Of a stretch of 46,471 nucleotides of DNA, positions 1-46,471 are shown in pieces (within the stretch, counting starts at the first letter, position 1; each line of letters starts with the position of its first letter). The DNA is taken from NCBI GenBank assembly GCA_029864565.1, contig JAOTTD010000014.1, positions 1 to 46,471 on the forward strand, in the 5' to 3' direction. This DNA comes from Thermoplasmata archaeon. GTDB taxonomy: Archaea > Thermoplasmatota > Thermoplasmata > UBA10834. The translations under genes and the position numbers were made by a program. The notes under the pieces were generated by a model, which saw nothing but the letters and a program-made list of their open reading frames with translations, ran no database searches and was not told the origin of the DNA.

Positions 1-57
1 GTATATGAACATGTCAATCTGAGAATCATGCATGATAACGGATCTGAACCATACTGA
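1..57 (+). CDS. possible C-terminal end of an upstream gene (partial)
   Basis: Frame 1 is open from the window edge to a TGA at 55-57, giving 18 residues that end in SEPY. The other two forward frames stop within the first 21 bases, so this is the only frame that could carry an upstream gene into the window. The stretch is too short to identify. The following 105 bases hold no gene I can support; they end in a purine-rich GAGGAG at about 150, a likely ribosome-binding site for the first pilin-like gene. Confidence 0.25.
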   Translation, partial: VYEHVNLRIMHDNGSEPY

Positions 58-162
58 CTGCGGCAACTCCCCGGTAGCCTACATGCAGCGGTACGCGTAA
101 TGGGGACGTGGGGTCGTCGAGCTGTAAGCGGGAGCTAAGGAAGCTCGAGAGGAGCTGTTGAC

Positions 163-639
163 ATGATAAGGACTGCGAGATTGGCAGGCGACTGTCGCGG
201 GGGGATCGAAGGTCTGCCCCTCCAGCTATTGATCATGGTGGTTGTGGCTGGTCTGGGCCTGACGATCATAATGGGGTGGATGGCTTCGATATCTGCTCCG
301 CGGTCAATAGGCGAGGTGTTCGTCGACCCCGGCGAGATAGTCGTGTTCGACACGGACGGCGACGGCATATTCACCAGGGAAGGGTTCACTCTGACAGTGG
401 TAGTGACCGATCAGAGCGGAGACCGGTTGGAAGGTGCCACGGTGCTCCTGGAAGGTTCGAATATTAGGACTTTCGAGGACGAACTCGTCAGAGGCGTGAC
501 CGATTCCAGAGGACGTGCTATGTTCACCGACCTCGTAGTGGAGCATTACGGACCGACCCTGGCCACGATCACCGTGACTGTCGCCAAGGGGGATTATGGA
601 ATAGACTCCAGCTTCGAGATACCCATAATCCCGAGCTGA
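163..639 (+). CDS. pilin-like secreted protein with Ig-like domain
   Basis: 158 residues. A short basic leader (MIRTARLAGDCRGG) is followed by the hydrophobic stretch of about residues 17-42 that begins IEGLPLQLLIM, which looks like a class III (type IV pilin) signal with possible processing after Gly-Gly. The remainder is a beta-rich domain; the segment EGATVLLEG followed by DSRGRAMFTDL resembles carboxypeptidase-regulatory or bacterial Ig-like folds. It probably sits outside the membrane as a minor pilin or adhesion subunit. GAGGAG lies about 10 bases before the ATG. The stop overlaps the next start (TGATG), so the two are likely translationally coupled. Family identity is inferred from N-terminal architecture, not from a recognised domain. 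Confidence 0.7.
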   Translation: MIRTARLAGDCRGGIEGLPLQLLIMVVVAGLGLTIIMGWMASISAPRSIGEVFVDPGEIVVFDTDGDGIFTREGFTLTVVVTDQSGDRLEGATVLLEGSNIRTFEDELVRGVTDSRGRAMFTDLVVEHYGPTLATITVTVAKGDYGIDSSFEIPIIPS

Positions 640-1130
640 TGTGCTTGGCGCTCAGACACGACAATCGCGCCCTGGAGGCGCTGCCTTTGAGGCTGCTGGT
701 CATCGCTGTCGCTGCCGGGCTATCTGTCATCCCCGCAGCGGAGGCACTGGAGTCGCTCAGAGACCGCAGCTTCCTCCAGAGATGCGAAGTCCAGCTCGAC
801 ATAATCATCGGGACCTGCCAAATGGTGGCGATGGAGGGATGCGGGGCAGCCAGAACCATCCCTCTGGATTTCAGGTCGGAGGGGCGGTTGCGGATGGCGA
901 GCATCACGATAGGCGACGGATGGGCGGAGCCGCGCATGACGAGCGCGGTTCTAGAGTTCACATCCGGGTGGAGGATGATACGGACTGCCACGGAACCCGC
1001 TGTGTGGATCACATCTGCGGACCTCGAGGGGTTGAGCGTCAGCAGCCAAGCGTTCTCCTTGCGGTTGACCGTTGGTTTGCAGGGATTGGTTACCGTAGTA
1101 ATATGTGAGGTCGGGCCATGGACTTCGTGA
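639..1130 (+). CDS. pilin-like protein, second of a coupled triad
   Basis: 163 residues. The ATG at 639 shares its A with the TGA of the upstream gene. The N terminus repeats the motif of the first gene: LEALPLRLLVIAVAAGL here versus IEGLPLQLLIMVVVAGL there, so the two share E-x-L-P-L-x-L-L before the hydrophobic helix. After the membrane segment there is a beta-rich domain with three cysteines near residues 49-67 (RCEVQLDIIIGTCQM, then EGCG). This plan resembles pilin-like subunits that occur in clusters in other archaea. It likely assembles with, or chaperones, its neighbours. No specific family is recognised. Confidence 0.65.
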   Translation: MCLALRHDNRALEALPLRLLVIAVAAGLSVIPAAEALESLRDRSFLQRCEVQLDIIIGTCQMVAMEGCGAARTIPLDFRSEGRLRMASITIGDGWAEPRMTSAVLEFTSGWRMIRTATEPAVWITSADLEGLSVSSQAFSLRLTVGLQGLVTVVICEVGPWTS

Positions 1131-1585
1131 TATCGAAGGTGGGGTTGTCCATCTGCGCCCTCCTTGTCATGTCTGTGCTCGGACAATCGCTGTACGGACC
1201 GGAATCGAGCAGCGATCGAGACGCTCTGGATAGTATCATCGAGCGGTTCGATGACCTCCTTCGCACCTGTGCTGAAGTAGGAGGCGAGGTTGATCATCTG
1301 TACCATGTGCCTTATCTTCCAGGTGGCTCTGCGATTGCCATGACCTTCCGCCCTGGTGGCATCATTGCCGGCTCTGACAACGCGCTTGCTTGCGCTGAGA
1401 CGTGTTATCCGCTGCATCTTTGGGACTGGAACGGCTCCGACTTGAATCTGAGCATTGTGGATGAGCTGGACCGCGTTTGTAGCCAATTGGAGTCAGAATC
1501 AGGAGACCGCCTGAGGATTGAGATGCGAACCGCGCTTGTCCAAAGCGTCGCTACCACTATGGTATTCATCAGCATTGCAGAGTGA
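1118..1585 (+). CDS. pilin-like protein, third of a coupled triad
   Basis: 155 residues, overlapping the preceding gene by 13 bases. There is one N-terminal hydrophobic segment at about residues 8-24 (VGLSICALLVMSVLGQSLY) and then a soluble domain with Cys pairs near residues 50 and 90-95 (ALACAETCYPLH). The classical prepilin cleavage site is not obvious, so it may be an uncleaved membrane-anchored subunit. Its end is only 10 bases from the end of the convergent cysteine desulfurase. Function is unknown; the pilin-system assignment rests on overlap with the two preceding genes. Confidence 0.6.
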   Translation: MDFVISKVGLSICALLVMSVLGQSLYGPESSSDRDALDSIIERFDDLLRTCAEVGGEVDHLYHVPYLPGGSAIAMTFRPGGIIAGSDNALACAETCYPLHLWDWNGSDLNLSIVDELDRVCSQLESESGDRLRIEMRTALVQSVATTMVFISIAE

Positions 1586-1595
1586 TACTACGCCC

Positions 1596-2822
1596 TCACA
1601 GCCTTTCGGCAATGTCGTCTATTGCCTGGGAAAAAGCGTCAGCCTCGGCGGCCGTGTTGTACAGATACACCGATGCGCGCACGCATCCGTCCAAGCGGCG
1701 TGACTGGAACAAGGAGTGACAGCATAGCATTCCCGCGCGCAGCATTATGTTGCGCGAGTGATCGAGTATGATGGCCACATCGTGATGCATGATGTCCTTC
1801 ACGTTGAATGCCAGTATTCCACCTCTGAGATTCGGATCGAGCGGCTCCAGGATCGCGACGCTGGGGATGTCCATCAACCTTCTGGTCATGCGCTTGTTCA
1901 GCGAGATCTCGTGCTCCCTGAGATCGTCAAAACCAACACGGTCAAGGTAGTCTATCGCTGCTCCCACGCCGATAATCCCAGAGTAGTTCTGCAGTCCCGC
2001 CTCGAACCGCTCCGGAGGCGGCAACAGTTCATAGGAGTCCAAAGTCGCACCGGTGACGCCATGGCCACCGTACGAAAGCGGCCTCAAGCCGCTCACAGAC
2101 TCGCCGGAAGCGTACATGATGCCAACGCCCGAAGGGCCGAGCATCTTGTGAGCAGATACAACTGCATAGTCGACGCCCAGTTCTCCCAAGCGCAGGCGTA
2201 TACTTGGAGCCGCCTGGGCAGCGTCGAACAACACCTTCGCCCCGTTGGCGTGAGCGATGTCGACGACCTCCTTCGCTGGGAGAGTGTAACCCGTCACGTT
2301 GGATGTTAGACACATCGCCACCAGCTTGACCTTACTGGTCATCATCTCCTCGAACCTCTCAAGGTCGAACGTGCCTTCAGACAGGGACGGGACAACCTTC
2401 CTTTTGACTCCGAGATCCTCCGAGACCCGCATAAGGGGAATGTGGACGGAATTGTGCTCGTAATCGGTGGTTATGACCTCGTCGTCACGGCCCAACCCAG
2501 ATCCGAATATGACGGTGTTCAGTCCCTCCGTCGCATTCTTTAGGAAGGCGATTTCCGACGGTTCGTCCGCCCCGAAGAACGATGCGGCCCTGGACCGGGC
2601 ATCGTCGCACCTGATCGACACTTCAGTGGCGAGTCTGTGTGCGCTCCTGCCCGCACACGCTGGGAACAAGTCGTAGTACTCTGCCATCGCGTCCATGACG
2701 CACTTCGGCCGAAGGGTCTGGCATGCGCTATCGAAGTAGATAGGCGGATTTGCCCCCTCCCGCTCTTCCAGCAGCGGGAAGTCCTCTCTCACATTATCGG
2801 CGTCCATGGAACAGGCAGCCAT
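1596..2822 (-). CDS. SufS-like cysteine desulfurase (class V aminotransferase fold)
   Basis: 408 residues, normal for the SufS/CsdA group. It should remove sulfur from L-cysteine as a protein persulfide, with PLP as cofactor. Visible PLP features are His123 in YEHNSV, Asp200 in FDAAQAAPS and the Schiff-base Lys226 in SAHKMLGPSG. The expected catalytic cysteine region reads RAGMLCCHS (Cys367/Cys368), matching the RxGHHC position of SufS-type enzymes. The start ATG at 2822 is chosen; an in-frame ATG at 2807 (MDADNV) fits equally well. It is divergent from a second desulfurase, iscS. No sufBCD is visible in this window, so its sulfur acceptor is not identified here; a related class V lyase role cannot be excluded. 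Confidence 0.85.
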   Translation of the reverse strand: MAACSMDADNVREDFPLLEEREGANPPIYFDSACQTLRPKCVMDAMAEYYDLFPACAGRSAHRLATEVSIRCDDARSRAASFFGADEPSEIAFLKNATEGLNTVIFGSGLGRDDEVITTDYEHNSVHIPLMRVSEDLGVKRKVVPSLSEGTFDLERFEEMMTSKVKLVAMCLTSNVTGYTLPAKEVVDIAHANGAKVLFDAAQAAPSIRLRLGELGVDYAVVSAHKMLGPSGVGIMYASGESVSGLRPLSYGGHGVTGATLDSYELLPPPERFEAGLQNYSGIIGVGAAIDYLDRVGFDDLREHEISLNKRMTRRLMDIPSVAILEPLDPNLRGGILAFNVKDIMHHDVAIILDHSRNIMLRAGMLCCHSLFQSRRLDGCVRASVYLYNTAAEADAFSQAIDDIAERL

Positions 2823-2905
2823 ATCAATTGGGTGTATTTCTCACTTTTCGAGGCGCCCAGGTGAGCGCGGCTGGTCGGTCCAGAGGCACTGGCCGAGCCG
2901 CAAAG

Positions 2906-2914
2906 CTTTAAAAC
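2906..2914 (+). promoter_or_regulatory. TATA box of iscS-iscU
   Basis: CTTTAAAAC is centred about 32 bases before the ATG at 2942, predicting a transcript with a leader of only a few bases. Confidence 0.6.
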
Positions 2915-2941
2915 GCCCCCCAAGCATCACCCTGAATCGTC

Positions 2942-4156
2942 ATGTCAAAGAAGCCTATGAGCCGGATCTACTTCGACCACAGCGCAACAACACCCATGCT
3001 GCCTGAGGTCGTCGAGGCGATGCGCCCGTACTTCATCGAGCAGTGCGGCAATGCTTCCAGCATTCACTCCTTCGGAAGAGAGGCAAAAAGGGCGATTGAA
3101 AGGGCAAGGGTATACGTGGCGAAGTTGATCAATGCCGAACCCTCCGAGGTGATATTCACATCCGGCGGGACCGAGTCCGACAACCTAGCGATCAAGGGAA
3201 TCGCCACGCACGAGGGCCGATCCAGAGGGCACATCATAACCAGCAAGATGGAGCACCATGCTGTGCTGGAGCCCTGCGCGTTCTTGAGAAGGGCCGGTTT
3301 CGAAGTCACGGAACTACCGATCACGCCCGATGGCTTCGTTGAACCGAGATTGGTGGAGGCCGCCATCAGGAAAGATACGGTACTGATAAGCGTCATGATG
3401 GCCAACAGCGAGATTGGCACGATCCAGCCAACAAAGGATATCGGCGCCATCGCCCGAGCGGAAGGCATACCGTTCCACACTGACGCGGTCCAGGCAATCG
3501 GCAAGGTACCAGTGGATGTCAAGAGGGGCAATATCGACCTGCTTTCACTCTCTTCACACAAATTCCATGGTCCGAAGGGGGTGGGCGCACTCTTCGTGAG
3601 AGAGGGCGTCCAGATAGAGCCGATTATCCACGGGGGCGGGCACGAGAGGGGGCTCAGATCATCAACCGAGAACGTCCCTGGCATAATCGGTCTCGGCAAG
3701 GCTTCTGAGATAGCCATGGCAGACATGAAGGAGTCCAACGAGTCCATGAGGAGGCTAAGGGACAGGATGTTCGAGGCGGTGCTGAAGACCGTCCCCGACT
3801 CTTACCTGAACGGCCACCCTACGAGGAGGCTAGCGAGCAACGCCCACTTCAGGTTCGATTTCATAGAGGGCGAGGGACTGGTGCTTGGTCTTGACATGCT
3901 TGGTATCGCTGCTTCGACAGGGTCCGCGTGCTCGACTGGATCGCTGGAGCCATCCCATGTGCTTCTGGCGATGGGGCTCAAGCATGAGCAGGCCCATGGC
4001 AGCCTCAGAATCACCCTAGGTCGGGAAAACAATCAAGAAGAGGTTAGCTATTTCCTAGACGTGCTTCCCGGAGTGGTCTCTAGGCTAAGGGAGATTTCTC
4101 CTTTCAACAGCAAAAGGCCCATGCAGGGCGGCAATGGTGAGAGTTGTGTACAGTGA
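2942..4156 (+). CDS. iscS: IscS/NifS-type cysteine desulfurase
   Basis: 404 residues. This enzyme should convert L-cysteine to L-alanine and deliver sulfur to the scaffold encoded next to it. Family marks are the N-terminal YFDHSATTPM, the conserved GGTESDN at about 75-81, His105, Asp181 in HTDAVQA, the PLP lysine Lys207 in SSHKFHG, and the mobile-loop catalytic Cys330 in STGSACSTGSLEPS. The ATG at 2942 fits the TATA spacing; the ATG at 2957 (MSRIYFDHS) is a possible alternative. Its 3' end overlaps iscU by 23 bases, so the pair is a single translation-coupled operon. Confidence 0.95.
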   Translation: MSKKPMSRIYFDHSATTPMLPEVVEAMRPYFIEQCGNASSIHSFGREAKRAIERARVYVAKLINAEPSEVIFTSGGTESDNLAIKGIATHEGRSRGHIITSKMEHHAVLEPCAFLRRAGFEVTELPITPDGFVEPRLVEAAIRKDTVLISVMMANSEIGTIQPTKDIGAIARAEGIPFHTDAVQAIGKVPVDVKRGNIDLLSLSSHKFHGPKGVGALFVREGVQIEPIIHGGGHERGLRSSTENVPGIIGLGKASEIAMADMKESNESMRRLRDRMFEAVLKTVPDSYLNGHPTRRLASNAHFRFDFIEGEGLVLGLDMLGIAASTGSACSTGSLEPSHVLLAMGLKHEQAHGSLRITLGRENNQEEVSYFLDVLPGVVSRLREISPFNSKRPMQGGNGESCVQ

Positions 4157-4517
4157 CAAGGTGATGGATCACTTCACGAACCCGCGGAACGTGGGGGAGA
4201 TCCCGGACGCCGATGGCATAGGAAAGGTAGGGAACCCACAGTGCGGAGACGTCATGTGGCTGTACATCAAGGTTAAGGACGACATTATAACGGACATCAA
4301 GTTCAAGACTTTCGGATGCGGGGCTGCGATAGCTACGAGCTCCATGATAACTGAAATCGCCAAGGGGAAGACACTCGAGGAGGCAAAGAAGATATCCAGA
4401 GGGGATGTGGCGGAAGCACTGGACGGACTTCCGCCAGTGAAGATGCACTGTTCGAACCTCGCCGCAGACGCCCTGATCGAGGCCATAAAGGATTACGAGG
4501 CCAAGCACAAGAGCTGA
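4134..4517 (+). CDS. iscU: IscU/NifU-type Fe-S cluster scaffold
   Basis: 127 residues, the size of a stand-alone IscU. It assembles nascent Fe-S clusters using sulfur from IscS. The three ligand cysteines are present: Cys37 in GNPQCGD with the adjacent Asp39 typical of IscU, Cys62 in TFGCGAAIA, and Cys106 in KMHCSNLA. The N terminus VYSDKVMDHFTNPRNVG is diagnostic. The start lies inside the end of iscS. The co-chaperones DnaK and DnaJ are encoded 23 kb away in this window rather than beside it; I cannot tell whether they act on IscU here. Confidence 0.95.
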   Translation: MVRVVYSDKVMDHFTNPRNVGEIPDADGIGKVGNPQCGDVMWLYIKVKDDIITDIKFKTFGCGAAIATSSMITEIAKGKTLEEAKKISRGDVAEALDGLPPVKMHCSNLAADALIEAIKDYEAKHKS

Positions 4518-4542
4518 ATGGAACGAGCGGCGTCTACCCAAG

Positions 4543-4555
4543 AAAAGTTATAGTA
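4543..4555 (+). promoter_or_regulatory. TATA box of pyrD-pyrK
   Basis: AAAAGTTATAGTA lies about 34 bases before the pyrD ATG in the 66-base gap after iscU. Confidence 0.45.
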
Positions 4556-4583
4556 GGCGCAGGTCCAATCAAGCTCGGGGCAA

Positions 4584-5501
4584 ATGACCAGTTTGGAAGT
4601 AGACATTGTCGGACTCCGACTTCGCAATCCGACGATGCTCGCCTCAGGAATTTTGAACGAGACTGGCAAGAGCATGCTCGAAGTTGCCAGAGCAGGAGCT
4701 GGCGCCATTGTGACGAAGTCCTTGGGCATCGCCGAAAGATCTGGGCATCCGAACCCGTGCATCGCAGAGATTGAATGCGGCCTTCTGAACGCGATGGGAT
4801 TGCCGAATCCAGGCGTGAAGGCGTATGCCGATGACATCAAGGAGGCAAAGGCCGGCGGTGTGCCGGTCTTCGGGAGTGCCATCGGAGGCAGTCCCGAAGA
4901 GATCGCAGAGGTTGCCGTTGCCCTGAGTGCCGCAGGCGTGGACGCAGTCGAATTGAACCTGAGCTGTCCTCACGCAAAGGGGTACGGCGTTGAGATAGGC
5001 TCGAGCCCCGAAAAGGTCCGAGAAGTCTGTGGCGGAGTCAAATCAATGATAGACATACCGGTATTCGCGAAGCTGACGCCCAATACTTCGTCGATTGCCT
5101 CTCTGGCCTCCGCGGCTGAGGAAGGGGGTGCGGACGGCATCGTCGCAATCAACACCTTGAAAGGGATGACTATATGCCCGGAGTTGAAGATGCCCGTCCT
5201 CTCCAACCGCATTGGGGGACTATCGGGACCTGCTATCAGGAGCGTGGGTGTCAGATGCGTCTTCGAGATCTTCGAGGCGGTGAACATCCCGGTCATTGGC
5301 GTTGGCGGCATATCGACCGCAAGAGACGCTCTAGAGTACATCATGGCTGGTGCCCAAGCTGTTCAGATTGGCACTGCCATCCGCTCCCAGGGCACGGCAG
5401 TCTTCGCCGATGTCTGTGTAGGATTATCCGACTTCATGAGCGAGAACGGCTACAAATCAGTCTCAGACATGGTGGGGGTCGCGCACGTTGCCGACACATA
5501 G
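4584..5501 (+). CDS. pyrD: dihydroorotate dehydrogenase, class 1B catalytic subunit
   Basis: 305 residues. It oxidises dihydroorotate to orotate in pyrimidine synthesis, using FMN. Landmarks are the N-terminal RNPTMLASGILNETG, the substrate-binding NAMGLPNPG (residues 69-77), the catalytic-base Cys128 in ELNLSCPHAKG, and FMN phosphate-binding GVGGIST near residue 240. Cysteine rather than serine as the base and the adjacent pyrK mark the class 1B, NAD-linked heterotetramer. The gene overlaps pyrK by 14 bases. Confidence 0.95.
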   Translation: MTSLEVDIVGLRLRNPTMLASGILNETGKSMLEVARAGAGAIVTKSLGIAERSGHPNPCIAEIECGLLNAMGLPNPGVKAYADDIKEAKAGGVPVFGSAIGGSPEEIAEVAVALSAAGVDAVELNLSCPHAKGYGVEIGSSPEKVREVCGGVKSMIDIPVFAKLTPNTSSIASLASAAEEGGADGIVAINTLKGMTICPELKMPVLSNRIGGLSGPAIRSVGVRCVFEIFEAVNIPVIGVGGISTARDALEYIMAGAQAVQIGTAIRSQGTAVFADVCVGLSDFMSENGYKSVSDMVGVAHVADT

Positions 5502-6270
5502 GATACTCGCGATAACGGGACAGACGGACGAAGCGCCGGATTGCCGGACGGTGAGACTCGATGGCGCAATGGACGCGCAGCCAGGGCAGTTCGTGATGGT
5601 TTGGGTGCCTGGCAGAGATGAATTCCCGATGTCCGTTTCGTATATTGGCGACAACTTCGGTGTGACTTATAGGATCGTCGGAAACGGCACGCGTTCGCTC
5701 TCAGCGATGAACCCCGGGGACAAGATCGGGATACGTGGTCCGTACGGACGAGGATTTGAGATCACTGGGCGTCGAATGCTCGCTATTGCAGGAGGGACGG
5801 GCATGGCCTCGATAGCACCATTGGTCGAGAAGGCTGTCGAAAGTGGCGTTGAAGTAGACTTGGCGCTCGGAGCCAAGACCGCACCCGAACTAATCATGAG
5901 AGGCCGATGCGAGGAGGCGGGGGCCAAAGTCCACGTGTCGACTGATGATGGCAGCGCGGGAATGAAAGGCCTCGCGACTGACATAGCTGCGAAGGTATTG
6001 GATGGCGGAGATTTCGACAGCGTCTGCGCGTGTGGACCGGAGAGGATGACCACCGGCGTACTTGACCTGGCTCAGAAACGCGGGCTCCCGCTTCAGGCCT
6101 CTCTCGAGAGATACATGAAGTGTGGAATAGGCGTATGCGACTCCTGCGCGATCGACGGCAAACACGTGTGCGTTGATGGCCCTGTGTTTTCGAGAGAAGT
6201 GCTCGCATCCCTGACGGACCTGGGACGGACGCGTTTGAGCATCTCAGGAAGAAGGGTGCCTTTGGACTGA
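5488..6270 (+). CDS. pyrK: dihydroorotate dehydrogenase electron-transfer subunit
   Basis: 260 residues with a TTG start inside the end of pyrD; no in-frame ATG or GTG lies near it. A ferredoxin-reductase-like FAD domain (about 1-95, with RGPYGRGF) is followed by the NAD-binding domain (AIAGGTGMAS at 99-108) and a C-terminal 2Fe-2S motif with Cys212, Cys217, Cys220 and Cys228 (MKCGIGVCDSC then HVC). It passes electrons from PyrD to NAD+. The gene ends 35 bases from the end of a convergent gene. Confidence 0.93.
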   Translation: MPTHRILAITGQTDEAPDCRTVRLDGAMDAQPGQFVMVWVPGRDEFPMSVSYIGDNFGVTYRIVGNGTRSLSAMNPGDKIGIRGPYGRGFEITGRRMLAIAGGTGMASIAPLVEKAVESGVEVDLALGAKTAPELIMRGRCEEAGAKVHVSTDDGSAGMKGLATDIAAKVLDGGDFDSVCACGPERMTTGVLDLAQKRGLPLQASLERYMKCGIGVCDSCAIDGKHVCVDGPVFSREVLASLTDLGRTRLSISGRRVPLD

Positions 6271-6305
6271 CCTCGCATTTCAAGACCGATGTGATTACGT
6301 ATCGA

Positions 6306-7487
6306 TTACTCTTGGCAGCCGTGAGCATCCCGATTCTTGGACAGAGTCTTGTCGACGATGCTCCAGAACTCTTCGTCGGAGACTCTGCCCTGTCGTTCGC
6401 CCATTCGCTTTATCTCGCGGACGATATCGCAAATCTGTTCCTGCGAAGCTGATACCCCACGCTCTGCCAGCCGATTCAGTACGATCGCCGTTCCCGAGTG
6501 CTTCCCAAGGACGAGACGACGACGATTGCCGACGGTTTCTGGCGACACGCACTCATAAGTCATCGGACAGTTGAGGACGGCTGCAACATGGATTCCAGAC
6601 TCGTGGGAGAATGCGTTCGGCCCAATCCAAGGCTGGTTCAACGGCATCTTGATTCCAGCGAAGCCGAAGACCAGCTCGCCAAGCTCAGTCAATCCCTCCA
6701 TCGATATGCCGATGTCCCTATTGTACAGATTTCTCAGGGCCATCACCAACTGCTCCAAGGATACATTGCCTGCCCTCTCGCCAATCCCGCCCACCGTGGT
6801 CGCGACGGCCTCTGCTCCTGATGACAGGGCGGCTATCGAATTCGCCACCGCGAGCCCGAAATCGTTGTGAAGATGGGCCGATATCGGCGCGGATGTCCCG
6901 GCCCTAATCCCTTTGACGAGGTGTGACACACCTTCGGGGGAAGCGCAGCCAAGGGTATCGGTCATGCCAATCCTCACAGCCCCTGCAGCCTCGCACTGTC
7001 TGTAGATTTCCAACATGAAACCCAGGTCCGACCGCGTGCTGTCCTCAGTGCTCATGCTGACTTTGAGCCCGTGAGCCTTGGCGTACTCAGTTGCACGAAC
7101 GGCTTTCTCCAAGACCTGTTCACGAGTCGACCTGAGTTTGTATCGAAGGTGCAGTTCGCTAGTCGCGATGAAAAGCAGCACCAAGTCTACGTCGCATCTG
7201 GCAGCTGCGTCAATGTCCCCATCCATCGTCCTGGCTAGGCATAGAATATCAGCATCCAATCCGAGAGATGTGACAGCTCTCACCGACTCAGATTCGGATT
7301 GCGATACCGCAGGGAACCCCGCTTCTATCTGGTGTACTCCGATCTCGTCCAGCTTGCGCGCGATTGCGATCTTCTGCTCTGTGTCGAAACGCACCCCCGG
7401 CATCTGTTCTCCATCTCTGAGGGTGCTGTCGTAGACCGTAACCTTCTCAGGTAGCCTAAGTTCGGTCACCGCGTTGAACATGCTCAT
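6306..7487 (-). CDS. homocitrate synthase / 2-isopropylmalate synthase family protein
   Basis: 393 residues from the ATG at 7487. It is a DRE-TIM acyltransferase condensing acetyl-CoA with a 2-oxoacid. Motifs are VYDSTLRDGEQMPGV (residues 18-32), the metal-ligand HLHNDFGLAVANS, and GIHVAAVL followed by the GKHSG signature. It stops after the subdomain region and lacks the roughly 120-residue LeuA allosteric domain, so homocitrate synthase (NifV/AksA-like), citramalate synthase or an unregulated isopropylmalate synthase are all possible. The open frame continues upstream through the tRNA-Cys gene, which excludes a longer start. A TATA-like site lies at 7525-7532. No other leucine or lysine biosynthesis gene is nearby. 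Confidence 0.85.
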   Translation of the reverse strand: MSMFNAVTELRLPEKVTVYDSTLRDGEQMPGVRFDTEQKIAIARKLDEIGVHQIEAGFPAVSQSESESVRAVTSLGLDADILCLARTMDGDIDAAARCDVDLVLLFIATSELHLRYKLRSTREQVLEKAVRATEYAKAHGLKVSMSTEDSTRSDLGFMLEIYRQCEAAGAVRIGMTDTLGCASPEGVSHLVKGIRAGTSAPISAHLHNDFGLAVANSIAALSSGAEAVATTVGGIGERAGNVSLEQLVMALRNLYNRDIGISMEGLTELGELVFGFAGIKMPLNQPWIGPNAFSHESGIHVAAVLNCPMTYECVSPETVGNRRRLVLGKHSGTAIVLNRLAERGVSASQEQICDIVREIKRMGERQGRVSDEEFWSIVDKTLSKNRDAHGCQE

Positions 7488-7524
7488 GGGGTCGAGGTTC
7501 ACGGGGTGAGCAATCTGCAGCGGA

Positions 7525-7532
7525 GTATATAG
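7525..7532 (-). promoter_or_regulatory. TATA box of the isopropylmalate/homocitrate synthase-like gene
   Basis: CTATATAC on the minus strand lies about 40 bases before the ATG at 7487 and points away from the divergent tRNA gene. Confidence 0.45.
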
Positions 7533-7610
7533 CATGTTCTTGCGGCCGCACAACCTCTGGCTGAGGCTTGATTGTCTCCAGTGGGCCGTGAACCGTGGCA
7601 TTGCTGAAAA

Positions 7611-7620
7611 CCATAAATAC
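7611..7620 (+). promoter_or_regulatory. TATA box of tRNA-Cys
   Basis: CCATAAATAC lies 27-36 bases before the first base of the mature tRNA, the expected position for an archaeal tRNA promoter. Confidence 0.6.
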
Positions 7621-7646
7621 GGCATCCGTGATTGATGCGTACATGT

Positions 7647-7720
7647 GCCGGGGTGACAGAGAGGCCATGTGGCGGACTGCAGATCCGCAGACAGGAGTTC
7701 AAATCTCCTTCCCGGCCCCA
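7647..7720 (+). tRNA. tRNA-Cys (GCA), CCA encoded
   Basis: A cloverleaf can be drawn by hand. The acceptor strand GCCGGGG pairs with TCCCGGC (six Watson-Crick pairs plus G7-U66). The anticodon stem GCGGA/TCCGC closes the loop CTGCAGA with anticodon GCA at 7679-7681. The T arm AGGAG-TTCAAAT-CTCCT is perfect. The D stem is weak (three pairs, ACA/TGT). No intron is present, and CCA is encoded at 7718-7720. The discriminator base 73 reads C, whereas tRNA-Cys normally has U73. The gene sits in a block of cysteine genes that includes cysS. Confidence 0.9.
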
Positions 7721-7728
7721 GATTATCA

Positions 7729-7733
7729 TTTTT
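7729..7733 (+). terminator. oligo-T terminator after tRNA-Cys
   Basis: A run of five T starts 9 bases after the encoded CCA, as expected for archaeal T-tract termination. Confidence 0.4.
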
Positions 7734-7742
7734 GATTGAAAG

Positions 7743-7751
7743 CTTTATAGA
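7743..7751 (+). promoter_or_regulatory. TATA box of the HTH regulator gene
   Basis: CTTTATAGA lies about 87 bases before the ATG at 7834, predicting a leader of roughly 60 bases. Confidence 0.5.
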
Positions 7752-7794
7752 GAGGGCTGTCGTTCGCACTCGCAGGGGGCATCTAATTCAACCC

Positions 7795-7807
7795 AGAGGC
7801 AGCCTCT
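7795..7807 (+). promoter_or_regulatory. palindromic candidate operator in the HTH gene leader
   Basis: AGAGGCAGCCTCT is a perfect 13-base palindrome with one central base. It lies between the TATA box and the start codon of the HTH gene. Its one-base centre cannot form an RNA hairpin loop, so a protein-binding site, for instance for autoregulation, is the better reading. This is inference. Confidence 0.3.
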
Positions 7808-7833
7808 CTAAACATTTGACTCCGGTGTGAAAA

Positions 7834-8205
7834 ATGAAAACACCATGTGAACTAGTGGTTGGCAAAATCCTTCCATCGCTGAGGGCATCGGTGGTGAAGG
7901 AACTCTCCAAGAAGCACGGAATGAAGCAATCTGAGATTGCCAGGAAGTTGGGAATTACACAGGCTTCGGTAAGTCAATACCTGAGCTCGACCCGGGCAGG
8001 TGACCCTAGGTTAGTCGAACGGCTCCCAAAGATCCTGACTTACGCTGAGGAGATCTCCAACAGGATTGTGGCAGGGGAGAACAAAGATCAATGGTATAGC
8101 GTTCTGTGCATAGCATGCGAGGACATACGTGAAGATGACGAGTTCTGCAAGATGCACAAGATAGCGGCAAACGTCGGCGGCTGCAAGATATGCGGCAAGC
8201 GCTGA
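7834..8205 (+). CDS. HTH (XRE-like) transcriptional regulator with C-terminal cysteine cluster
   Basis: 123 residues. The helix-turn-helix spans about residues 18-52 (KKHGMKQSEIARKLGITQAS). After a short helical linker the C terminus carries cysteines 92, 95, 105, 117 and 120, arranged CIAC, FC, CKIC, which could hold an Fe-S cluster or zinc. This plan matches a family of small archaeal regulators (COG2522-like). Because tRNA-Cys lies upstream and cysK-cysE-cysS downstream, a role as a sulfur, redox or cluster sensor for the block is attractive but is inference. It could also be a house-keeping zinc-binding HTH protein. Confidence 0.85.
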   Translation: MKTPCELVVGKILPSLRASVVKELSKKHGMKQSEIARKLGITQASVSQYLSSTRAGDPRLVERLPKILTYAEEISNRIVAGENKDQWYSVLCIACEDIREDDEFCKMHKIAANVGGCKICGKR

Positions 8206-8307
8206 TATGCGATTTGCGTCAGAATACTGTAAAATGGTTTTAAGGGCGACTGGCCCATGAACGAACCAGCCACCTGATTGTGTTTCAGACTCAGGCAGAC
8301 CGGCGGC

Positions 8308-9063
8308 CTATCTCCCACCAGGCGGCAGAAGCGTCATCTCGATCCAGGTTGATGTCGAGCTGGAGAACACATTCGTGAAATCAGTCGAGACATCGTCCAC
8401 GCCCGTGATCGTCAGGTCCTGGGCCTCGGTGTTCGGATAGGGGACATTGTCGGGCAGGGCTGCGTCAATCGTGAAGGTAAGCCTGTACATCCCCTCATGA
8501 CAGTTCAGCGCCCTCGTGTCCCAGTTGTAGCCATACAATAGCATCCCGAGCTGGTTGACCTCCGCAGAGTATGCGTCGGTGAGACCGTCAGCCCAGAGTC
8601 CCTCTGCCACGGTACCGTCCCACACATTCCTGACCACAGCCTTCGAGACAGGGTCGATCTCCTGAATGGCGAAGTGCGCGCGTATGGTGTACGCTGCCGC
8701 GTCGCGAGCGGGGTCCCACAAGATCACTTCTGTCCGTATCTTCGAACCAGCCTTGAACTGGTGCAGGACCAAGTCGTCTGACCAGTTGGCGACCACATCC
8801 ACAGGTTCACCGTAAGCCATCAGTTCCTTGCCAGTCGTCTCGTTCGCAAACGGCCCTAAGTCAAACAGCTCTCCGGTTGGGTATATTCCAGAGACGCCGT
8901 CGACCACCTCCCCAAACGCGATATTCTGGTTCAGCTCGAACCCCATCACGTCGGGCTTGTCTTTCTGGTTGCCATTCTCTCCCGCGATGACCGAAACGGA
9001 CAGCACGGAGAAGACCATCAAGGTCATAGCTACCGCCGACACACACATCTTTGCTGCTTTCAT
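8308..9063 (-). CDS. secreted protein of unknown function
   Basis: 251 residues from the ATG at 9063, chosen because GGAGGGGG lies just before it and because it begins a clear signal peptide (MKAAKMCVSAVAMTLMVFS, cleavage probably near residue 28 after a VSVIAG). The mature part is acidic and beta-rich with aromatic residues spread through it and a single cysteine in the mature domain; no membrane anchor is visible at the C terminus. I recognise no domain. It lies on the opposite strand between the Cys-rich HTH regulator and cysK. Similar orphan secreted proteins are common in archaea, so the neighbourhood may be coincidental. Confidence 0.75.
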   Translation of the reverse strand: MKAAKMCVSAVAMTLMVFSVLSVSVIAGENGNQKDKPDVMGFELNQNIAFGEVVDGVSGIYPTGELFDLGPFANETTGKELMAYGEPVDVVANWSDDLVLHQFKAGSKIRTEVILWDPARDAAAYTIRAHFAIQEIDPVSKAVVRNVWDGTVAEGLWADGLTDAYSAEVNQLGMLLYGYNWDTRALNCHEGMYRLTFTIDAALPDNVPYPNTEAQDLTITGVDDVSTDFTNVFSSSTSTWIEMTLLPPGGR

Positions 9064-9135
9064 TTCTCCCCCTCCTACCAGGTCCGATGGGGGTGTCGAG
9101 CTGCGTACTGACCTCCCATCCGAAGCCGTGGGCCG

Positions 9136-9143
9136 AATATAGC
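9136..9143 (-). promoter_or_regulatory. TATA-like element of the secreted-protein gene
   Basis: GCTATATT on the minus strand lies about 75 bases before the ATG, so this transcript has a leader and uses its strong Shine-Dalgarno sequence, unlike the leaderless genes around it. Confidence 0.35.
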
Positions 9144-9294
9144 TAGGGGCTTTTAGATTAGGGTTTTGGTACGTCTTTAGAACCGGCATCCGACACCGAC
9201 CGTCAGAAGTGCAATATCAGTAGAATTGTGCTTGACGCGGAAGAGGTGATCTTGAGAAGCGATTGCTGTATGATTTCTTCAGAATGTACTTTTT

Positions 9295-9327
9295 AATAGC
9301 AACGAACATATATAACGACTTGTTATT
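9295..9327 (+). promoter_or_regulatory. cysK promoter: TATA box inside an inverted repeat
   Basis: The TATA box CATATATAAC (9307-9316) lies about 36 bases before the cysK ATG. It is flanked symmetrically by AATAGCAA (9295-9302) and TTGTTATT (9320-9327), an imperfect inverted repeat with one mismatch centred on the TATA box. A factor bound there would block TBP, which would give simple repression of cysteine synthesis. Regulation is inferred only from the symmetry. Confidence 0.45.
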
Positions 9328-9346
9328 GCACTGTCAAGGTCTGCCC

Positions 9347-10285
9347 ATGAACACTGATAGAACCACCTTCGACATCCTCGACACCATAGGCAGCACGCCG
9401 ATTGTCCGCCTTAGGAGAATGGTTCCTGAAGGTGCTGCTGCGGTCTATGCGAAGGTGGAGTCGTTCAACCCAATGGGCTCAGTCAAAGACAGGATCGCAA
9501 AAGGCATGATTGAGGACGGCGAGAAACGCGGTCTGATAGGGGAAGGTGCGGTTCTGATTGAGCCGACATCTGGCAACACTGGCGTTGGTCTGGCTATGGT
9601 GTGCGCAGTCAAAGGTTACAGGTTGATCCTGACGATGCCCGACACCATGAGCGCGGAGCGAAGGATGTTGCTGGAAGCGTTGGGAGCGGAGTTGGTCCTC
9701 ACGCCGGGGACACTCGGCATGAAGGGCGCAGTTAGCAAGGCTGAGGAGATTGCGAGATCGACGTCGAATTCAGTCATGTTGCAACAGTTCAAGAATCCTG
9801 CGAATCCAGAGACCCACGAGCGCACAACTGCTGTTGAGATCGTCAACGAATTCGATTCCCTGGACGCATTCGTGGCGGGCGTCGGCACCGGAGGCACGAT
9901 AACGGGAGTCGGGAGAGTCCTCAAGCGCGAATTTCCTGGGATATCTGTCGTCGCGGTGGAGCCGGAGGAGTCCGCGGTGCTCTCAGGCAGAGAGCCTGGC
10001 AGCCACCGCATCCAAGGGATTGGCGCGGGGTTCATCCCAGAAACGCTGGATTCGACTGTTTACGATTCGATAATCAGAGTGACCTATGAAGAGGCTTTGA
10101 CCGCAACGCGCGCGCTAGCGAAGCAAGAAGGCATTTTGGCCGGGATATCGTCAGGGGCGGCGACACATGCCGCATTGATAGTCGCCGGAGACCTGGGGCA
10201 AGGAAAATCAGTTCTCGTCATCTTGCCAGACACTGGGGAAAGATATTTGAGCACTGACCTGTTTGAGGGGAAATCCCATGACTGA
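9347..10285 (+). CDS. cysK: cysteine synthase (O-acetylserine sulfhydrylase)
   Basis: 312 residues from the ATG at 9347, which fits the TATA spacing. It makes cysteine from O-acetylserine and sulfide with PLP. Lys47 in NPMGSVKDR is the Schiff-base lysine, TSGNTG (74-79) is the substrate loop, and GTGGTITG (180-187) binds the PLP phosphate. It overlaps cysE by 8 bases. The pairing with cysE supports O-acetylserine as substrate; a cystathionine beta-synthase or O-phosphoserine sulfhydrylase activity is less likely in this context. Confidence 0.95.
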
Positions 10286-11000
10286 GTCTCACAAGGACGA
10301 CGTTCAGACAGTAATAGACCGCGATCCGGCGGTCAAGAGCAGGTCGGAGGCCGCGCTGTTCAGTCCCGGTTTCCACGCCATTCGATTCCACAGGCTGGCC
10401 CACAGGCTTTATGAGAAGCGGCGCTTCAAAACTGCGAGGGCGGTCAACTACGCCTCGCGTGTGCTGACGGGTGCAGACATCCACCCGGGGGCGAAAATAG
10501 GTGATGACTTCTTCATAGATCATGCGACTGGAGTTGTGATAGGAGAGACTTCGGAAATCGGCAACAATGTGTCGATCTACCAGGGCGTCACGCTCGGAGG
10601 CGTGAGCACGGAGAAGAAGAAGCGTCACCCGACGATAGGCAACGACGTAGTTGTCGGAGCGGGTGCCACCATACTCGGACCGATAACCATCGGCGACAAT
10701 GTCCGTGTAGGTGCTGGCTCTGTCGTCGTGAAGTCCGTTCCACCGAACTCCACTGTTGTAGGGATTCCCGCGAAGATAGTCAAGCGTGTGGGAACCACGA
10801 CGATCGACCTTCATCACGACGAACTACCAGATCCTGTGGTCAATGCTTTTGTGGACCTGTGCCACAGTCTGTCGGAGATGGAATACCGGCTGGAAACGAT
10901 AGAGGGCAAGCTCGGGATAGAGGCTCCAAAGAGGATATCTCCAACGAAGCCGAGCGAGAAGTCTTCCGACATGAGTTGTCCGACCAAGGAGAATCATTAA
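10278..11000 (+). CDS. cysE: serine O-acetyltransferase
   Basis: 240 residues. The ATG at 10278 follows a GAGGGGA ribosome-binding site and overlaps the cysK stop; a TTG five codons earlier is less likely. The enzyme acetylates serine to O-acetylserine. An N-terminal helical part leads into left-handed beta-helix hexapeptide repeats (about residues 70-170) with [20 protein letters not shown] and [11 protein letters not shown]-terminal tail of about 65 residues follows and ends in KENH, not in the isoleucine that normally docks in CysK. Only 33 bases separate it from cysS. Confidence 0.93.
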
Positions 11001-11033
11001 TAGCCTTTCGGGAGATAGGAGGCGGAGCCTGCG

Positions 11034-12494
11034 ATGACGCTGGTCATTTACAGCACTCTGACGAGGAAGAAGCAGCCGTTCGAACCGCTGCGGAAGGGCA
11101 GGGTGAGCATCTATGTCTGTGGGGTAACAGTCTACGACAAGAGCCACCTGGGTCACGCTAGGTCCGCGATCAACTTCGATGTCGTGGTTCGCTTCCTCCG
11201 ACACAAGGGCTACGAAGTCGACCACATCACGAACTTCACGGATGTAGACGACAAGCTGATCGCACGGGCGCATGAACTCGACATTGACCCCCTCAACCTG
11301 TCTAAACAGATGATAGAAGAGTACTTCTCCGTGATGGACAGGCTCAAGATACGGAGGGCGGGTGCGTACCCGAAGGCTAGCGAGTCGATACCTGATATCA
11401 TTGCGATGGTGAAAGGGCTTGTCGACAAAGGGATGGCTTACGAATCCGCAGGTTCTGTGTACTTCATAGTACGGAACGTCAAGGAGTATGGAAAACTCTC
11501 TGGCCAGACACTGGACCAGATGATCACCGGCACGCGCAAGGAGCCAGGAGAGGACAAGCGAGACCCGATGGACTTCGCATTGTGGAAGGCGGCCAAACCT
11601 GGGGAGATCTCCTGGGACAGCCCCTGGGGCAAGGGAAGGCCAGGCTGGCACATCGAATGCTCGGCCATGTGCTTGAAGCATCTGGGAAAGACTATCGACA
11701 TACACGGGGGCGGAACGGACCTGATATTCCCCCATCACGAGAACGAAATCCTGCAATCCGAAGCGTACAACGACGCGCCGTTTGCGAATTACTGGATGCA
11801 CAACGGCATGCTGACCGTCGAAGAGGAGAAGATGTCGAAGTCCATGAAGAACTTCTTTCTCATCAGTGAAGTGCTGGAGAAATACTCCCCCGAAGTCGTC
11901 AGGTTCTTCATACTCAACGCAATCTACCGACAGCCCCTGGAGTACAACGAACAATCGCTGGACGACTCGAGGAAGGCCCTGGATAAACTGCAGAACGCAT
12001 ACGACGAACTCTTGGCGAATGCTGGCAAAGCTGCGGGCGATGAGGACGCATCTGAGATCTGCCAAAGTCATTTGCGGAGGTTCGAGGAAAAGATGGACGA
12101 CGACTTCAACTCCCGCGAAGCCATTGCCGTGATGTACGATTTGGCCCGCGAAGCCAATAGACTGAGAGGAGAGGCGAAACTCAGCGCGAAGGGCGTCGAG
12201 AACATCGCAGCGGTTTTCGAGAGGTTCAACGACATATTCGATGTGCTCACTGAGCCGAAGGAGACGAAGATCGTACGGGGGGATGCTGACGCTCCAAGCT
12301 CCGACGAGACCGATTCGCTGTTATCCAAGAGCGCACCTTTGACAGATGGAGAGGTAGGTAGGCTCTTGTTGGCGCGGGCAGAGGCGCGAAGAGCAAGAGA
12401 CTTCGCCAAGGCCGACATGATCCGAGATGAACTTGCGAAACGCGGAATCGAAATACAAGACACCCCAGATGGTGCCGTATGGAAGCGAAAGTGA
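11034..12494 (+). CDS. cysS: cysteinyl-tRNA synthetase
   Basis: 486 residues, usual length. It charges tRNA-Cys with cysteine. The HIGH-type motif is HLGHA (38-42), the KMSKS motif is at 266-270, and the zinc ligands Cys29, Cys209, His234 and Glu238 (VCGVT, IECSA, PHHENE) are present. It is the third gene of cysK-cysE-cysS, and its presence means tRNA-dependent cysteine synthesis by SepRS/SepCysS is not required. The last 16 bases overlap the start of the radical SAM gene. Confidence 0.96.
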   Translation: MTLVIYSTLTRKKQPFEPLRKGRVSIYVCGVTVYDKSHLGHARSAINFDVVVRFLRHKGYEVDHITNFTDVDDKLIARAHELDIDPLNLSKQMIEEYFSVMDRLKIRRAGAYPKASESIPDIIAMVKGLVDKGMAYESAGSVYFIVRNVKEYGKLSGQTLDQMITGTRKEPGEDKRDPMDFALWKAAKPGEISWDSPWGKGRPGWHIECSAMCLKHLGKTIDIHGGGTDLIFPHHENEILQSEAYNDAPFANYWMHNGMLTVEEEKMSKSMKNFFLISEVLEKYSPEVVRFFILNAIYRQPLEYNEQSLDDSRKALDKLQNAYDELLANAGKAAGDEDASEICQSHLRRFEEKMDDDFNSREAIAVMYDLAREANRLRGEAKLSAKGVENIAAVFERFNDIFDVLTEPKETKIVRGDADAPSSDETDSLLSKSAPLTDGEVGRLLLARAEARRARDFAKADMIRDELAKRGIEIQDTPDGAVWKRK

Positions 12495-13519
12495 GCCCGG
12501 ACACCGCCAAGGCGAAGGCCGAGCTGCTAGCCGGCGGCGCGATCAGAATCCCTGAGCATTTCAGACTGCCCTTCTCCCCCAGCAGGTCGACTGCGGGACC
12601 CGGAGCGGGGCTGGCAGAGATCGTTCTGTCTTTCGGTGGGACGAGGGCGAAGAAAGCCATATCCCGGACCGAAGGCGAGTTCGAACTGACTCACGGAACC
12701 AGGGGATTCGGAGTGGCACGAGGAACCGAGGTGATAGTCGACGGTGTCGACCTGGTGCCGACCCTCTTCCATGCACCATTTCAGGCATTCATCAACGTCG
12801 ACTGCAGCTGCTCGCTCAACTGTGCGTTCTGCAACTCCCATCGTCTCGAGCGCAATGTCACCAAGAATTTGACGGACGACAAGATCCTGACGATGGTTAT
12901 TGAAGCTGCCTCGACGGAGGGGTTCCAGGGCGTAGCGTTAACGAGTGGGGTTCCGACGTCTCAAGAGGAAACCACAGACAGGATAGTCGGGCTTATCAGC
13001 AGGATCCGAGCCGCCTTACCCGAGGCGCCGATAGGCGTCGAACCGTACGTTACCCATCCGAGGCAAATTGATGCCATGAAGGCTGCCGGAGCCACGGAAA
13101 TCAAGATCAATATCGAATCCTTCGACCCCGAGATATTCGACAAAGTGTGTCCCAGCAGAGACTATGGTGCGATCCTGCACGCGATCAATCACGCTGGTGG
13201 GGTATTTGGCAGGAATCGAGTGTGCTCGAACATCATCTTCGGCCTTGGTGAGACGGACGACAACGTCTTAGATGGCGCCAAAGTGCTCGCCAACATGGGG
13301 GCGGTCGCAACACTCAGGGGATTAAGGGTGAGCAACGACAACTCCTCAGCCCTGGAAGCGGCGTTAGGAACTCTAACACCAGTCACTCCGGAAAGGATGC
13401 TTGCCCTGGCTCGTAGTCAGAAGAAGATCTTGGGACAATACGGCCTGACGCCATTGATGTTCAAGACCATGTGTCACGCTTGCCTGTCGTGCGACATCGT
13501 ACCCTTCTGGGACGTTTGA
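12479..13519 (+). CDS. radical SAM protein of unknown substrate, coupled to cysS
   Basis: 346 residues, starting within the end of cysS. The radical SAM cluster motif is Cys111-x3-Cys115-x2-Cys118 (CSLNCAFC), with an extra Cys109 just before it. The barrel has a BioB/HydE-like flavour (GVALTSGVP, EIKINIESFDPEI, IIFGLGETDDN). A second cysteine set, Cys332-x2-Cys335-x2-Cys338 (CHACLSC), lies at the extreme C terminus and could hold an auxiliary cluster. About 100 residues precede the SAM motif and hold no domain I know. The operon suggests a link to cysteine, tRNA-Cys or sulfur insertion, but substrate is not deducible. Confidence 0.88.
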   Translation: MEAKVSPDTAKAKAELLAGGAIRIPEHFRLPFSPSRSTAGPGAGLAEIVLSFGGTRAKKAISRTEGEFELTHGTRGFGVARGTEVIVDGVDLVPTLFHAPFQAFINVDCSCSLNCAFCNSHRLERNVTKNLTDDKILTMVIEAASTEGFQGVALTSGVPTSQEETTDRIVGLISRIRAALPEAPIGVEPYVTHPRQIDAMKAAGATEIKINIESFDPEIFDKVCPSRDYGAILHAINHAGGVFGRNRVCSNIIFGLGETDDNVLDGAKVLANMGAVATLRGLRVSNDNSSALEAALGTLTPVTPERMLALARSQKKILGQYGLTPLMFKTMCHACLSCDIVPFWDV

Positions 13520-13524
13520 GGGCA

Positions 13525-15192
13525 TCATCGGTGGGCGAAAACGCACCTGATTCTCGGGGAGGTTTCCTCGACTCTAACAAAACCGAATCTCTCAAGCTGG
13601 ACGACATCACCCTTCGCATTGGACAATCCCGGTTCCGCAAGTCCGCTTCTCACGCCCCCATCTGTCATCAGAACCTCTGCGTCCACAGCCTTCTCTGGGA
13701 CCCAGTGAACGATACGAACTCCGCTCTTCAGTACCGATAGGTCATTGCCCTCGTAAACGAGCGAACCGCTGCGATAGACTACGTTGCAGAGATCTTTGAG
13801 GCGTACCCTCGTGCCCTCGATAGGCACGTCTGACCTGCTCAGGTACACGGCCCCTCCGGACGGAACCTCGAGGTGCCTCACTCCGCGCTCGGGGTGGTCG
13901 GGGTGCACTGGGGCATTGCCCTTTAGAGCTGACTCAGCCCTGAGAGGGAATCTCACCGGATCGTCTACGAAGAAGTATCTCCCCGCGCCGTCGTCCACAA
14001 TTTCCTTGTTGAAGGAATAGAGCGTCTTCCAAGAGAACTCTATGTCAACTTCCTTCAACCCTGTCTCGACCCAGTAACGTCGAATCGACTCCGGTTTGAT
14101 GCCGCGTCGCCTGAGTGCGGCCAACGTGCCGAGCTGAGGGTCGTCCCAGCCGGTGTATCGTCCCTCTGCTATCCCGACGGACATATTGGATGTCGACAGC
14201 TGGACCTCCTTCATCGAGACGCGACCATAATGGATGTAAGTTGGCTTGGTCCAGCCCATGTAGTCGAAGATGTATTGTTGCCTGTAAGTGTTGTTGAGAT
14301 GGTCTTTACCTCTCAGAACGTGCGTCAATTCCAGCTCATGGTCATCGACGGCGACCGCCAGGTTCATTAGCGGATATACGCGGTATTTCGTTCCGGTCCT
14401 CGGATGCGGCGTCTCGTCTATCCTGAGAGCGACGAAGTCTCTTAGGGCCGGGTTAGGGTGTGACAGGTCGGTCTTGACGACCAGCGACGCCTCCTCCTGA
14501 GCGAATGTGCCATCGAACATCTTGTCCCATCGGCCCATCTGCTCTACGAGTTCATGCTCTCGGTGAGGACATGCTTTCTTTCCTCTCTTGAGTTCGCGCC
14601 AGTCTTCTGGCTTGCATGTGCAAACATACGCCTTTCCCAGTTGAAGGAGGCGTTTCGACGCATCGTAGTACAACTCGAATCGATCGCTCTGCACGATTGT
14701 CTCATGTATCTTCACACCGAGCCAGTCGAGATCGGCTGGGATCGTGTCGTACCCCGAGGGGTCGATCCTCGCAGGGTCGGTGTCCTCGAACCTGTTGTAG
14801 CAGACACCGCCGTATCGCTCGACAAATTCGTCGTTCAGAATCGCCATCCGGCTGTGACCTATGTGGAGAGGGCCGGAAGGGTTCGGCGCTATGCGCATCC
14901 TTACCTGCCCCGTCACGTTGACGAGATCAGGAAGCCCGAAGTCCTTCGGCTTCGATTCCTTTACTAGAAGCTCTGGCGCGACCGCCTCCAGCCTCTGCCT
15001 CTGTTCGTCCAGAGGCAGGCCATTCACCTCGGATACGATTGCCTTCGCGACGAGACTAATCTCCTTGGCCCTCGCCCTGAGGTCAGGATTCTCCGCCATG
15101 ACCTTGCCCAAGACGGCACCCATGCTTGCCTTTCCTTCGTAGACGACCGCGTTCTGAAGCGCATATTTCCTAACGAGGTTTTCGAGGTCCAC
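13525..15192 (-). CDS. gltX: glutamyl-tRNA synthetase, archaeal type
   Basis: 555 residues. It is a class I synthetase with the HIGH motif at 110-113 (NPSGPLHIGHSR), which lies after an about 95-residue N-terminal part typical of the archaeal/eukaryotic GluRS-GlnRS branch. The KMSKS equivalent reads LSTSNMSV. It is probably non-discriminating, feeding tRNA-Gln amidation, as in most archaea. The TATA box on the minus strand at 15211-15223 is about 25 bases before the ATG, so the message is leaderless. It ends 5 bases from the end of the convergent radical SAM gene. Confidence 0.96.
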   Translation of the reverse strand: MDLENLVRKYALQNAVVYEGKASMGAVLGKVMAENPDLRARAKEISLVAKAIVSEVNGLPLDEQRQRLEAVAPELLVKESKPKDFGLPDLVNVTGQVRMRIAPNPSGPLHIGHSRMAILNDEFVERYGGVCYNRFEDTDPARIDPSGYDTIPADLDWLGVKIHETIVQSDRFELYYDASKRLLQLGKAYVCTCKPEDWRELKRGKKACPHREHELVEQMGRWDKMFDGTFAQEEASLVVKTDLSHPNPALRDFVALRIDETPHPRTGTKYRVYPLMNLAVAVDDHELELTHVLRGKDHLNNTYRQQYIFDYMGWTKPTYIHYGRVSMKEVQLSTSNMSVGIAEGRYTGWDDPQLGTLAALRRRGIKPESIRRYWVETGLKEVDIEFSWKTLYSFNKEIVDDGAGRYFFVDDPVRFPLRAESALKGNAPVHPDHPERGVRHLEVPSGGAVYLSRSDVPIEGTRVRLKDLCNVVYRSGSLVYEGNDLSVLKSGVRIVHWVPEKAVDAEVLMTDGGVRSGLAEPGLSNAKGDVVQLERFGFVRVEETSPRIRCVFAHR

Positions 15193-15210
15193 GACCTCTC
15201 GATGGATGGG

Positions 15211-15223
15211 TATCTATAAAAAA
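15211..15223 (-). promoter_or_regulatory. TATA box of gltX
   Basis: TTTTTTATAGATA on the minus strand is centred about 25 bases before the gltX ATG. Confidence 0.6.
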
Positions 15224-15295
15224 GGTATGAGGCCGTGTTCGCATCGAGCCACAAGGGTCATCTCACTTCGTGCACACCCTCATTCTGAAGTTTCC

Positions 15296-15577
15296 ATGAG
15301 CGATTGCGCGACCACGGAATGTTGCAGCTTGTTGATATCACGTTGGAGGGACGAGGGAAAGCCCCTCGTAATCACAGGATTCATAAGGATCTGCTGCAGA
15401 GGTGGAAGGCAGGACCAGTTGATGCGCAAAATGGCCAGCGCGGCCCTGGGTGTCCCTGAGAGAGTGCCGGCCGGCATGGTACCGAACGAATCGGCAATGA
15501 GCGGGACCAGCGCTGATGACTGGCCAGAAGGGGCAATAGAGGCACGGAGAAAGGCCAGCTCGACCACAAAAGGATAG
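15296..15577 (+). CDS. possible small hypothetical protein between gltX and ubiD
   Basis: 93 residues if real. The frame fills most of an otherwise empty gap of about 420 bases. Codon choice (AGG/AGA for Arg, ATA/ATC for Ile, many G/C third positions) resembles the neighbouring genes. The product has cysteine pairs near the start (TECCSL, IRICCRGG) and a charged C terminus. I recognise no family and see no clear ribosome-binding site. An antisense frame at 15280-15567 is also open, so protein coding is unproven. Confidence 0.35.
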   Translation: MSDCATTECCSLLISRWRDEGKPLVITGFIRICCRGGRQDQLMRKMASAALGVPERVPAGMVPNESAMSGTSADDWPEGAIEARRKASSTTKG

Positions 15578-15584
15578 ATATACG
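15576..15584 (+). promoter_or_regulatory. TATA-like box before ubiD
   Basis: AGATATACG would place the transcript start near 15605-15610, well upstream of the GTG at 15653. Confidence 0.4.
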
Positions 15585-15613
15585 CTCTCGGTCATCCAGA
15601 GTCAGGTGATGCA

Positions 15614-16879
15614 CTGTCCATCAGGTCGCTACTGGACCAGTATGAGGAAACGGTGACTGTTAAGGGTAGGGTTTCCCGCGACCTCGAGGCCACCAAATAC
15701 TTGGCGAAGGCGGGTGATGCGCCCGTTCTTTTCGAGAACTTAGACGGGCACCGAGCTGTCGGCAACCTCTGGGCGAGTCGGAAGAGGATAGAGCACGCAC
15801 TCCGATCATCCTCTGAGCAGCTCTCCTTGCGCATGCTGGAAGCAATGGGGTCCCCAACACCTCCGCAGGAGATTGACAAGGCCCCGTTCGAGCAAAATGT
15901 GCTGACGGAATTCGACCTCAATGAGTCGGCGATTCCCAGATTCTTCGATGGAGATGGTGGACGGTACATAACGGCGGGAGTGATCATCACCGAGTTCGAG
16001 GGCAAGAAGAACATGTCCTTTCACAGAATGATGCTCATCGGCGAGAATCGCCTGGCGATCAGGGTCGTGCCTAGACACCTGCACGCATTGCACCGCAAAG
16101 CCAAAGCGAAAGGGGAGGAGCTCAAGGTCGCGGTGGCGATCGGACTATGCCCCTCCATCCTGCTGTCGGCTGCGATGACCGTGGAGCTGGGAACGGACGA
16201 ATTGGGGATCGCCAACACTCTCAGGCAACTCTGCCTGGGGGAGCCCGTGGCAGTTCGAAAAATCGTGAGCGGCCTCCTTGTCCCGGCTTATGCCGAATAC
16301 ATCTTCGAAGGAAGACTGACCGACCAGTTGGCGGATGAGGGACCATTCGTTGACATAACAGGCACTCAGGACCCGGTCAGGAAGCAACCTGTCCTTGAGG
16401 TCGACAGGATATACTACAGAGACGAGGCGATATTCCAGATAATTCTGCCGGCATCGCACGAACATTATCTCATGATGGGGATGCCCAGGGAACCTGTCAT
16501 TAAGAAGGCGGTGAGCGTGGCCGTCCCCGAAGTTCACGCTGTCCGGCTCACCGAGGGAGGCTGCTGCTGGCTGCACGGCGTCGTGTCCATTACAAAGCAG
16601 AAGGACGGCGACGCGGTGAACGCCATACTCGCGGCCCTCGGATCACACACTTCCATGAAGTTGGTCACGGTCGTTGACGAAGACATAGACGTTTACGATG
16701 ACAAAGCTGTGGAATGGGCCCTCGCAACCAGATTCCAGGGAGACAGGGATTTGGTCTTGGTCAAGAACGCCAGGGGCAGCAGCCTCGATCCGAGTGCGGA
16801 CAAGACGACAGCGAAATTGGGTCTCGACGCCACCAAACCCGTAGGATGCGCGGGTTTTGACAGGATAGAGCCACACTAG
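15614..16879 (+). CDS. UbiD-family (prenylated-FMN) decarboxylase
   Basis: UbiD-like decarboxylases use prenylated FMN to add or remove carboxyl groups on aromatic or unsaturated acids. Family marks are PVLFENLDGHRAVGN near the N terminus, RVVPRHLHALHRKAKA, VAIGLCPSILLSA and the C-terminal DEDIDVYD followed by VEWALATRFQGDRD. The first ATG/GTG in frame is GTG at 15653 (408 residues), but the 13 codons before it read LSIRSLLDQYEET, which matches the conserved UbiD N-terminal helix. I therefore place the start provisionally at the CTG at 15614; a frameshift near the ATG at 15609 is the alternative. No ubiX is in the window. Substrate is unknown; aromatic acid or menaquinone/ubiquinone-like intermediates are typical. 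Confidence 0.85.
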   Translation: MSIRSLLDQYEETVTVKGRVSRDLEATKYLAKAGDAPVLFENLDGHRAVGNLWASRKRIEHALRSSSEQLSLRMLEAMGSPTPPQEIDKAPFEQNVLTEFDLNESAIPRFFDGDGGRYITAGVIITEFEGKKNMSFHRMMLIGENRLAIRVVPRHLHALHRKAKAKGEELKVAVAIGLCPSILLSAAMTVELGTDELGIANTLRQLCLGEPVAVRKIVSGLLVPAYAEYIFEGRLTDQLADEGPFVDITGTQDPVRKQPVLEVDRIYYRDEAIFQIILPASHEHYLMMGMPREPVIKKAVSVAVPEVHAVRLTEGGCCWLHGVVSITKQKDGDAVNAILAALGSHTSMKLVTVVDEDIDVYDDKAVEWALATRFQGDRDLVLVKNARGSSLDPSADKTTAKLGLDATKPVGCAGFDRIEPH

Positions 16880-16914
16880 CCATCAGGCTGGACATAGGCC
16901 TGTTAGGCGAAAAC

Positions 16915-16924
16915 TCTTAAATAT
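16915..16924 (+). promoter_or_regulatory. TATA box of the IscA-like gene
   Basis: CTTAAATATT lies about 40 bases before the ATG at 16960. Confidence 0.5.
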
Positions 16925-16959
16925 TGTCCTTGCCTCACAACTACCTGAGGCGAGAGACC

Positions 16960-17277
16960 ATGGTGACAATTACGCCGAAGGCATGCGAGACAATCAAATC
17001 GATAGTGGCCGAAGAGAAGAAAGGCGATCCCATAAGGATAGTTTTTGCTGGATACTCGTGTTCCGGCCCCGCCTTCATGATGGCTTTTGACAAGAAGAAG
17101 GACGAGGACGTTGAGCTAAAAGAGGATGGCATTACCTTGATTTATGACAAGTCGCTCGAGGAGAATCTGAAGGATGCGACGATCGATTCTGTAGACACGC
17201 CTCAGGGACCGGGAGTGGTCGTAAGGGTGAAGCCTTCTGAACCGTCATGCGGCGGTGCCTGCGCTGGATGCCACTAG
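16960..17277 (+). CDS. HesB/IscA-like Fe-S biogenesis protein
   Basis: 105 residues from the ATG at 16960; an upstream TTG at 16924 would overlap the TATA box. The beta-rich body with TITPKACETIKSIV, VFAGYSCSGPAF and the PQGPGVVV stretch is IscA/HesB-like. Possible cluster ligands are Cys34 and the tail CGGACAGC (Cys97, Cys101, Cys104); the tail has one more cysteine than the classic GxCGC ending. It likely carries or transfers Fe-S clusters made by the desulfurase/IscU pair 12 kb away. A hydride-transferring or selenium-handling variant of this fold cannot be excluded. Confidence 0.75.
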   Translation: MVTITPKACETIKSIVAEEKKGDPIRIVFAGYSCSGPAFMMAFDKKKDEDVELKEDGITLIYDKSLEENLKDATIDSVDTPQGPGVVVRVKPSEPSCGGACAGCH

Positions 17278-17300
17278 ATTCATCGATCCATCCGGCAAAG

Positions 17301-17310
17301 TTAGATATGC
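17301..17310 (+). promoter_or_regulatory. TATA box of hef
   Basis: TTAGATATGC lies 26 bases before the GTG at 17332 and supports that start as leaderless. Confidence 0.5.
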
Positions 17311-17331
17311 CGGAGCTGCTGTCAAAGGTCC

Positions 17332-19674
17332 GTGTTCCTGGAGCACGACCTAATCAAGCCATTTAGCATCGAGCTGAGGGAGTACCAAGCCAACATTGCT
17401 CATGCTGCCTTGGAGGAGCCCACTCTGGTGGTGCTGCCCACAGGCATGGGCAAGACGGTCATAGCATTGTCCGTTATCGCGGAGGTCCTCAAGACCAAGA
17501 AGGGCGCCATACTCTTTATGGCGCCCACGAAACCTCTGGTGGAACAGCACGCGAAGTTCCTGAGAGAGCATCTCGTTGGCTTCGACCCGTTAGTTTTCAC
17601 AGGGGAGGTTCCGCCCGAGGACAGGAAGGACGGCTGGTCGAGCTCGAGGTTGGTCGTATCCACCCCTCAAGTGGTGGCGAACGACATAGATTCGAACATC
17701 GTCGATATCTCCGTATTCGACCTGGTCGTGTTCGACGAAGCACACAGAGCCGTGGGCGATTACGCCTATGTCCCCATCGGGAAGGCGCTGCTAGAGCACG
17801 ATTGCCTCATATTGGGCATGACCGCCTCACCGGGCTCGGATGTGTCTAAGATAGCCAACGTGTGTGAGAATCTTGGAATCACTTGGGTTGAGATTCGATC
17901 CGAGCTAGATGACGACGTCGTTGACTACACCCAAGATGTGAAGACCGAGTTCATCGGAGTTCCCATACAGGAGGGAATGGCAAGGATTGTCGCGCTGCTG
18001 AAGCAGATATTGGACGAACAGGTGGTGAAGCTCCGAGCCGCGGGATTCATCGACCCCAAGAAGCCGGTCACCACGCGGGACCTGCTCACTGCAGGGGCGA
18101 CTATCAGGGCGCAGCTCAACTCCGGCAAGAAGTCCTTCAATCTGTTCAGCATAGCCAGCGTACAGGCTCTTGCCATGAAGATCAACCACGGCATCGAGCT
18201 CGCGGAGACGCAGGGCAGGGGCGCCCTCGAGAGCTACTTTGAGAAGCAAGTCAAACAGGCTGAGGAGAACAAACGGTCGAAGGCAGTCAGGAGCCTCGTT
18301 AAGGACGCACGATTCCAGGAGGCCAGAACTCAACTGTACAAGATGACCAACGACCACCCCAAATTGGACAAGCTGATACCGATACTGAAGTCTCAATTCC
18401 TTTCCAAGCCCGAATCCCGGGCGATTGTCTTCACGCACTATCGTGATACGTGCGATCTGATCACCAACCGCCTGGGAGTCATCGAAGGCCTGCGTCCAGC
18501 CCGGTTCGTGGGCCAGTCTAGCAAGGGTGAGGACATAGGCCTCAAGCAGAAGGAGCAACGGGAAGTCATTGAGAGGTTCCAGAGCGGGGAGCACAACGTT
18601 CTGGTCGCCACATCCATAGCTGAGGAGGGACTGGACATACCCGCGACCGACCTGGTTGTATTCTATGAACCGGTACCTTCCGAAATCAGAACCATCCAGA
18701 GGAGAGGCCGAACGGGAAGGAGACAGGCTGGGAGAGTCGTAATAATGATGACCCGTGACACCAAGGACGAAGCGTACTTCTGGTCATCCCGCAAGAAAGA
18801 ACTCCAGATGAAACGCGAGCTCGAGAACCTCAGGAAGAAGTTGAGGGCGCGCAGGGGCCTGCCCGCAAGCCCCGCTCGGAGTGGTGCGATGGGGAGGAAT
18901 GAGATATCAGAACTCATGACCCCCGAGGAATTGACGGGGAGGGAGCAGCTGTCTCGCAGAACAGCCGATGTCAATGGTCAGAAATCCCTCTCCGAGTACG
19001 GCAAGAACGGCGACGTGACCCGCTCGGCATTGACGATTTCGCGGAGATTGGAGGGGAGCCCATTGCATGAAGGTCTTCTTGAAGCGGGGTTCTCCGTCAG
19101 AATCGAGGAAATGGAGTGCGCAGATTTGCTTATATCTGACAGGATTGGCGTGACGGTGAGAAGCGTCCGGGAATTCATTGAGGAGATATCGGACGGGGGG
19201 CTCTTCACTGCGCTGGCGAAGATGAAGCATCAGTTCCTCCATCCGATACTAATCGTCCAAGGCCCTCCAGAGGGCAAGGGCGCGGAAGCGGGAAACGCCG
19301 CGGTATACGACGCGCTCGGGTCGCTGCTTTCGGAGTTTAGAATGCCCGTGCTCTCCACCATCAGTGCGGCCGAAACCGTGTCGGCTCTCATAGCCCTACA
19401 CAAACAGGAGATTGAAAGGGCCGGCGGTCCCAAGGCATTCCAATCGACCCTTGACCCCGAAAGCCGGCAGCTGTTCCTCGTCCAGGGGCTGCCGAATGTG
19501 TCCGCCACTCTTGCCCAGAGGCTTCTGGAACGCTTCGGCAGCGTGAAAGGGATAGCTGACGCATCGCCGGAGCAGCTGATGGAGGTCGAGGGTGTGGGAA
19601 GGGTTATTGCCGATGGGATTCATACTGTGATACGGCTGAGATTCGAGAAGGGGGAAGCTCAGAATGCCAGATAG
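17332..19674 (+). CDS. hef: Hef helicase with degenerate ERCC4 nuclease domain
   Basis: 780 residues with a leaderless GTG start. Hef remodels stalled replication forks. The SF2 helicase is intact: Walker A LPTGMGKT (35-42), DEAH (135-138), motif III MTASPG, motifs V/VI with EEGLDIPATD and QRRGRTGR. An XPF/ERCC4-like domain follows at about residues 585-690 and a helix-hairpin-helix pair at about 715-770 (LPNVSATLAQRLLERFG, EGVGRVIADGI). In the nuclease core, where active enzymes have ERKx3D, this protein has T608-V-R-S-V-R-E614, so the acidic and basic catalytic residues are replaced. It is therefore probably a fork-remodelling translocase without nuclease activity, like FANCM. Its 3' end overlaps a small zinc-ribbon gene by 11 bases. 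Confidence 0.93.
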   Translation: MFLEHDLIKPFSIELREYQANIAHAALEEPTLVVLPTGMGKTVIALSVIAEVLKTKKGAILFMAPTKPLVEQHAKFLREHLVGFDPLVFTGEVPPEDRKDGWSSSRLVVSTPQVVANDIDSNIVDISVFDLVVFDEAHRAVGDYAYVPIGKALLEHDCLILGMTASPGSDVSKIANVCENLGITWVEIRSELDDDVVDYTQDVKTEFIGVPIQEGMARIVALLKQILDEQVVKLRAAGFIDPKKPVTTRDLLTAGATIRAQLNSGKKSFNLFSIASVQALAMKINHGIELAETQGRGALESYFEKQVKQAEENKRSKAVRSLVKDARFQEARTQLYKMTNDHPKLDKLIPILKSQFLSKPESRAIVFTHYRDTCDLITNRLGVIEGLRPARFVGQSSKGEDIGLKQKEQREVIERFQSGEHNVLVATSIAEEGLDIPATDLVVFYEPVPSEIRTIQRRGRTGRRQAGRVVIMMTRDTKDEAYFWSSRKKELQMKRELENLRKKLRARRGLPASPARSGAMGRNEISELMTPEELTGREQLSRRTADVNGQKSLSEYGKNGDVTRSALTISRRLEGSPLHEGLLEAGFSVRIEEMECADLLISDRIGVTVRSVREFIEEISDGGLFTALAKMKHQFLHPILIVQGPPEGKGAEAGNAAVYDALGSLLSEFRMPVLSTISAAETVSALIALHKQEIERAGGPKAFQSTLDPESRQLFLVQGLPNVSATLAQRLLERFGSVKGIADASPEQLMEVEGVGRVIADGIHTVIRLRFEKGEAQNAR

Positions 19675-19822
19675 GAAGTGCCCCATGTGCGACGGCACGT
19701 GCATCCTTAAGGTCATCATGACCGAGAGCGCTGACAAAGAAGAGGTCGATGTATGCTCTGCTTGTGGCACGATGTATCCGAGAGACAAGGACGCGGAGAA
19801 GTGCGATAAGCCCAAGGAGTGA
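19664..19822 (+). CDS. 52-residue zinc-ribbon mini-protein downstream of hef
   Basis: The ATG at 19664 lies inside the last codons of hef, implying coupled translation. The product begins MPDRKCPMCDGTC and holds a second CxxC (VDVCSACGTMYP), forming a four-cysteine treble-clef or zinc-ribbon knuckle (Cys6/Cys9 and Cys31/Cys34, with Cys13 and Cys47 extra). The tail is strongly charged (RDKDAEKCDKPKE). It may bind nucleic acid or a protein partner of Hef or of RNA polymerase, whose subunit gene rpoL follows 111 bases later. Existence is supported by overlap and the CxxC pairs; function is unknown. Confidence 0.7.
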   Translation: MPDRKCPMCDGTCILKVIMTESADKEEVDVCSACGTMYPRDKDAEKCDKPKE

Positions 19823-19892
19823 CGATTCGGACGAGCACGACCACGTTAGAACGTGACAGCCCCTCCCGGGGAGCAGGTTGGCATTGGCAGCA

Positions 19893-19903
19893 AGCTTTAT
19901 GAA
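19893..19903 (+). promoter_or_regulatory. TATA box of rpoL
   Basis: AGCTTTATGAA is centred about 36 bases before the ATG at 19934. Confidence 0.5.
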
Positions 19904-19933
19904 CCAATTGTCCATACGAGAAGTCCGAGCACC

Positions 19934-20209
19934 ATGGAGTTCAAGTTGGTCGAGAAGAAGAAGGACCTCATCAAGATAGAGATAGAGGACTCTGATGAGA
20001 CCCTCATATACCCACTTATCCACGAGCTGCTGCAGGATAAGAATGTCAAGGACGCCAGATATTCCACCGGGCACCCACAGCTGGACAAGGCAGTCCTAAC
20101 GGTCGTTGTGAAGGACGGCAAGCCACAGGCAGCCCTAAAGAAGGCAGCCAAATCGCTGGCCAACCAGTTCTTGGAGGCCAGGCAGCTCATAGAGAAGCAG
20201 CTTGGTTAG
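19934..20209 (+). CDS. rpoL: DNA-directed RNA polymerase subunit L (Rpo11)
   Basis: 91 residues, the usual size. RpoL pairs with RpoD (Rpo3) to form the alpha-like assembly platform of RNA polymerase. The conserved core DETLIYPLIHELLQDKNV and YSTGHPQLDKAVLTV is clear. A longer frame from 19853 would start upstream of the promoter and is rejected. The helical C terminus (LIEKQLG) is normal. Confidence 0.95.
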   Translation: MEFKLVEKKKDLIKIEIEDSDETLIYPLIHELLQDKNVKDARYSTGHPQLDKAVLTVVVKDGKPQAALKKAAKSLANQFLEARQLIEKQLG

Positions 20210-20259
20210 GGTGCGTCCGAAAGGTATTACTGTCCTCGGAAGATTCTGCTGATGTGACC

Positions 20260-21540
20260 ATGAACGAGGCGGACCTCGGATTAGAGTGTTTCTACAGCGA
20301 AGGCATACCAGGCATCGGCGGGAAGCTCAGGGTATCGCCAGAGGATTTCGCGGTCGATGAGATATCCGTCAGACCAGCAGAGAACCCTGATGGGAAGTAC
20401 GTCATTGCGATAGTCTGGCACAGGAACTGGGAGGCGAATAGGCTCTTGAGGAGGTTGGGCAACAACCTCCGTATCGGCAGGACGAGCGTGGGTTTCGCCG
20501 GCACGAAGGACGGGAGATCTGTGGCGACGCAGCTCATGTCCTTCAGAGCGAAGATCGAGACGGTGAATGGGCTCGAGATACCAGATGTTAAGATCCTCGA
20601 TGCCTACACGTCGAACCGGTCCATCTCCATAGGCGACCTCATAGGTAACAGGTTCTCGGTGGTTGTCAACGAAGTCGGCCAGGACGTTGAGACACGCGGG
20701 GTGTGCGAGGCCGTGCGCGAGAGGCTTGAAGGCATAGGTGGATTCCCCAATTACTTCGGAGTGCAGAGATTCGGGTCAGTAAGGCCAATAACCCACCTCA
20801 TAGGCAAGGACCTATCGAGGGGAGACCCCGAAGGAGCTGTCATGAGGTACGTCGCAAACCCGATGCAGAACGACTCGGAAGGAGATGATGCTAGATCGGC
20901 CCTCCAGCAATCAATGGATTTCAGGAAGGCGATGACGGAGTTCCCGACCAAGTTCACCTTCGAGAGGGTGATGATCTCCCACCTAGTAGAGAATCCCGAT
21001 GACTACATCGGCGCTCTGAGGAGACTGCCGAGGAACCTCCTGATGATGTTCGTCCACGCGTACCAGTCGTACATGTTCAACAAGATTCTCAGCGAGAGGA
21101 TACGTCGCGGGCTGCCCATACACGAACCCTTAGAAGGAGATTTGGTGTTGCCGCTCACCAAGAACGGCGTTCCAGATCACGACAACCCCATAGAGGTCAC
21201 CGAGCACAACATCGCCAAGGCTTCGAAGAACGCCGCGGAGGGCAAGGCGTTCGTCAGCGGGTCGTTGTTTGGCACCCAATCGGTGCTGGCCAGCGGAGAG
21301 ATGGGGGAGATCGAGCGCAAAGTCATAGAGAGCGAGGGGGTCTCATCCTCTGATTTCCAGATTGTCGGTTTGAGAGAGGCGTCATCAAAGGGCACTCGAA
21401 GGGAGCTGCTGGCTCCGATGAAAGACTTAGCCATCGAGTTCGACGACCAAGCAGTCGCGTTCAGGTTCATGCTCAACAAGGGATGCTACGCAACTTGTCT
21501 CCTTAGAGAGTTCATGAAGGCGGACATGTCTAAGTATTGA
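20260..21540 (+). CDS. truD: tRNA pseudouridine(13) synthase
   Basis: 426 residues from the ATG at 20260; a GTG two codons earlier is possible. It makes pseudouridine 13 in tRNA (the archaeal/eukaryal Pus7-TruD family). The catalytic aspartate is in FAGTKDGRSVATQ (Asp84), with FPNYFGVQRFGSVRP as the second family signature and the TruD insertion domain between about residues 190 and 330. The C terminus ends in FRFMLNKGCYATCLLREFMK, typical of archaeal TruD. It is 50 bases after rpoL and may share its transcript. Confidence 0.95.
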   Translation: MNEADLGLECFYSEGIPGIGGKLRVSPEDFAVDEISVRPAENPDGKYVIAIVWHRNWEANRLLRRLGNNLRIGRTSVGFAGTKDGRSVATQLMSFRAKIETVNGLEIPDVKILDAYTSNRSISIGDLIGNRFSVVVNEVGQDVETRGVCEAVRERLEGIGGFPNYFGVQRFGSVRPITHLIGKDLSRGDPEGAVMRYVANPMQNDSEGDDARSALQQSMDFRKAMTEFPTKFTFERVMISHLVENPDDYIGALRRLPRNLLMMFVHAYQSYMFNKILSERIRRGLPIHEPLEGDLVLPLTKNGVPDHDNPIEVTEHNIAKASKNAAEGKAFVSGSLFGTQSVLASGEMGEIERKVIESEGVSSSDFQIVGLREASSKGTRRELLAPMKDLAIEFDDQAVAFRFMLNKGCYATCLLREFMKADMSKY

Positions 21541-21589
21541 AGACCTCGCTGCAGAAGATTGGATTAGGCAAAATGGCATACGTGCTCCC

Positions 21590-21754
21590 ATGCGCCGCAA
21601 GAACGTCAAACGTTCAGTGCTTGTCTGCCCCCAGTGTGGTTCCGCGGACCTATACTACGAGGCGGCACTGATTACTGGCTATAAATACCACTGCAAGAAA
21701 TGCAGTTACATCGGCGCGTTTGTAATCGAGAAGGACCTCGAAGAAGAATCGTGA
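21590..21754 (+). CDS. 54-residue zinc-ribbon protein
   Basis: A short gene 49 bases after truD. It begins MRRKNVKRSVLVCPQCGS and has a second half with YHCKKCSYIGAFVIE, giving a CPxCG...CxxC zinc ribbon (Cys13/Cys16, Cys35/Cys38). Such ribbons occur in archaeal transcription and ribosome-associated proteins. The basic N terminus and acidic tail (EKDLEEES) argue for a real protein rather than a chance frame. It converges on the PAN gene with a 36-base gap. Function unknown. Confidence 0.75.
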   Translation: MRRKNVKRSVLVCPQCGSADLYYEAALITGYKYHCKKCSYIGAFVIEKDLEEES

Positions 21755-21790
21755 AGGGGTTTTGTCCATCTTCGACATGCCAACGGGCAA

Positions 21791-23014
21791 TCAGGCGAAC
21801 ATCGGCCCTGATTCCAGAGCCCTCTGGTCACCATCATCCAGGACCTTCGATATAGCCCTCTCCAGGTCGGACATCGCGACGATGTCCCTGTTCTCGCGAA
21901 TAGCGAACATGCCTGCCTCCGTGCAAATAGCCTTGATGTCAGCTCCCGTTGCACCATCTGCCTTACTGGCTAGGTCGTCTATGTTCACCGACTCGTCGAG
22001 GTTCATACGCCTTGAGTGGATTCCAAAGATCTCCACCCTGGCTTCGAAACTGGGTATCGGTATCTCGATTATCCTGTCGAATCTGCCTGGTCTAAGAAGC
22101 GCCTCGTCGAGTATGTCTGGCCTGTTCGTGGCTCCGATGATCTTGACGTCTCCCAATGGGTTGAAGCCGTCCAACTCGGCAAGTATCTGCATCAGCGTAC
22201 GCTGAACCTCACGGTCACCAGATGTGGCCAACTCGAGCCTCTTGGCACCCACGCTGTCGAGCTCATCGATGAACACTATCGATGGTGCCTTCTGTCGGGC
22301 GAGATCGAACAGTTCCCTCACCAGCCTCGCACCCTCTCCGATGTACTTCTGAACCAGCTCCGAACCTACGAAACGTATGAAGGTGGCGTTGGTCTGCTTG
22401 GCAACGGCCTTAGCAAGGAGTGTCTTCCCTGTTCCGGGCGGGCCTACCAGCAACACACCCTTGGGCGGATCTATGCCAACCCGCTTGTACAGCTCTGGTC
22501 TCAGCAGGGGATCCTCGACGGCTTCTCTTATCTCCACAATCTGCTCCTGCAAGCCGCCAATGTCCTCGTACGCGGTCTCTGGTTTCGCGATTATCTCAGC
22601 ACCGACGACTATCGGGTCCAGCGATGGAGGCAGCACGCCCATCACGGCTAGCGTCTGCTTGTTCAGAGCTACTCGTGCGCCCGCCTCTAGAAGTTCAGGC
22701 GACACGTAGTCCGATGTGTTCACCACGAAGTCGGGACCAGTCGAACTCTTCACGACGACGCGGCCATCAGCGAGAACATCTTTGATCTGGCCTATAATCA
22801 GCGGAGGAGCCTTTAGTCGCTCCAGCTCTGCCTTCAAGCGTTTGAGCTCCTTCTGAAGCCGTATCAGTTCCCCCTCGACGAACCTCTTCTCGCCCTCCAC
22901 CCGTCGAGCCTCCTCGACGAGCTCAAGGTTGCGTTCCTCGAGAACCGATAACCGTCTCTGTATTTCCTCGTAAAGCTCTGAGGGTTGTTCAGTTTCCACC
23001 TTGGTGCACCCCAT
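21791..23014 (-). CDS. pan: proteasome-activating nucleotidase (PAN)
   Basis: 407 residues. PAN unfolds proteins and threads them into the 20S proteasome. An N-terminal coiled coil (about 10-70), an OB-type domain (about 72-135) and a AAA+ domain with Walker A GPPGTGKT (191-198), Walker B FIDELD and the second region of homology ([20 protein letters not shown]) are present. The last three residues are Met-Phe-Ala, where most PAN proteins end in hydrophobic-Tyr-X for gate opening. A TATA box at 23041-23050 serves it. The gene is divergent from aMBF1. No proteasome subunit gene is in the window. Confidence 0.95.
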
Positions 23015-23040
23015 TACTCAGTTTTATTTCGGCGCGTCCA

Positions 23041-23079
23041 GATTTATAATGATATAAGGTTAAATACTCTATTTATCCT
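23041..23079. promoter_or_regulatory. divergent promoter region of pan and MBF1
   Basis: ATTATAAATC on the minus strand (23041-23050) lies about 32 bases before the PAN start. On the plus strand, AGGTTAAATAC (23057-23067) and TCTATTTATCC (about 23068-23079) are both candidate TATA boxes for MBF1; the second gives better spacing to the ATG at 23110. The 95-base spacer is markedly AT-rich. Confidence 0.5.
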
Positions 23080-23109
23080 TTGCTGACTCTGTTCAAAAGT
23101 GTGGTTTTA

Positions 23110-23607
23110 ATGGTCTGCGAGATGTGCGGTAAGAACGTCACCTTCTGCAGGAAGGTGATTATTGAAGGCGTCCTTCTTGAAGTTTGCACCGAATGCGCAA
23201 AATTCGGCACTGAGGCCGAAAAAGGGAAAACGGCGATTCCGGGTCCCAAACCGATCATTGAGCAGCGGCTCGAGCGGCGCGAGAAGAGGTCCAAGCCGAA
23301 GGACGTTTACTCCGAGGGGGGCGCCGAGGAACTCGTCGAGGACTATGCCGCGCGAGTGAGGAATGCGAGATCACGCATCGGGATGACTCAGAAGGAACTT
23401 GCGATGAAGCTCAACGAGAAGCAGACCATCATCAGCAAAGTCGAGTCTGGCACTATGAGGCCGGACGAAAAGCTGATCAAGAAGCTCCAGAAGGAGTTGA
23501 AAATCGTGCTCAAAGAAAGAGCACCAGGAGAGATAGCGGCTCGCTCAACATCCTCAACATCAGGGGCTCTGACGCTGGCAGATCTAATCAAGTCGAAGAA
23601 GGAATGA
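23110..23607 (+). CDS. archaeal multiprotein bridging factor 1 (aMBF1)
   Basis: 165 residues. An N-terminal zinc ribbon with Cys3, Cys6, Cys26 and Cys29 (MVCEMCGKN, EVCTECAKF) is joined by a charged linker to a cro-type HTH at about 80-135 (RSRIGMTQKELAMKLNEKQT). This architecture is diagnostic of aMBF1, which binds ribosomes and basal transcription components. The ATG at 23110 is chosen over an upstream frame because the zinc ribbon starts there. A C-terminal Ser/Thr-rich tail ends in DLIKSKKE. Confidence 0.92.
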   Translation: MVCEMCGKNVTFCRKVIIEGVLLEVCTECAKFGTEAEKGKTAIPGPKPIIEQRLERREKRSKPKDVYSEGGAEELVEDYAARVRNARSRIGMTQKELAMKLNEKQTIISKVESGTMRPDEKLIKKLQKELKIVLKERAPGEIAARSTSSTSGALTLADLIKSKKE

Positions 23608-23618
23608 GCAACTTCGCT

Positions 23619-24110
23619 TCAGCAGCCGTGGAATTCCCTGCTCAGGACCTCGCTCGCTGCCCTGTCGATATAGGCTCCATCCACATCGATGCCATAATCA
23701 CAGGCAACCAGCAATGCAGCGGGTTCAACGTCGATGCCCAGCATCTCCTGCTTCTTGTTGACCCTGGACACGACCTCTCGTTTGGAAACCGACTTCGACC
23801 TGGAGATCGTGTCGATGATCTCCGAGAACAGATCCTTCTGAGGCCGTCTGATAGTCTCCTTGAGCATCTCAGGGGTGGGTCTGTAATCGATGGGGACCTC
23901 GATCTCACCGAAGTCGAATGTCGGCAGGAGGTTGCCCTCGATCTTCCTCAGGTATCCGCCTGCTATGCCTGCGTCCAGTAGTTTCTGTGCATCCTTTGGA
24001 GAGAACCATCTGAGGTCCATCGACGCCGAGAAGACGAATTCCCTTTCGGTCAGGGTCTCTTTCCCCTTTCTCCTGTAAAGCACCGCGATGCTCCTCTGTA
24101 GGTCACTCAT
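23619..24110 (-). CDS. DUF2240-like archaeal protein
   Basis: 163 residues from the ATG at 24110, which overlaps the stop of the HisA-like gene by 8 bases. The N-terminal half (SIAVLYRRKGKETLTEREFV, FSASMDLRWFSPKDAQKLL) matches, as far as I recall it, the archaeal DUF2240 family, which looks like a winged-helix protein with a following helical segment. The C-terminal part (VSRVNKKQEMLGIDVEPAAL) may bind a partner. It likely has a house-keeping nucleic-acid role, but no function is established. It ends 11 bases from the end of aMBF1. Confidence 0.75.
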   Translation of the reverse strand: MSDLQRSIAVLYRRKGKETLTEREFVFSASMDLRWFSPKDAQKLLDAGIAGGYLRKIEGNLLPTFDFGEIEVPIDYRPTPEMLKETIRRPQKDLFSEIIDTISRSKSVSKREVVSRVNKKQEMLGIDVEPAALLVACDYGIDVDGAYIDRAASEVLSREFHGC

Positions 24111-24708
24111 CTTGTACCAGGCTCCTGTAATCTTCCGATACGATGTAGTCGATGCCGAGCGCTTCCAGACTCGCCTGCTCTGATGCCGGCGCAATCACAC
24201 CCAGTGTGAACCCATGTCTGGACTTCGCCGATGACGCTTCCTCCGCCAGCGCTCTGGGAACGACCATATCATCGATGCCAATCTCAGAGACATCCCGAAA
24301 CAGGTCGGAGATGGCCCTGCCCGATATTGCGGGGTCAGAACTCACTATCCCATCCCGGAAGTCTACTTTGAAGGTAATGTTCTCGGACAACTTAAATGCT
24401 CCTCCAAGCTCGGAGAGATCGACTAGAGTCCCTGTGCCGATGACGGCCTTCTCTGCGCCTGTTATCAGCATATCGATTACGTTGGTCGAGTATCGAACAC
24501 CGCCTTCGTACATGGTAGGCATCTCGTCGCAGATGTGTTGGACTAGGTTCAGCTGCGGCTTGTTCTTGAATATCCCATCGTGATCGGCGACGTAGACACG
24601 GTCAAAACGCTTGGACAGCTCTGAGACTATGGCGGACATCGCGCGCTTCTGCGCTCCGTGCTGGAAAGGAATCCAGGAATCGATGACCAGATAAGGAACC
24701 ATTTTCAT
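24103..24708 (-). CDS. HisA-related TIM-barrel protein
   Basis: 201 residues from the ATG at 24708; a longer frame to 24759 would begin upstream of the TATA box at 24736-24748. The sequence follows the half-barrel repeats of HisA/HisF: VPYLVIDSWIPFQHGAQ, FDRVYVADHDGIF, MYEGGVRYSTN and AVIGTGTLVDL are HisA-like beta strands with phosphate-binding glycines. It is probably in the COG1411 group of proFAR-isomerase-related proteins, whose substrate is unknown; no other histidine gene is near, so classical HisA is unlikely. It is coupled to the DUF2240-like gene. Confidence 0.78.
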   Translation of the reverse strand: MKMVPYLVIDSWIPFQHGAQKRAMSAIVSELSKRFDRVYVADHDGIFKNKPQLNLVQHICDEMPTMYEGGVRYSTNVIDMLITGAEKAVIGTGTLVDLSELGGAFKLSENITFKVDFRDGIVSSDPAISGRAISDLFRDVSEIGIDDMVVPRALAEEASSAKSRHGFTLGVIAPASEQASLEALGIDYIVSEDYRSLVQDE

Positions 24709-24735
24709 ATCGGCTTCTGGCGCAAAGTGATATCG

Positions 24736-24748
24736 CATATAAATATCG
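24736..24748 (-). promoter_or_regulatory. TATA box of the HisA-like operon
   Basis: CGATATTTATATG on the minus strand lies about 34 bases before the ATG at 24708. Confidence 0.5.
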
Positions 24749-24869
24749 TGGTCACTCATCTAGTGCCTAGCAGTTCTAAGCCATTTCTGGATCTATGCAC
24801 GTCGACGTGACGATGAATGCCCTGAGTGAGGATTTCGCCAGTAAACTGGACCGAGTCCATATGCACAAT

Positions 24870-24880
24870 ACTTATATAGA
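24870..24880 (+). promoter_or_regulatory. TATA box of the thermosome gene
   Basis: ACTTATATAGA is about 90 bases before the ATG, giving a leader of some 60 bases that ends in a GGAGG ribosome-binding site. Confidence 0.5.
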
Positions 24881-24964
24881 AGTTCTGGCATATACAGGCG
24901 TGGAGCCCTGGGAAGGACGATGTCTGGAACAGGGTTCGCGTAATGGTTGGAATGGAGGCATGAC

Positions 24965-26599
24965 ATGATAGGTCAGACACCAATTCTCATACTGAAAGAA
25001 GGTACGAAGAGAGAGAGAGGAAAAGGCGCCCAATTCAACAACATATCAGCTGCGAGGGCGATTGCTGATTCTGTCCGAAGCACCCTTGGACCGAGGGGTA
25101 TGGACAAGATGTTGGTGGACAGCATGGGCGATGTTGTGATAACGAACGACGGCGTGACAATCTTGAAGGAGATTGACGTCGAGCATCCCGCTGCCAAGAT
25201 GTTGGTCGAGGTTGCGAAGACCCAGGATGACGAATGCGGCGATGGCACAACCACCGCAGTCATACTCGCAGGCGAGCTGTTGAAGAAGGCGGAGGCGCTC
25301 ATCGAGATGAACGTCCACCCTACTGTCATATCTGGAGGTTTCAGGATGGCTGCGCAGAGGGCGCGCGACCTGCTCGAGGACGTCGCCATACCAGTCTCGC
25401 CTGATAAGAAGGACGTACTGATGGACATCGCGAAAACCGCGATGATATCAAAGAGTGTGTCCGCATCCAGGAACATGTTGGCGAAAGTCGCAGTAGACGC
25501 CGTGAGTGCGGTTGCCGAGAAGAAGGACGACGGGACATGGGTTGTAGACGACGACAACATCCAGATCGTCAAGAAGCAGGGCGGTTCGATGGATGACACT
25601 CAGATGATTTCAGGCATAATAGTGGACAAGGAAGCGGTCCATACTGGCATGCCAAAGCGTGTGGAGAAGGCGAAGATCGCCCTCATCGATTCGGCTATGG
25701 AGGTCAAGAAGACCGAGATCGACGCGAAGATTGAAATAACCGATCCGAGCCAGCTGCACGCCTTCCTCGATGAAGAAGAGAACATGCTCAAGAAGATGGT
25801 CGAGATTGTCAAGAAGTCCGGAGCGAACGTCCTGTTCTGCCAGAAGGGCATCGACGACTTAGCTCAGCACTACCTGGCCAAGGCCGGAGTGTACGCCGTC
25901 AGAAGGGTCAAGAAGAGCGACATGGAGAAACTCTCTAAGGCAACTGGCGCGAACCTCGTAACGAAGCTGGACGATCTCAAAGCAGGTGACCTGGGGATAG
26001 CAAGCCTTGTCGAGGAGCAGAAGATTGCCGAGGACAGAATGACCTTCGTAACAGGCTGTAAGAACCCCAAGGCAGTGTCCATACTGATAAGAGGTGGCAC
26101 CGAACACGTGATTGACGAGACCGACAGGTCACTCAACGACGCGATTAGCGTCGTTTCGGTGGCAGTCGAGGACGGCAAGCTGGTTACTGGTGGTGGTTCG
26201 ACAGCTACGGAACTGGCACTCAAGCTCAGGGATTACGCCGCATCGATAGGCGGAAGGGAACAGATTGCGATTGACGCGTTCGCCAGCGCCCTTGAAGTAG
26301 TTCCGACTGCCCTCGCTGAGAACGCTGGTCTCGACCCAATCGATGTGCTCATCGAGCTGAGGAAGGCTCATAAGGCGGGAAAGAAGAATGCAGGAGTCAA
26401 CGTCTTCACCGGCAAGATAACCGACATGAAGAAGGAGAAGGTGCTGGAACCACTCCGGGTCAGCAAGCAAGGCATAAGCTCCGCCACTGACGCCGCAGTC
26501 ATGATCCTGAGAATCGATGACGTAATCGCATCTAGGGGAGACTCAGGAGGCAAGGGCGGACCCAAGATGCCGGACATGGGTGACGGCGGGTTCGATTAG
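24965..26599 (+). CDS. thermosome subunit (group II chaperonin)
   Basis: 544 residues from the ATG at 24965, which follows GGAGGCATGAC. It folds proteins in an ATP-driven double-ring chamber. Signatures are RSTLGPRGMDKMLVDSMGD, ITNDGVTILKE, DDECGDGTTTAVILAGELL and the C-terminal RIDDVIASRGDSGG with a Gly/Met/Asp-rich tail (PDMGDGGFD). The gene is the only chaperonin in this window and directly precedes grpE-dnaK-dnaJ. Confidence 0.97.
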   Translation: MIGQTPILILKEGTKRERGKGAQFNNISAARAIADSVRSTLGPRGMDKMLVDSMGDVVITNDGVTILKEIDVEHPAAKMLVEVAKTQDDECGDGTTTAVILAGELLKKAEALIEMNVHPTVISGGFRMAAQRARDLLEDVAIPVSPDKKDVLMDIAKTAMISKSVSASRNMLAKVAVDAVSAVAEKKDDGTWVVDDDNIQIVKKQGGSMDDTQMISGIIVDKEAVHTGMPKRVEKAKIALIDSAMEVKKTEIDAKIEITDPSQLHAFLDEEENMLKKMVEIVKKSGANVLFCQKGIDDLAQHYLAKAGVYAVRRVKKSDMEKLSKATGANLVTKLDDLKAGDLGIASLVEEQKIAEDRMTFVTGCKNPKAVSILIRGGTEHVIDETDRSLNDAISVVSVAVEDGKLVTGGGSTATELALKLRDYAASIGGREQIAIDAFASALEVVPTALAENAGLDPIDVLIELRKAHKAGKKNAGVNVFTGKITDMKKEKVLEPLRVSKQGISSATDAAVMILRIDDVIASRGDSGGKGGPKMPDMGDGGFD

Positions 26600-26617
26600 A
26601 GACCCTGACAGCCCAAA

Positions 26618-26629
26618 CCCTTTATTTCC
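26618..26629 (+). promoter_or_regulatory. TATA box of grpE-dnaK
   Basis: CCCTTTATTTCC lies about 70 bases before the grpE ATG, in the 94-base gap after the thermosome gene. The T-rich stretch may also help terminate thermosome transcription. Confidence 0.35.
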
Positions 26630-26693
26630 TTTCAAACATGACGTATACTGACTCGAGCGCGATGTGTGGTGGCCGGGCTGGAGGTGACGAGTA

Positions 26694-27308
26694 ATGCCTG
26701 ACAAGGCCGAGGAGACCCTATCCTCAGACGAAACAGAGCAGGCGCCCAACGAAGAGGTTCATGACAGAGAGGAGCGAGAGACCCCTACTGTCAAGGACAA
26801 GAGAGTTGAGGAACTGACAGACATGGTGAAAAGGACTCAGGCTGAGTTCGAGAACTACAAGAAACGCGTCGAACGCGAATGGTCTGAGAAATCCAGACTC
26901 GCTGGGGAGCGCGTAATTGTAGACCTGCTTGCAGTCCTTGACACCTTGGACAAGGCCATCGAGAGCAGCCAGATCAGCGCGAACCCGAGGAATGAGGAGA
27001 CGGGGCTGGAGGGCGTGCGGAGGCAGTTGATGCACATCCTACAACGTGCTGGGCTGAAGGAAATAGACACTGAGGGGCAGTTCGATCCATTCCTACACGA
27101 GGCGTTGATGAGAGAGGAAACGGCCGAGGGGAAGGACGGACAGGTCCTCGAAGTGTTTCAGAAGGGCTACATGCTAGGCCAAAAAGTAATACGAGCCGCG
27201 AGGGTGAAGGTATCTGTGGGTCCATCGGACCACGCGACAGACGTCTCGCGTGGAGGTTCGAACGAAGACGAGATACTGCAGAACAATGACGATCATGAAG
27301 GAGTTTGA
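26694..27308 (+). CDS. grpE: nucleotide exchange factor GrpE
   Basis: 204 residues preceded by GGAGGTGA. GrpE releases ADP from DnaK. An acidic disordered N terminus leads into the long dimerising helix (about 40-110, with [20 protein letters not shown]) and the C-terminal beta domain ([32 protein letters not shown]). The stop overlaps the frame before dnaK. Archaea with this system are thought to have acquired it from bacteria. Confidence 0.95.
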
Positions 27309-27331
27309 CAATAGCAGGAGTGAGATTGCAT

Positions 27332-29221
27332 ATGGCAGAATCTAGCGAGAAAATCGTAGGCATCGACCTCGGCACGAGCAACTCGGCCGCTGCCGTGATC
27401 GAAGGCGGGAGAGCGGTGATCATACCAAGCGCGGAGGGGACGAGCCTCGGGGGCAAAGCGTTCCCTTCGTACGTAGCGTTCACAAAGGATGGACAGATGC
27501 TCGTAGGGGAGCCGGCTAGAAGACAGGCGGTTTCGAACCCTGAGAATACCATTTTCGCGATCAAGCGAAAGATGGGGACCGACCACATGGTGAGGATCAG
27601 GGATAAGGAGTACTCCCCTCAACAAATCTCAGCGTTCATACTTCAGAAGATCAAGCGAGACACTGAAACTCATCTTGGAACACCCGTGAAGAAGGCCGTG
27701 ATAACAGTACCGGCGTACTTCAACGACAACCAAAGACAGGCGACGAAGGATGCTGGAACGATAGCGGGATTGGAGGTTGTGAGGATCATCAACGAGCCGA
27801 CGGCCGCGGCGCTGGCTTACGGCCTCGATAAGTCTGAGAAGGAGCAGAAGATAATGGTTTTCGACCTTGGCGGAGGGACGCTGGATGTCACAATCATGGA
27901 ATTCGGCGACGGAGTCTTCGAAGTCGTATCGACAAACGGGGATACGCAACTGGGCGGCACGGACATGGATGAATCCCTGGTGCAATTTATAGCGAAGGAA
28001 TTCAACTCCGAGCATGGGATAGACGTGTCCAAGGACAAGATGGCAGTGCAGCGGATCCGGGAAGCCGCGGAGAAGGCCAAGATCGAGCTGTCGTCCACGA
28101 TGGAAACGGAATTGAACCTGCCATACCTGACCGCGGACGCATCTGGACCGAGACACCTTGCCATAAAACTGTCAAGAGCGAAGCTCGAGGACCTTGTGAA
28201 ACCTACGGTGGAACGATGCAGAGCTCCCTTGAAACAGGCTTTGGAGGACGCGAAACTCAGCCCGGACCAGATAGACAAAGTCATACTGGTCGGAGGACCA
28301 ACACGGATGCCAATAGTGCAGAGATTCGTTGAGGAAGTCGTCGGCAAGAAGATTGAACGAGGTGTGGACCCCATGGAGTGTGTTGCGATGGGGGCAGCTA
28401 TCCAGGGAGGGGTCATCGAAGGAACCGTTAAGGACATTCTGCTGCTCGACGTCACTCCACTCTCCCTCGGAGTGGAGACCCTCGGAGGAGTGTTCCACAA
28501 ACTGATCGAGAGGAACAGCACGATCCCGACACGGAAGAGTGAGGTGTTCTCGACGGCCGCCGACGGCCAGACAAGTGTCGAAATCCATGTCCTTCAAGGA
28601 GAGAGGCCCATGTCAGTAGACAATGTCAGCCTCGGCCGCTTCCACCTAATGGGGATACCACCCGCACCGAGAGGCGTCCCACAGGTCGAAGTGACCTTCG
28701 ACATAGATGCGAACGGAATAATCGATGTCAAAGCGAAGGACCTCGGGACTGGCAAAGAACAGAAGATAACCATAACCGCAACCACTAAGCTCGATGATGG
28801 TGAGATCGAGCGTATGGTCAAAGACGCCGAAACCTACGCCGACGAAGACCGTAAGCGCAAGGAAGAGGTTGACATGAAGAACCGAGCCGAAGCGAAGGTC
28901 TACGAGGTCGATCATCTCCTCGAGGAGATGGGAGACAAGATCCCCCAGGAGCTCAAGGAGAAGGTGACGGCACTCGCAGAGGAGCTGAAGACAGCTCTTT
29001 CATCGGGCGACGTATCTGCAATAAAGCAGAAGTCGGACGAACTCGACAAGGTCTTGCTGGAGATCGGCAAGAAGATCTATGAGGCGTCCGCGGCTAGCCA
29101 GGGACAAGCTCAGCAAGCACAGCAAGCGCCAGATGAAGGCCCTGGACAACCATCGGATTCTGACAAGGGATACGTGGACGCCGAGTACAAGATCATGGAC
29201 GACGATGAAGGCGAGAAATAG
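27332..29221 (+). CDS. dnaK: Hsp70 chaperone DnaK
   Basis: 629 residues from the ATG at 27332, with AGGAGTGAG before it; a TTG at 27305 is less likely. The ATPase domain shows [41 protein letters not shown] and [12 protein letters not shown]. The substrate domain starts near [17 protein letters not shown], and the lid is followed by a Gln-rich linker and an acidic end ([10 protein letters not shown]). It is a bacterial-type DnaK. It works with the flanking GrpE and DnaJ, and could also aid Fe-S transfer from IscU. Confidence 0.97.
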
Positions 29222-29312
29222 ACCTTCTCCACCAAAACCTCTTTCATCATCTTCCTGTCTTCCTGGGCTGAAGCTAGCGGTATCAGCTGGCAGCCGGCCA
29301 TGAGGTCTTAAG

Positions 29313-30470
29313 ATGCCTTCAAAGCGAGATTACTACGAGACCCTCGGTGTCTCAAAGGATGCTAGCGCCGAGGAAATCAAGAAAGCTTACAGAAAGCTCG
29401 CGATGAAGTATCATCCTGACAAGAACAAGAATCAGCCCAAGGAGGCTGAGGAGAAGTTTAAGGAGCTCTCCGAGGCCTATGAAGTACTCGCTGACCAGGA
29501 GAAGCGCGTGCGCTATGACCAGTACGGCCACGCCGGTGTGGAGAGCACCTTCAGGCAGGGAGGGTTCGATTGGTCGGATTTCACACACTTCGAGGACATA
29601 AGCGACATATTCGGTGGGTTCTCAGGCTTCGGTTTCGGGGGCAGCATATTCGACCAGTTCTTCGGCGGCAGACAGAGAGCTGGACCCCAAGAAGGACGGT
29701 CGCTTCGATACGATATTGAGATATCGCTCGAGGAGGCATCCAAAGGCATTGAGAGAGAGTTGACAATCCCGCACAGTGTCCAATGCAAGACATGCAAGGG
29801 TCAGGGCGCGAAGGCGGAGGATCTCAAGACCTGTCCGACGTGCAAGGGCTCAGGGCAGGTGCAGAGGGGGCAGAAACGGGGGTACACCAGCTTCGTCTCG
29901 ATCTCTAATTGTCCTACATGCAGAGGTGCGGGGAGGCAAATCGCCAAGCCGTGTACCACCTGCGGAGGTGCGGGCCAAAAGAGCGTCACCAGCAAGATGA
30001 AGGTCTCCGTTCCCAAAGGCGCGGAAGAAGGCATGAAACTCAGGATAAGGGGTGCTGGTGAGGCGAGCCCCACCGGTGGAACACCCGGAGACCTGTACAT
30101 CATTGTCCACATTGCGCCCCATGACCTGTTCGATCGAGATGGAAGAAATCTGCACATTGAGGTGCCAATCTCATTCGGAGAGGCAGCGTTAGGCGCTGAG
30201 ATAGAGGTGCCTACGCTCAACGGGACTGCCCTGGTCAAGATACCGCCAGGAACGCAGACTGGGACCGTATTCCGACTGAAGGGCAAAGGCATGCCTGACC
30301 TCCGAGGATATGGCGACGGGGACGAGTTCGTGAGCGTTCAGCTCGTCACCCCAACTAAGTTGACCTCGGACCAAAAGAACCTCATTAAAGAGTTCACTGA
30401 TTCAGTTGGCAAGTACGGCAAGACCGACCGGAAGAAGGTCCGTTTCGGGGGATTCAAACGCAAGAGATGA
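29313..30470 (+). CDS. dnaJ: co-chaperone DnaJ (type I)
   Basis: 385 residues. The J domain (1-70) has HPD at 34-36; a Gly/Phe-rich region (about 85-118) follows; four CxxCxGxG zinc motifs are at about 147-210 ([32 protein letters not shown]); and two beta-sandwich substrate domains complete it. A 91-base pyrimidine-rich spacer separates it from dnaK, with no clear promoter, so it is probably in the same operon. It stimulates DnaK ATP hydrolysis and delivers substrates. Confidence 0.97.
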
Positions 30471-30477
30471 CTGGAGA

Positions 30478-30488
30478 GATTTTATCTC
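30478..30488 (+). promoter_or_regulatory. TATA box of the RNase H-like gene
   Basis: GATTTTATCTC overlaps the very end of the dnaJ region and lies about 28 bases before the ATG at 30511. Confidence 0.5.
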
Positions 30489-30510
30489 GCATGATACGGA
30501 TTGCCAAGTG

Positions 30511-31263
30511 ATGAAAGTCGTCGGCATAATGACTGAGGATCCACGTACCTATTATGAGATGCTGACAGCTCTCCGTGAGGAAGGGCTGAGGCCGATCTCG
30601 CTGGATTTCTTCGAACCCCTCCCTTCGAACATATCCGTTGTCATAACATCGGAGAGGGAGAGGCATCTGGTGCCATTCGACAATGTCATAACCGACGCGG
30701 ATCCGGACGTTGTAGTCACCAAGGTCAAGAGCGTGTTGGCAGGCGAGAGAGTCGTCTCTGATTTGACAATCGGAATAGACCCTGGCAACAGACCAGGGAT
30801 TGCCCTACTCTCAAACGGAATGGTGTTAACGAGGACCTTGGCCCCGACCCCTGAGGCCGTTAGAACCATTGTCCAGGAGCTGATTGGCCGATACTCGCCA
30901 TCGTGCGTAACCATAAGGCTCGGCAACGGGGACCGCACAAACCGCAATAGGATATTCAATGCCTTGTGGGACATCGGATACGTAGGCGAATTCGTCGACG
31001 AAAGCAATACGACCAAGAGGTCGAAGACGCCTGACGAGGACGCCGCGGTCGAGATAGCGCTAACACCTGGATACCTGCCTCAGAAGAGGCAGAAGGTCTC
31101 GCCTGGACCGGGAGAGATTCGGAACATTCAGAGGCTAAGCCGCGTACATAGCGAAGGACGGCTCACCGTATCGAAGGAGCTTGCTGCGAGGGTCGCGTCA
31201 GGGGAAATCTCTATGGACGAAGCCATAAAGATGCAACAAGAAGCGAGACAGGGTAATCGCTAG
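30511..31263 (+). CDS. RuvC/YqgF-like RNase H-fold protein
   Basis: 250 residues from the leaderless ATG at 30511. An N-terminal alpha/beta part (MKVVGIMTEDPRTYYEML) precedes an RNase H-like core: IGIDPGNRPGIALL (first strand with the catalytic Asp), a middle strand VTIRLGNGDRTNR, and FVDESNTT followed by TPDEDAAVEIAL, which places the final acidic pair. That Asp...Glu...Asp-Asp layout fits YqgF/RuvC nucleases. The C-terminal helix-rich tail (ASGEISMDEAIKM) resembles a short dimerisation segment. It may resolve or trim nucleic-acid junctions; an inactive RNase H fold is possible. It ends in the same CTAG as the convergent gene. Confidence 0.7.
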   Translation: MKVVGIMTEDPRTYYEMLTALREEGLRPISLDFFEPLPSNISVVITSERERHLVPFDNVITDADPDVVVTKVKSVLAGERVVSDLTIGIDPGNRPGIALLSNGMVLTRTLAPTPEAVRTIVQELIGRYSPSCVTIRLGNGDRTNRNRIFNALWDIGYVGEFVDESNTTKRSKTPDEDAAVEIALTPGYLPQKRQKVSPGPGEIRNIQRLSRVHSEGRLTVSKELAARVASGEISMDEAIKMQQEARQGNR

Positions 31264-32219
31264 AACAGATGCTCGTCCGTTAGTCTCGCAGCTCCTCCAA
31301 CACCGCACCTCATTGTCCCGATGCCCAATGACTTGATCCTTTCCTCGACCACGTCCACATTGGCCGGATCAGTATTGACATAGACGGTGGCGCCCGTGTC
31401 TATCGAGAAGTGCGCTAGTATCCCTTCCGATCTCATCCTCTTGACTTCCAGTATGACCTTCACTGTCTCCGGACGCCACAGTATCAGTTCATCTGTGCCA
31501 GTCATAGTGATACCGTGAAGTATGAGAGAGTCCTTCTCCGCTATCTCTCCTATCCGCGAAATGTTCCTGTGCTTTATGGCACTTTTCATCTCGGCGATGG
31601 CGCCGTGGATGTATGCCAGGCGGGAGTGGAAGAACGGGGATCCGAGCACATCTCGATGGGCGTCATCCGTAGATTTGTAGGCGGGAATCAGCGCAACTAC
31701 TATGCCCATCTGGAAGTCCTCCGATGCAATCTGATGAGAGAATGAATCCTCGTCGTCATGGCCTGTCTTCCAAAGCGAGAACGCGCCTGTCACCGACCTC
31801 GCGGCCGAGCCCGCGCCTCTTCTGGCTATTACTGATATCTGCTCGTGAGACATTTTGAGGGGCGCTGCGTCGCATGCAGCAACCGCGAGCGCTGCAAAAC
31901 CCGATGCTGATGCACCCAGGCCGATGTTCGATGGGAAGTTGTTTCTCGACTCCATCCTGAATCTTCTATCGATCCCGCTTCTCGTCCGGATTTCGTCCAC
32001 GACCGCCAAGATCCTCTCGAGCCCCGCCCCGGACATCGTAGATCCATCGACGGAGGCCGTGTCATCCTCGAAATCTCCGAACTCGATTGTCGTGTGTGTT
32101 TCAGTGGGCGCAGTGGCCACTGATATCGAGTCGTGAAATGGTATTCTTAGTTTCTCGTCCTTCAGCCCGTGATACTTCACGAGGCCCTGAATCGGATGCG
32201 ATTTCGCCGAAGATTTCAC
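31260..32219 (-). CDS. mevalonate (di/bis)phosphate decarboxylase family enzyme
   Basis: 319 residues with a GTG start preceded by GAGGTGA. It is a GHMP-fold decarboxylase of the mevalonate route to isoprenoid lipids. Marks are GLVKYHGLKDEKLRIP, NNFPSNIGLGASASGFAALA, the AARSV helix and FSIDTGATVYV with the conserved Asp. His replaces the Trp of the usual KYWGK motif. Archaea use diphosphomevalonate, phosphomevalonate or 3,5-bisphosphomevalonate here; which one cannot be told by eye. The gene is last of an nth-archease-decarboxylase operon. Confidence 0.85.
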   Translation of the reverse strand: MKSSAKSHPIQGLVKYHGLKDEKLRIPFHDSISVATAPTETHTTIEFGDFEDDTASVDGSTMSGAGLERILAVVDEIRTRSGIDRRFRMESRNNFPSNIGLGASASGFAALAVAACDAAPLKMSHEQISVIARRGAGSAARSVTGAFSLWKTGHDDEDSFSHQIASEDFQMGIVVALIPAYKSTDDAHRDVLGSPFFHSRLAYIHGAIAEMKSAIKHRNISRIGEIAEKDSLILHGITMTGTDELILWRPETVKVILEVKRMRSEGILAHFSIDTGATVYVNTDPANVDVVEERIKSLGIGTMRCGVGGAARLTDEHLF

Positions 32220-32230
32220 AGAGATTCACC

Positions 32231-32635
32231 TCAAACATCCAGCAACACGACTATCCTGCGTTGGTCATCATCAATCTTCAGATCATGGTATGTTACGCCC
32301 TTCACCACAGCTCTCTTCTGATGACGAGTCTCGTCGAACTCCTCTCCCCTAGCTATAGCCTCAAGCGTTTTACCTTGGATATGTACTTTGAATTCACCGA
32401 AGACGAGATTCTGGGTGTCGTGAAGATAGAGGAGCTCTTGAAGGAAGTCGACCAACAGCCGCTCATTGTTATCTGCACTGATGGAAATCGTGATTTCGCC
32501 GACCGATTGCACGGTGCTCGCATCGGTTATCTGGTCGAACATCGCATAGGCGGCGTTCGCGAACCGCTCTGAGAGCGTTTCTCCGTACGACTCAATCAAT
32601 GCATCAGCGGTGTGGTCCAGCAAGCGATACCTCAT
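32231..32635 (-). CDS. archease (RtcB tRNA ligase cofactor)
   Basis: 134 residues from the ATG at 32635; a GTG at 32644 is three codons longer. The TATA box at 32657-32667 is about 27 bases before this ATG. Archease activates the RNA ligase RtcB in tRNA splicing. The start RYRLLDHTADALIES and the metal-site region LLYLHDTQNLVFGEF, with the C-terminal VVKGVTYHDLKI, are family signatures. Its neighbours are an endonuclease III gene and the mevalonate decarboxylase. RtcB is not in the window. Confidence 0.92.
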   Translation of the reverse strand: MRYRLLDHTADALIESYGETLSERFANAAYAMFDQITDASTVQSVGEITISISADNNERLLVDFLQELLYLHDTQNLVFGEFKVHIQGKTLEAIARGEEFDETRHQKRAVVKGVTYHDLKIDDDQRRIVVLLDV

Positions 32636-32656
32636 CGACCTCACAAAACCGTTGTC

Positions 32657-32667
32657 GGTATATCAAG
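32657..32667 (-). promoter_or_regulatory. TATA box of archease
   Basis: CTTGATATACC on the minus strand sits 22-32 bases before the archease ATG, in the short gap after nth. Confidence 0.45.
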
Positions 32668-32668
32668 G

Positions 32669-33364
32669 CTATGCCTTCGGATCATTGCGATGAAACGCGC
32701 ACAATCCGGAAATGAAGCACTCATTACATCGTGGATTCCTGGGCCTGCATGTCCGCCTGCCATGTTCAATCAGGTTGAGGTGCATGCTGTAGTACTCCTT
32801 CGGAGGGATCAGGCGGCCGAGCTCGCTCTGGGCACTCTCCCTGGAGGCTCTTCCTCCAATCAGGCCTAGGCGTTTGGAAACCCTGAATATGTGAGTGTCC
32901 ACAGGAAATGCGGGCATTCCAAACGAGAATAGGAGGACGATAGCGGCTGTCTTTGGACCCACGCCATCAATGGATGCGAGCCAGGTCTCAGCCTCCTTTG
33001 GAGTCATGTCAGCGAGAAAGTCCAAAGTGATCTCCCCGCGCTCAGCTTTCAGCAATCTCAATGCTCCGATGATTCTCTTCGCCTTGATTTCAGCGAGGCC
33101 GCCAGAGCGTATTATCTCCGCTAAGGTTTCAGGAGGTTCATCGAGCATCTCCTCCCAGTCAGGGTATCTGCGCTTGAGAGCAGAGAACGCTCTGCCCGAG
33201 TTAATGTCAGTTGTGTTCTGCGACAATATTGTCTCCACAAGCGTGTCCACTGGGTCTTCATTTCTGGCCCTCTTCTTGCGTCCGTAGACGGATGTCAACA
33301 GAGACTCGACCTCTTCCGCCTTCCTCTCATTGCTCCCGAGTGGCCTACCTTTCACCAAGGTCAT
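32669..33364 (-). CDS. nth: endonuclease III (bifunctional DNA glycosylase/AP lyase)
   Basis: 231 residues from the ATG at 33364; the frame extends to 33433 but that part is not conserved in the family. It excises oxidised pyrimidines. The helix-hairpin-helix SIDGVGPKTAAIV supplies Lys138, the Schiff-base residue, and Asp156 lies in FPVDTHIFRV. The C-terminal cysteines (CRPRNPRCNECFISGLC) follow the x6, x2, x5 spacing of the 4Fe-4S cluster. A second member of the superfamily is at 44785-45447. It is 130 bases from the divergent aspartate dehydrogenase gene. Confidence 0.93.
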   Translation of the reverse strand: MTLVKGRPLGSNERKAEEVESLLTSVYGRKKRARNEDPVDTLVETILSQNTTDINSGRAFSALKRRYPDWEEMLDEPPETLAEIIRSGGLAEIKAKRIIGALRLLKAERGEITLDFLADMTPKEAETWLASIDGVGPKTAAIVLLFSFGMPAFPVDTHIFRVSKRLGLIGGRASRESAQSELGRLIPPKEYYSMHLNLIEHGRRTCRPRNPRCNECFISGLCAFHRNDPKA

Positions 33365-33463
33365 TCCAGCGAAAAGAACATGTGCGCCCCCACACAAAAA
33401 GCATGCGGACAGTGGGTAAGAATGATGGCTCATATCACAGGCAACGACAAATACGAAAGCAAG

Positions 33464-33474
33464 GGTTTATATTG
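33464..33474 (+). promoter_or_regulatory. TATA box of nadX
   Basis: GGTTTATATTG is 27 bases before the GTG at 33495. Confidence 0.6.
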
Positions 33475-33494
33475 CGCCTTACAATCAATTCACC

Positions 33495-34301
33495 GTGAAA
33501 ATCTGCGTCATTGGGTGCGGTGCGATTGGTGCGGCAATCGCGAGGGAGATGGAACACCTCTCGAATATTGACACTGTATACCTCACCGACCGGTCTCAAG
33601 AGTGTGCAACAAGATTGCAGCAAAAGCTGGCAAAGGTTAGCTACGTTCCCGATATCGTGCCGATATTGAACGACATAGGGCTCGTTGTGGAGGCCGCCAG
33701 CCAAGACGCGGCGCGCTACTATGTGCCGTTAGCCCTATCCGCCGGAGTCGATGTGCTCATCATGAGCGTGGGCGTCTTGCATGACGAGGAATTCCAGGCG
33801 GATACTCATAGGCTCGCTAAGCGCAAGGGCGCGAAAGTGCATGTACCCAGTGGAGCAGTGGGCGGAATCGACGCACTATCCGCAGCAAGGCTGGACGAAA
33901 TGGACGAAGTTCTGCTCACCACGACCAAGCCTCCATCGGCCTTCGGCAAGAATCAGTACTTGGCCTCGAAAGGAGTCGTCCCGTCTGAGATTCGTGTGAG
34001 GACGGAGCTGTTCGAAGGATCGGCGCGTGAGGCGGTGAAACACTTCCCACAGAACATCAATGTAGCCGCGACAATTGCACTCGCTGGAATAGGCTTCGAT
34101 AAAACCAAGATACGAATAGTCTGCGACCCCCAGGTCAAAACAAACGAGCATCACCTTCAGGCAAGAGGCAGGTTCGGTGAGCTTGACGTTGTAACTAGAA
34201 ACGTGCCTTCCCCGAGGAACCCGAAAACGAGCTACCTCGCGGCGATGTCAGCGATCTCTGCAATAAAGAAGATTACGGGATCCTTTTGGATAGGCGCTTG
34301 A
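33495..34301 (+). CDS. nadX: L-aspartate dehydrogenase
   Basis: 268 residues, leaderless GTG. It oxidises aspartate to iminoaspartate for NAD synthesis. The Rossmann motif GCGAIGAAIA (8-17) is followed by VVEAASQDAA, MSVGVLHDEEF and a Gly-Ala-containing PSGAVGGIDALSAA substrate loop; the C-terminal INVAATIALAGIGFDKTKI is typical. NadA and NadC are not present nearby. The enzyme is the alternative to L-aspartate oxidase in many anaerobes and archaea. Confidence 0.93.
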   Translation: MKICVIGCGAIGAAIAREMEHLSNIDTVYLTDRSQECATRLQQKLAKVSYVPDIVPILNDIGLVVEAASQDAARYYVPLALSAGVDVLIMSVGVLHDEEFQADTHRLAKRKGAKVHVPSGAVGGIDALSAARLDEMDEVLLTTTKPPSAFGKNQYLASKGVVPSEIRVRTELFEGSAREAVKHFPQNINVAATIALAGIGFDKTKIRIVCDPQVKTNEHHLQARGRFGELDVVTRNVPSPRNPKTSYLAAMSAISAIKKITGSFWIGA

Positions 34302-34350
34302 CACGCATCATTTCTTTATACGGTCAGTGTCATTTCGAGCGCGTGATTTC

Positions 34351-35439
34351 TTGGTAACCAGGGAGAAAACGATATTTTCGAGCATGAGGAAGGAGGTCGA
34401 CGCGGTAGTCCTCATGAATGCCGTTGAGCCAAGCATGGACTCATGCTTCTTCTACGCAACTGGGCTTGTAACTGGGCTCTTCGAGGGCTGCGTAGCCATA
34501 CTAGAGCCGAGGAGGACGGAGGTGCTCACTTCGGAACTGGAAGCTCTCAGTGCCTCTGAGGCAGGGGTCAAGACAACCGTGTTCGAGAACGGCCAAGAAT
34601 CCATGAGGCTGATGGCCAAGAAGCTCTCACGATTCTCCAAGATTGGGATAAACGCCAGAGAACTCACAGTAGCCAATCACAGGAAGATTAGGAAGGCTTC
34701 GAAGGGAGCAAAACTCATTGACGTCTCACAGGATCTGTACAGAGCTCGAATGATCAAACAACCAGACGAGCTTGCTAGAATTAGGAAGGCTTGCGCCATC
34801 GCCTCGAAAACATGTGTCGCGATACCTGAGATGGTCAATGAGGGCATGACGGAAACGGAAGTGGCTGCAGAGTTGAATTACCGGATGATGAGGTTGGGGG
34901 CCAACGCAACCGCATTTGACTCGAATGTTGCATTCGGAGCCAAGAGCGCGGAGCCCCATTACTTTCCTTCACCGACGAGGCGACTGAAGAAGGGGCAATT
35001 TGCCCTATTCGACTTTGGAGCATCGTACAAACGATATGTCTCAGACATCACGAGGACTTTCATATGCCATTCGTCCACGAAACGCCAGCGGGAGATGCAC
35101 GAGACAGTCCTAAGAGCCCAGGAAGCCGCAATCGACTCAATCGTTGACGGCGTGAGCGGAGCGACTGTAGATGACGCCGCAAGGAAGGTGATTGACTCCA
35201 GTGAGTTCAGAGGGCTGTTCATTCACAGCACCGGCCACGGTATTGGCATATCTGTCCACGATCCTGGGTCGATATCGTCTGCGAACGATATGACTCTCTT
35301 GGAAGGGATGGTTCTAACGGTCGAACCTGGGGTATACATCAAGGGCTACGGCGGAGTCCGGATAGAAGACGATGTACTCGTAACTAAGAGTGGCTGCCGT
35401 GTCTTGACATCATGTCCAAAAGAGCTACGCAGCATCTAG
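34351..35439 (+). CDS. M24-family metallopeptidase (Xaa-Pro peptidase-like)
   Basis: About 362 residues. A TATA box at 34315-34321 is only 9 bases from the first in-frame GTG (34327), so the TTG at 34351 (VTREKTIF) is the better start; an ATG at 34384 is also possible. The N-terminal creatinase-like domain precedes the pita-bread fold. Metal ligands are visible in FDFGASYKRYVSDITRTF (two Asp), HSTGHGIGISVHD, and the two Glu in VEPGVYIKGYGGVRIED. It likely removes residues before proline. It ends as the overlapping convergent membrane-protein gene ends. Confidence 0.85.
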   Translation: MVTREKTIFSSMRKEVDAVVLMNAVEPSMDSCFFYATGLVTGLFEGCVAILEPRRTEVLTSELEALSASEAGVKTTVFENGQESMRLMAKKLSRFSKIGINARELTVANHRKIRKASKGAKLIDVSQDLYRARMIKQPDELARIRKACAIASKTCVAIPEMVNEGMTETEVAAELNYRMMRLGANATAFDSNVAFGAKSAEPHYFPSPTRRLKKGQFALFDFGASYKRYVSDITRTFICHSSTKRQREMHETVLRAQEAAIDSIVDGVSGATVDDAARKVIDSSEFRGLFIHSTGHGIGISVHDPGSISSANDMTLLEGMVLTVEPGVYIKGYGGVRIEDDVLVTKSGCRVLTSCPKELRSI

Positions 35440-35864
35440 ACAACCGAAGGCAGTCCAAGTTCGAAGAAGTGGTCGGAGAGAGCTTGAATCACGAATATCA
35501 GAGACACACCGATCAGCGATATGAAGATAGATGCGAGCCAATCATCTGGAACCGCCAGTTCCTCAACCATCACGAACCGCACAACCGCTATCAGGAATAC
35601 GAACGAAATTAACAGCATCAGCCCTGAGAGGTCGTGGTCCCTTCCCAAATCACTCACTAGAGGCACCACGAAAACGAAAACCAATGATACTACAAGGATT
35701 CGCAAGAAATATGGAGGGGTCATCGACCAATCTTGGGCAACAAGAGCCGCGCTCATGTAGAACACCACAATCACTATGAGAATCGTGACGCACAGAAGAA
35801 GGATATCGGTAGCATCCATTGTAACACCATAGCCTATCATTGTCTTATTCTTATCCTCAGGCAC
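35436..35864 (-). CDS. four-helix membrane protein, unknown function
   Basis: 142 residues. The GTG at 35864 overlaps the stop of the upstream gene by 8 bases, suggesting coupling; an ATG at 35819 (MDATDILL) would begin closer to the first helix. Four hydrophobic segments lie at about 18-40, 53-75, 80-102 and 112-134, separated by short loops, one with SDLGRDHDLSG. No family is recognised. Its stop overlaps the end of the convergent M24 gene by 4 bases. Confidence 0.7.
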   Translation of the reverse strand: MPEDKNKTMIGYGVTMDATDILLLCVTILIVIVVFYMSAALVAQDWSMTPPYFLRILVVSLVFVFVVPLVSDLGRDHDLSGLMLLISFVFLIAVVRFVMVEELAVPDDWLASIFISLIGVSLIFVIQALSDHFFELGLPSVV

Positions 35865-36459
35865 GCTTCTTCCGAGGCATCGCGAGTATCTCCCTTATCT
35901 CAAATTTGAAGAAATCGTTTGCGTGTGCAGGTCTGACAACACAAGCGGTATCAGCCCCCTCCCCGGTGCCTCCAATCACAATTATCTCCTCGTCCCCGCA
36001 CTTAAGCGCACCACTGTCAGCGGCCATCACAGAGACCTCGACGCAGACTTTCATTCCATGTCCGAAAAGAGTACGAAGGGTTTGCGAAACCACTTCAACT
36101 CTGGATATTCCGCCAAATTTCTTGGTAAATGATCTCTCAACTCCAGATAGAACATGCGATGCCCTGACCAACTTGGCGCTGGAGCGTTCGATCTTCGTCT
36201 CGATGCTGCGGTCCATGTCCAACGCGCCCTCGCCCGAGAAACCCGCGTGCGATGTCACTACGATCAGGTTTGAACATGAGTTCGACCATCGGTCTATCGC
36301 CTTCAATGCAGTTTCCCCTGAGTTGCTGGCAACGACAATCGTCTTTATCCCCGTCCTCTTCAGACATAGCGACACCACATCCATCAGCTTCTCGGTATTC
36401 TTCTTCCCAGGTCTATCGAAGTAGGTAATCTCTGCAACGGACATGCCATTCTCCGGCAT
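35857..36459 (-). CDS. pyruvate-kinase C-terminal-domain-like protein
   Basis: 200 residues. The sequence fits the alpha/beta domain found at the C terminus of pyruvate kinase but stands alone: TIVVASNSGETALKAIDRW, LIVVTSHAGFSGEGALDM and the glycine loop VIGGTGEGADTACVV. Stand-alone forms are found in archaea without a known reaction; they could bind a phosphorylated or nucleotide ligand. The start at 36459 is chosen with a TATA-like stretch at 36474-36486; an ATG at 36444 is also possible. It is coupled to the membrane protein downstream. Confidence 0.75.
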   Translation of the reverse strand: MPENGMSVAEITYFDRPGKKNTEKLMDVVSLCLKRTGIKTIVVASNSGETALKAIDRWSNSCSNLIVVTSHAGFSGEGALDMDRSIETKIERSSAKLVRASHVLSGVERSFTKKFGGISRVEVVSQTLRTLFGHGMKVCVEVSVMAADSGALKCGDEEIIVIGGTGEGADTACVVRPAHANDFFKFEIREILAMPRKKRA

Positions 36460-36512
36460 AAAAAAGCCATATGTTGAATAAAAATCTTGCGACTGGGATG
36501 TGCCCGAAGTGG

Positions 36513-36527
36513 AAAACGCTTATCTAC
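36513..36527 (+). promoter_or_regulatory. TATA box of the histone-deacetylase-like gene
   Basis: AAAACGCTTATCTAC lies about 30 bases before the GTG at 36549. Confidence 0.5.
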
Positions 36528-36548
36528 GCCCAGCCAGTTCAAGTAGAT

Positions 36549-37556
36549 GTGACGATATTCTTCAACGAACGATTCTACGATCACATACAAACACCGTTCC
36601 ATCCGGAGTCTCCGGAACGTTTGAGAGGAATAGTCAAAATGCTCAGACATCATAATCTATGGAGGAACGTAGTCGCATCAGAGATCGGTGACCCCAGCCA
36701 CTTGAGATTGGTCCACGAAGAGAACTACATAGAACTCATAAAGAATTGCGACGAAGGCGGCCTCACAATGGAGACTGCCATTCATCCAGATACCTTCGAA
36801 ATTGCCGCCCTCTCCGCTGAGTGTGGCATCGACGCCGCAATTCACTCGAGAGATAAGGGCGTTGCGACCTTTGCGCTGACCAGGCCGCCGGGCCATCATG
36901 CTGGGCCAGACTATGGCATGGGATTCTGCTACTTCAACAACATTGCGATTGCCGCAGAGCATCTCCTGAATGAGGGAGATGAGAAGATTGCGATAGTGGA
37001 CTTGGACGTCCATCACGGAAATGGCACCGAACACGCATTCAAGGACCGCGCTGAAGTCCTTTATGTTTCGACCCACCAATCCGGCATATTCCCCGGGACT
37101 GGGAGCGTGGATTTTCTCGGAACAGGCAACGGCGAAGGGTTCACAATAAACCTGCCATTCGCATCTGGATGCGGTGATTCCACTTATGACGTCGCGTATT
37201 CTGAGGTCGTCATTCCCATTCTAAGACAATTCAAACCTGAGGCCATACTCATATCCTTCGGCGTTGATGGACACTACAGAGATCCGCTGGCATCGCTCAG
37301 CCTTTCATCGGATGCACACCTGAGAGTTGCCAAAGAACTGCTGAAGTTCTCCATGCAATGCGGGAAACGCCTGACATTCTTCCTGGAAGGCGGCTACGAT
37401 GTGCCCGCTCTCTCCGAGGTGGTTGCGGCCATCGTAGGTGCAATCAATGGAGTCGATGTTCCCCTGGAGTACACTGACATCATAGACAACAGCTGTCTCG
37501 GCAGAGGTGCGATTGACAGGTGCACCAGGAACGCGTCCGAATACTGGGATCTATAG
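36549..37556 (+). CDS. histone-deacetylase-family protein (AcuC/HdaH-like)
   Basis: 335 residues from a leaderless GTG at 36549. Zinc-dependent arginase-fold deacetylases share TRPPGHHAGPDYGMGFCY, VDLDVHHGNGT, the metal Asp in FGVDGHYRDPLASL, and the EGGYD tyrosine; all are present. Its substrate may be acetylated lysine on chromatin or metabolic enzymes, acetyl-polyamine or another acetylated metabolite. No histone or acetyltransferase gene is in the window. Its stop codon lies in a 14-base palindrome shared with the convergent CBS gene. Confidence 0.9.
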   Translation: MTIFFNERFYDHIQTPFHPESPERLRGIVKMLRHHNLWRNVVASEIGDPSHLRLVHEENYIELIKNCDEGGLTMETAIHPDTFEIAALSAECGIDAAIHSRDKGVATFALTRPPGHHAGPDYGMGFCYFNNIAIAAEHLLNEGDEKIAIVDLDVHHGNGTEHAFKDRAEVLYVSTHQSGIFPGTGSVDFLGTGNGEGFTINLPFASGCGDSTYDVAYSEVVIPILRQFKPEAILISFGVDGHYRDPLASLSLSSDAHLRVAKELLKFSMQCGKRLTFFLEGGYDVPALSEVVAAIVGAINGVDVPLEYTDIIDNSCLGRGAIDRCTRNASEYWDL

Positions 37557-37560
37557 ATCC
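37547..37560. repeat. 14-base palindrome at the convergent gene ends
   Basis: GGATCTATAGATCC is a perfect palindrome that contains the stop codon of the deacetylase-like gene (TAG at 37554-37556) and of the CBS gene (CTA at 37551-37553 on the plus strand). It may simply reflect back-to-back stop codons; it is too short and loopless for a stable hairpin. Confidence 0.4.
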
Positions 37561-38708
37561 GGCTTCCTCTTCCTGGCAGCACGCTGTTTTTCGTGGTCCT
37601 TCCTTATGTTCTTCTCCATCATGTCGAGTACGGAATCCAAGGACCTGTAAAGATGCCAGTCGATTCCCTTGGAGTAGTACATGCCTTTGTCGGTCGTCAA
37701 CCTGGCGCCCAGACTGTACTTGTTCTTCAGACCGTCCTGGTGGTATGCTGTCACATGCACTGAGAATACCTTCGGAGATTGGATCTTATCGATACGCTTC
37801 ATCGACTTGCCAATCAGCTCGTACATCGTTTCGTACACTTCAGGGTCTTCCACGTCGAGTCCTGTTATCTGCACATAGACTCCCTCCTGTGGCCTGAGAC
37901 TGATAACATGCTCCATTATATCCGTCTGTGAAACCACGCCGACGAGCTTGCCACCGTCCGCAACGAAGACGGTCGATAGGTTCTTGGACAGCATAATCGA
38001 TATTGCCTTGTTCAAAGGATCATTCGGAGCCACGTTCACAGGGCTCTTGTTCATGACGCTCCCTACTCTGACATCAGCGGGCTCTCTGTCCCCTCTGACT
38101 TCATTTGGAGGCTTCGACGCTCGTGGAGACCAGATAACGTCCATGATCTCTGTCATCCCAATCGCTCCGATGAGCTTCGCGTCCTCCTCGATAACGGGGA
38201 GAGTCTTCTCGTTTAGCCCCTTCATCAAGATCTGAGCTTTCCTGACTGGCTCTTCCTTGGTTACCGAAACCGGAGCCTTGCTCATTAGGGAGTCGACTTT
38301 CTTTCCCTTGAGCTCGTCCATGCCAGAGAGAACACGGATGATGTCGGTCCTCGATACGAAGCCAACGAGCTTATTGTTCCTGACGACTGGAGCGCCTCTG
38401 ACGCCAGTCGACATCAGCTCCTCTGCGGCGTTGATTATCGTCATATCCTCCTCGAGCCTTGGGCATGGAACCATTATGTGCTCCACTTTGGCCGAGAGCG
38501 GGAGATTTCTCCTAGACAACAGCGAGTAGTAGCTTACAAGACCGAGCGGCTTGTCGTTATCAAGAACTGGTATCTCCCTTACGCGCCCCTTCTTCATCTT
38601 TGAGATGACATCGGAGACTGTCTCTCCCTTGCTGACGGTCATTCTTGGGGTGCCCATGACGTCCTTCACGAGCAGCCTACTTATCTCAGTGGCCTTCAAT
38701 TCAAACAC
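37551..38708 (-). CDS. four-CBS-domain protein with HPF/S30AE-like C-terminal domain
   Basis: 385 residues, GTG start. Four CBS units are seen at about 14-70, 76-130, 138-190 and 215-272, recognisable by DVMGTPRMTVSKGETV, HIMVPCPRLEEDMTI, SLMSKAPVSVTKEEPV and SVMNKSPVNVAPNDPL. CBS pairs usually bind AMP, ADP, ATP or SAM. The last about 105 residues do not match CBS; their pattern (VYVQITGLDVEDPEVYETM, FSVHVTAYHQDG, NKYSLGARL, HLYRSLDSVLDMMEKNI) follows the beta-alpha-beta-beta-beta-alpha order and the small basic C-terminal tail of ribosome hibernation factor HPF. It may be a nucleotide-sensing ribosome hibernation factor. A TATA-like site is at 38780-38791. Confidence 0.82.
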   Translation of the reverse strand: MFELKATEISRLLVKDVMGTPRMTVSKGETVSDVISKMKKGRVREIPVLDNDKPLGLVSYYSLLSRRNLPLSAKVEHIMVPCPRLEEDMTIINAAEELMSTGVRGAPVVRNNKLVGFVSRTDIIRVLSGMDELKGKKVDSLMSKAPVSVTKEEPVRKAQILMKGLNEKTLPVIEEDAKLIGAIGMTEIMDVIWSPRASKPPNEVRGDREPADVRVGSVMNKSPVNVAPNDPLNKAISIMLSKNLSTVFVADGGKLVGVVSQTDIMEHVISLRPQEGVYVQITGLDVEDPEVYETMYELIGKSMKRIDKIQSPKVFSVHVTAYHQDGLKNKYSLGARLTTDKGMYYSKGIDWHLYRSLDSVLDMMEKNIRKDHEKQRAARKRKPDL

Positions 38709-38825
38709 ATCCTGGCAGACAGTAGCTTGAGAAACAGACCTGCTTGTTCATGCTCGTAAGCACCAATCACGCTACTTCTTCTAAATACTTTGCTTACCTG
38801 GCGAACTCCGGCCGGCTTCGTCAAT

Positions 38826-38836
38826 GATTTATATGC
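38826..38836 (+). promoter_or_regulatory. TATA box of pgk
   Basis: GATTTATATGC is about 37 bases before the ATG at 38868. Confidence 0.55.
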
Positions 38837-38867
38837 TATTCTCAATCCGGTAGTTGTCGGCATTTTG

Positions 38868-40217
38868 ATGCCGCAATCCACTGAAACCGCTGAATTGGGG
38901 GCTGGGATGACGAATAGCAGACCGGAGAGTGCTAATGACCGTAGTGATTCAGGCGACAACGATGGAGACTCTTCGTCGTCCAGATCGTCACTCGGATTTC
39001 TTACATTGGACGACTTCGACATCAGGGGACGAAGAGTGCTACTCAGAGTGGACATTAATTCGCCGATTGACGAAGACACCCTCCGAATCGAAGACGGCTC
39101 CAAGATAGCTTCTGCGGTGCCTACCGTCCGAGAGATTATTGACAGGGGGGGACGCCTGTCGATTCTAGCTCACCAGGGAAGGCCAGGGGACTTCGATTTC
39201 ATCACGCTCAATGAACACGCGGATTATCTCAGCGAATATACGGGCAGGAAGATTCGGTACGTGAACGATATCTTCGGCGACCGCGCAATCACTTCGATAG
39301 ATGCGCTCGGAGACGGAGAGTGCATCCTCATGCAGAACGTCCGAAACTACTCCGGAGAGCAGCTCAAGAAGTCTCCCGACGAGCACGCTTTGTCAGAGAT
39401 GGTCTCCACCCTTGCACCTCATTTCGACCTGTTCGTCAACGATGCTTTTGCATCGTCCCACCGGTCGCACGCATCCTTGGTCGGATTCGCCGCCGCGCTC
39501 CCTTCGGCGGCCGGAAGGCTCATGGAGAAAGAAATGAGAGCAATGTCAGAGGTCGTTCAGAACCCAGTGAGGCCTTCGACCTTTATTTTCGGCGGTACCA
39601 AGTTCGTCGACGCACTACCTGTAGTGAGAAAGCTAGCAGAGTCCGATCATGTGGATAACATACTCATTGCAGGACTTGCGGGATTCGCGTGTCAAATGAT
39701 CTTAGGGAAGAAAGTCGGCTCTGGAACTGAGCAGATCGCCCAAAGAGACCTTTCTGTGAGCACGCGGGATGCGGCGAAGGATCTTGTAGGCAGGTACGGC
39801 AGGAAGATTATACTGCCGCTCGACGGTGCCGTGACTGCTAACGGGAACCGAAAGGAGTATACATTGGACAACATGCCAGATGACGCCGCGATAATGGATA
39901 TTGGGTCAAAGACCATCTCCACCTTCAGAGAGATCATACTGCGGTCCAAGACCATACTCCTCTCTGGCCCTCCAGGAGTATACGAACTCGAGGACTTCTC
40001 CAAGGGAACCCGAGAAGTCTACGAGGCAATCGCATCTGCCGACGCGTTCTCCGTGATAGGTGGAGGGCACTCCGGAGCAGCTGCCAACAAGCTGGGCATG
40101 ACCGACAAGTTCTCGTACATAAGTACTGGCGGAGGCGCACTAGAGCGCATGATTCTGGGCAAGTCCATGCCAGTTGTCGAGGCGCTTAGAGCCTCTGCGA
40201 AGAGAGTCTATCCATAA
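38868..40217 (+). CDS. pgk: phosphoglycerate kinase with Ser/Asp-rich N-terminal extension
   Basis: 449 residues from the ATG at 38868, versus about 390-415 for most PGKs. The catalytic part starts near residue 45: RVLLRVDINSPI, LAHQGRPGDFD, and the nucleotide-binding region SGPPGVYE, VIGGGHSGAAANKLG and ISTGGGALERMILGK. The added N terminus is low-complexity and acidic (SANDRSDSGDNDGDSSSSRS). It is likely disordered. An ATG at 38907 would keep about 30 residues of it. PGK interconverts 1,3-bisphosphoglycerate and 3-phosphoglycerate. Its end overlaps the convergent GfcR-like gene by 10 bases. Confidence 0.93.
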   Translation: MPQSTETAELGAGMTNSRPESANDRSDSGDNDGDSSSSRSSLGFLTLDDFDIRGRRVLLRVDINSPIDEDTLRIEDGSKIASAVPTVREIIDRGGRLSILAHQGRPGDFDFITLNEHADYLSEYTGRKIRYVNDIFGDRAITSIDALGDGECILMQNVRNYSGEQLKKSPDEHALSEMVSTLAPHFDLFVNDAFASSHRSHASLVGFAAALPSAAGRLMEKEMRAMSEVVQNPVRPSTFIFGGTKFVDALPVVRKLAESDHVDNILIAGLAGFACQMILGKKVGSGTEQIAQRDLSVSTRDAAKDLVGRYGRKIILPLDGAVTANGNRKEYTLDNMPDDAAIMDIGSKTISTFREIILRSKTILLSGPPGVYELEDFSKGTREVYEAIASADAFSVIGGGHSGAAANKLGMTDKFSYISTGGGALERMILGKSMPVVEALRASAKRVYP

Positions 40218-40846
40218 GGGAAGCTCTTCTTCCCTCCTCCGCCGAGGATCGTCCCGCCCAATGACCTCGCCCTGACGAGCCCTCTCAAGGGCACGCCGTC
40301 TATCTCGTTGAGACTGCTCTTGTTCACAAGGACGAGGGTCAGCACGGGGACGCCTCCGGCCTCCTTTATATCTGTTATGGCGCCCTTTATCGTCGCTCCG
40401 GTGCTCAGGACATCGTCAACGATTATGATCTTCTTTCCATTGCCCACGGAGGCGTAGTTGGAGCTGAAGGCCCCACCGCTCTGACTCTCCGCGTGGGGAC
40501 GGTACACTCCAAAATCGATCCCGAGTATCTCAGACAGCTTAGCGGAGAACGGGATCCCGTTTATCGATACACCAAGAACGACCTCTGCGTCTTGATCCTG
40601 CTTGCCCAGCTCCTCAAGGGCTATGTCAGCCATCAATTCCGCCATGAGACCTACTCTATATCCAGACACACCGACTGAACGCCATCCTATCTTGACATCT
40701 GATGGGGGAAGTCCTTCAGGACCGTACTCCACAAGATAATTTACAGTGTCAACAGAAAGATGCAGCTCATCCGCGACCTCGCGGACGCTCAACCCCTTCT
40801 TTCTCAAAATCTTGGCATTCGCAGCCAGTTCTTTCACATCTACCAT
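40208..40846 (-). CDS. GfcR-like transcriptional regulator (HTH plus PRTase domain)
   Basis: 212 residues. An N-terminal HTH (about 5-40, LRKKGLSVREVADELHLSVD) precedes a type I phosphoribosyltransferase domain with the PRPP loop IIIVDDVLSTGAT and the flexible loop SNYASVGNGKK. This is the PyrE-like GfcR architecture, in haloarchaea a regulator of sugar catabolism. It could bind a sugar-acid or nucleotide ligand rather than catalyse. It converges on pgk, a glycolytic gene. A TATA box (GGTTAATATC on the minus strand, 40879-40888) lies about 37 bases before the ATG. Confidence 0.88.
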   Translation of the reverse strand: MVDVKELAANAKILRKKGLSVREVADELHLSVDTVNYLVEYGPEGLPPSDVKIGWRSVGVSGYRVGLMAELMADIALEELGKQDQDAEVVLGVSINGIPFSAKLSEILGIDFGVYRPHAESQSGGAFSSNYASVGNGKKIIIVDDVLSTGATIKGAITDIKEAGGVPVLTLVLVNKSSLNEIDGVPLRGLVRARSLGGTILGGGGKKSFPYG

Positions 40847-40882
40847 CTCTTCACCAGCCTCGAAGAGTACAATGTTACGATA

Positions 40883-41791
40883 TTAACCTTTCTCCGCCCT
40901 GTGATTCTCCAGCGATTCGACCATGGCCACCAACGCTCTGTTGAGTGGAGTCGGAACCCGCGTGGCAAGCCCTGCTTTACAGATATATCCGTTGATACTC
41001 TCTATCTCTGTTCTGCGGCCGAGCTCGATATCACGCAACATGCTCGATCTATTCAAAGCCGTCTTCTTGGCGACGGTCATCGCCCGCTCACACATGGAAT
41101 CGTAAGGGAGCCTTATTCCACTTGCATCCGCGACGGCCTCGCATTCCTTGCTGATGTCATGAACAAGCATAGACAGGGCCCTAACTCTGACGATCTCACC
41201 GTTGGCGACCCTCAGAATGGCGGTCAGGGGATTGACGCAGGCATTGACGATTGCCTTCGCCCACAGCTCCGCTTTTATATCTGCCGTAGTCTCCGTTGGC
41301 AGTCCTGCCGAGGATAGCATCGAGGCCAAGGATTCTGCGGCACCGGGGTTCGCGTCCGCGCCGACGAATGTGTTGCCCAGGCTAGCCAATTCGACCACGC
41401 CAGGCTCAGTCAACAATGCGCCCATCGTGGTTGTACCCCCAATCACCTGTGCCCCCCTCCAGTCACGCAACTTCTCAAGGTTCCCCAGCCCGTTCTGAAG
41501 CGTCAGCACGACTGTGTCCTCAGATACCCAGCCTCGGCACGCATCGATAACGGACTGAGTCGAGTATGCTTTGGTGGTGACGAGAAGCAGGTCCGGAGGG
41601 GCGAGGCCTGACACGCTCTCCCTGGCATCAATTCTCACCTTCTTCCCGACCACTCCTTTAATACGCAGCCCGTCACCGCGCACGCAATCGACATTCGCCT
41701 TCCTGCCAATCAATACGACCTCGTGGTCTCCAGCCAGTATTCCACCGACTGCGCTGCCAATCGATCCTGCACCGAACACACAGATTCTCAT
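40883..41791 (-). CDS. panE: 2-dehydropantoate (ketopantoate) reductase
   Basis: 302 residues from the ATG at 41791; the open frame continues into the upstream gene and that part is discarded. It reduces ketopantoate to pantoate with NADPH for coenzyme A synthesis. The Rossmann motif is FGAGSIGSAVGGIL, followed by LLVTTKAYSTQ, TLQNGLGN and the catalytic-region AELWAKAIVNACVNPLTAIL with its conserved Lys and Asn. It is 26 bases after the AGT-EndoV gene, probably in one transcript. Confidence 0.93.
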   Translation of the reverse strand: MRICVFGAGSIGSAVGGILAGDHEVVLIGRKANVDCVRGDGLRIKGVVGKKVRIDARESVSGLAPPDLLLVTTKAYSTQSVIDACRGWVSEDTVVLTLQNGLGNLEKLRDWRGAQVIGGTTTMGALLTEPGVVELASLGNTFVGADANPGAAESLASMLSSAGLPTETTADIKAELWAKAIVNACVNPLTAILRVANGEIVRVRALSMLVHDISKECEAVADASGIRLPYDSMCERAMTVAKKTALNRSSMLRDIELGRRTEIESINGYICKAGLATRVPTPLNRALVAMVESLENHRAEKG

Positions 41792-41817
41792 TGCACCAAT
41801 ACAACCATGATCTTGGG

Positions 41818-42792
41818 CTATTTGTTGGTTGCCGAACGACGCTCGACATTGGCGTGCACATGCGCGATTCGCGTAGGCTCGGGAATGCGATATCTGGTGA
41901 ACCTTCGCACCGTCAAGAGCGCTTGCCTTTGCGAAATGCCGTGTCCCGGCGATACGTATATGGGTTTCGTCCCACTGTTCGAGAAAGAGTACCCGCAAAC
42001 CCTTCCCCCGATCGCGAGCGCACGCGCGCCCCTGTGGGCTGAACCCACGGCTGTGCCACAAAGGAGGCTCTTCGCCACGCCAATTGTGGGCAAATCGAAG
42101 GCCACTCCCGCGTGGCTGGCGATGCCGAAGCGCTCCGGATGAAGAATCCCATGGCCATCGAAGATTAGGGTTGTGCCATCATCCAGCAAATTCATCAACT
42201 GAGCAACGATTGGCAACTCTCGAAATGCGAGGAAGGTCGGAATGTAAGGAAATCTCGCCTCGGAAGCCGCAAGCAAACTCTCCCGGACCCCTTTGGTCTC
42301 CGCGTCGAACACCACCACGGACGCGTACGCTCGATTTTCGGCGTATGATACGTCGACACCAGCAACACTCGAGATATTGATGTCAGACGATGGAACCCTG
42401 ATAGATCTTCGCAGGGATTCTTGTCTCTTCCTCAGAGCCTTCAATGGCCTGGGCGAGCGAAAGTCCGTAAAGAGGTGTTCTTCGAAGTCTTGAACACGAC
42501 CATTGCGAATGCTAATGCCTTCCTTCCTTAGCAGAGCGACATCGTCGTTGGTTCCGTCAGGGCTCGAATGGCCGCCAATCCCTCCATCGGACCTGACGAC
42601 CCTCCTGCATGCAGTTCTCTGGGTGTTCATATTCCTACTCACGGCCAATCCGACGAATCTCGCCGCGATTGGGTCGCCTAGCGCCTTCGCGATTTCACCA
42701 AAGGTGGTCACCATGCCGCGGGGCACCTGAGCGACGAGATCGTATGTTTCCTTCCACATGTCCGGAAGGTCCTCAATCGACTCGTGAGCCAT
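41818..42792 (-). CDS. alkyltransferase-endonuclease V fusion protein
   Basis: 324 residues from the ATG at 42792. Residues 10-110 are an O6-alkylguanine-DNA alkyltransferase-like winged-helix domain (VPRGMVTTFGEIAKALGD, VGLAVSRN) with Cys62 in TACRRVVRSDGG where the usual motif is PCHRV. Residues about 115-324 are endonuclease V: GVDVSY (Asp147), FRELPIV (Glu192), FDGHGILHPERFGIASH (Asp212) and VAKSLLCG. EndoV nicks near deoxyinosine. The fusion is known from Ferroplasma and Thermoplasma. It shares its promoter region with the divergent radical SAM gene. Confidence 0.93.
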   Translation of the reverse strand: MAHESIEDLPDMWKETYDLVAQVPRGMVTTFGEIAKALGDPIAARFVGLAVSRNMNTQRTACRRVVRSDGGIGGHSSPDGTNDDVALLRKEGISIRNGRVQDFEEHLFTDFRSPRPLKALRKRQESLRRSIRVPSSDINISSVAGVDVSYAENRAYASVVVFDAETKGVRESLLAASEARFPYIPTFLAFRELPIVAQLMNLLDDGTTLIFDGHGILHPERFGIASHAGVAFDLPTIGVAKSLLCGTAVGSAHRGARALAIGGRVCGYSFSNSGTKPIYVSPGHGISQRQALLTVRRFTRYRIPEPTRIAHVHANVERRSATNK

Positions 42793-42814
42793 TGTCAATC
42801 GTCAGCATCTGTGC

Positions 42815-42826
42815 AAGTATTAAATG
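42815..42826. promoter_or_regulatory. shared bidirectional TATA region
   Basis: AAGTATTAAATG lies in the middle of the 58-base gap between the AGT-EndoV gene (start 42792, minus) and the PflX-like gene (start 42851, plus). TTAA-centred TATA elements can be read on either strand, each about 25-30 bases from its start codon. One TBP site probably serves both leaderless genes. Confidence 0.5.
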
Positions 42827-42850
42827 TGCGCAGACGCAAGTACTGACTGC

Positions 42851-43873
42851 ATGACGGCAGACCCTCTCCTCCGATATTGGCGGATACGCGCAGGCGAAGC
42901 TGAGGCAAAATACCTACTGGCAAAACGCAGGATGGTCGATGTCGACTTGGGAATGGATACGGAGACATTGCGGCGAATGCACGATAGCGTGATGCTAGAT
43001 GGAAGCTCAACCGGGAAGACTCCTCTGTTGGATCTGAAGAAAGAGCTATCCAAGCGGATGCTTGACGATTGCGCCCTCTGCGAGAGGGCTTGCCACGCAA
43101 AAAGAGCTTCAGGCATGGCAGGCCATTGCGGAGTGTTGGAACCCAGGATCTCGAGCGAATTCCTGCACATGGGCGAAGAGCCGGAGCTCATACCCTCCCA
43201 CACAATCTTCTTCTCGGGTTGCACCTTCGACTGTGTATACTGCCAGAATCATGACATATCCTCCAACCCAGAAGCTGGCACGATCGTTTCTCCTGAACTA
43301 CTCTCAAGAAGGATAGAAGAAAGAGCATACACAAGAGATAAGGGCTTGAGCCTCACACGGACTTCCATACGTTCCATCAACATCAACTGGGTAGGCGGGG
43401 ACCCAACACCCAATCTGTCATTCATACTGGATACCCTCTCAAAATGCGAAGCCAATCTACCTCAGATATGGAACTCGAACATGTATCTTACGAAACACGC
43501 GATGCAAATCCTAGATGGTGTGATCGATGTATATCTCACCGATTTCAAATATGGCAACGATGACTGTGCCAGGAGGCTCTCCAATGTGGACAGGTATGTG
43601 GCCATTTTGAAGCGAAATCACATAATCGCGCGAAGACAAACGGAAATGATTGTGCGCCACCTCGTTCTGCCCTCACACATCGAATGCTGCACCCGCCCAG
43701 TCCTTACATGGATAGCGGAGAATCTCAAGGGAGTGAAGGTCAATGTCATGGGGCAGTACGGGCCTGCTCACATCGCACGCCAATTCCCTGAATTATCGCG
43801 TCCGCTAAGTCCGCTTGAATTCGAGTCCGCCATAGAAATTGCGCATGACTTGGGTCTCGATCTCTGTGATTGA
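42851..43873 (+). CDS. PflX-like radical SAM protein
   Basis: 340 residues from the ATG at 42851; an ATG at 42824 lies in the TATA box. The radical SAM motif is Cys124-x3-Cys128-x2-Cys131 in GCTFDCVYCQN. An N-terminal set of cysteines (Cys74, Cys77, Cys81, Cys93; DDCALCERAC, GHCGV) matches the COG1313 group of putative pyruvate formate-lyase-activating-like enzymes. These have no proven substrate in archaea. A further motif, NINWVGGDPTPNL, is typical of this group. The gene neighbours DNA-repair and prepilin genes, with no functional link visible. Confidence 0.88.
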   Translation: MTADPLLRYWRIRAGEAEAKYLLAKRRMVDVDLGMDTETLRRMHDSVMLDGSSTGKTPLLDLKKELSKRMLDDCALCERACHAKRASGMAGHCGVLEPRISSEFLHMGEEPELIPSHTIFFSGCTFDCVYCQNHDISSNPEAGTIVSPELLSRRIEERAYTRDKGLSLTRTSIRSININWVGGDPTPNLSFILDTLSKCEANLPQIWNSNMYLTKHAMQILDGVIDVYLTDFKYGNDDCARRLSNVDRYVAILKRNHIIARRQTEMIVRHLVLPSHIECCTRPVLTWIAENLKGVKVNVMGQYGPAHIARQFPELSRPLSPLEFESAIEIAHDLGLDLCD

Positions 43874-43886
43874 GGGGCTCTCGAAT

Positions 43887-43897
43887 TCATTAAGTAC
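43887..43897 (+). promoter_or_regulatory. TATA-like box of the prepilin peptidase gene
   Basis: TCATTAAGTAC lies about 26 bases before the GTG at 43918. Confidence 0.35.
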
Positions 43898-43917
43898 ACC
43901 AATTTTAATCATTCCGC

Positions 43918-44808
43918 GTGAATCCGCAGGAGGGACTAGCAGTCCTCCAATTGGCAGTGGCAATTGCGATCCTAGGCCACGCTTCGATACTTGATTTGAG
44001 AACTCGACGAGTGTCAAATGCATCTTGGATCGTGCTCTCCATGCTCGGAGTGGTGCTTCTTCCGATGAGAATTGTTGTAGACGATGCGCCAGCAGAGTAC
44101 CTCTTAATCCTGATTCCCATCCTCGCAATCCTCTCAGATGTCTTCTGGGATGCCAATGATGATAGCTCATTGTCCAGATACACGCCTTTGCTGAAATACG
44201 GCGTGGCCCTAATCGCAACTGTTGCCCTCGCCATGGCCTGGGCGGACAACGAGTACTTCAGGCATCTACTGGCCATTCCAATAGTAATGATCGTAATCGT
44301 CGTTCTTTATATGTTGGACTTGATTCGGGGAGGGGCTGACGCCAAAGCCCTGATTGCGCTCGCAGTTCTGTTTCCATTCTATCCAGTCATAGCTGAGATT
44401 CCTCTTATATTGGGAAATGAGACGCTGCAGACCTTGTTCCCATTCTCCCTTTCCGTGCTTGTGAATGCAGCTATACTTGTGGTCTTCCTTCCGTTGGCAT
44501 TCTTGGTGACGAACCTGGTAAGAGGAGACACGAAATTCCCTCAAGTCTTCGTCGGCTATCGAATGTCGATCGAAAGCATAGCGAATCAACACGTTTGGCT
44601 GATGGAAAGAGCCGTTGACGGCAGCCACGTATTCTACACAAGGCCGAAGATGGAGGAGGATCTCAGAGTAGAACTCGACAGGCTCAGGGAGATCGGTGTC
44701 TCAAGAGCCTGGGTCACTCCAAAGATACCGTTCATCGTGCCCATGCTGGCAGGCCTATTCCTTGCCACGATAGTAGGCAATCTCCTATTTCTGTTTTTCA
44801 GCTTCTGA
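43918..44808 (+). CDS. prepilin/preflagellin peptidase (A24 aspartic protease)
   Basis: 296 residues, GTG start, with about seven hydrophobic segments. The first catalytic aspartate is Asp26 in SILDLRTRRVSN, and the second is Asp141 in IRGGADAKALIALAVLFP, the GxGD-type site of FlaK/PibD-like enzymes (here GGAD). A soluble insert near residues 205-270 (RMSIESIANQHVWLMERAV) sits before the last membrane helix. It would process class III signal peptides such as those of the three pilin-like genes at the left end. It overlaps the end of the convergent glycosylase gene by 24 bases. Confidence 0.88.
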   Translation: MNPQEGLAVLQLAVAIAILGHASILDLRTRRVSNASWIVLSMLGVVLLPMRIVVDDAPAEYLLILIPILAILSDVFWDANDDSSLSRYTPLLKYGVALIATVALAMAWADNEYFRHLLAIPIVMIVIVVLYMLDLIRGGADAKALIALAVLFPFYPVIAEIPLILGNETLQTLFPFSLSVLVNAAILVVFLPLAFLVTNLVRGDTKFPQVFVGYRMSIESIANQHVWLMERAVDGSHVFYTRPKMEEDLRVELDRLREIGVSRAWVTPKIPFIVPMLAGLFLATIVGNLLFLFFSF

Positions 44809-45447
44809 AATGCAGGATTCAATGAATGGACAGCCATTGCACACCGGGGTGGACTTACACCTGCTCTTGCAGTGAACAACAATCAGAGCATGGGCCCTGG
44901 CCATCATTGAACAATCTCCGTCAAGAGAATCCTCGAAGCTCTTCTTCACGGATTCGTAGCCTTCACCGGCGTCTATGCCCATCCTTTCGAGGAGTCTCAT
45001 TGTGTACGCGTCCACGACAAAAGTTGGAAATCCAAGAGCGTAAAGAAGTATTGAATCAGCGGTTTCGGGACCTATACCCGGCAATCGCAGGAGCTCCTTG
45101 CGAACCTCGCTGGCCGTCATTCTTGACAAGCTCGTGATGTTGCCGTCATGGTCACGATCGATGAACGAGGCGAATTCCAGAAGGTACCGGGTCTTCTGTC
45201 TGTAGAAACCAACGGGTCTGATGAGTTGCTCCAGCTCTTCCCTTCGTGCTCTCAACAGCCCGGCTGGAGTTAGAGAGCCTGCATTCCTCAGAGATTCAAT
45301 AGCAAGTTCCACATTCCTCCATGAAGCTCTCTGTGTCAGAATAGCCCCGACGGCGACCTCAAATGGCGTCTCCGCTGGCCACCAGCCGGGGTCGCCATAC
45401 TCCACCTCTAGACAACGACATACATCAGATATTGTAGGAGCTTTCAC
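44785..45447 (-). CDS. endonuclease III-related DNA glycosylase (MagIII-like)
   Basis: 220 residues with a leaderless GTG; a TATA-like site is at 45463-45477. The HhH motif reads RLPGIGPETADSILL, with Glu128 where endonuclease III has its catalytic lysine, and Asp146 is in TFVVDAYTMRL. Four cysteines near the end (CKSTPVCNGCPFIESC) support a 4Fe-4S cluster. Loss of the lysine with retention of the Asp fits a monofunctional glycosylase such as MagIII (3-methyladenine) or the COG2231 group. It is the second superfamily member in the window. Confidence 0.85.
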   Translation of the reverse strand: MKAPTISDVCRCLEVEYGDPGWWPAETPFEVAVGAILTQRASWRNVELAIESLRNAGSLTPAGLLRARREELEQLIRPVGFYRQKTRYLLEFASFIDRDHDGNITSLSRMTASEVRKELLRLPGIGPETADSILLYALGFPTFVVDAYTMRLLERMGIDAGEGYESVKKSFEDSLDGDCSMMARAHALIVVHCKSRCKSTPVCNGCPFIESCISEAEKQK

Positions 45448-45462
45448 GCAAACCCCTTCAGA

Positions 45463-45477
45463 CTATCCTATACTATC
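45463..45477 (-). promoter_or_regulatory. TATA box of the MagIII-like gene
   Basis: GATAGTATAGGATAG on the minus strand lies 16-30 bases before the GTG, within the last codons of the downstream-of-window amrS gene. Confidence 0.4.
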
Positions 45478-46471
45478 AAATTCAAGGATTCCCCGCATTT
45501 TCCGCAATTGCTGCCATCCAAAGCCATGCGCTCAACGGCGAATCCCTCTCTTTTTATGGCTAAGGAACCACATCTCGGACAGAAGGTATCGTCCTTTTCT
45601 CCAGCGTACACATTGCCTATGTACACGAAGGCCAAGCCCTCTCTTGATGCGGTTTCGTATGCACGGTTCATGACGCTCATTGGGGTTCTCTCCACATTCG
45701 TGAGCCTGAAATCAGGGTGGAAGGCCGAGAAATGAACCGGAACGGAAGGGTTCAGGCTTTCGCGGACCCACACCGAGAAATCTTTGATCTCTTCCTCCGA
45801 GTCGTTGTAGCCTGGGATGACCAAGTACGTCAATTCAACGTGGATGCCAAAATCGACAGCGGCTTCGCAAGTGCGTAGTACTGGAGCCAGCTTGGCGCCG
45901 CACACATCCTTGTAGAACTCCTTCCTGAAGGCCTTGACATCGACGTTCATCGCATCGATGATGCCCTTCAGCTCCAACAGTGGTTTCTCTGAGATGTAGC
46001 CATTGGTGACATAGCTTGTCTTGAGACCGGCGTCATGGGCGACGGCGGATGCCGCGGTGGTGAATTCGTGCCATATGGTTGGCTCGTTGTAAGTCCATGA
46101 GACTGATTTCGCGCCCGCATCACGCGCACGCTTGACTACATCCTCTGGCGTAACCGGTGTCAACTGGATGGCTGATGGCGAGGCTCTCGAAATTGAGTAG
46201 TTTTGGCAGTGTTTGCACTTGAGATTGCAGCCAACCGATCCGAACGAGAGTGAAGTTGTTCCGGGCATGAAGTGGAATAGCGGTTTCTTCTCGATCGGGT
46301 CTGGGTGAATTGACGATGCGAGACCGTAAATCATCGAGTAGAGTCTTCCACCGTGGTTCTCGCGTACACCGCAGAGCCCATGCATGCCGTCGGATATCGA
46401 ACAACGATGGGGGCACAGAAGGCATCGGACATTGTCCCCCTCGGGTTCATAATGGCTCGCCTCATGACTGG
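45468..46471 (-). CDS. amrS: AmmeMemoRadiSam system radical SAM enzyme AmrS (5' end beyond window)
   Basis: At least 334 residues; no start codon lies in the window, because the frame stays open to the right edge with the family's N-terminal motif RCLLCPHRCSISDGMHGLC. The radical SAM motif is GCNLKCKHCQN, followed by WTYNEPTIWHEF, DVKAFRKEFYKDVCG and a C-terminal zinc-ribbon-like FCPRCGS and NCGKCGES. Its usual partners AMMECR1 and MEMO are not in the window and could lie further right. Its reaction is unknown; the first ATG at 46385 would cut off conserved cysteines. Confidence 0.92.
   Translation of the reverse strand, partial: SHEASHYEPEGDNVRCLLCPHRCSISDGMHGLCGVRENHGGRLYSMIYGLASSIHPDPIEKKPLFHFMPGTTSLSFGSVGCNLKCKHCQNYSISRASPSAIQLTPVTPEDVVKRARDAGAKSVSWTYNEPTIWHEFTTAASAVAHDAGLKTSYVTNGYISEKPLLELKGIIDAMNVDVKAFRKEFYKDVCGAKLAPVLRTCEAAVDFGIHVELTYLVIPGYNDSEEEIKDFSVWVRESLNPSVPVHFSAFHPDFRLTNVERTPMSVMNRAYETASREGLAFVYIGNVYAGEKDDTFCPRCGSLAIKREGFAVERMALDGSNCGKCGESLNLIV

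Follow-up and report, generated by a model that had tools for sequence, protein, structure and literature searches.

Archaea carry a hibernation factor of the HPF type that is fused to an adenylate-binding module. This factor, HibA (P. abyssi Q9UYR4 and T. barophilus F0LKU5), was described by Madru et al. (Nat Commun 2026, published 27 April 2026; PMC13324472) as four CBS domains joined to an HPF/RaiA domain; it is usually annotated as merely a CBS domain-containing protein and was detected in 47% of archaeal genomes, in all major lineages. In cryo-EM structures of P. abyssi HibA on the ribosome, the C-terminal domain, whose HPF fold bears two archaeal-specific insertions, occupies the mRNA/tRNA channel of the 30S subunit, with the C-terminal end of the protein at the mRNA exit channel, and the CBS module adopts any of three positions at the 50S subunit, one of which puts a loop in the peptidyl-transferase centre (PTC). 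HibA inhibits translation in vitro, and a T. barophilus strain deleted for hibA has a lag of 4 instead of 2 hours and ~60% less 70S in stationary phase; a role in ribosome hibernation is established experimentally for the family. For AMP, ADP and ATP, the Kd values of the P. abyssi CBS module are 12 µM, 65 µM and 113 µM, respectively, each module having a single adenylate site, located between CBS3 and CBS4. Native P. abyssi HibA-ribosome complexes showed no nucleotide, the ribosome-bound states were largely unchanged upon addition of AMP or ATP, apart from an additional, weak state in the presence of ATP, and nucleotide gating of HibA was left open by its authors (PMC13324472).

The domains of HibA recur in HVO_2384 of Haloferax volcanii, described in 2025, which, unlike the ribosome-assayed HibA, is known from its co-purification with an inactive variant of an acetyltransferase (Pat2), and for which a coupling of translation to energy status had already been suggested (PMC12607858). 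Bacterial HPF, RaiA and protein Y have a ribosome-binding domain homologous to the C-terminal domain of the protein described here, but the bacterial HPF forms are without a CBS module, and bacterial long HPF (lHPF) has an extra C-terminal domain of its own. Dri of Pyrobaculum, with two CBS modules (i.e. eight CBS domains), and the CBS-only SriA-SriD of Methanosarcina (named in PDB titles) are CBS modules that bind archaeal ribosomes and have no HPF/RaiA domain; a literature search did not find a paper for SriA/SriB. Finally, HhpR, a regulator of transcription, consists of four CBS domains only, and the presence of its group (CM-3) does not exclude that of HibA (PMC13324472).

The window, i.e. 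the whole stretch of 46,471 nucleotides of a Thermoplasmata archaeon that was analysed, contains a gene for a protein with the same succession of domains as HibA:

37551..38708, minus strand: hibA ortholog, 385 aa, GTG start, stop codon at 37551-37553; PDB 9sr9_H matched at residues 26-380, E = 2e-21
38514..38669, minus strand: CBS1 (PF00571, 42.3 bits), without the acidic ligand residue (S62)
38325..38486, minus strand: CBS2 (PF00571, 44.4 bits), with S119-R120-T121-D122, conserved in the class
38130..38297, minus strand: CBS3 (PF00571, 36.2 bits), with E187 at the ligand position
38073..38123, minus strand: CBS3-CBS4 loop, residues 196-212, equivalent by alignment mapping to the PTC loop (190-207) of P. 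abyssi HibA
37905..38066, minus strand: CBS4 (PF00571, 51.8 bits), with D263 at the ligand position
37581..37841, minus strand: Ribosomal_S30AE (HPF/RaiA) domain (PF02482, 26.2 bits, over the cut-off), with HPF-type fold matches
37554..37613, minus strand: basic C-terminal helix and tail, residues 366-385, from the sequence; the helix extends to residue 381 in the model

Eight relatives from the same family, when aligned, share the GTG start. In Pfam, the four CBS stretches at the N-terminus are recognized at E = 9.5e-44 and Ribosomal_S30AE at residues 290-376 at E = 1.4e-4. With a Pfam cut-off of 23.7 bits, the S30AE score of the full-length protein is just below the threshold (22.9 bits), whereas that of the C-terminal domain alone is above it (26.6 bits), as is the score of the list, which was obtained in a search of the whole genome. 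S30AE is matched by every sequence in the C-terminal alignment (20/20). Nothing follows the HPF domain but the basic tail KNIRKDHEKQRAARKRKPDL, and Pfam gives no match to the C-terminal domain that sets bacterial lHPF apart.

The predicted structure agrees with this assignment. AlphaFold2, run with five sequences, gave a mean pLDDT of 81.8 for the full-length protein and of 86.8 for the C-terminal domain modelled alone, which is built in the order strand, helix, strand, strand, strand, long helix. The matches in the fold search with the full-length model included CBS proteins solved on archaeal ribosomes (SriA/SriB and SriD of M. acetivorans, Dri of P. calidifontis) and the adenylate-binding protein AMPK gamma; because CBS proteins swamp such a search, the C-terminal domain was also modelled and searched by itself. 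With Foldseek, the isolated domain returned 32 matches among solved structures at E<=0.001, all of them (32/32) of the HPF, RaiA or protein Y type. At the sequence level, a search of the PDB with the single C-terminal domain gave weak matches only, and the profile of 20 relatives brought chains of HPF, RaiA and protein Y to the top, together with 9sr9_H and 9l96_a. The former, a chain of 392 aa with both modules, is also the best PDB sequence match of the window protein; it was deposited under the molecule name ‘Dehydrogenase’, and from its length, domain order and the position of its loop we infer that it is P. abyssi HibA, the 9sr9 series being likewise ascribed to HibA. The 9sr9 entries, absent from the matches in a fold library with entries up to 8 April 2026, appeared in the sequence search only. 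The 9l96 series holds a second solved chain with CBS and HPF-like domains (406 aa), for which a paper on an archaeal CBS-HPF structure was not found in the literature search. Thus, the earlier note was right, with exact coordinates, in reading 37551-38708 as four CBS domains followed by an HPF/RaiA domain with a basic tail, on which Pfam, profile and fold agree, and the absence of an S30AE fold, which it had named as refuting its proposal, is excluded at the level of structure prediction; its doubt over how much of this family is described in archaea has been overtaken, this kind of protein being already known, published as HibA and widespread in archaea, so that the finding is not a new one.

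What the window contributes is one ordinary ortholog and the near-universal presence of the family in the class. A contig scan yielded only four close relatives, and genomes from the whole class were searched in its place: a relative is present in 114 of 120 genomes, in most cases matched over nearly the full length, and in 73 of the 74 of good quality, a presence far beyond chance. The window protein is the only S30AE match in its own genome. A second full-length copy was found neither there nor in four other genomes of the genus, and a second, diverged copy occurs in three genomes of the family. Sharing 46-49% identity with the window protein, these copies group in one clade (100/98 support) next to that of the main family, which points to an old duplication; since the clade is their own, they have no bearing on the window gene. 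A homologue of archaeal SBDS is encoded on another contig of the same genome.

Compared with P. abyssi HibA, the window protein has a similar length (385 versus 392 residues), the same order of four CBS domains then HPF/RaiA, the acidic ligand residues of CBS3 and CBS4, and a PTC loop between these two domains, which maps nearly one to one. The differences are an identity of only 22% over the aligned stretch, the CBS2 motif, which reads S-R-T-D here and S-D-M-A in the P. abyssi chain, and about five extra residues in P. abyssi that, in the alignment, follow helix 1 of the HPF domain; the linker and hairpin of this domain differ by a few residues in length between the class and P. abyssi, as judged from the sequence alignment of those two only. 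Relatives throughout the class, a conserved gene order and the presence of the PTC loop make the window gene a typical ortholog.

Sequence, profile and predicted fold support the CBS4-HPF fusion as a ribosome hibernation factor, and the window protein is, with high probability, an ortholog of HibA that silences ribosomes as the P. abyssi and T. barophilus proteins do. No experiment on a Thermoplasmata member was found in the literature search, and binding to the ribosome, inhibition of translation and maintenance of 70S are carried over to the window protein from P. abyssi and T. barophilus by analogy. By this analogy, the N-terminal disc of four CBS domains would fill, on the 50S side, the space left free by tRNA, from where the CBS3-CBS4 loop could reach the PTC; together, both modules would block the binding of mRNA and tRNA, and the idle 70S would be held together until growth restarts. 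The contact with the PTC is less sure than binding to the 30S subunit, since conservation of the loop within the class is loose. The model has one of its lowest confidences at residues 196-209 of this loop (pLDDT below 50), which fits a loop ordered only on the ribosome.

The CBS module probably binds adenylates, AMP best, and their binding may tune the availability or release of HibA, a step not seen in the studied homologue. Among 70 class sequences, D263 of CBS4 is kept in 68, position 187 of CBS3 is D or E in 66, and in the CBS2 motif R120 is found in 66 and D122 in 60; the ligand-position acid of CBS1 is not conserved. A true energy-charge switch, in which engagement of the ribosome by the HPF domain depends on AMP or ATP bound in the CBS module, would be in line with the class-wide conservation of the acidic ligand residues of CBS2, CBS3 and CBS4, with the affinities of the P. 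abyssi module and with the resemblance of the full-length fold to AMPK gamma. Nevertheless, in P. abyssi the native complexes are without nucleotide, the conformational classes on the ribosome are unaltered by AMP or ATP save for the weak additional ATP state, and the authors themselves take no side (PMC13324472), which makes such a switch unlikely; it is a live hypothesis, at present unsupported, also by the reconstituted ribosome system. Of the nucleotide-gated hibernation factor put forward in the earlier note, the hibernation factor stands, on the evidence of sequence, profile, fold and the published family, and the gating is unproven, while of its switch tying translation to energy charge what holds is the preference of the P. 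abyssi module for AMP over ADP over ATP, without a clear effect of AMP or ATP on ribosome binding (PMC13324472). The motif S119-R120-x-D122, absent from P. abyssi, makes a second adenylate site in CBS1-CBS2 of Thermoplasmata HibA possible; that this site exists and that the nucleotide control unseen in P. abyssi operates here is rather improbable. In lineages that keep more of the ligand residues, the window bears on whether nucleotide control of HibA exists there.

It is very improbable that the protein regulates something else, either transcription, as HhpR does, or partners in DNA replication, with a repurposed HPF-like domain. Four-CBS proteins such as HhpR do control transcription, HibA of Thermococcales co-purifies with proteins of DNA recombination and replication (as cited in PMC13324472), and HVO_2384 co-purified with the inactive acetyltransferase variant mentioned above (PMC12607858). 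Against this, residues of the HPF domain are conserved across the class (G283 in 70/70, H318 in 67/70 and W351 in 65/70 sequences), the predicted C-terminal fold is plainly that of HPF, and the same genome encodes, on another contig, a separate four-CBS protein, standing alone and closest to HhpR, with a full-length match to the HhpR model at 153.7 bits (cut-off 520). The co-occurrence of HibA and an HhpR-like protein in one genome agrees with the published observation on CM-3. The window protein itself was rejected as an HhpR, the model covering only part of its CBS module at 50.9 bits, against the same cut-off of 520, and the HPF domain being additional; nor is it a Dri, as it has four CBS domains and S30AE. 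That an unrelated alpha/beta domain merely resembling HPF follows the four CBS domains, as the slightly short full-length S30AE score might hint, is refuted by the S30AE matches of the domain alone and of all its aligned relatives and by the HPF-type proteins returned by the profile and fold searches, and has a negligible probability.

The gene order around hibA is kept across the genus, the family and the order, with a phosphoglycerate kinase gene divergent from hibA and a gene for a protein of histone-deacetylase fold convergent with it. Between hibA and the phosphoglycerate kinase gene, TATA-like elements of both divergent genes are conserved:

38781..38791, minus strand: candidate BRE/TATA element AAAGTATTTAG, 72 nt upstream of the hibA GTG, a putative promoter
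38827..38835, plus strand: candidate TATA box ATTTATATG of the divergent phosphoglycerate kinase gene, likewise putative in function

The first of these, AAAGTATTTAG, is identical in seven of eight aligned relatives and has one substitution in the eighth.

Elsewhere in the window, positions 35857-36459 (minus strand) encode a protein of 200 residues whose sole match is to the C-terminal domain of pyruvate kinase (PK_C), the catalytic part being absent, and whose relatives likewise adjoin the deacetylase-fold gene. At 41818-42798 (minus strand), a DNA-binding domain of the methylguanine methyltransferase type (PF01035) and endonuclease V (PF04493) are joined in a single reading frame.
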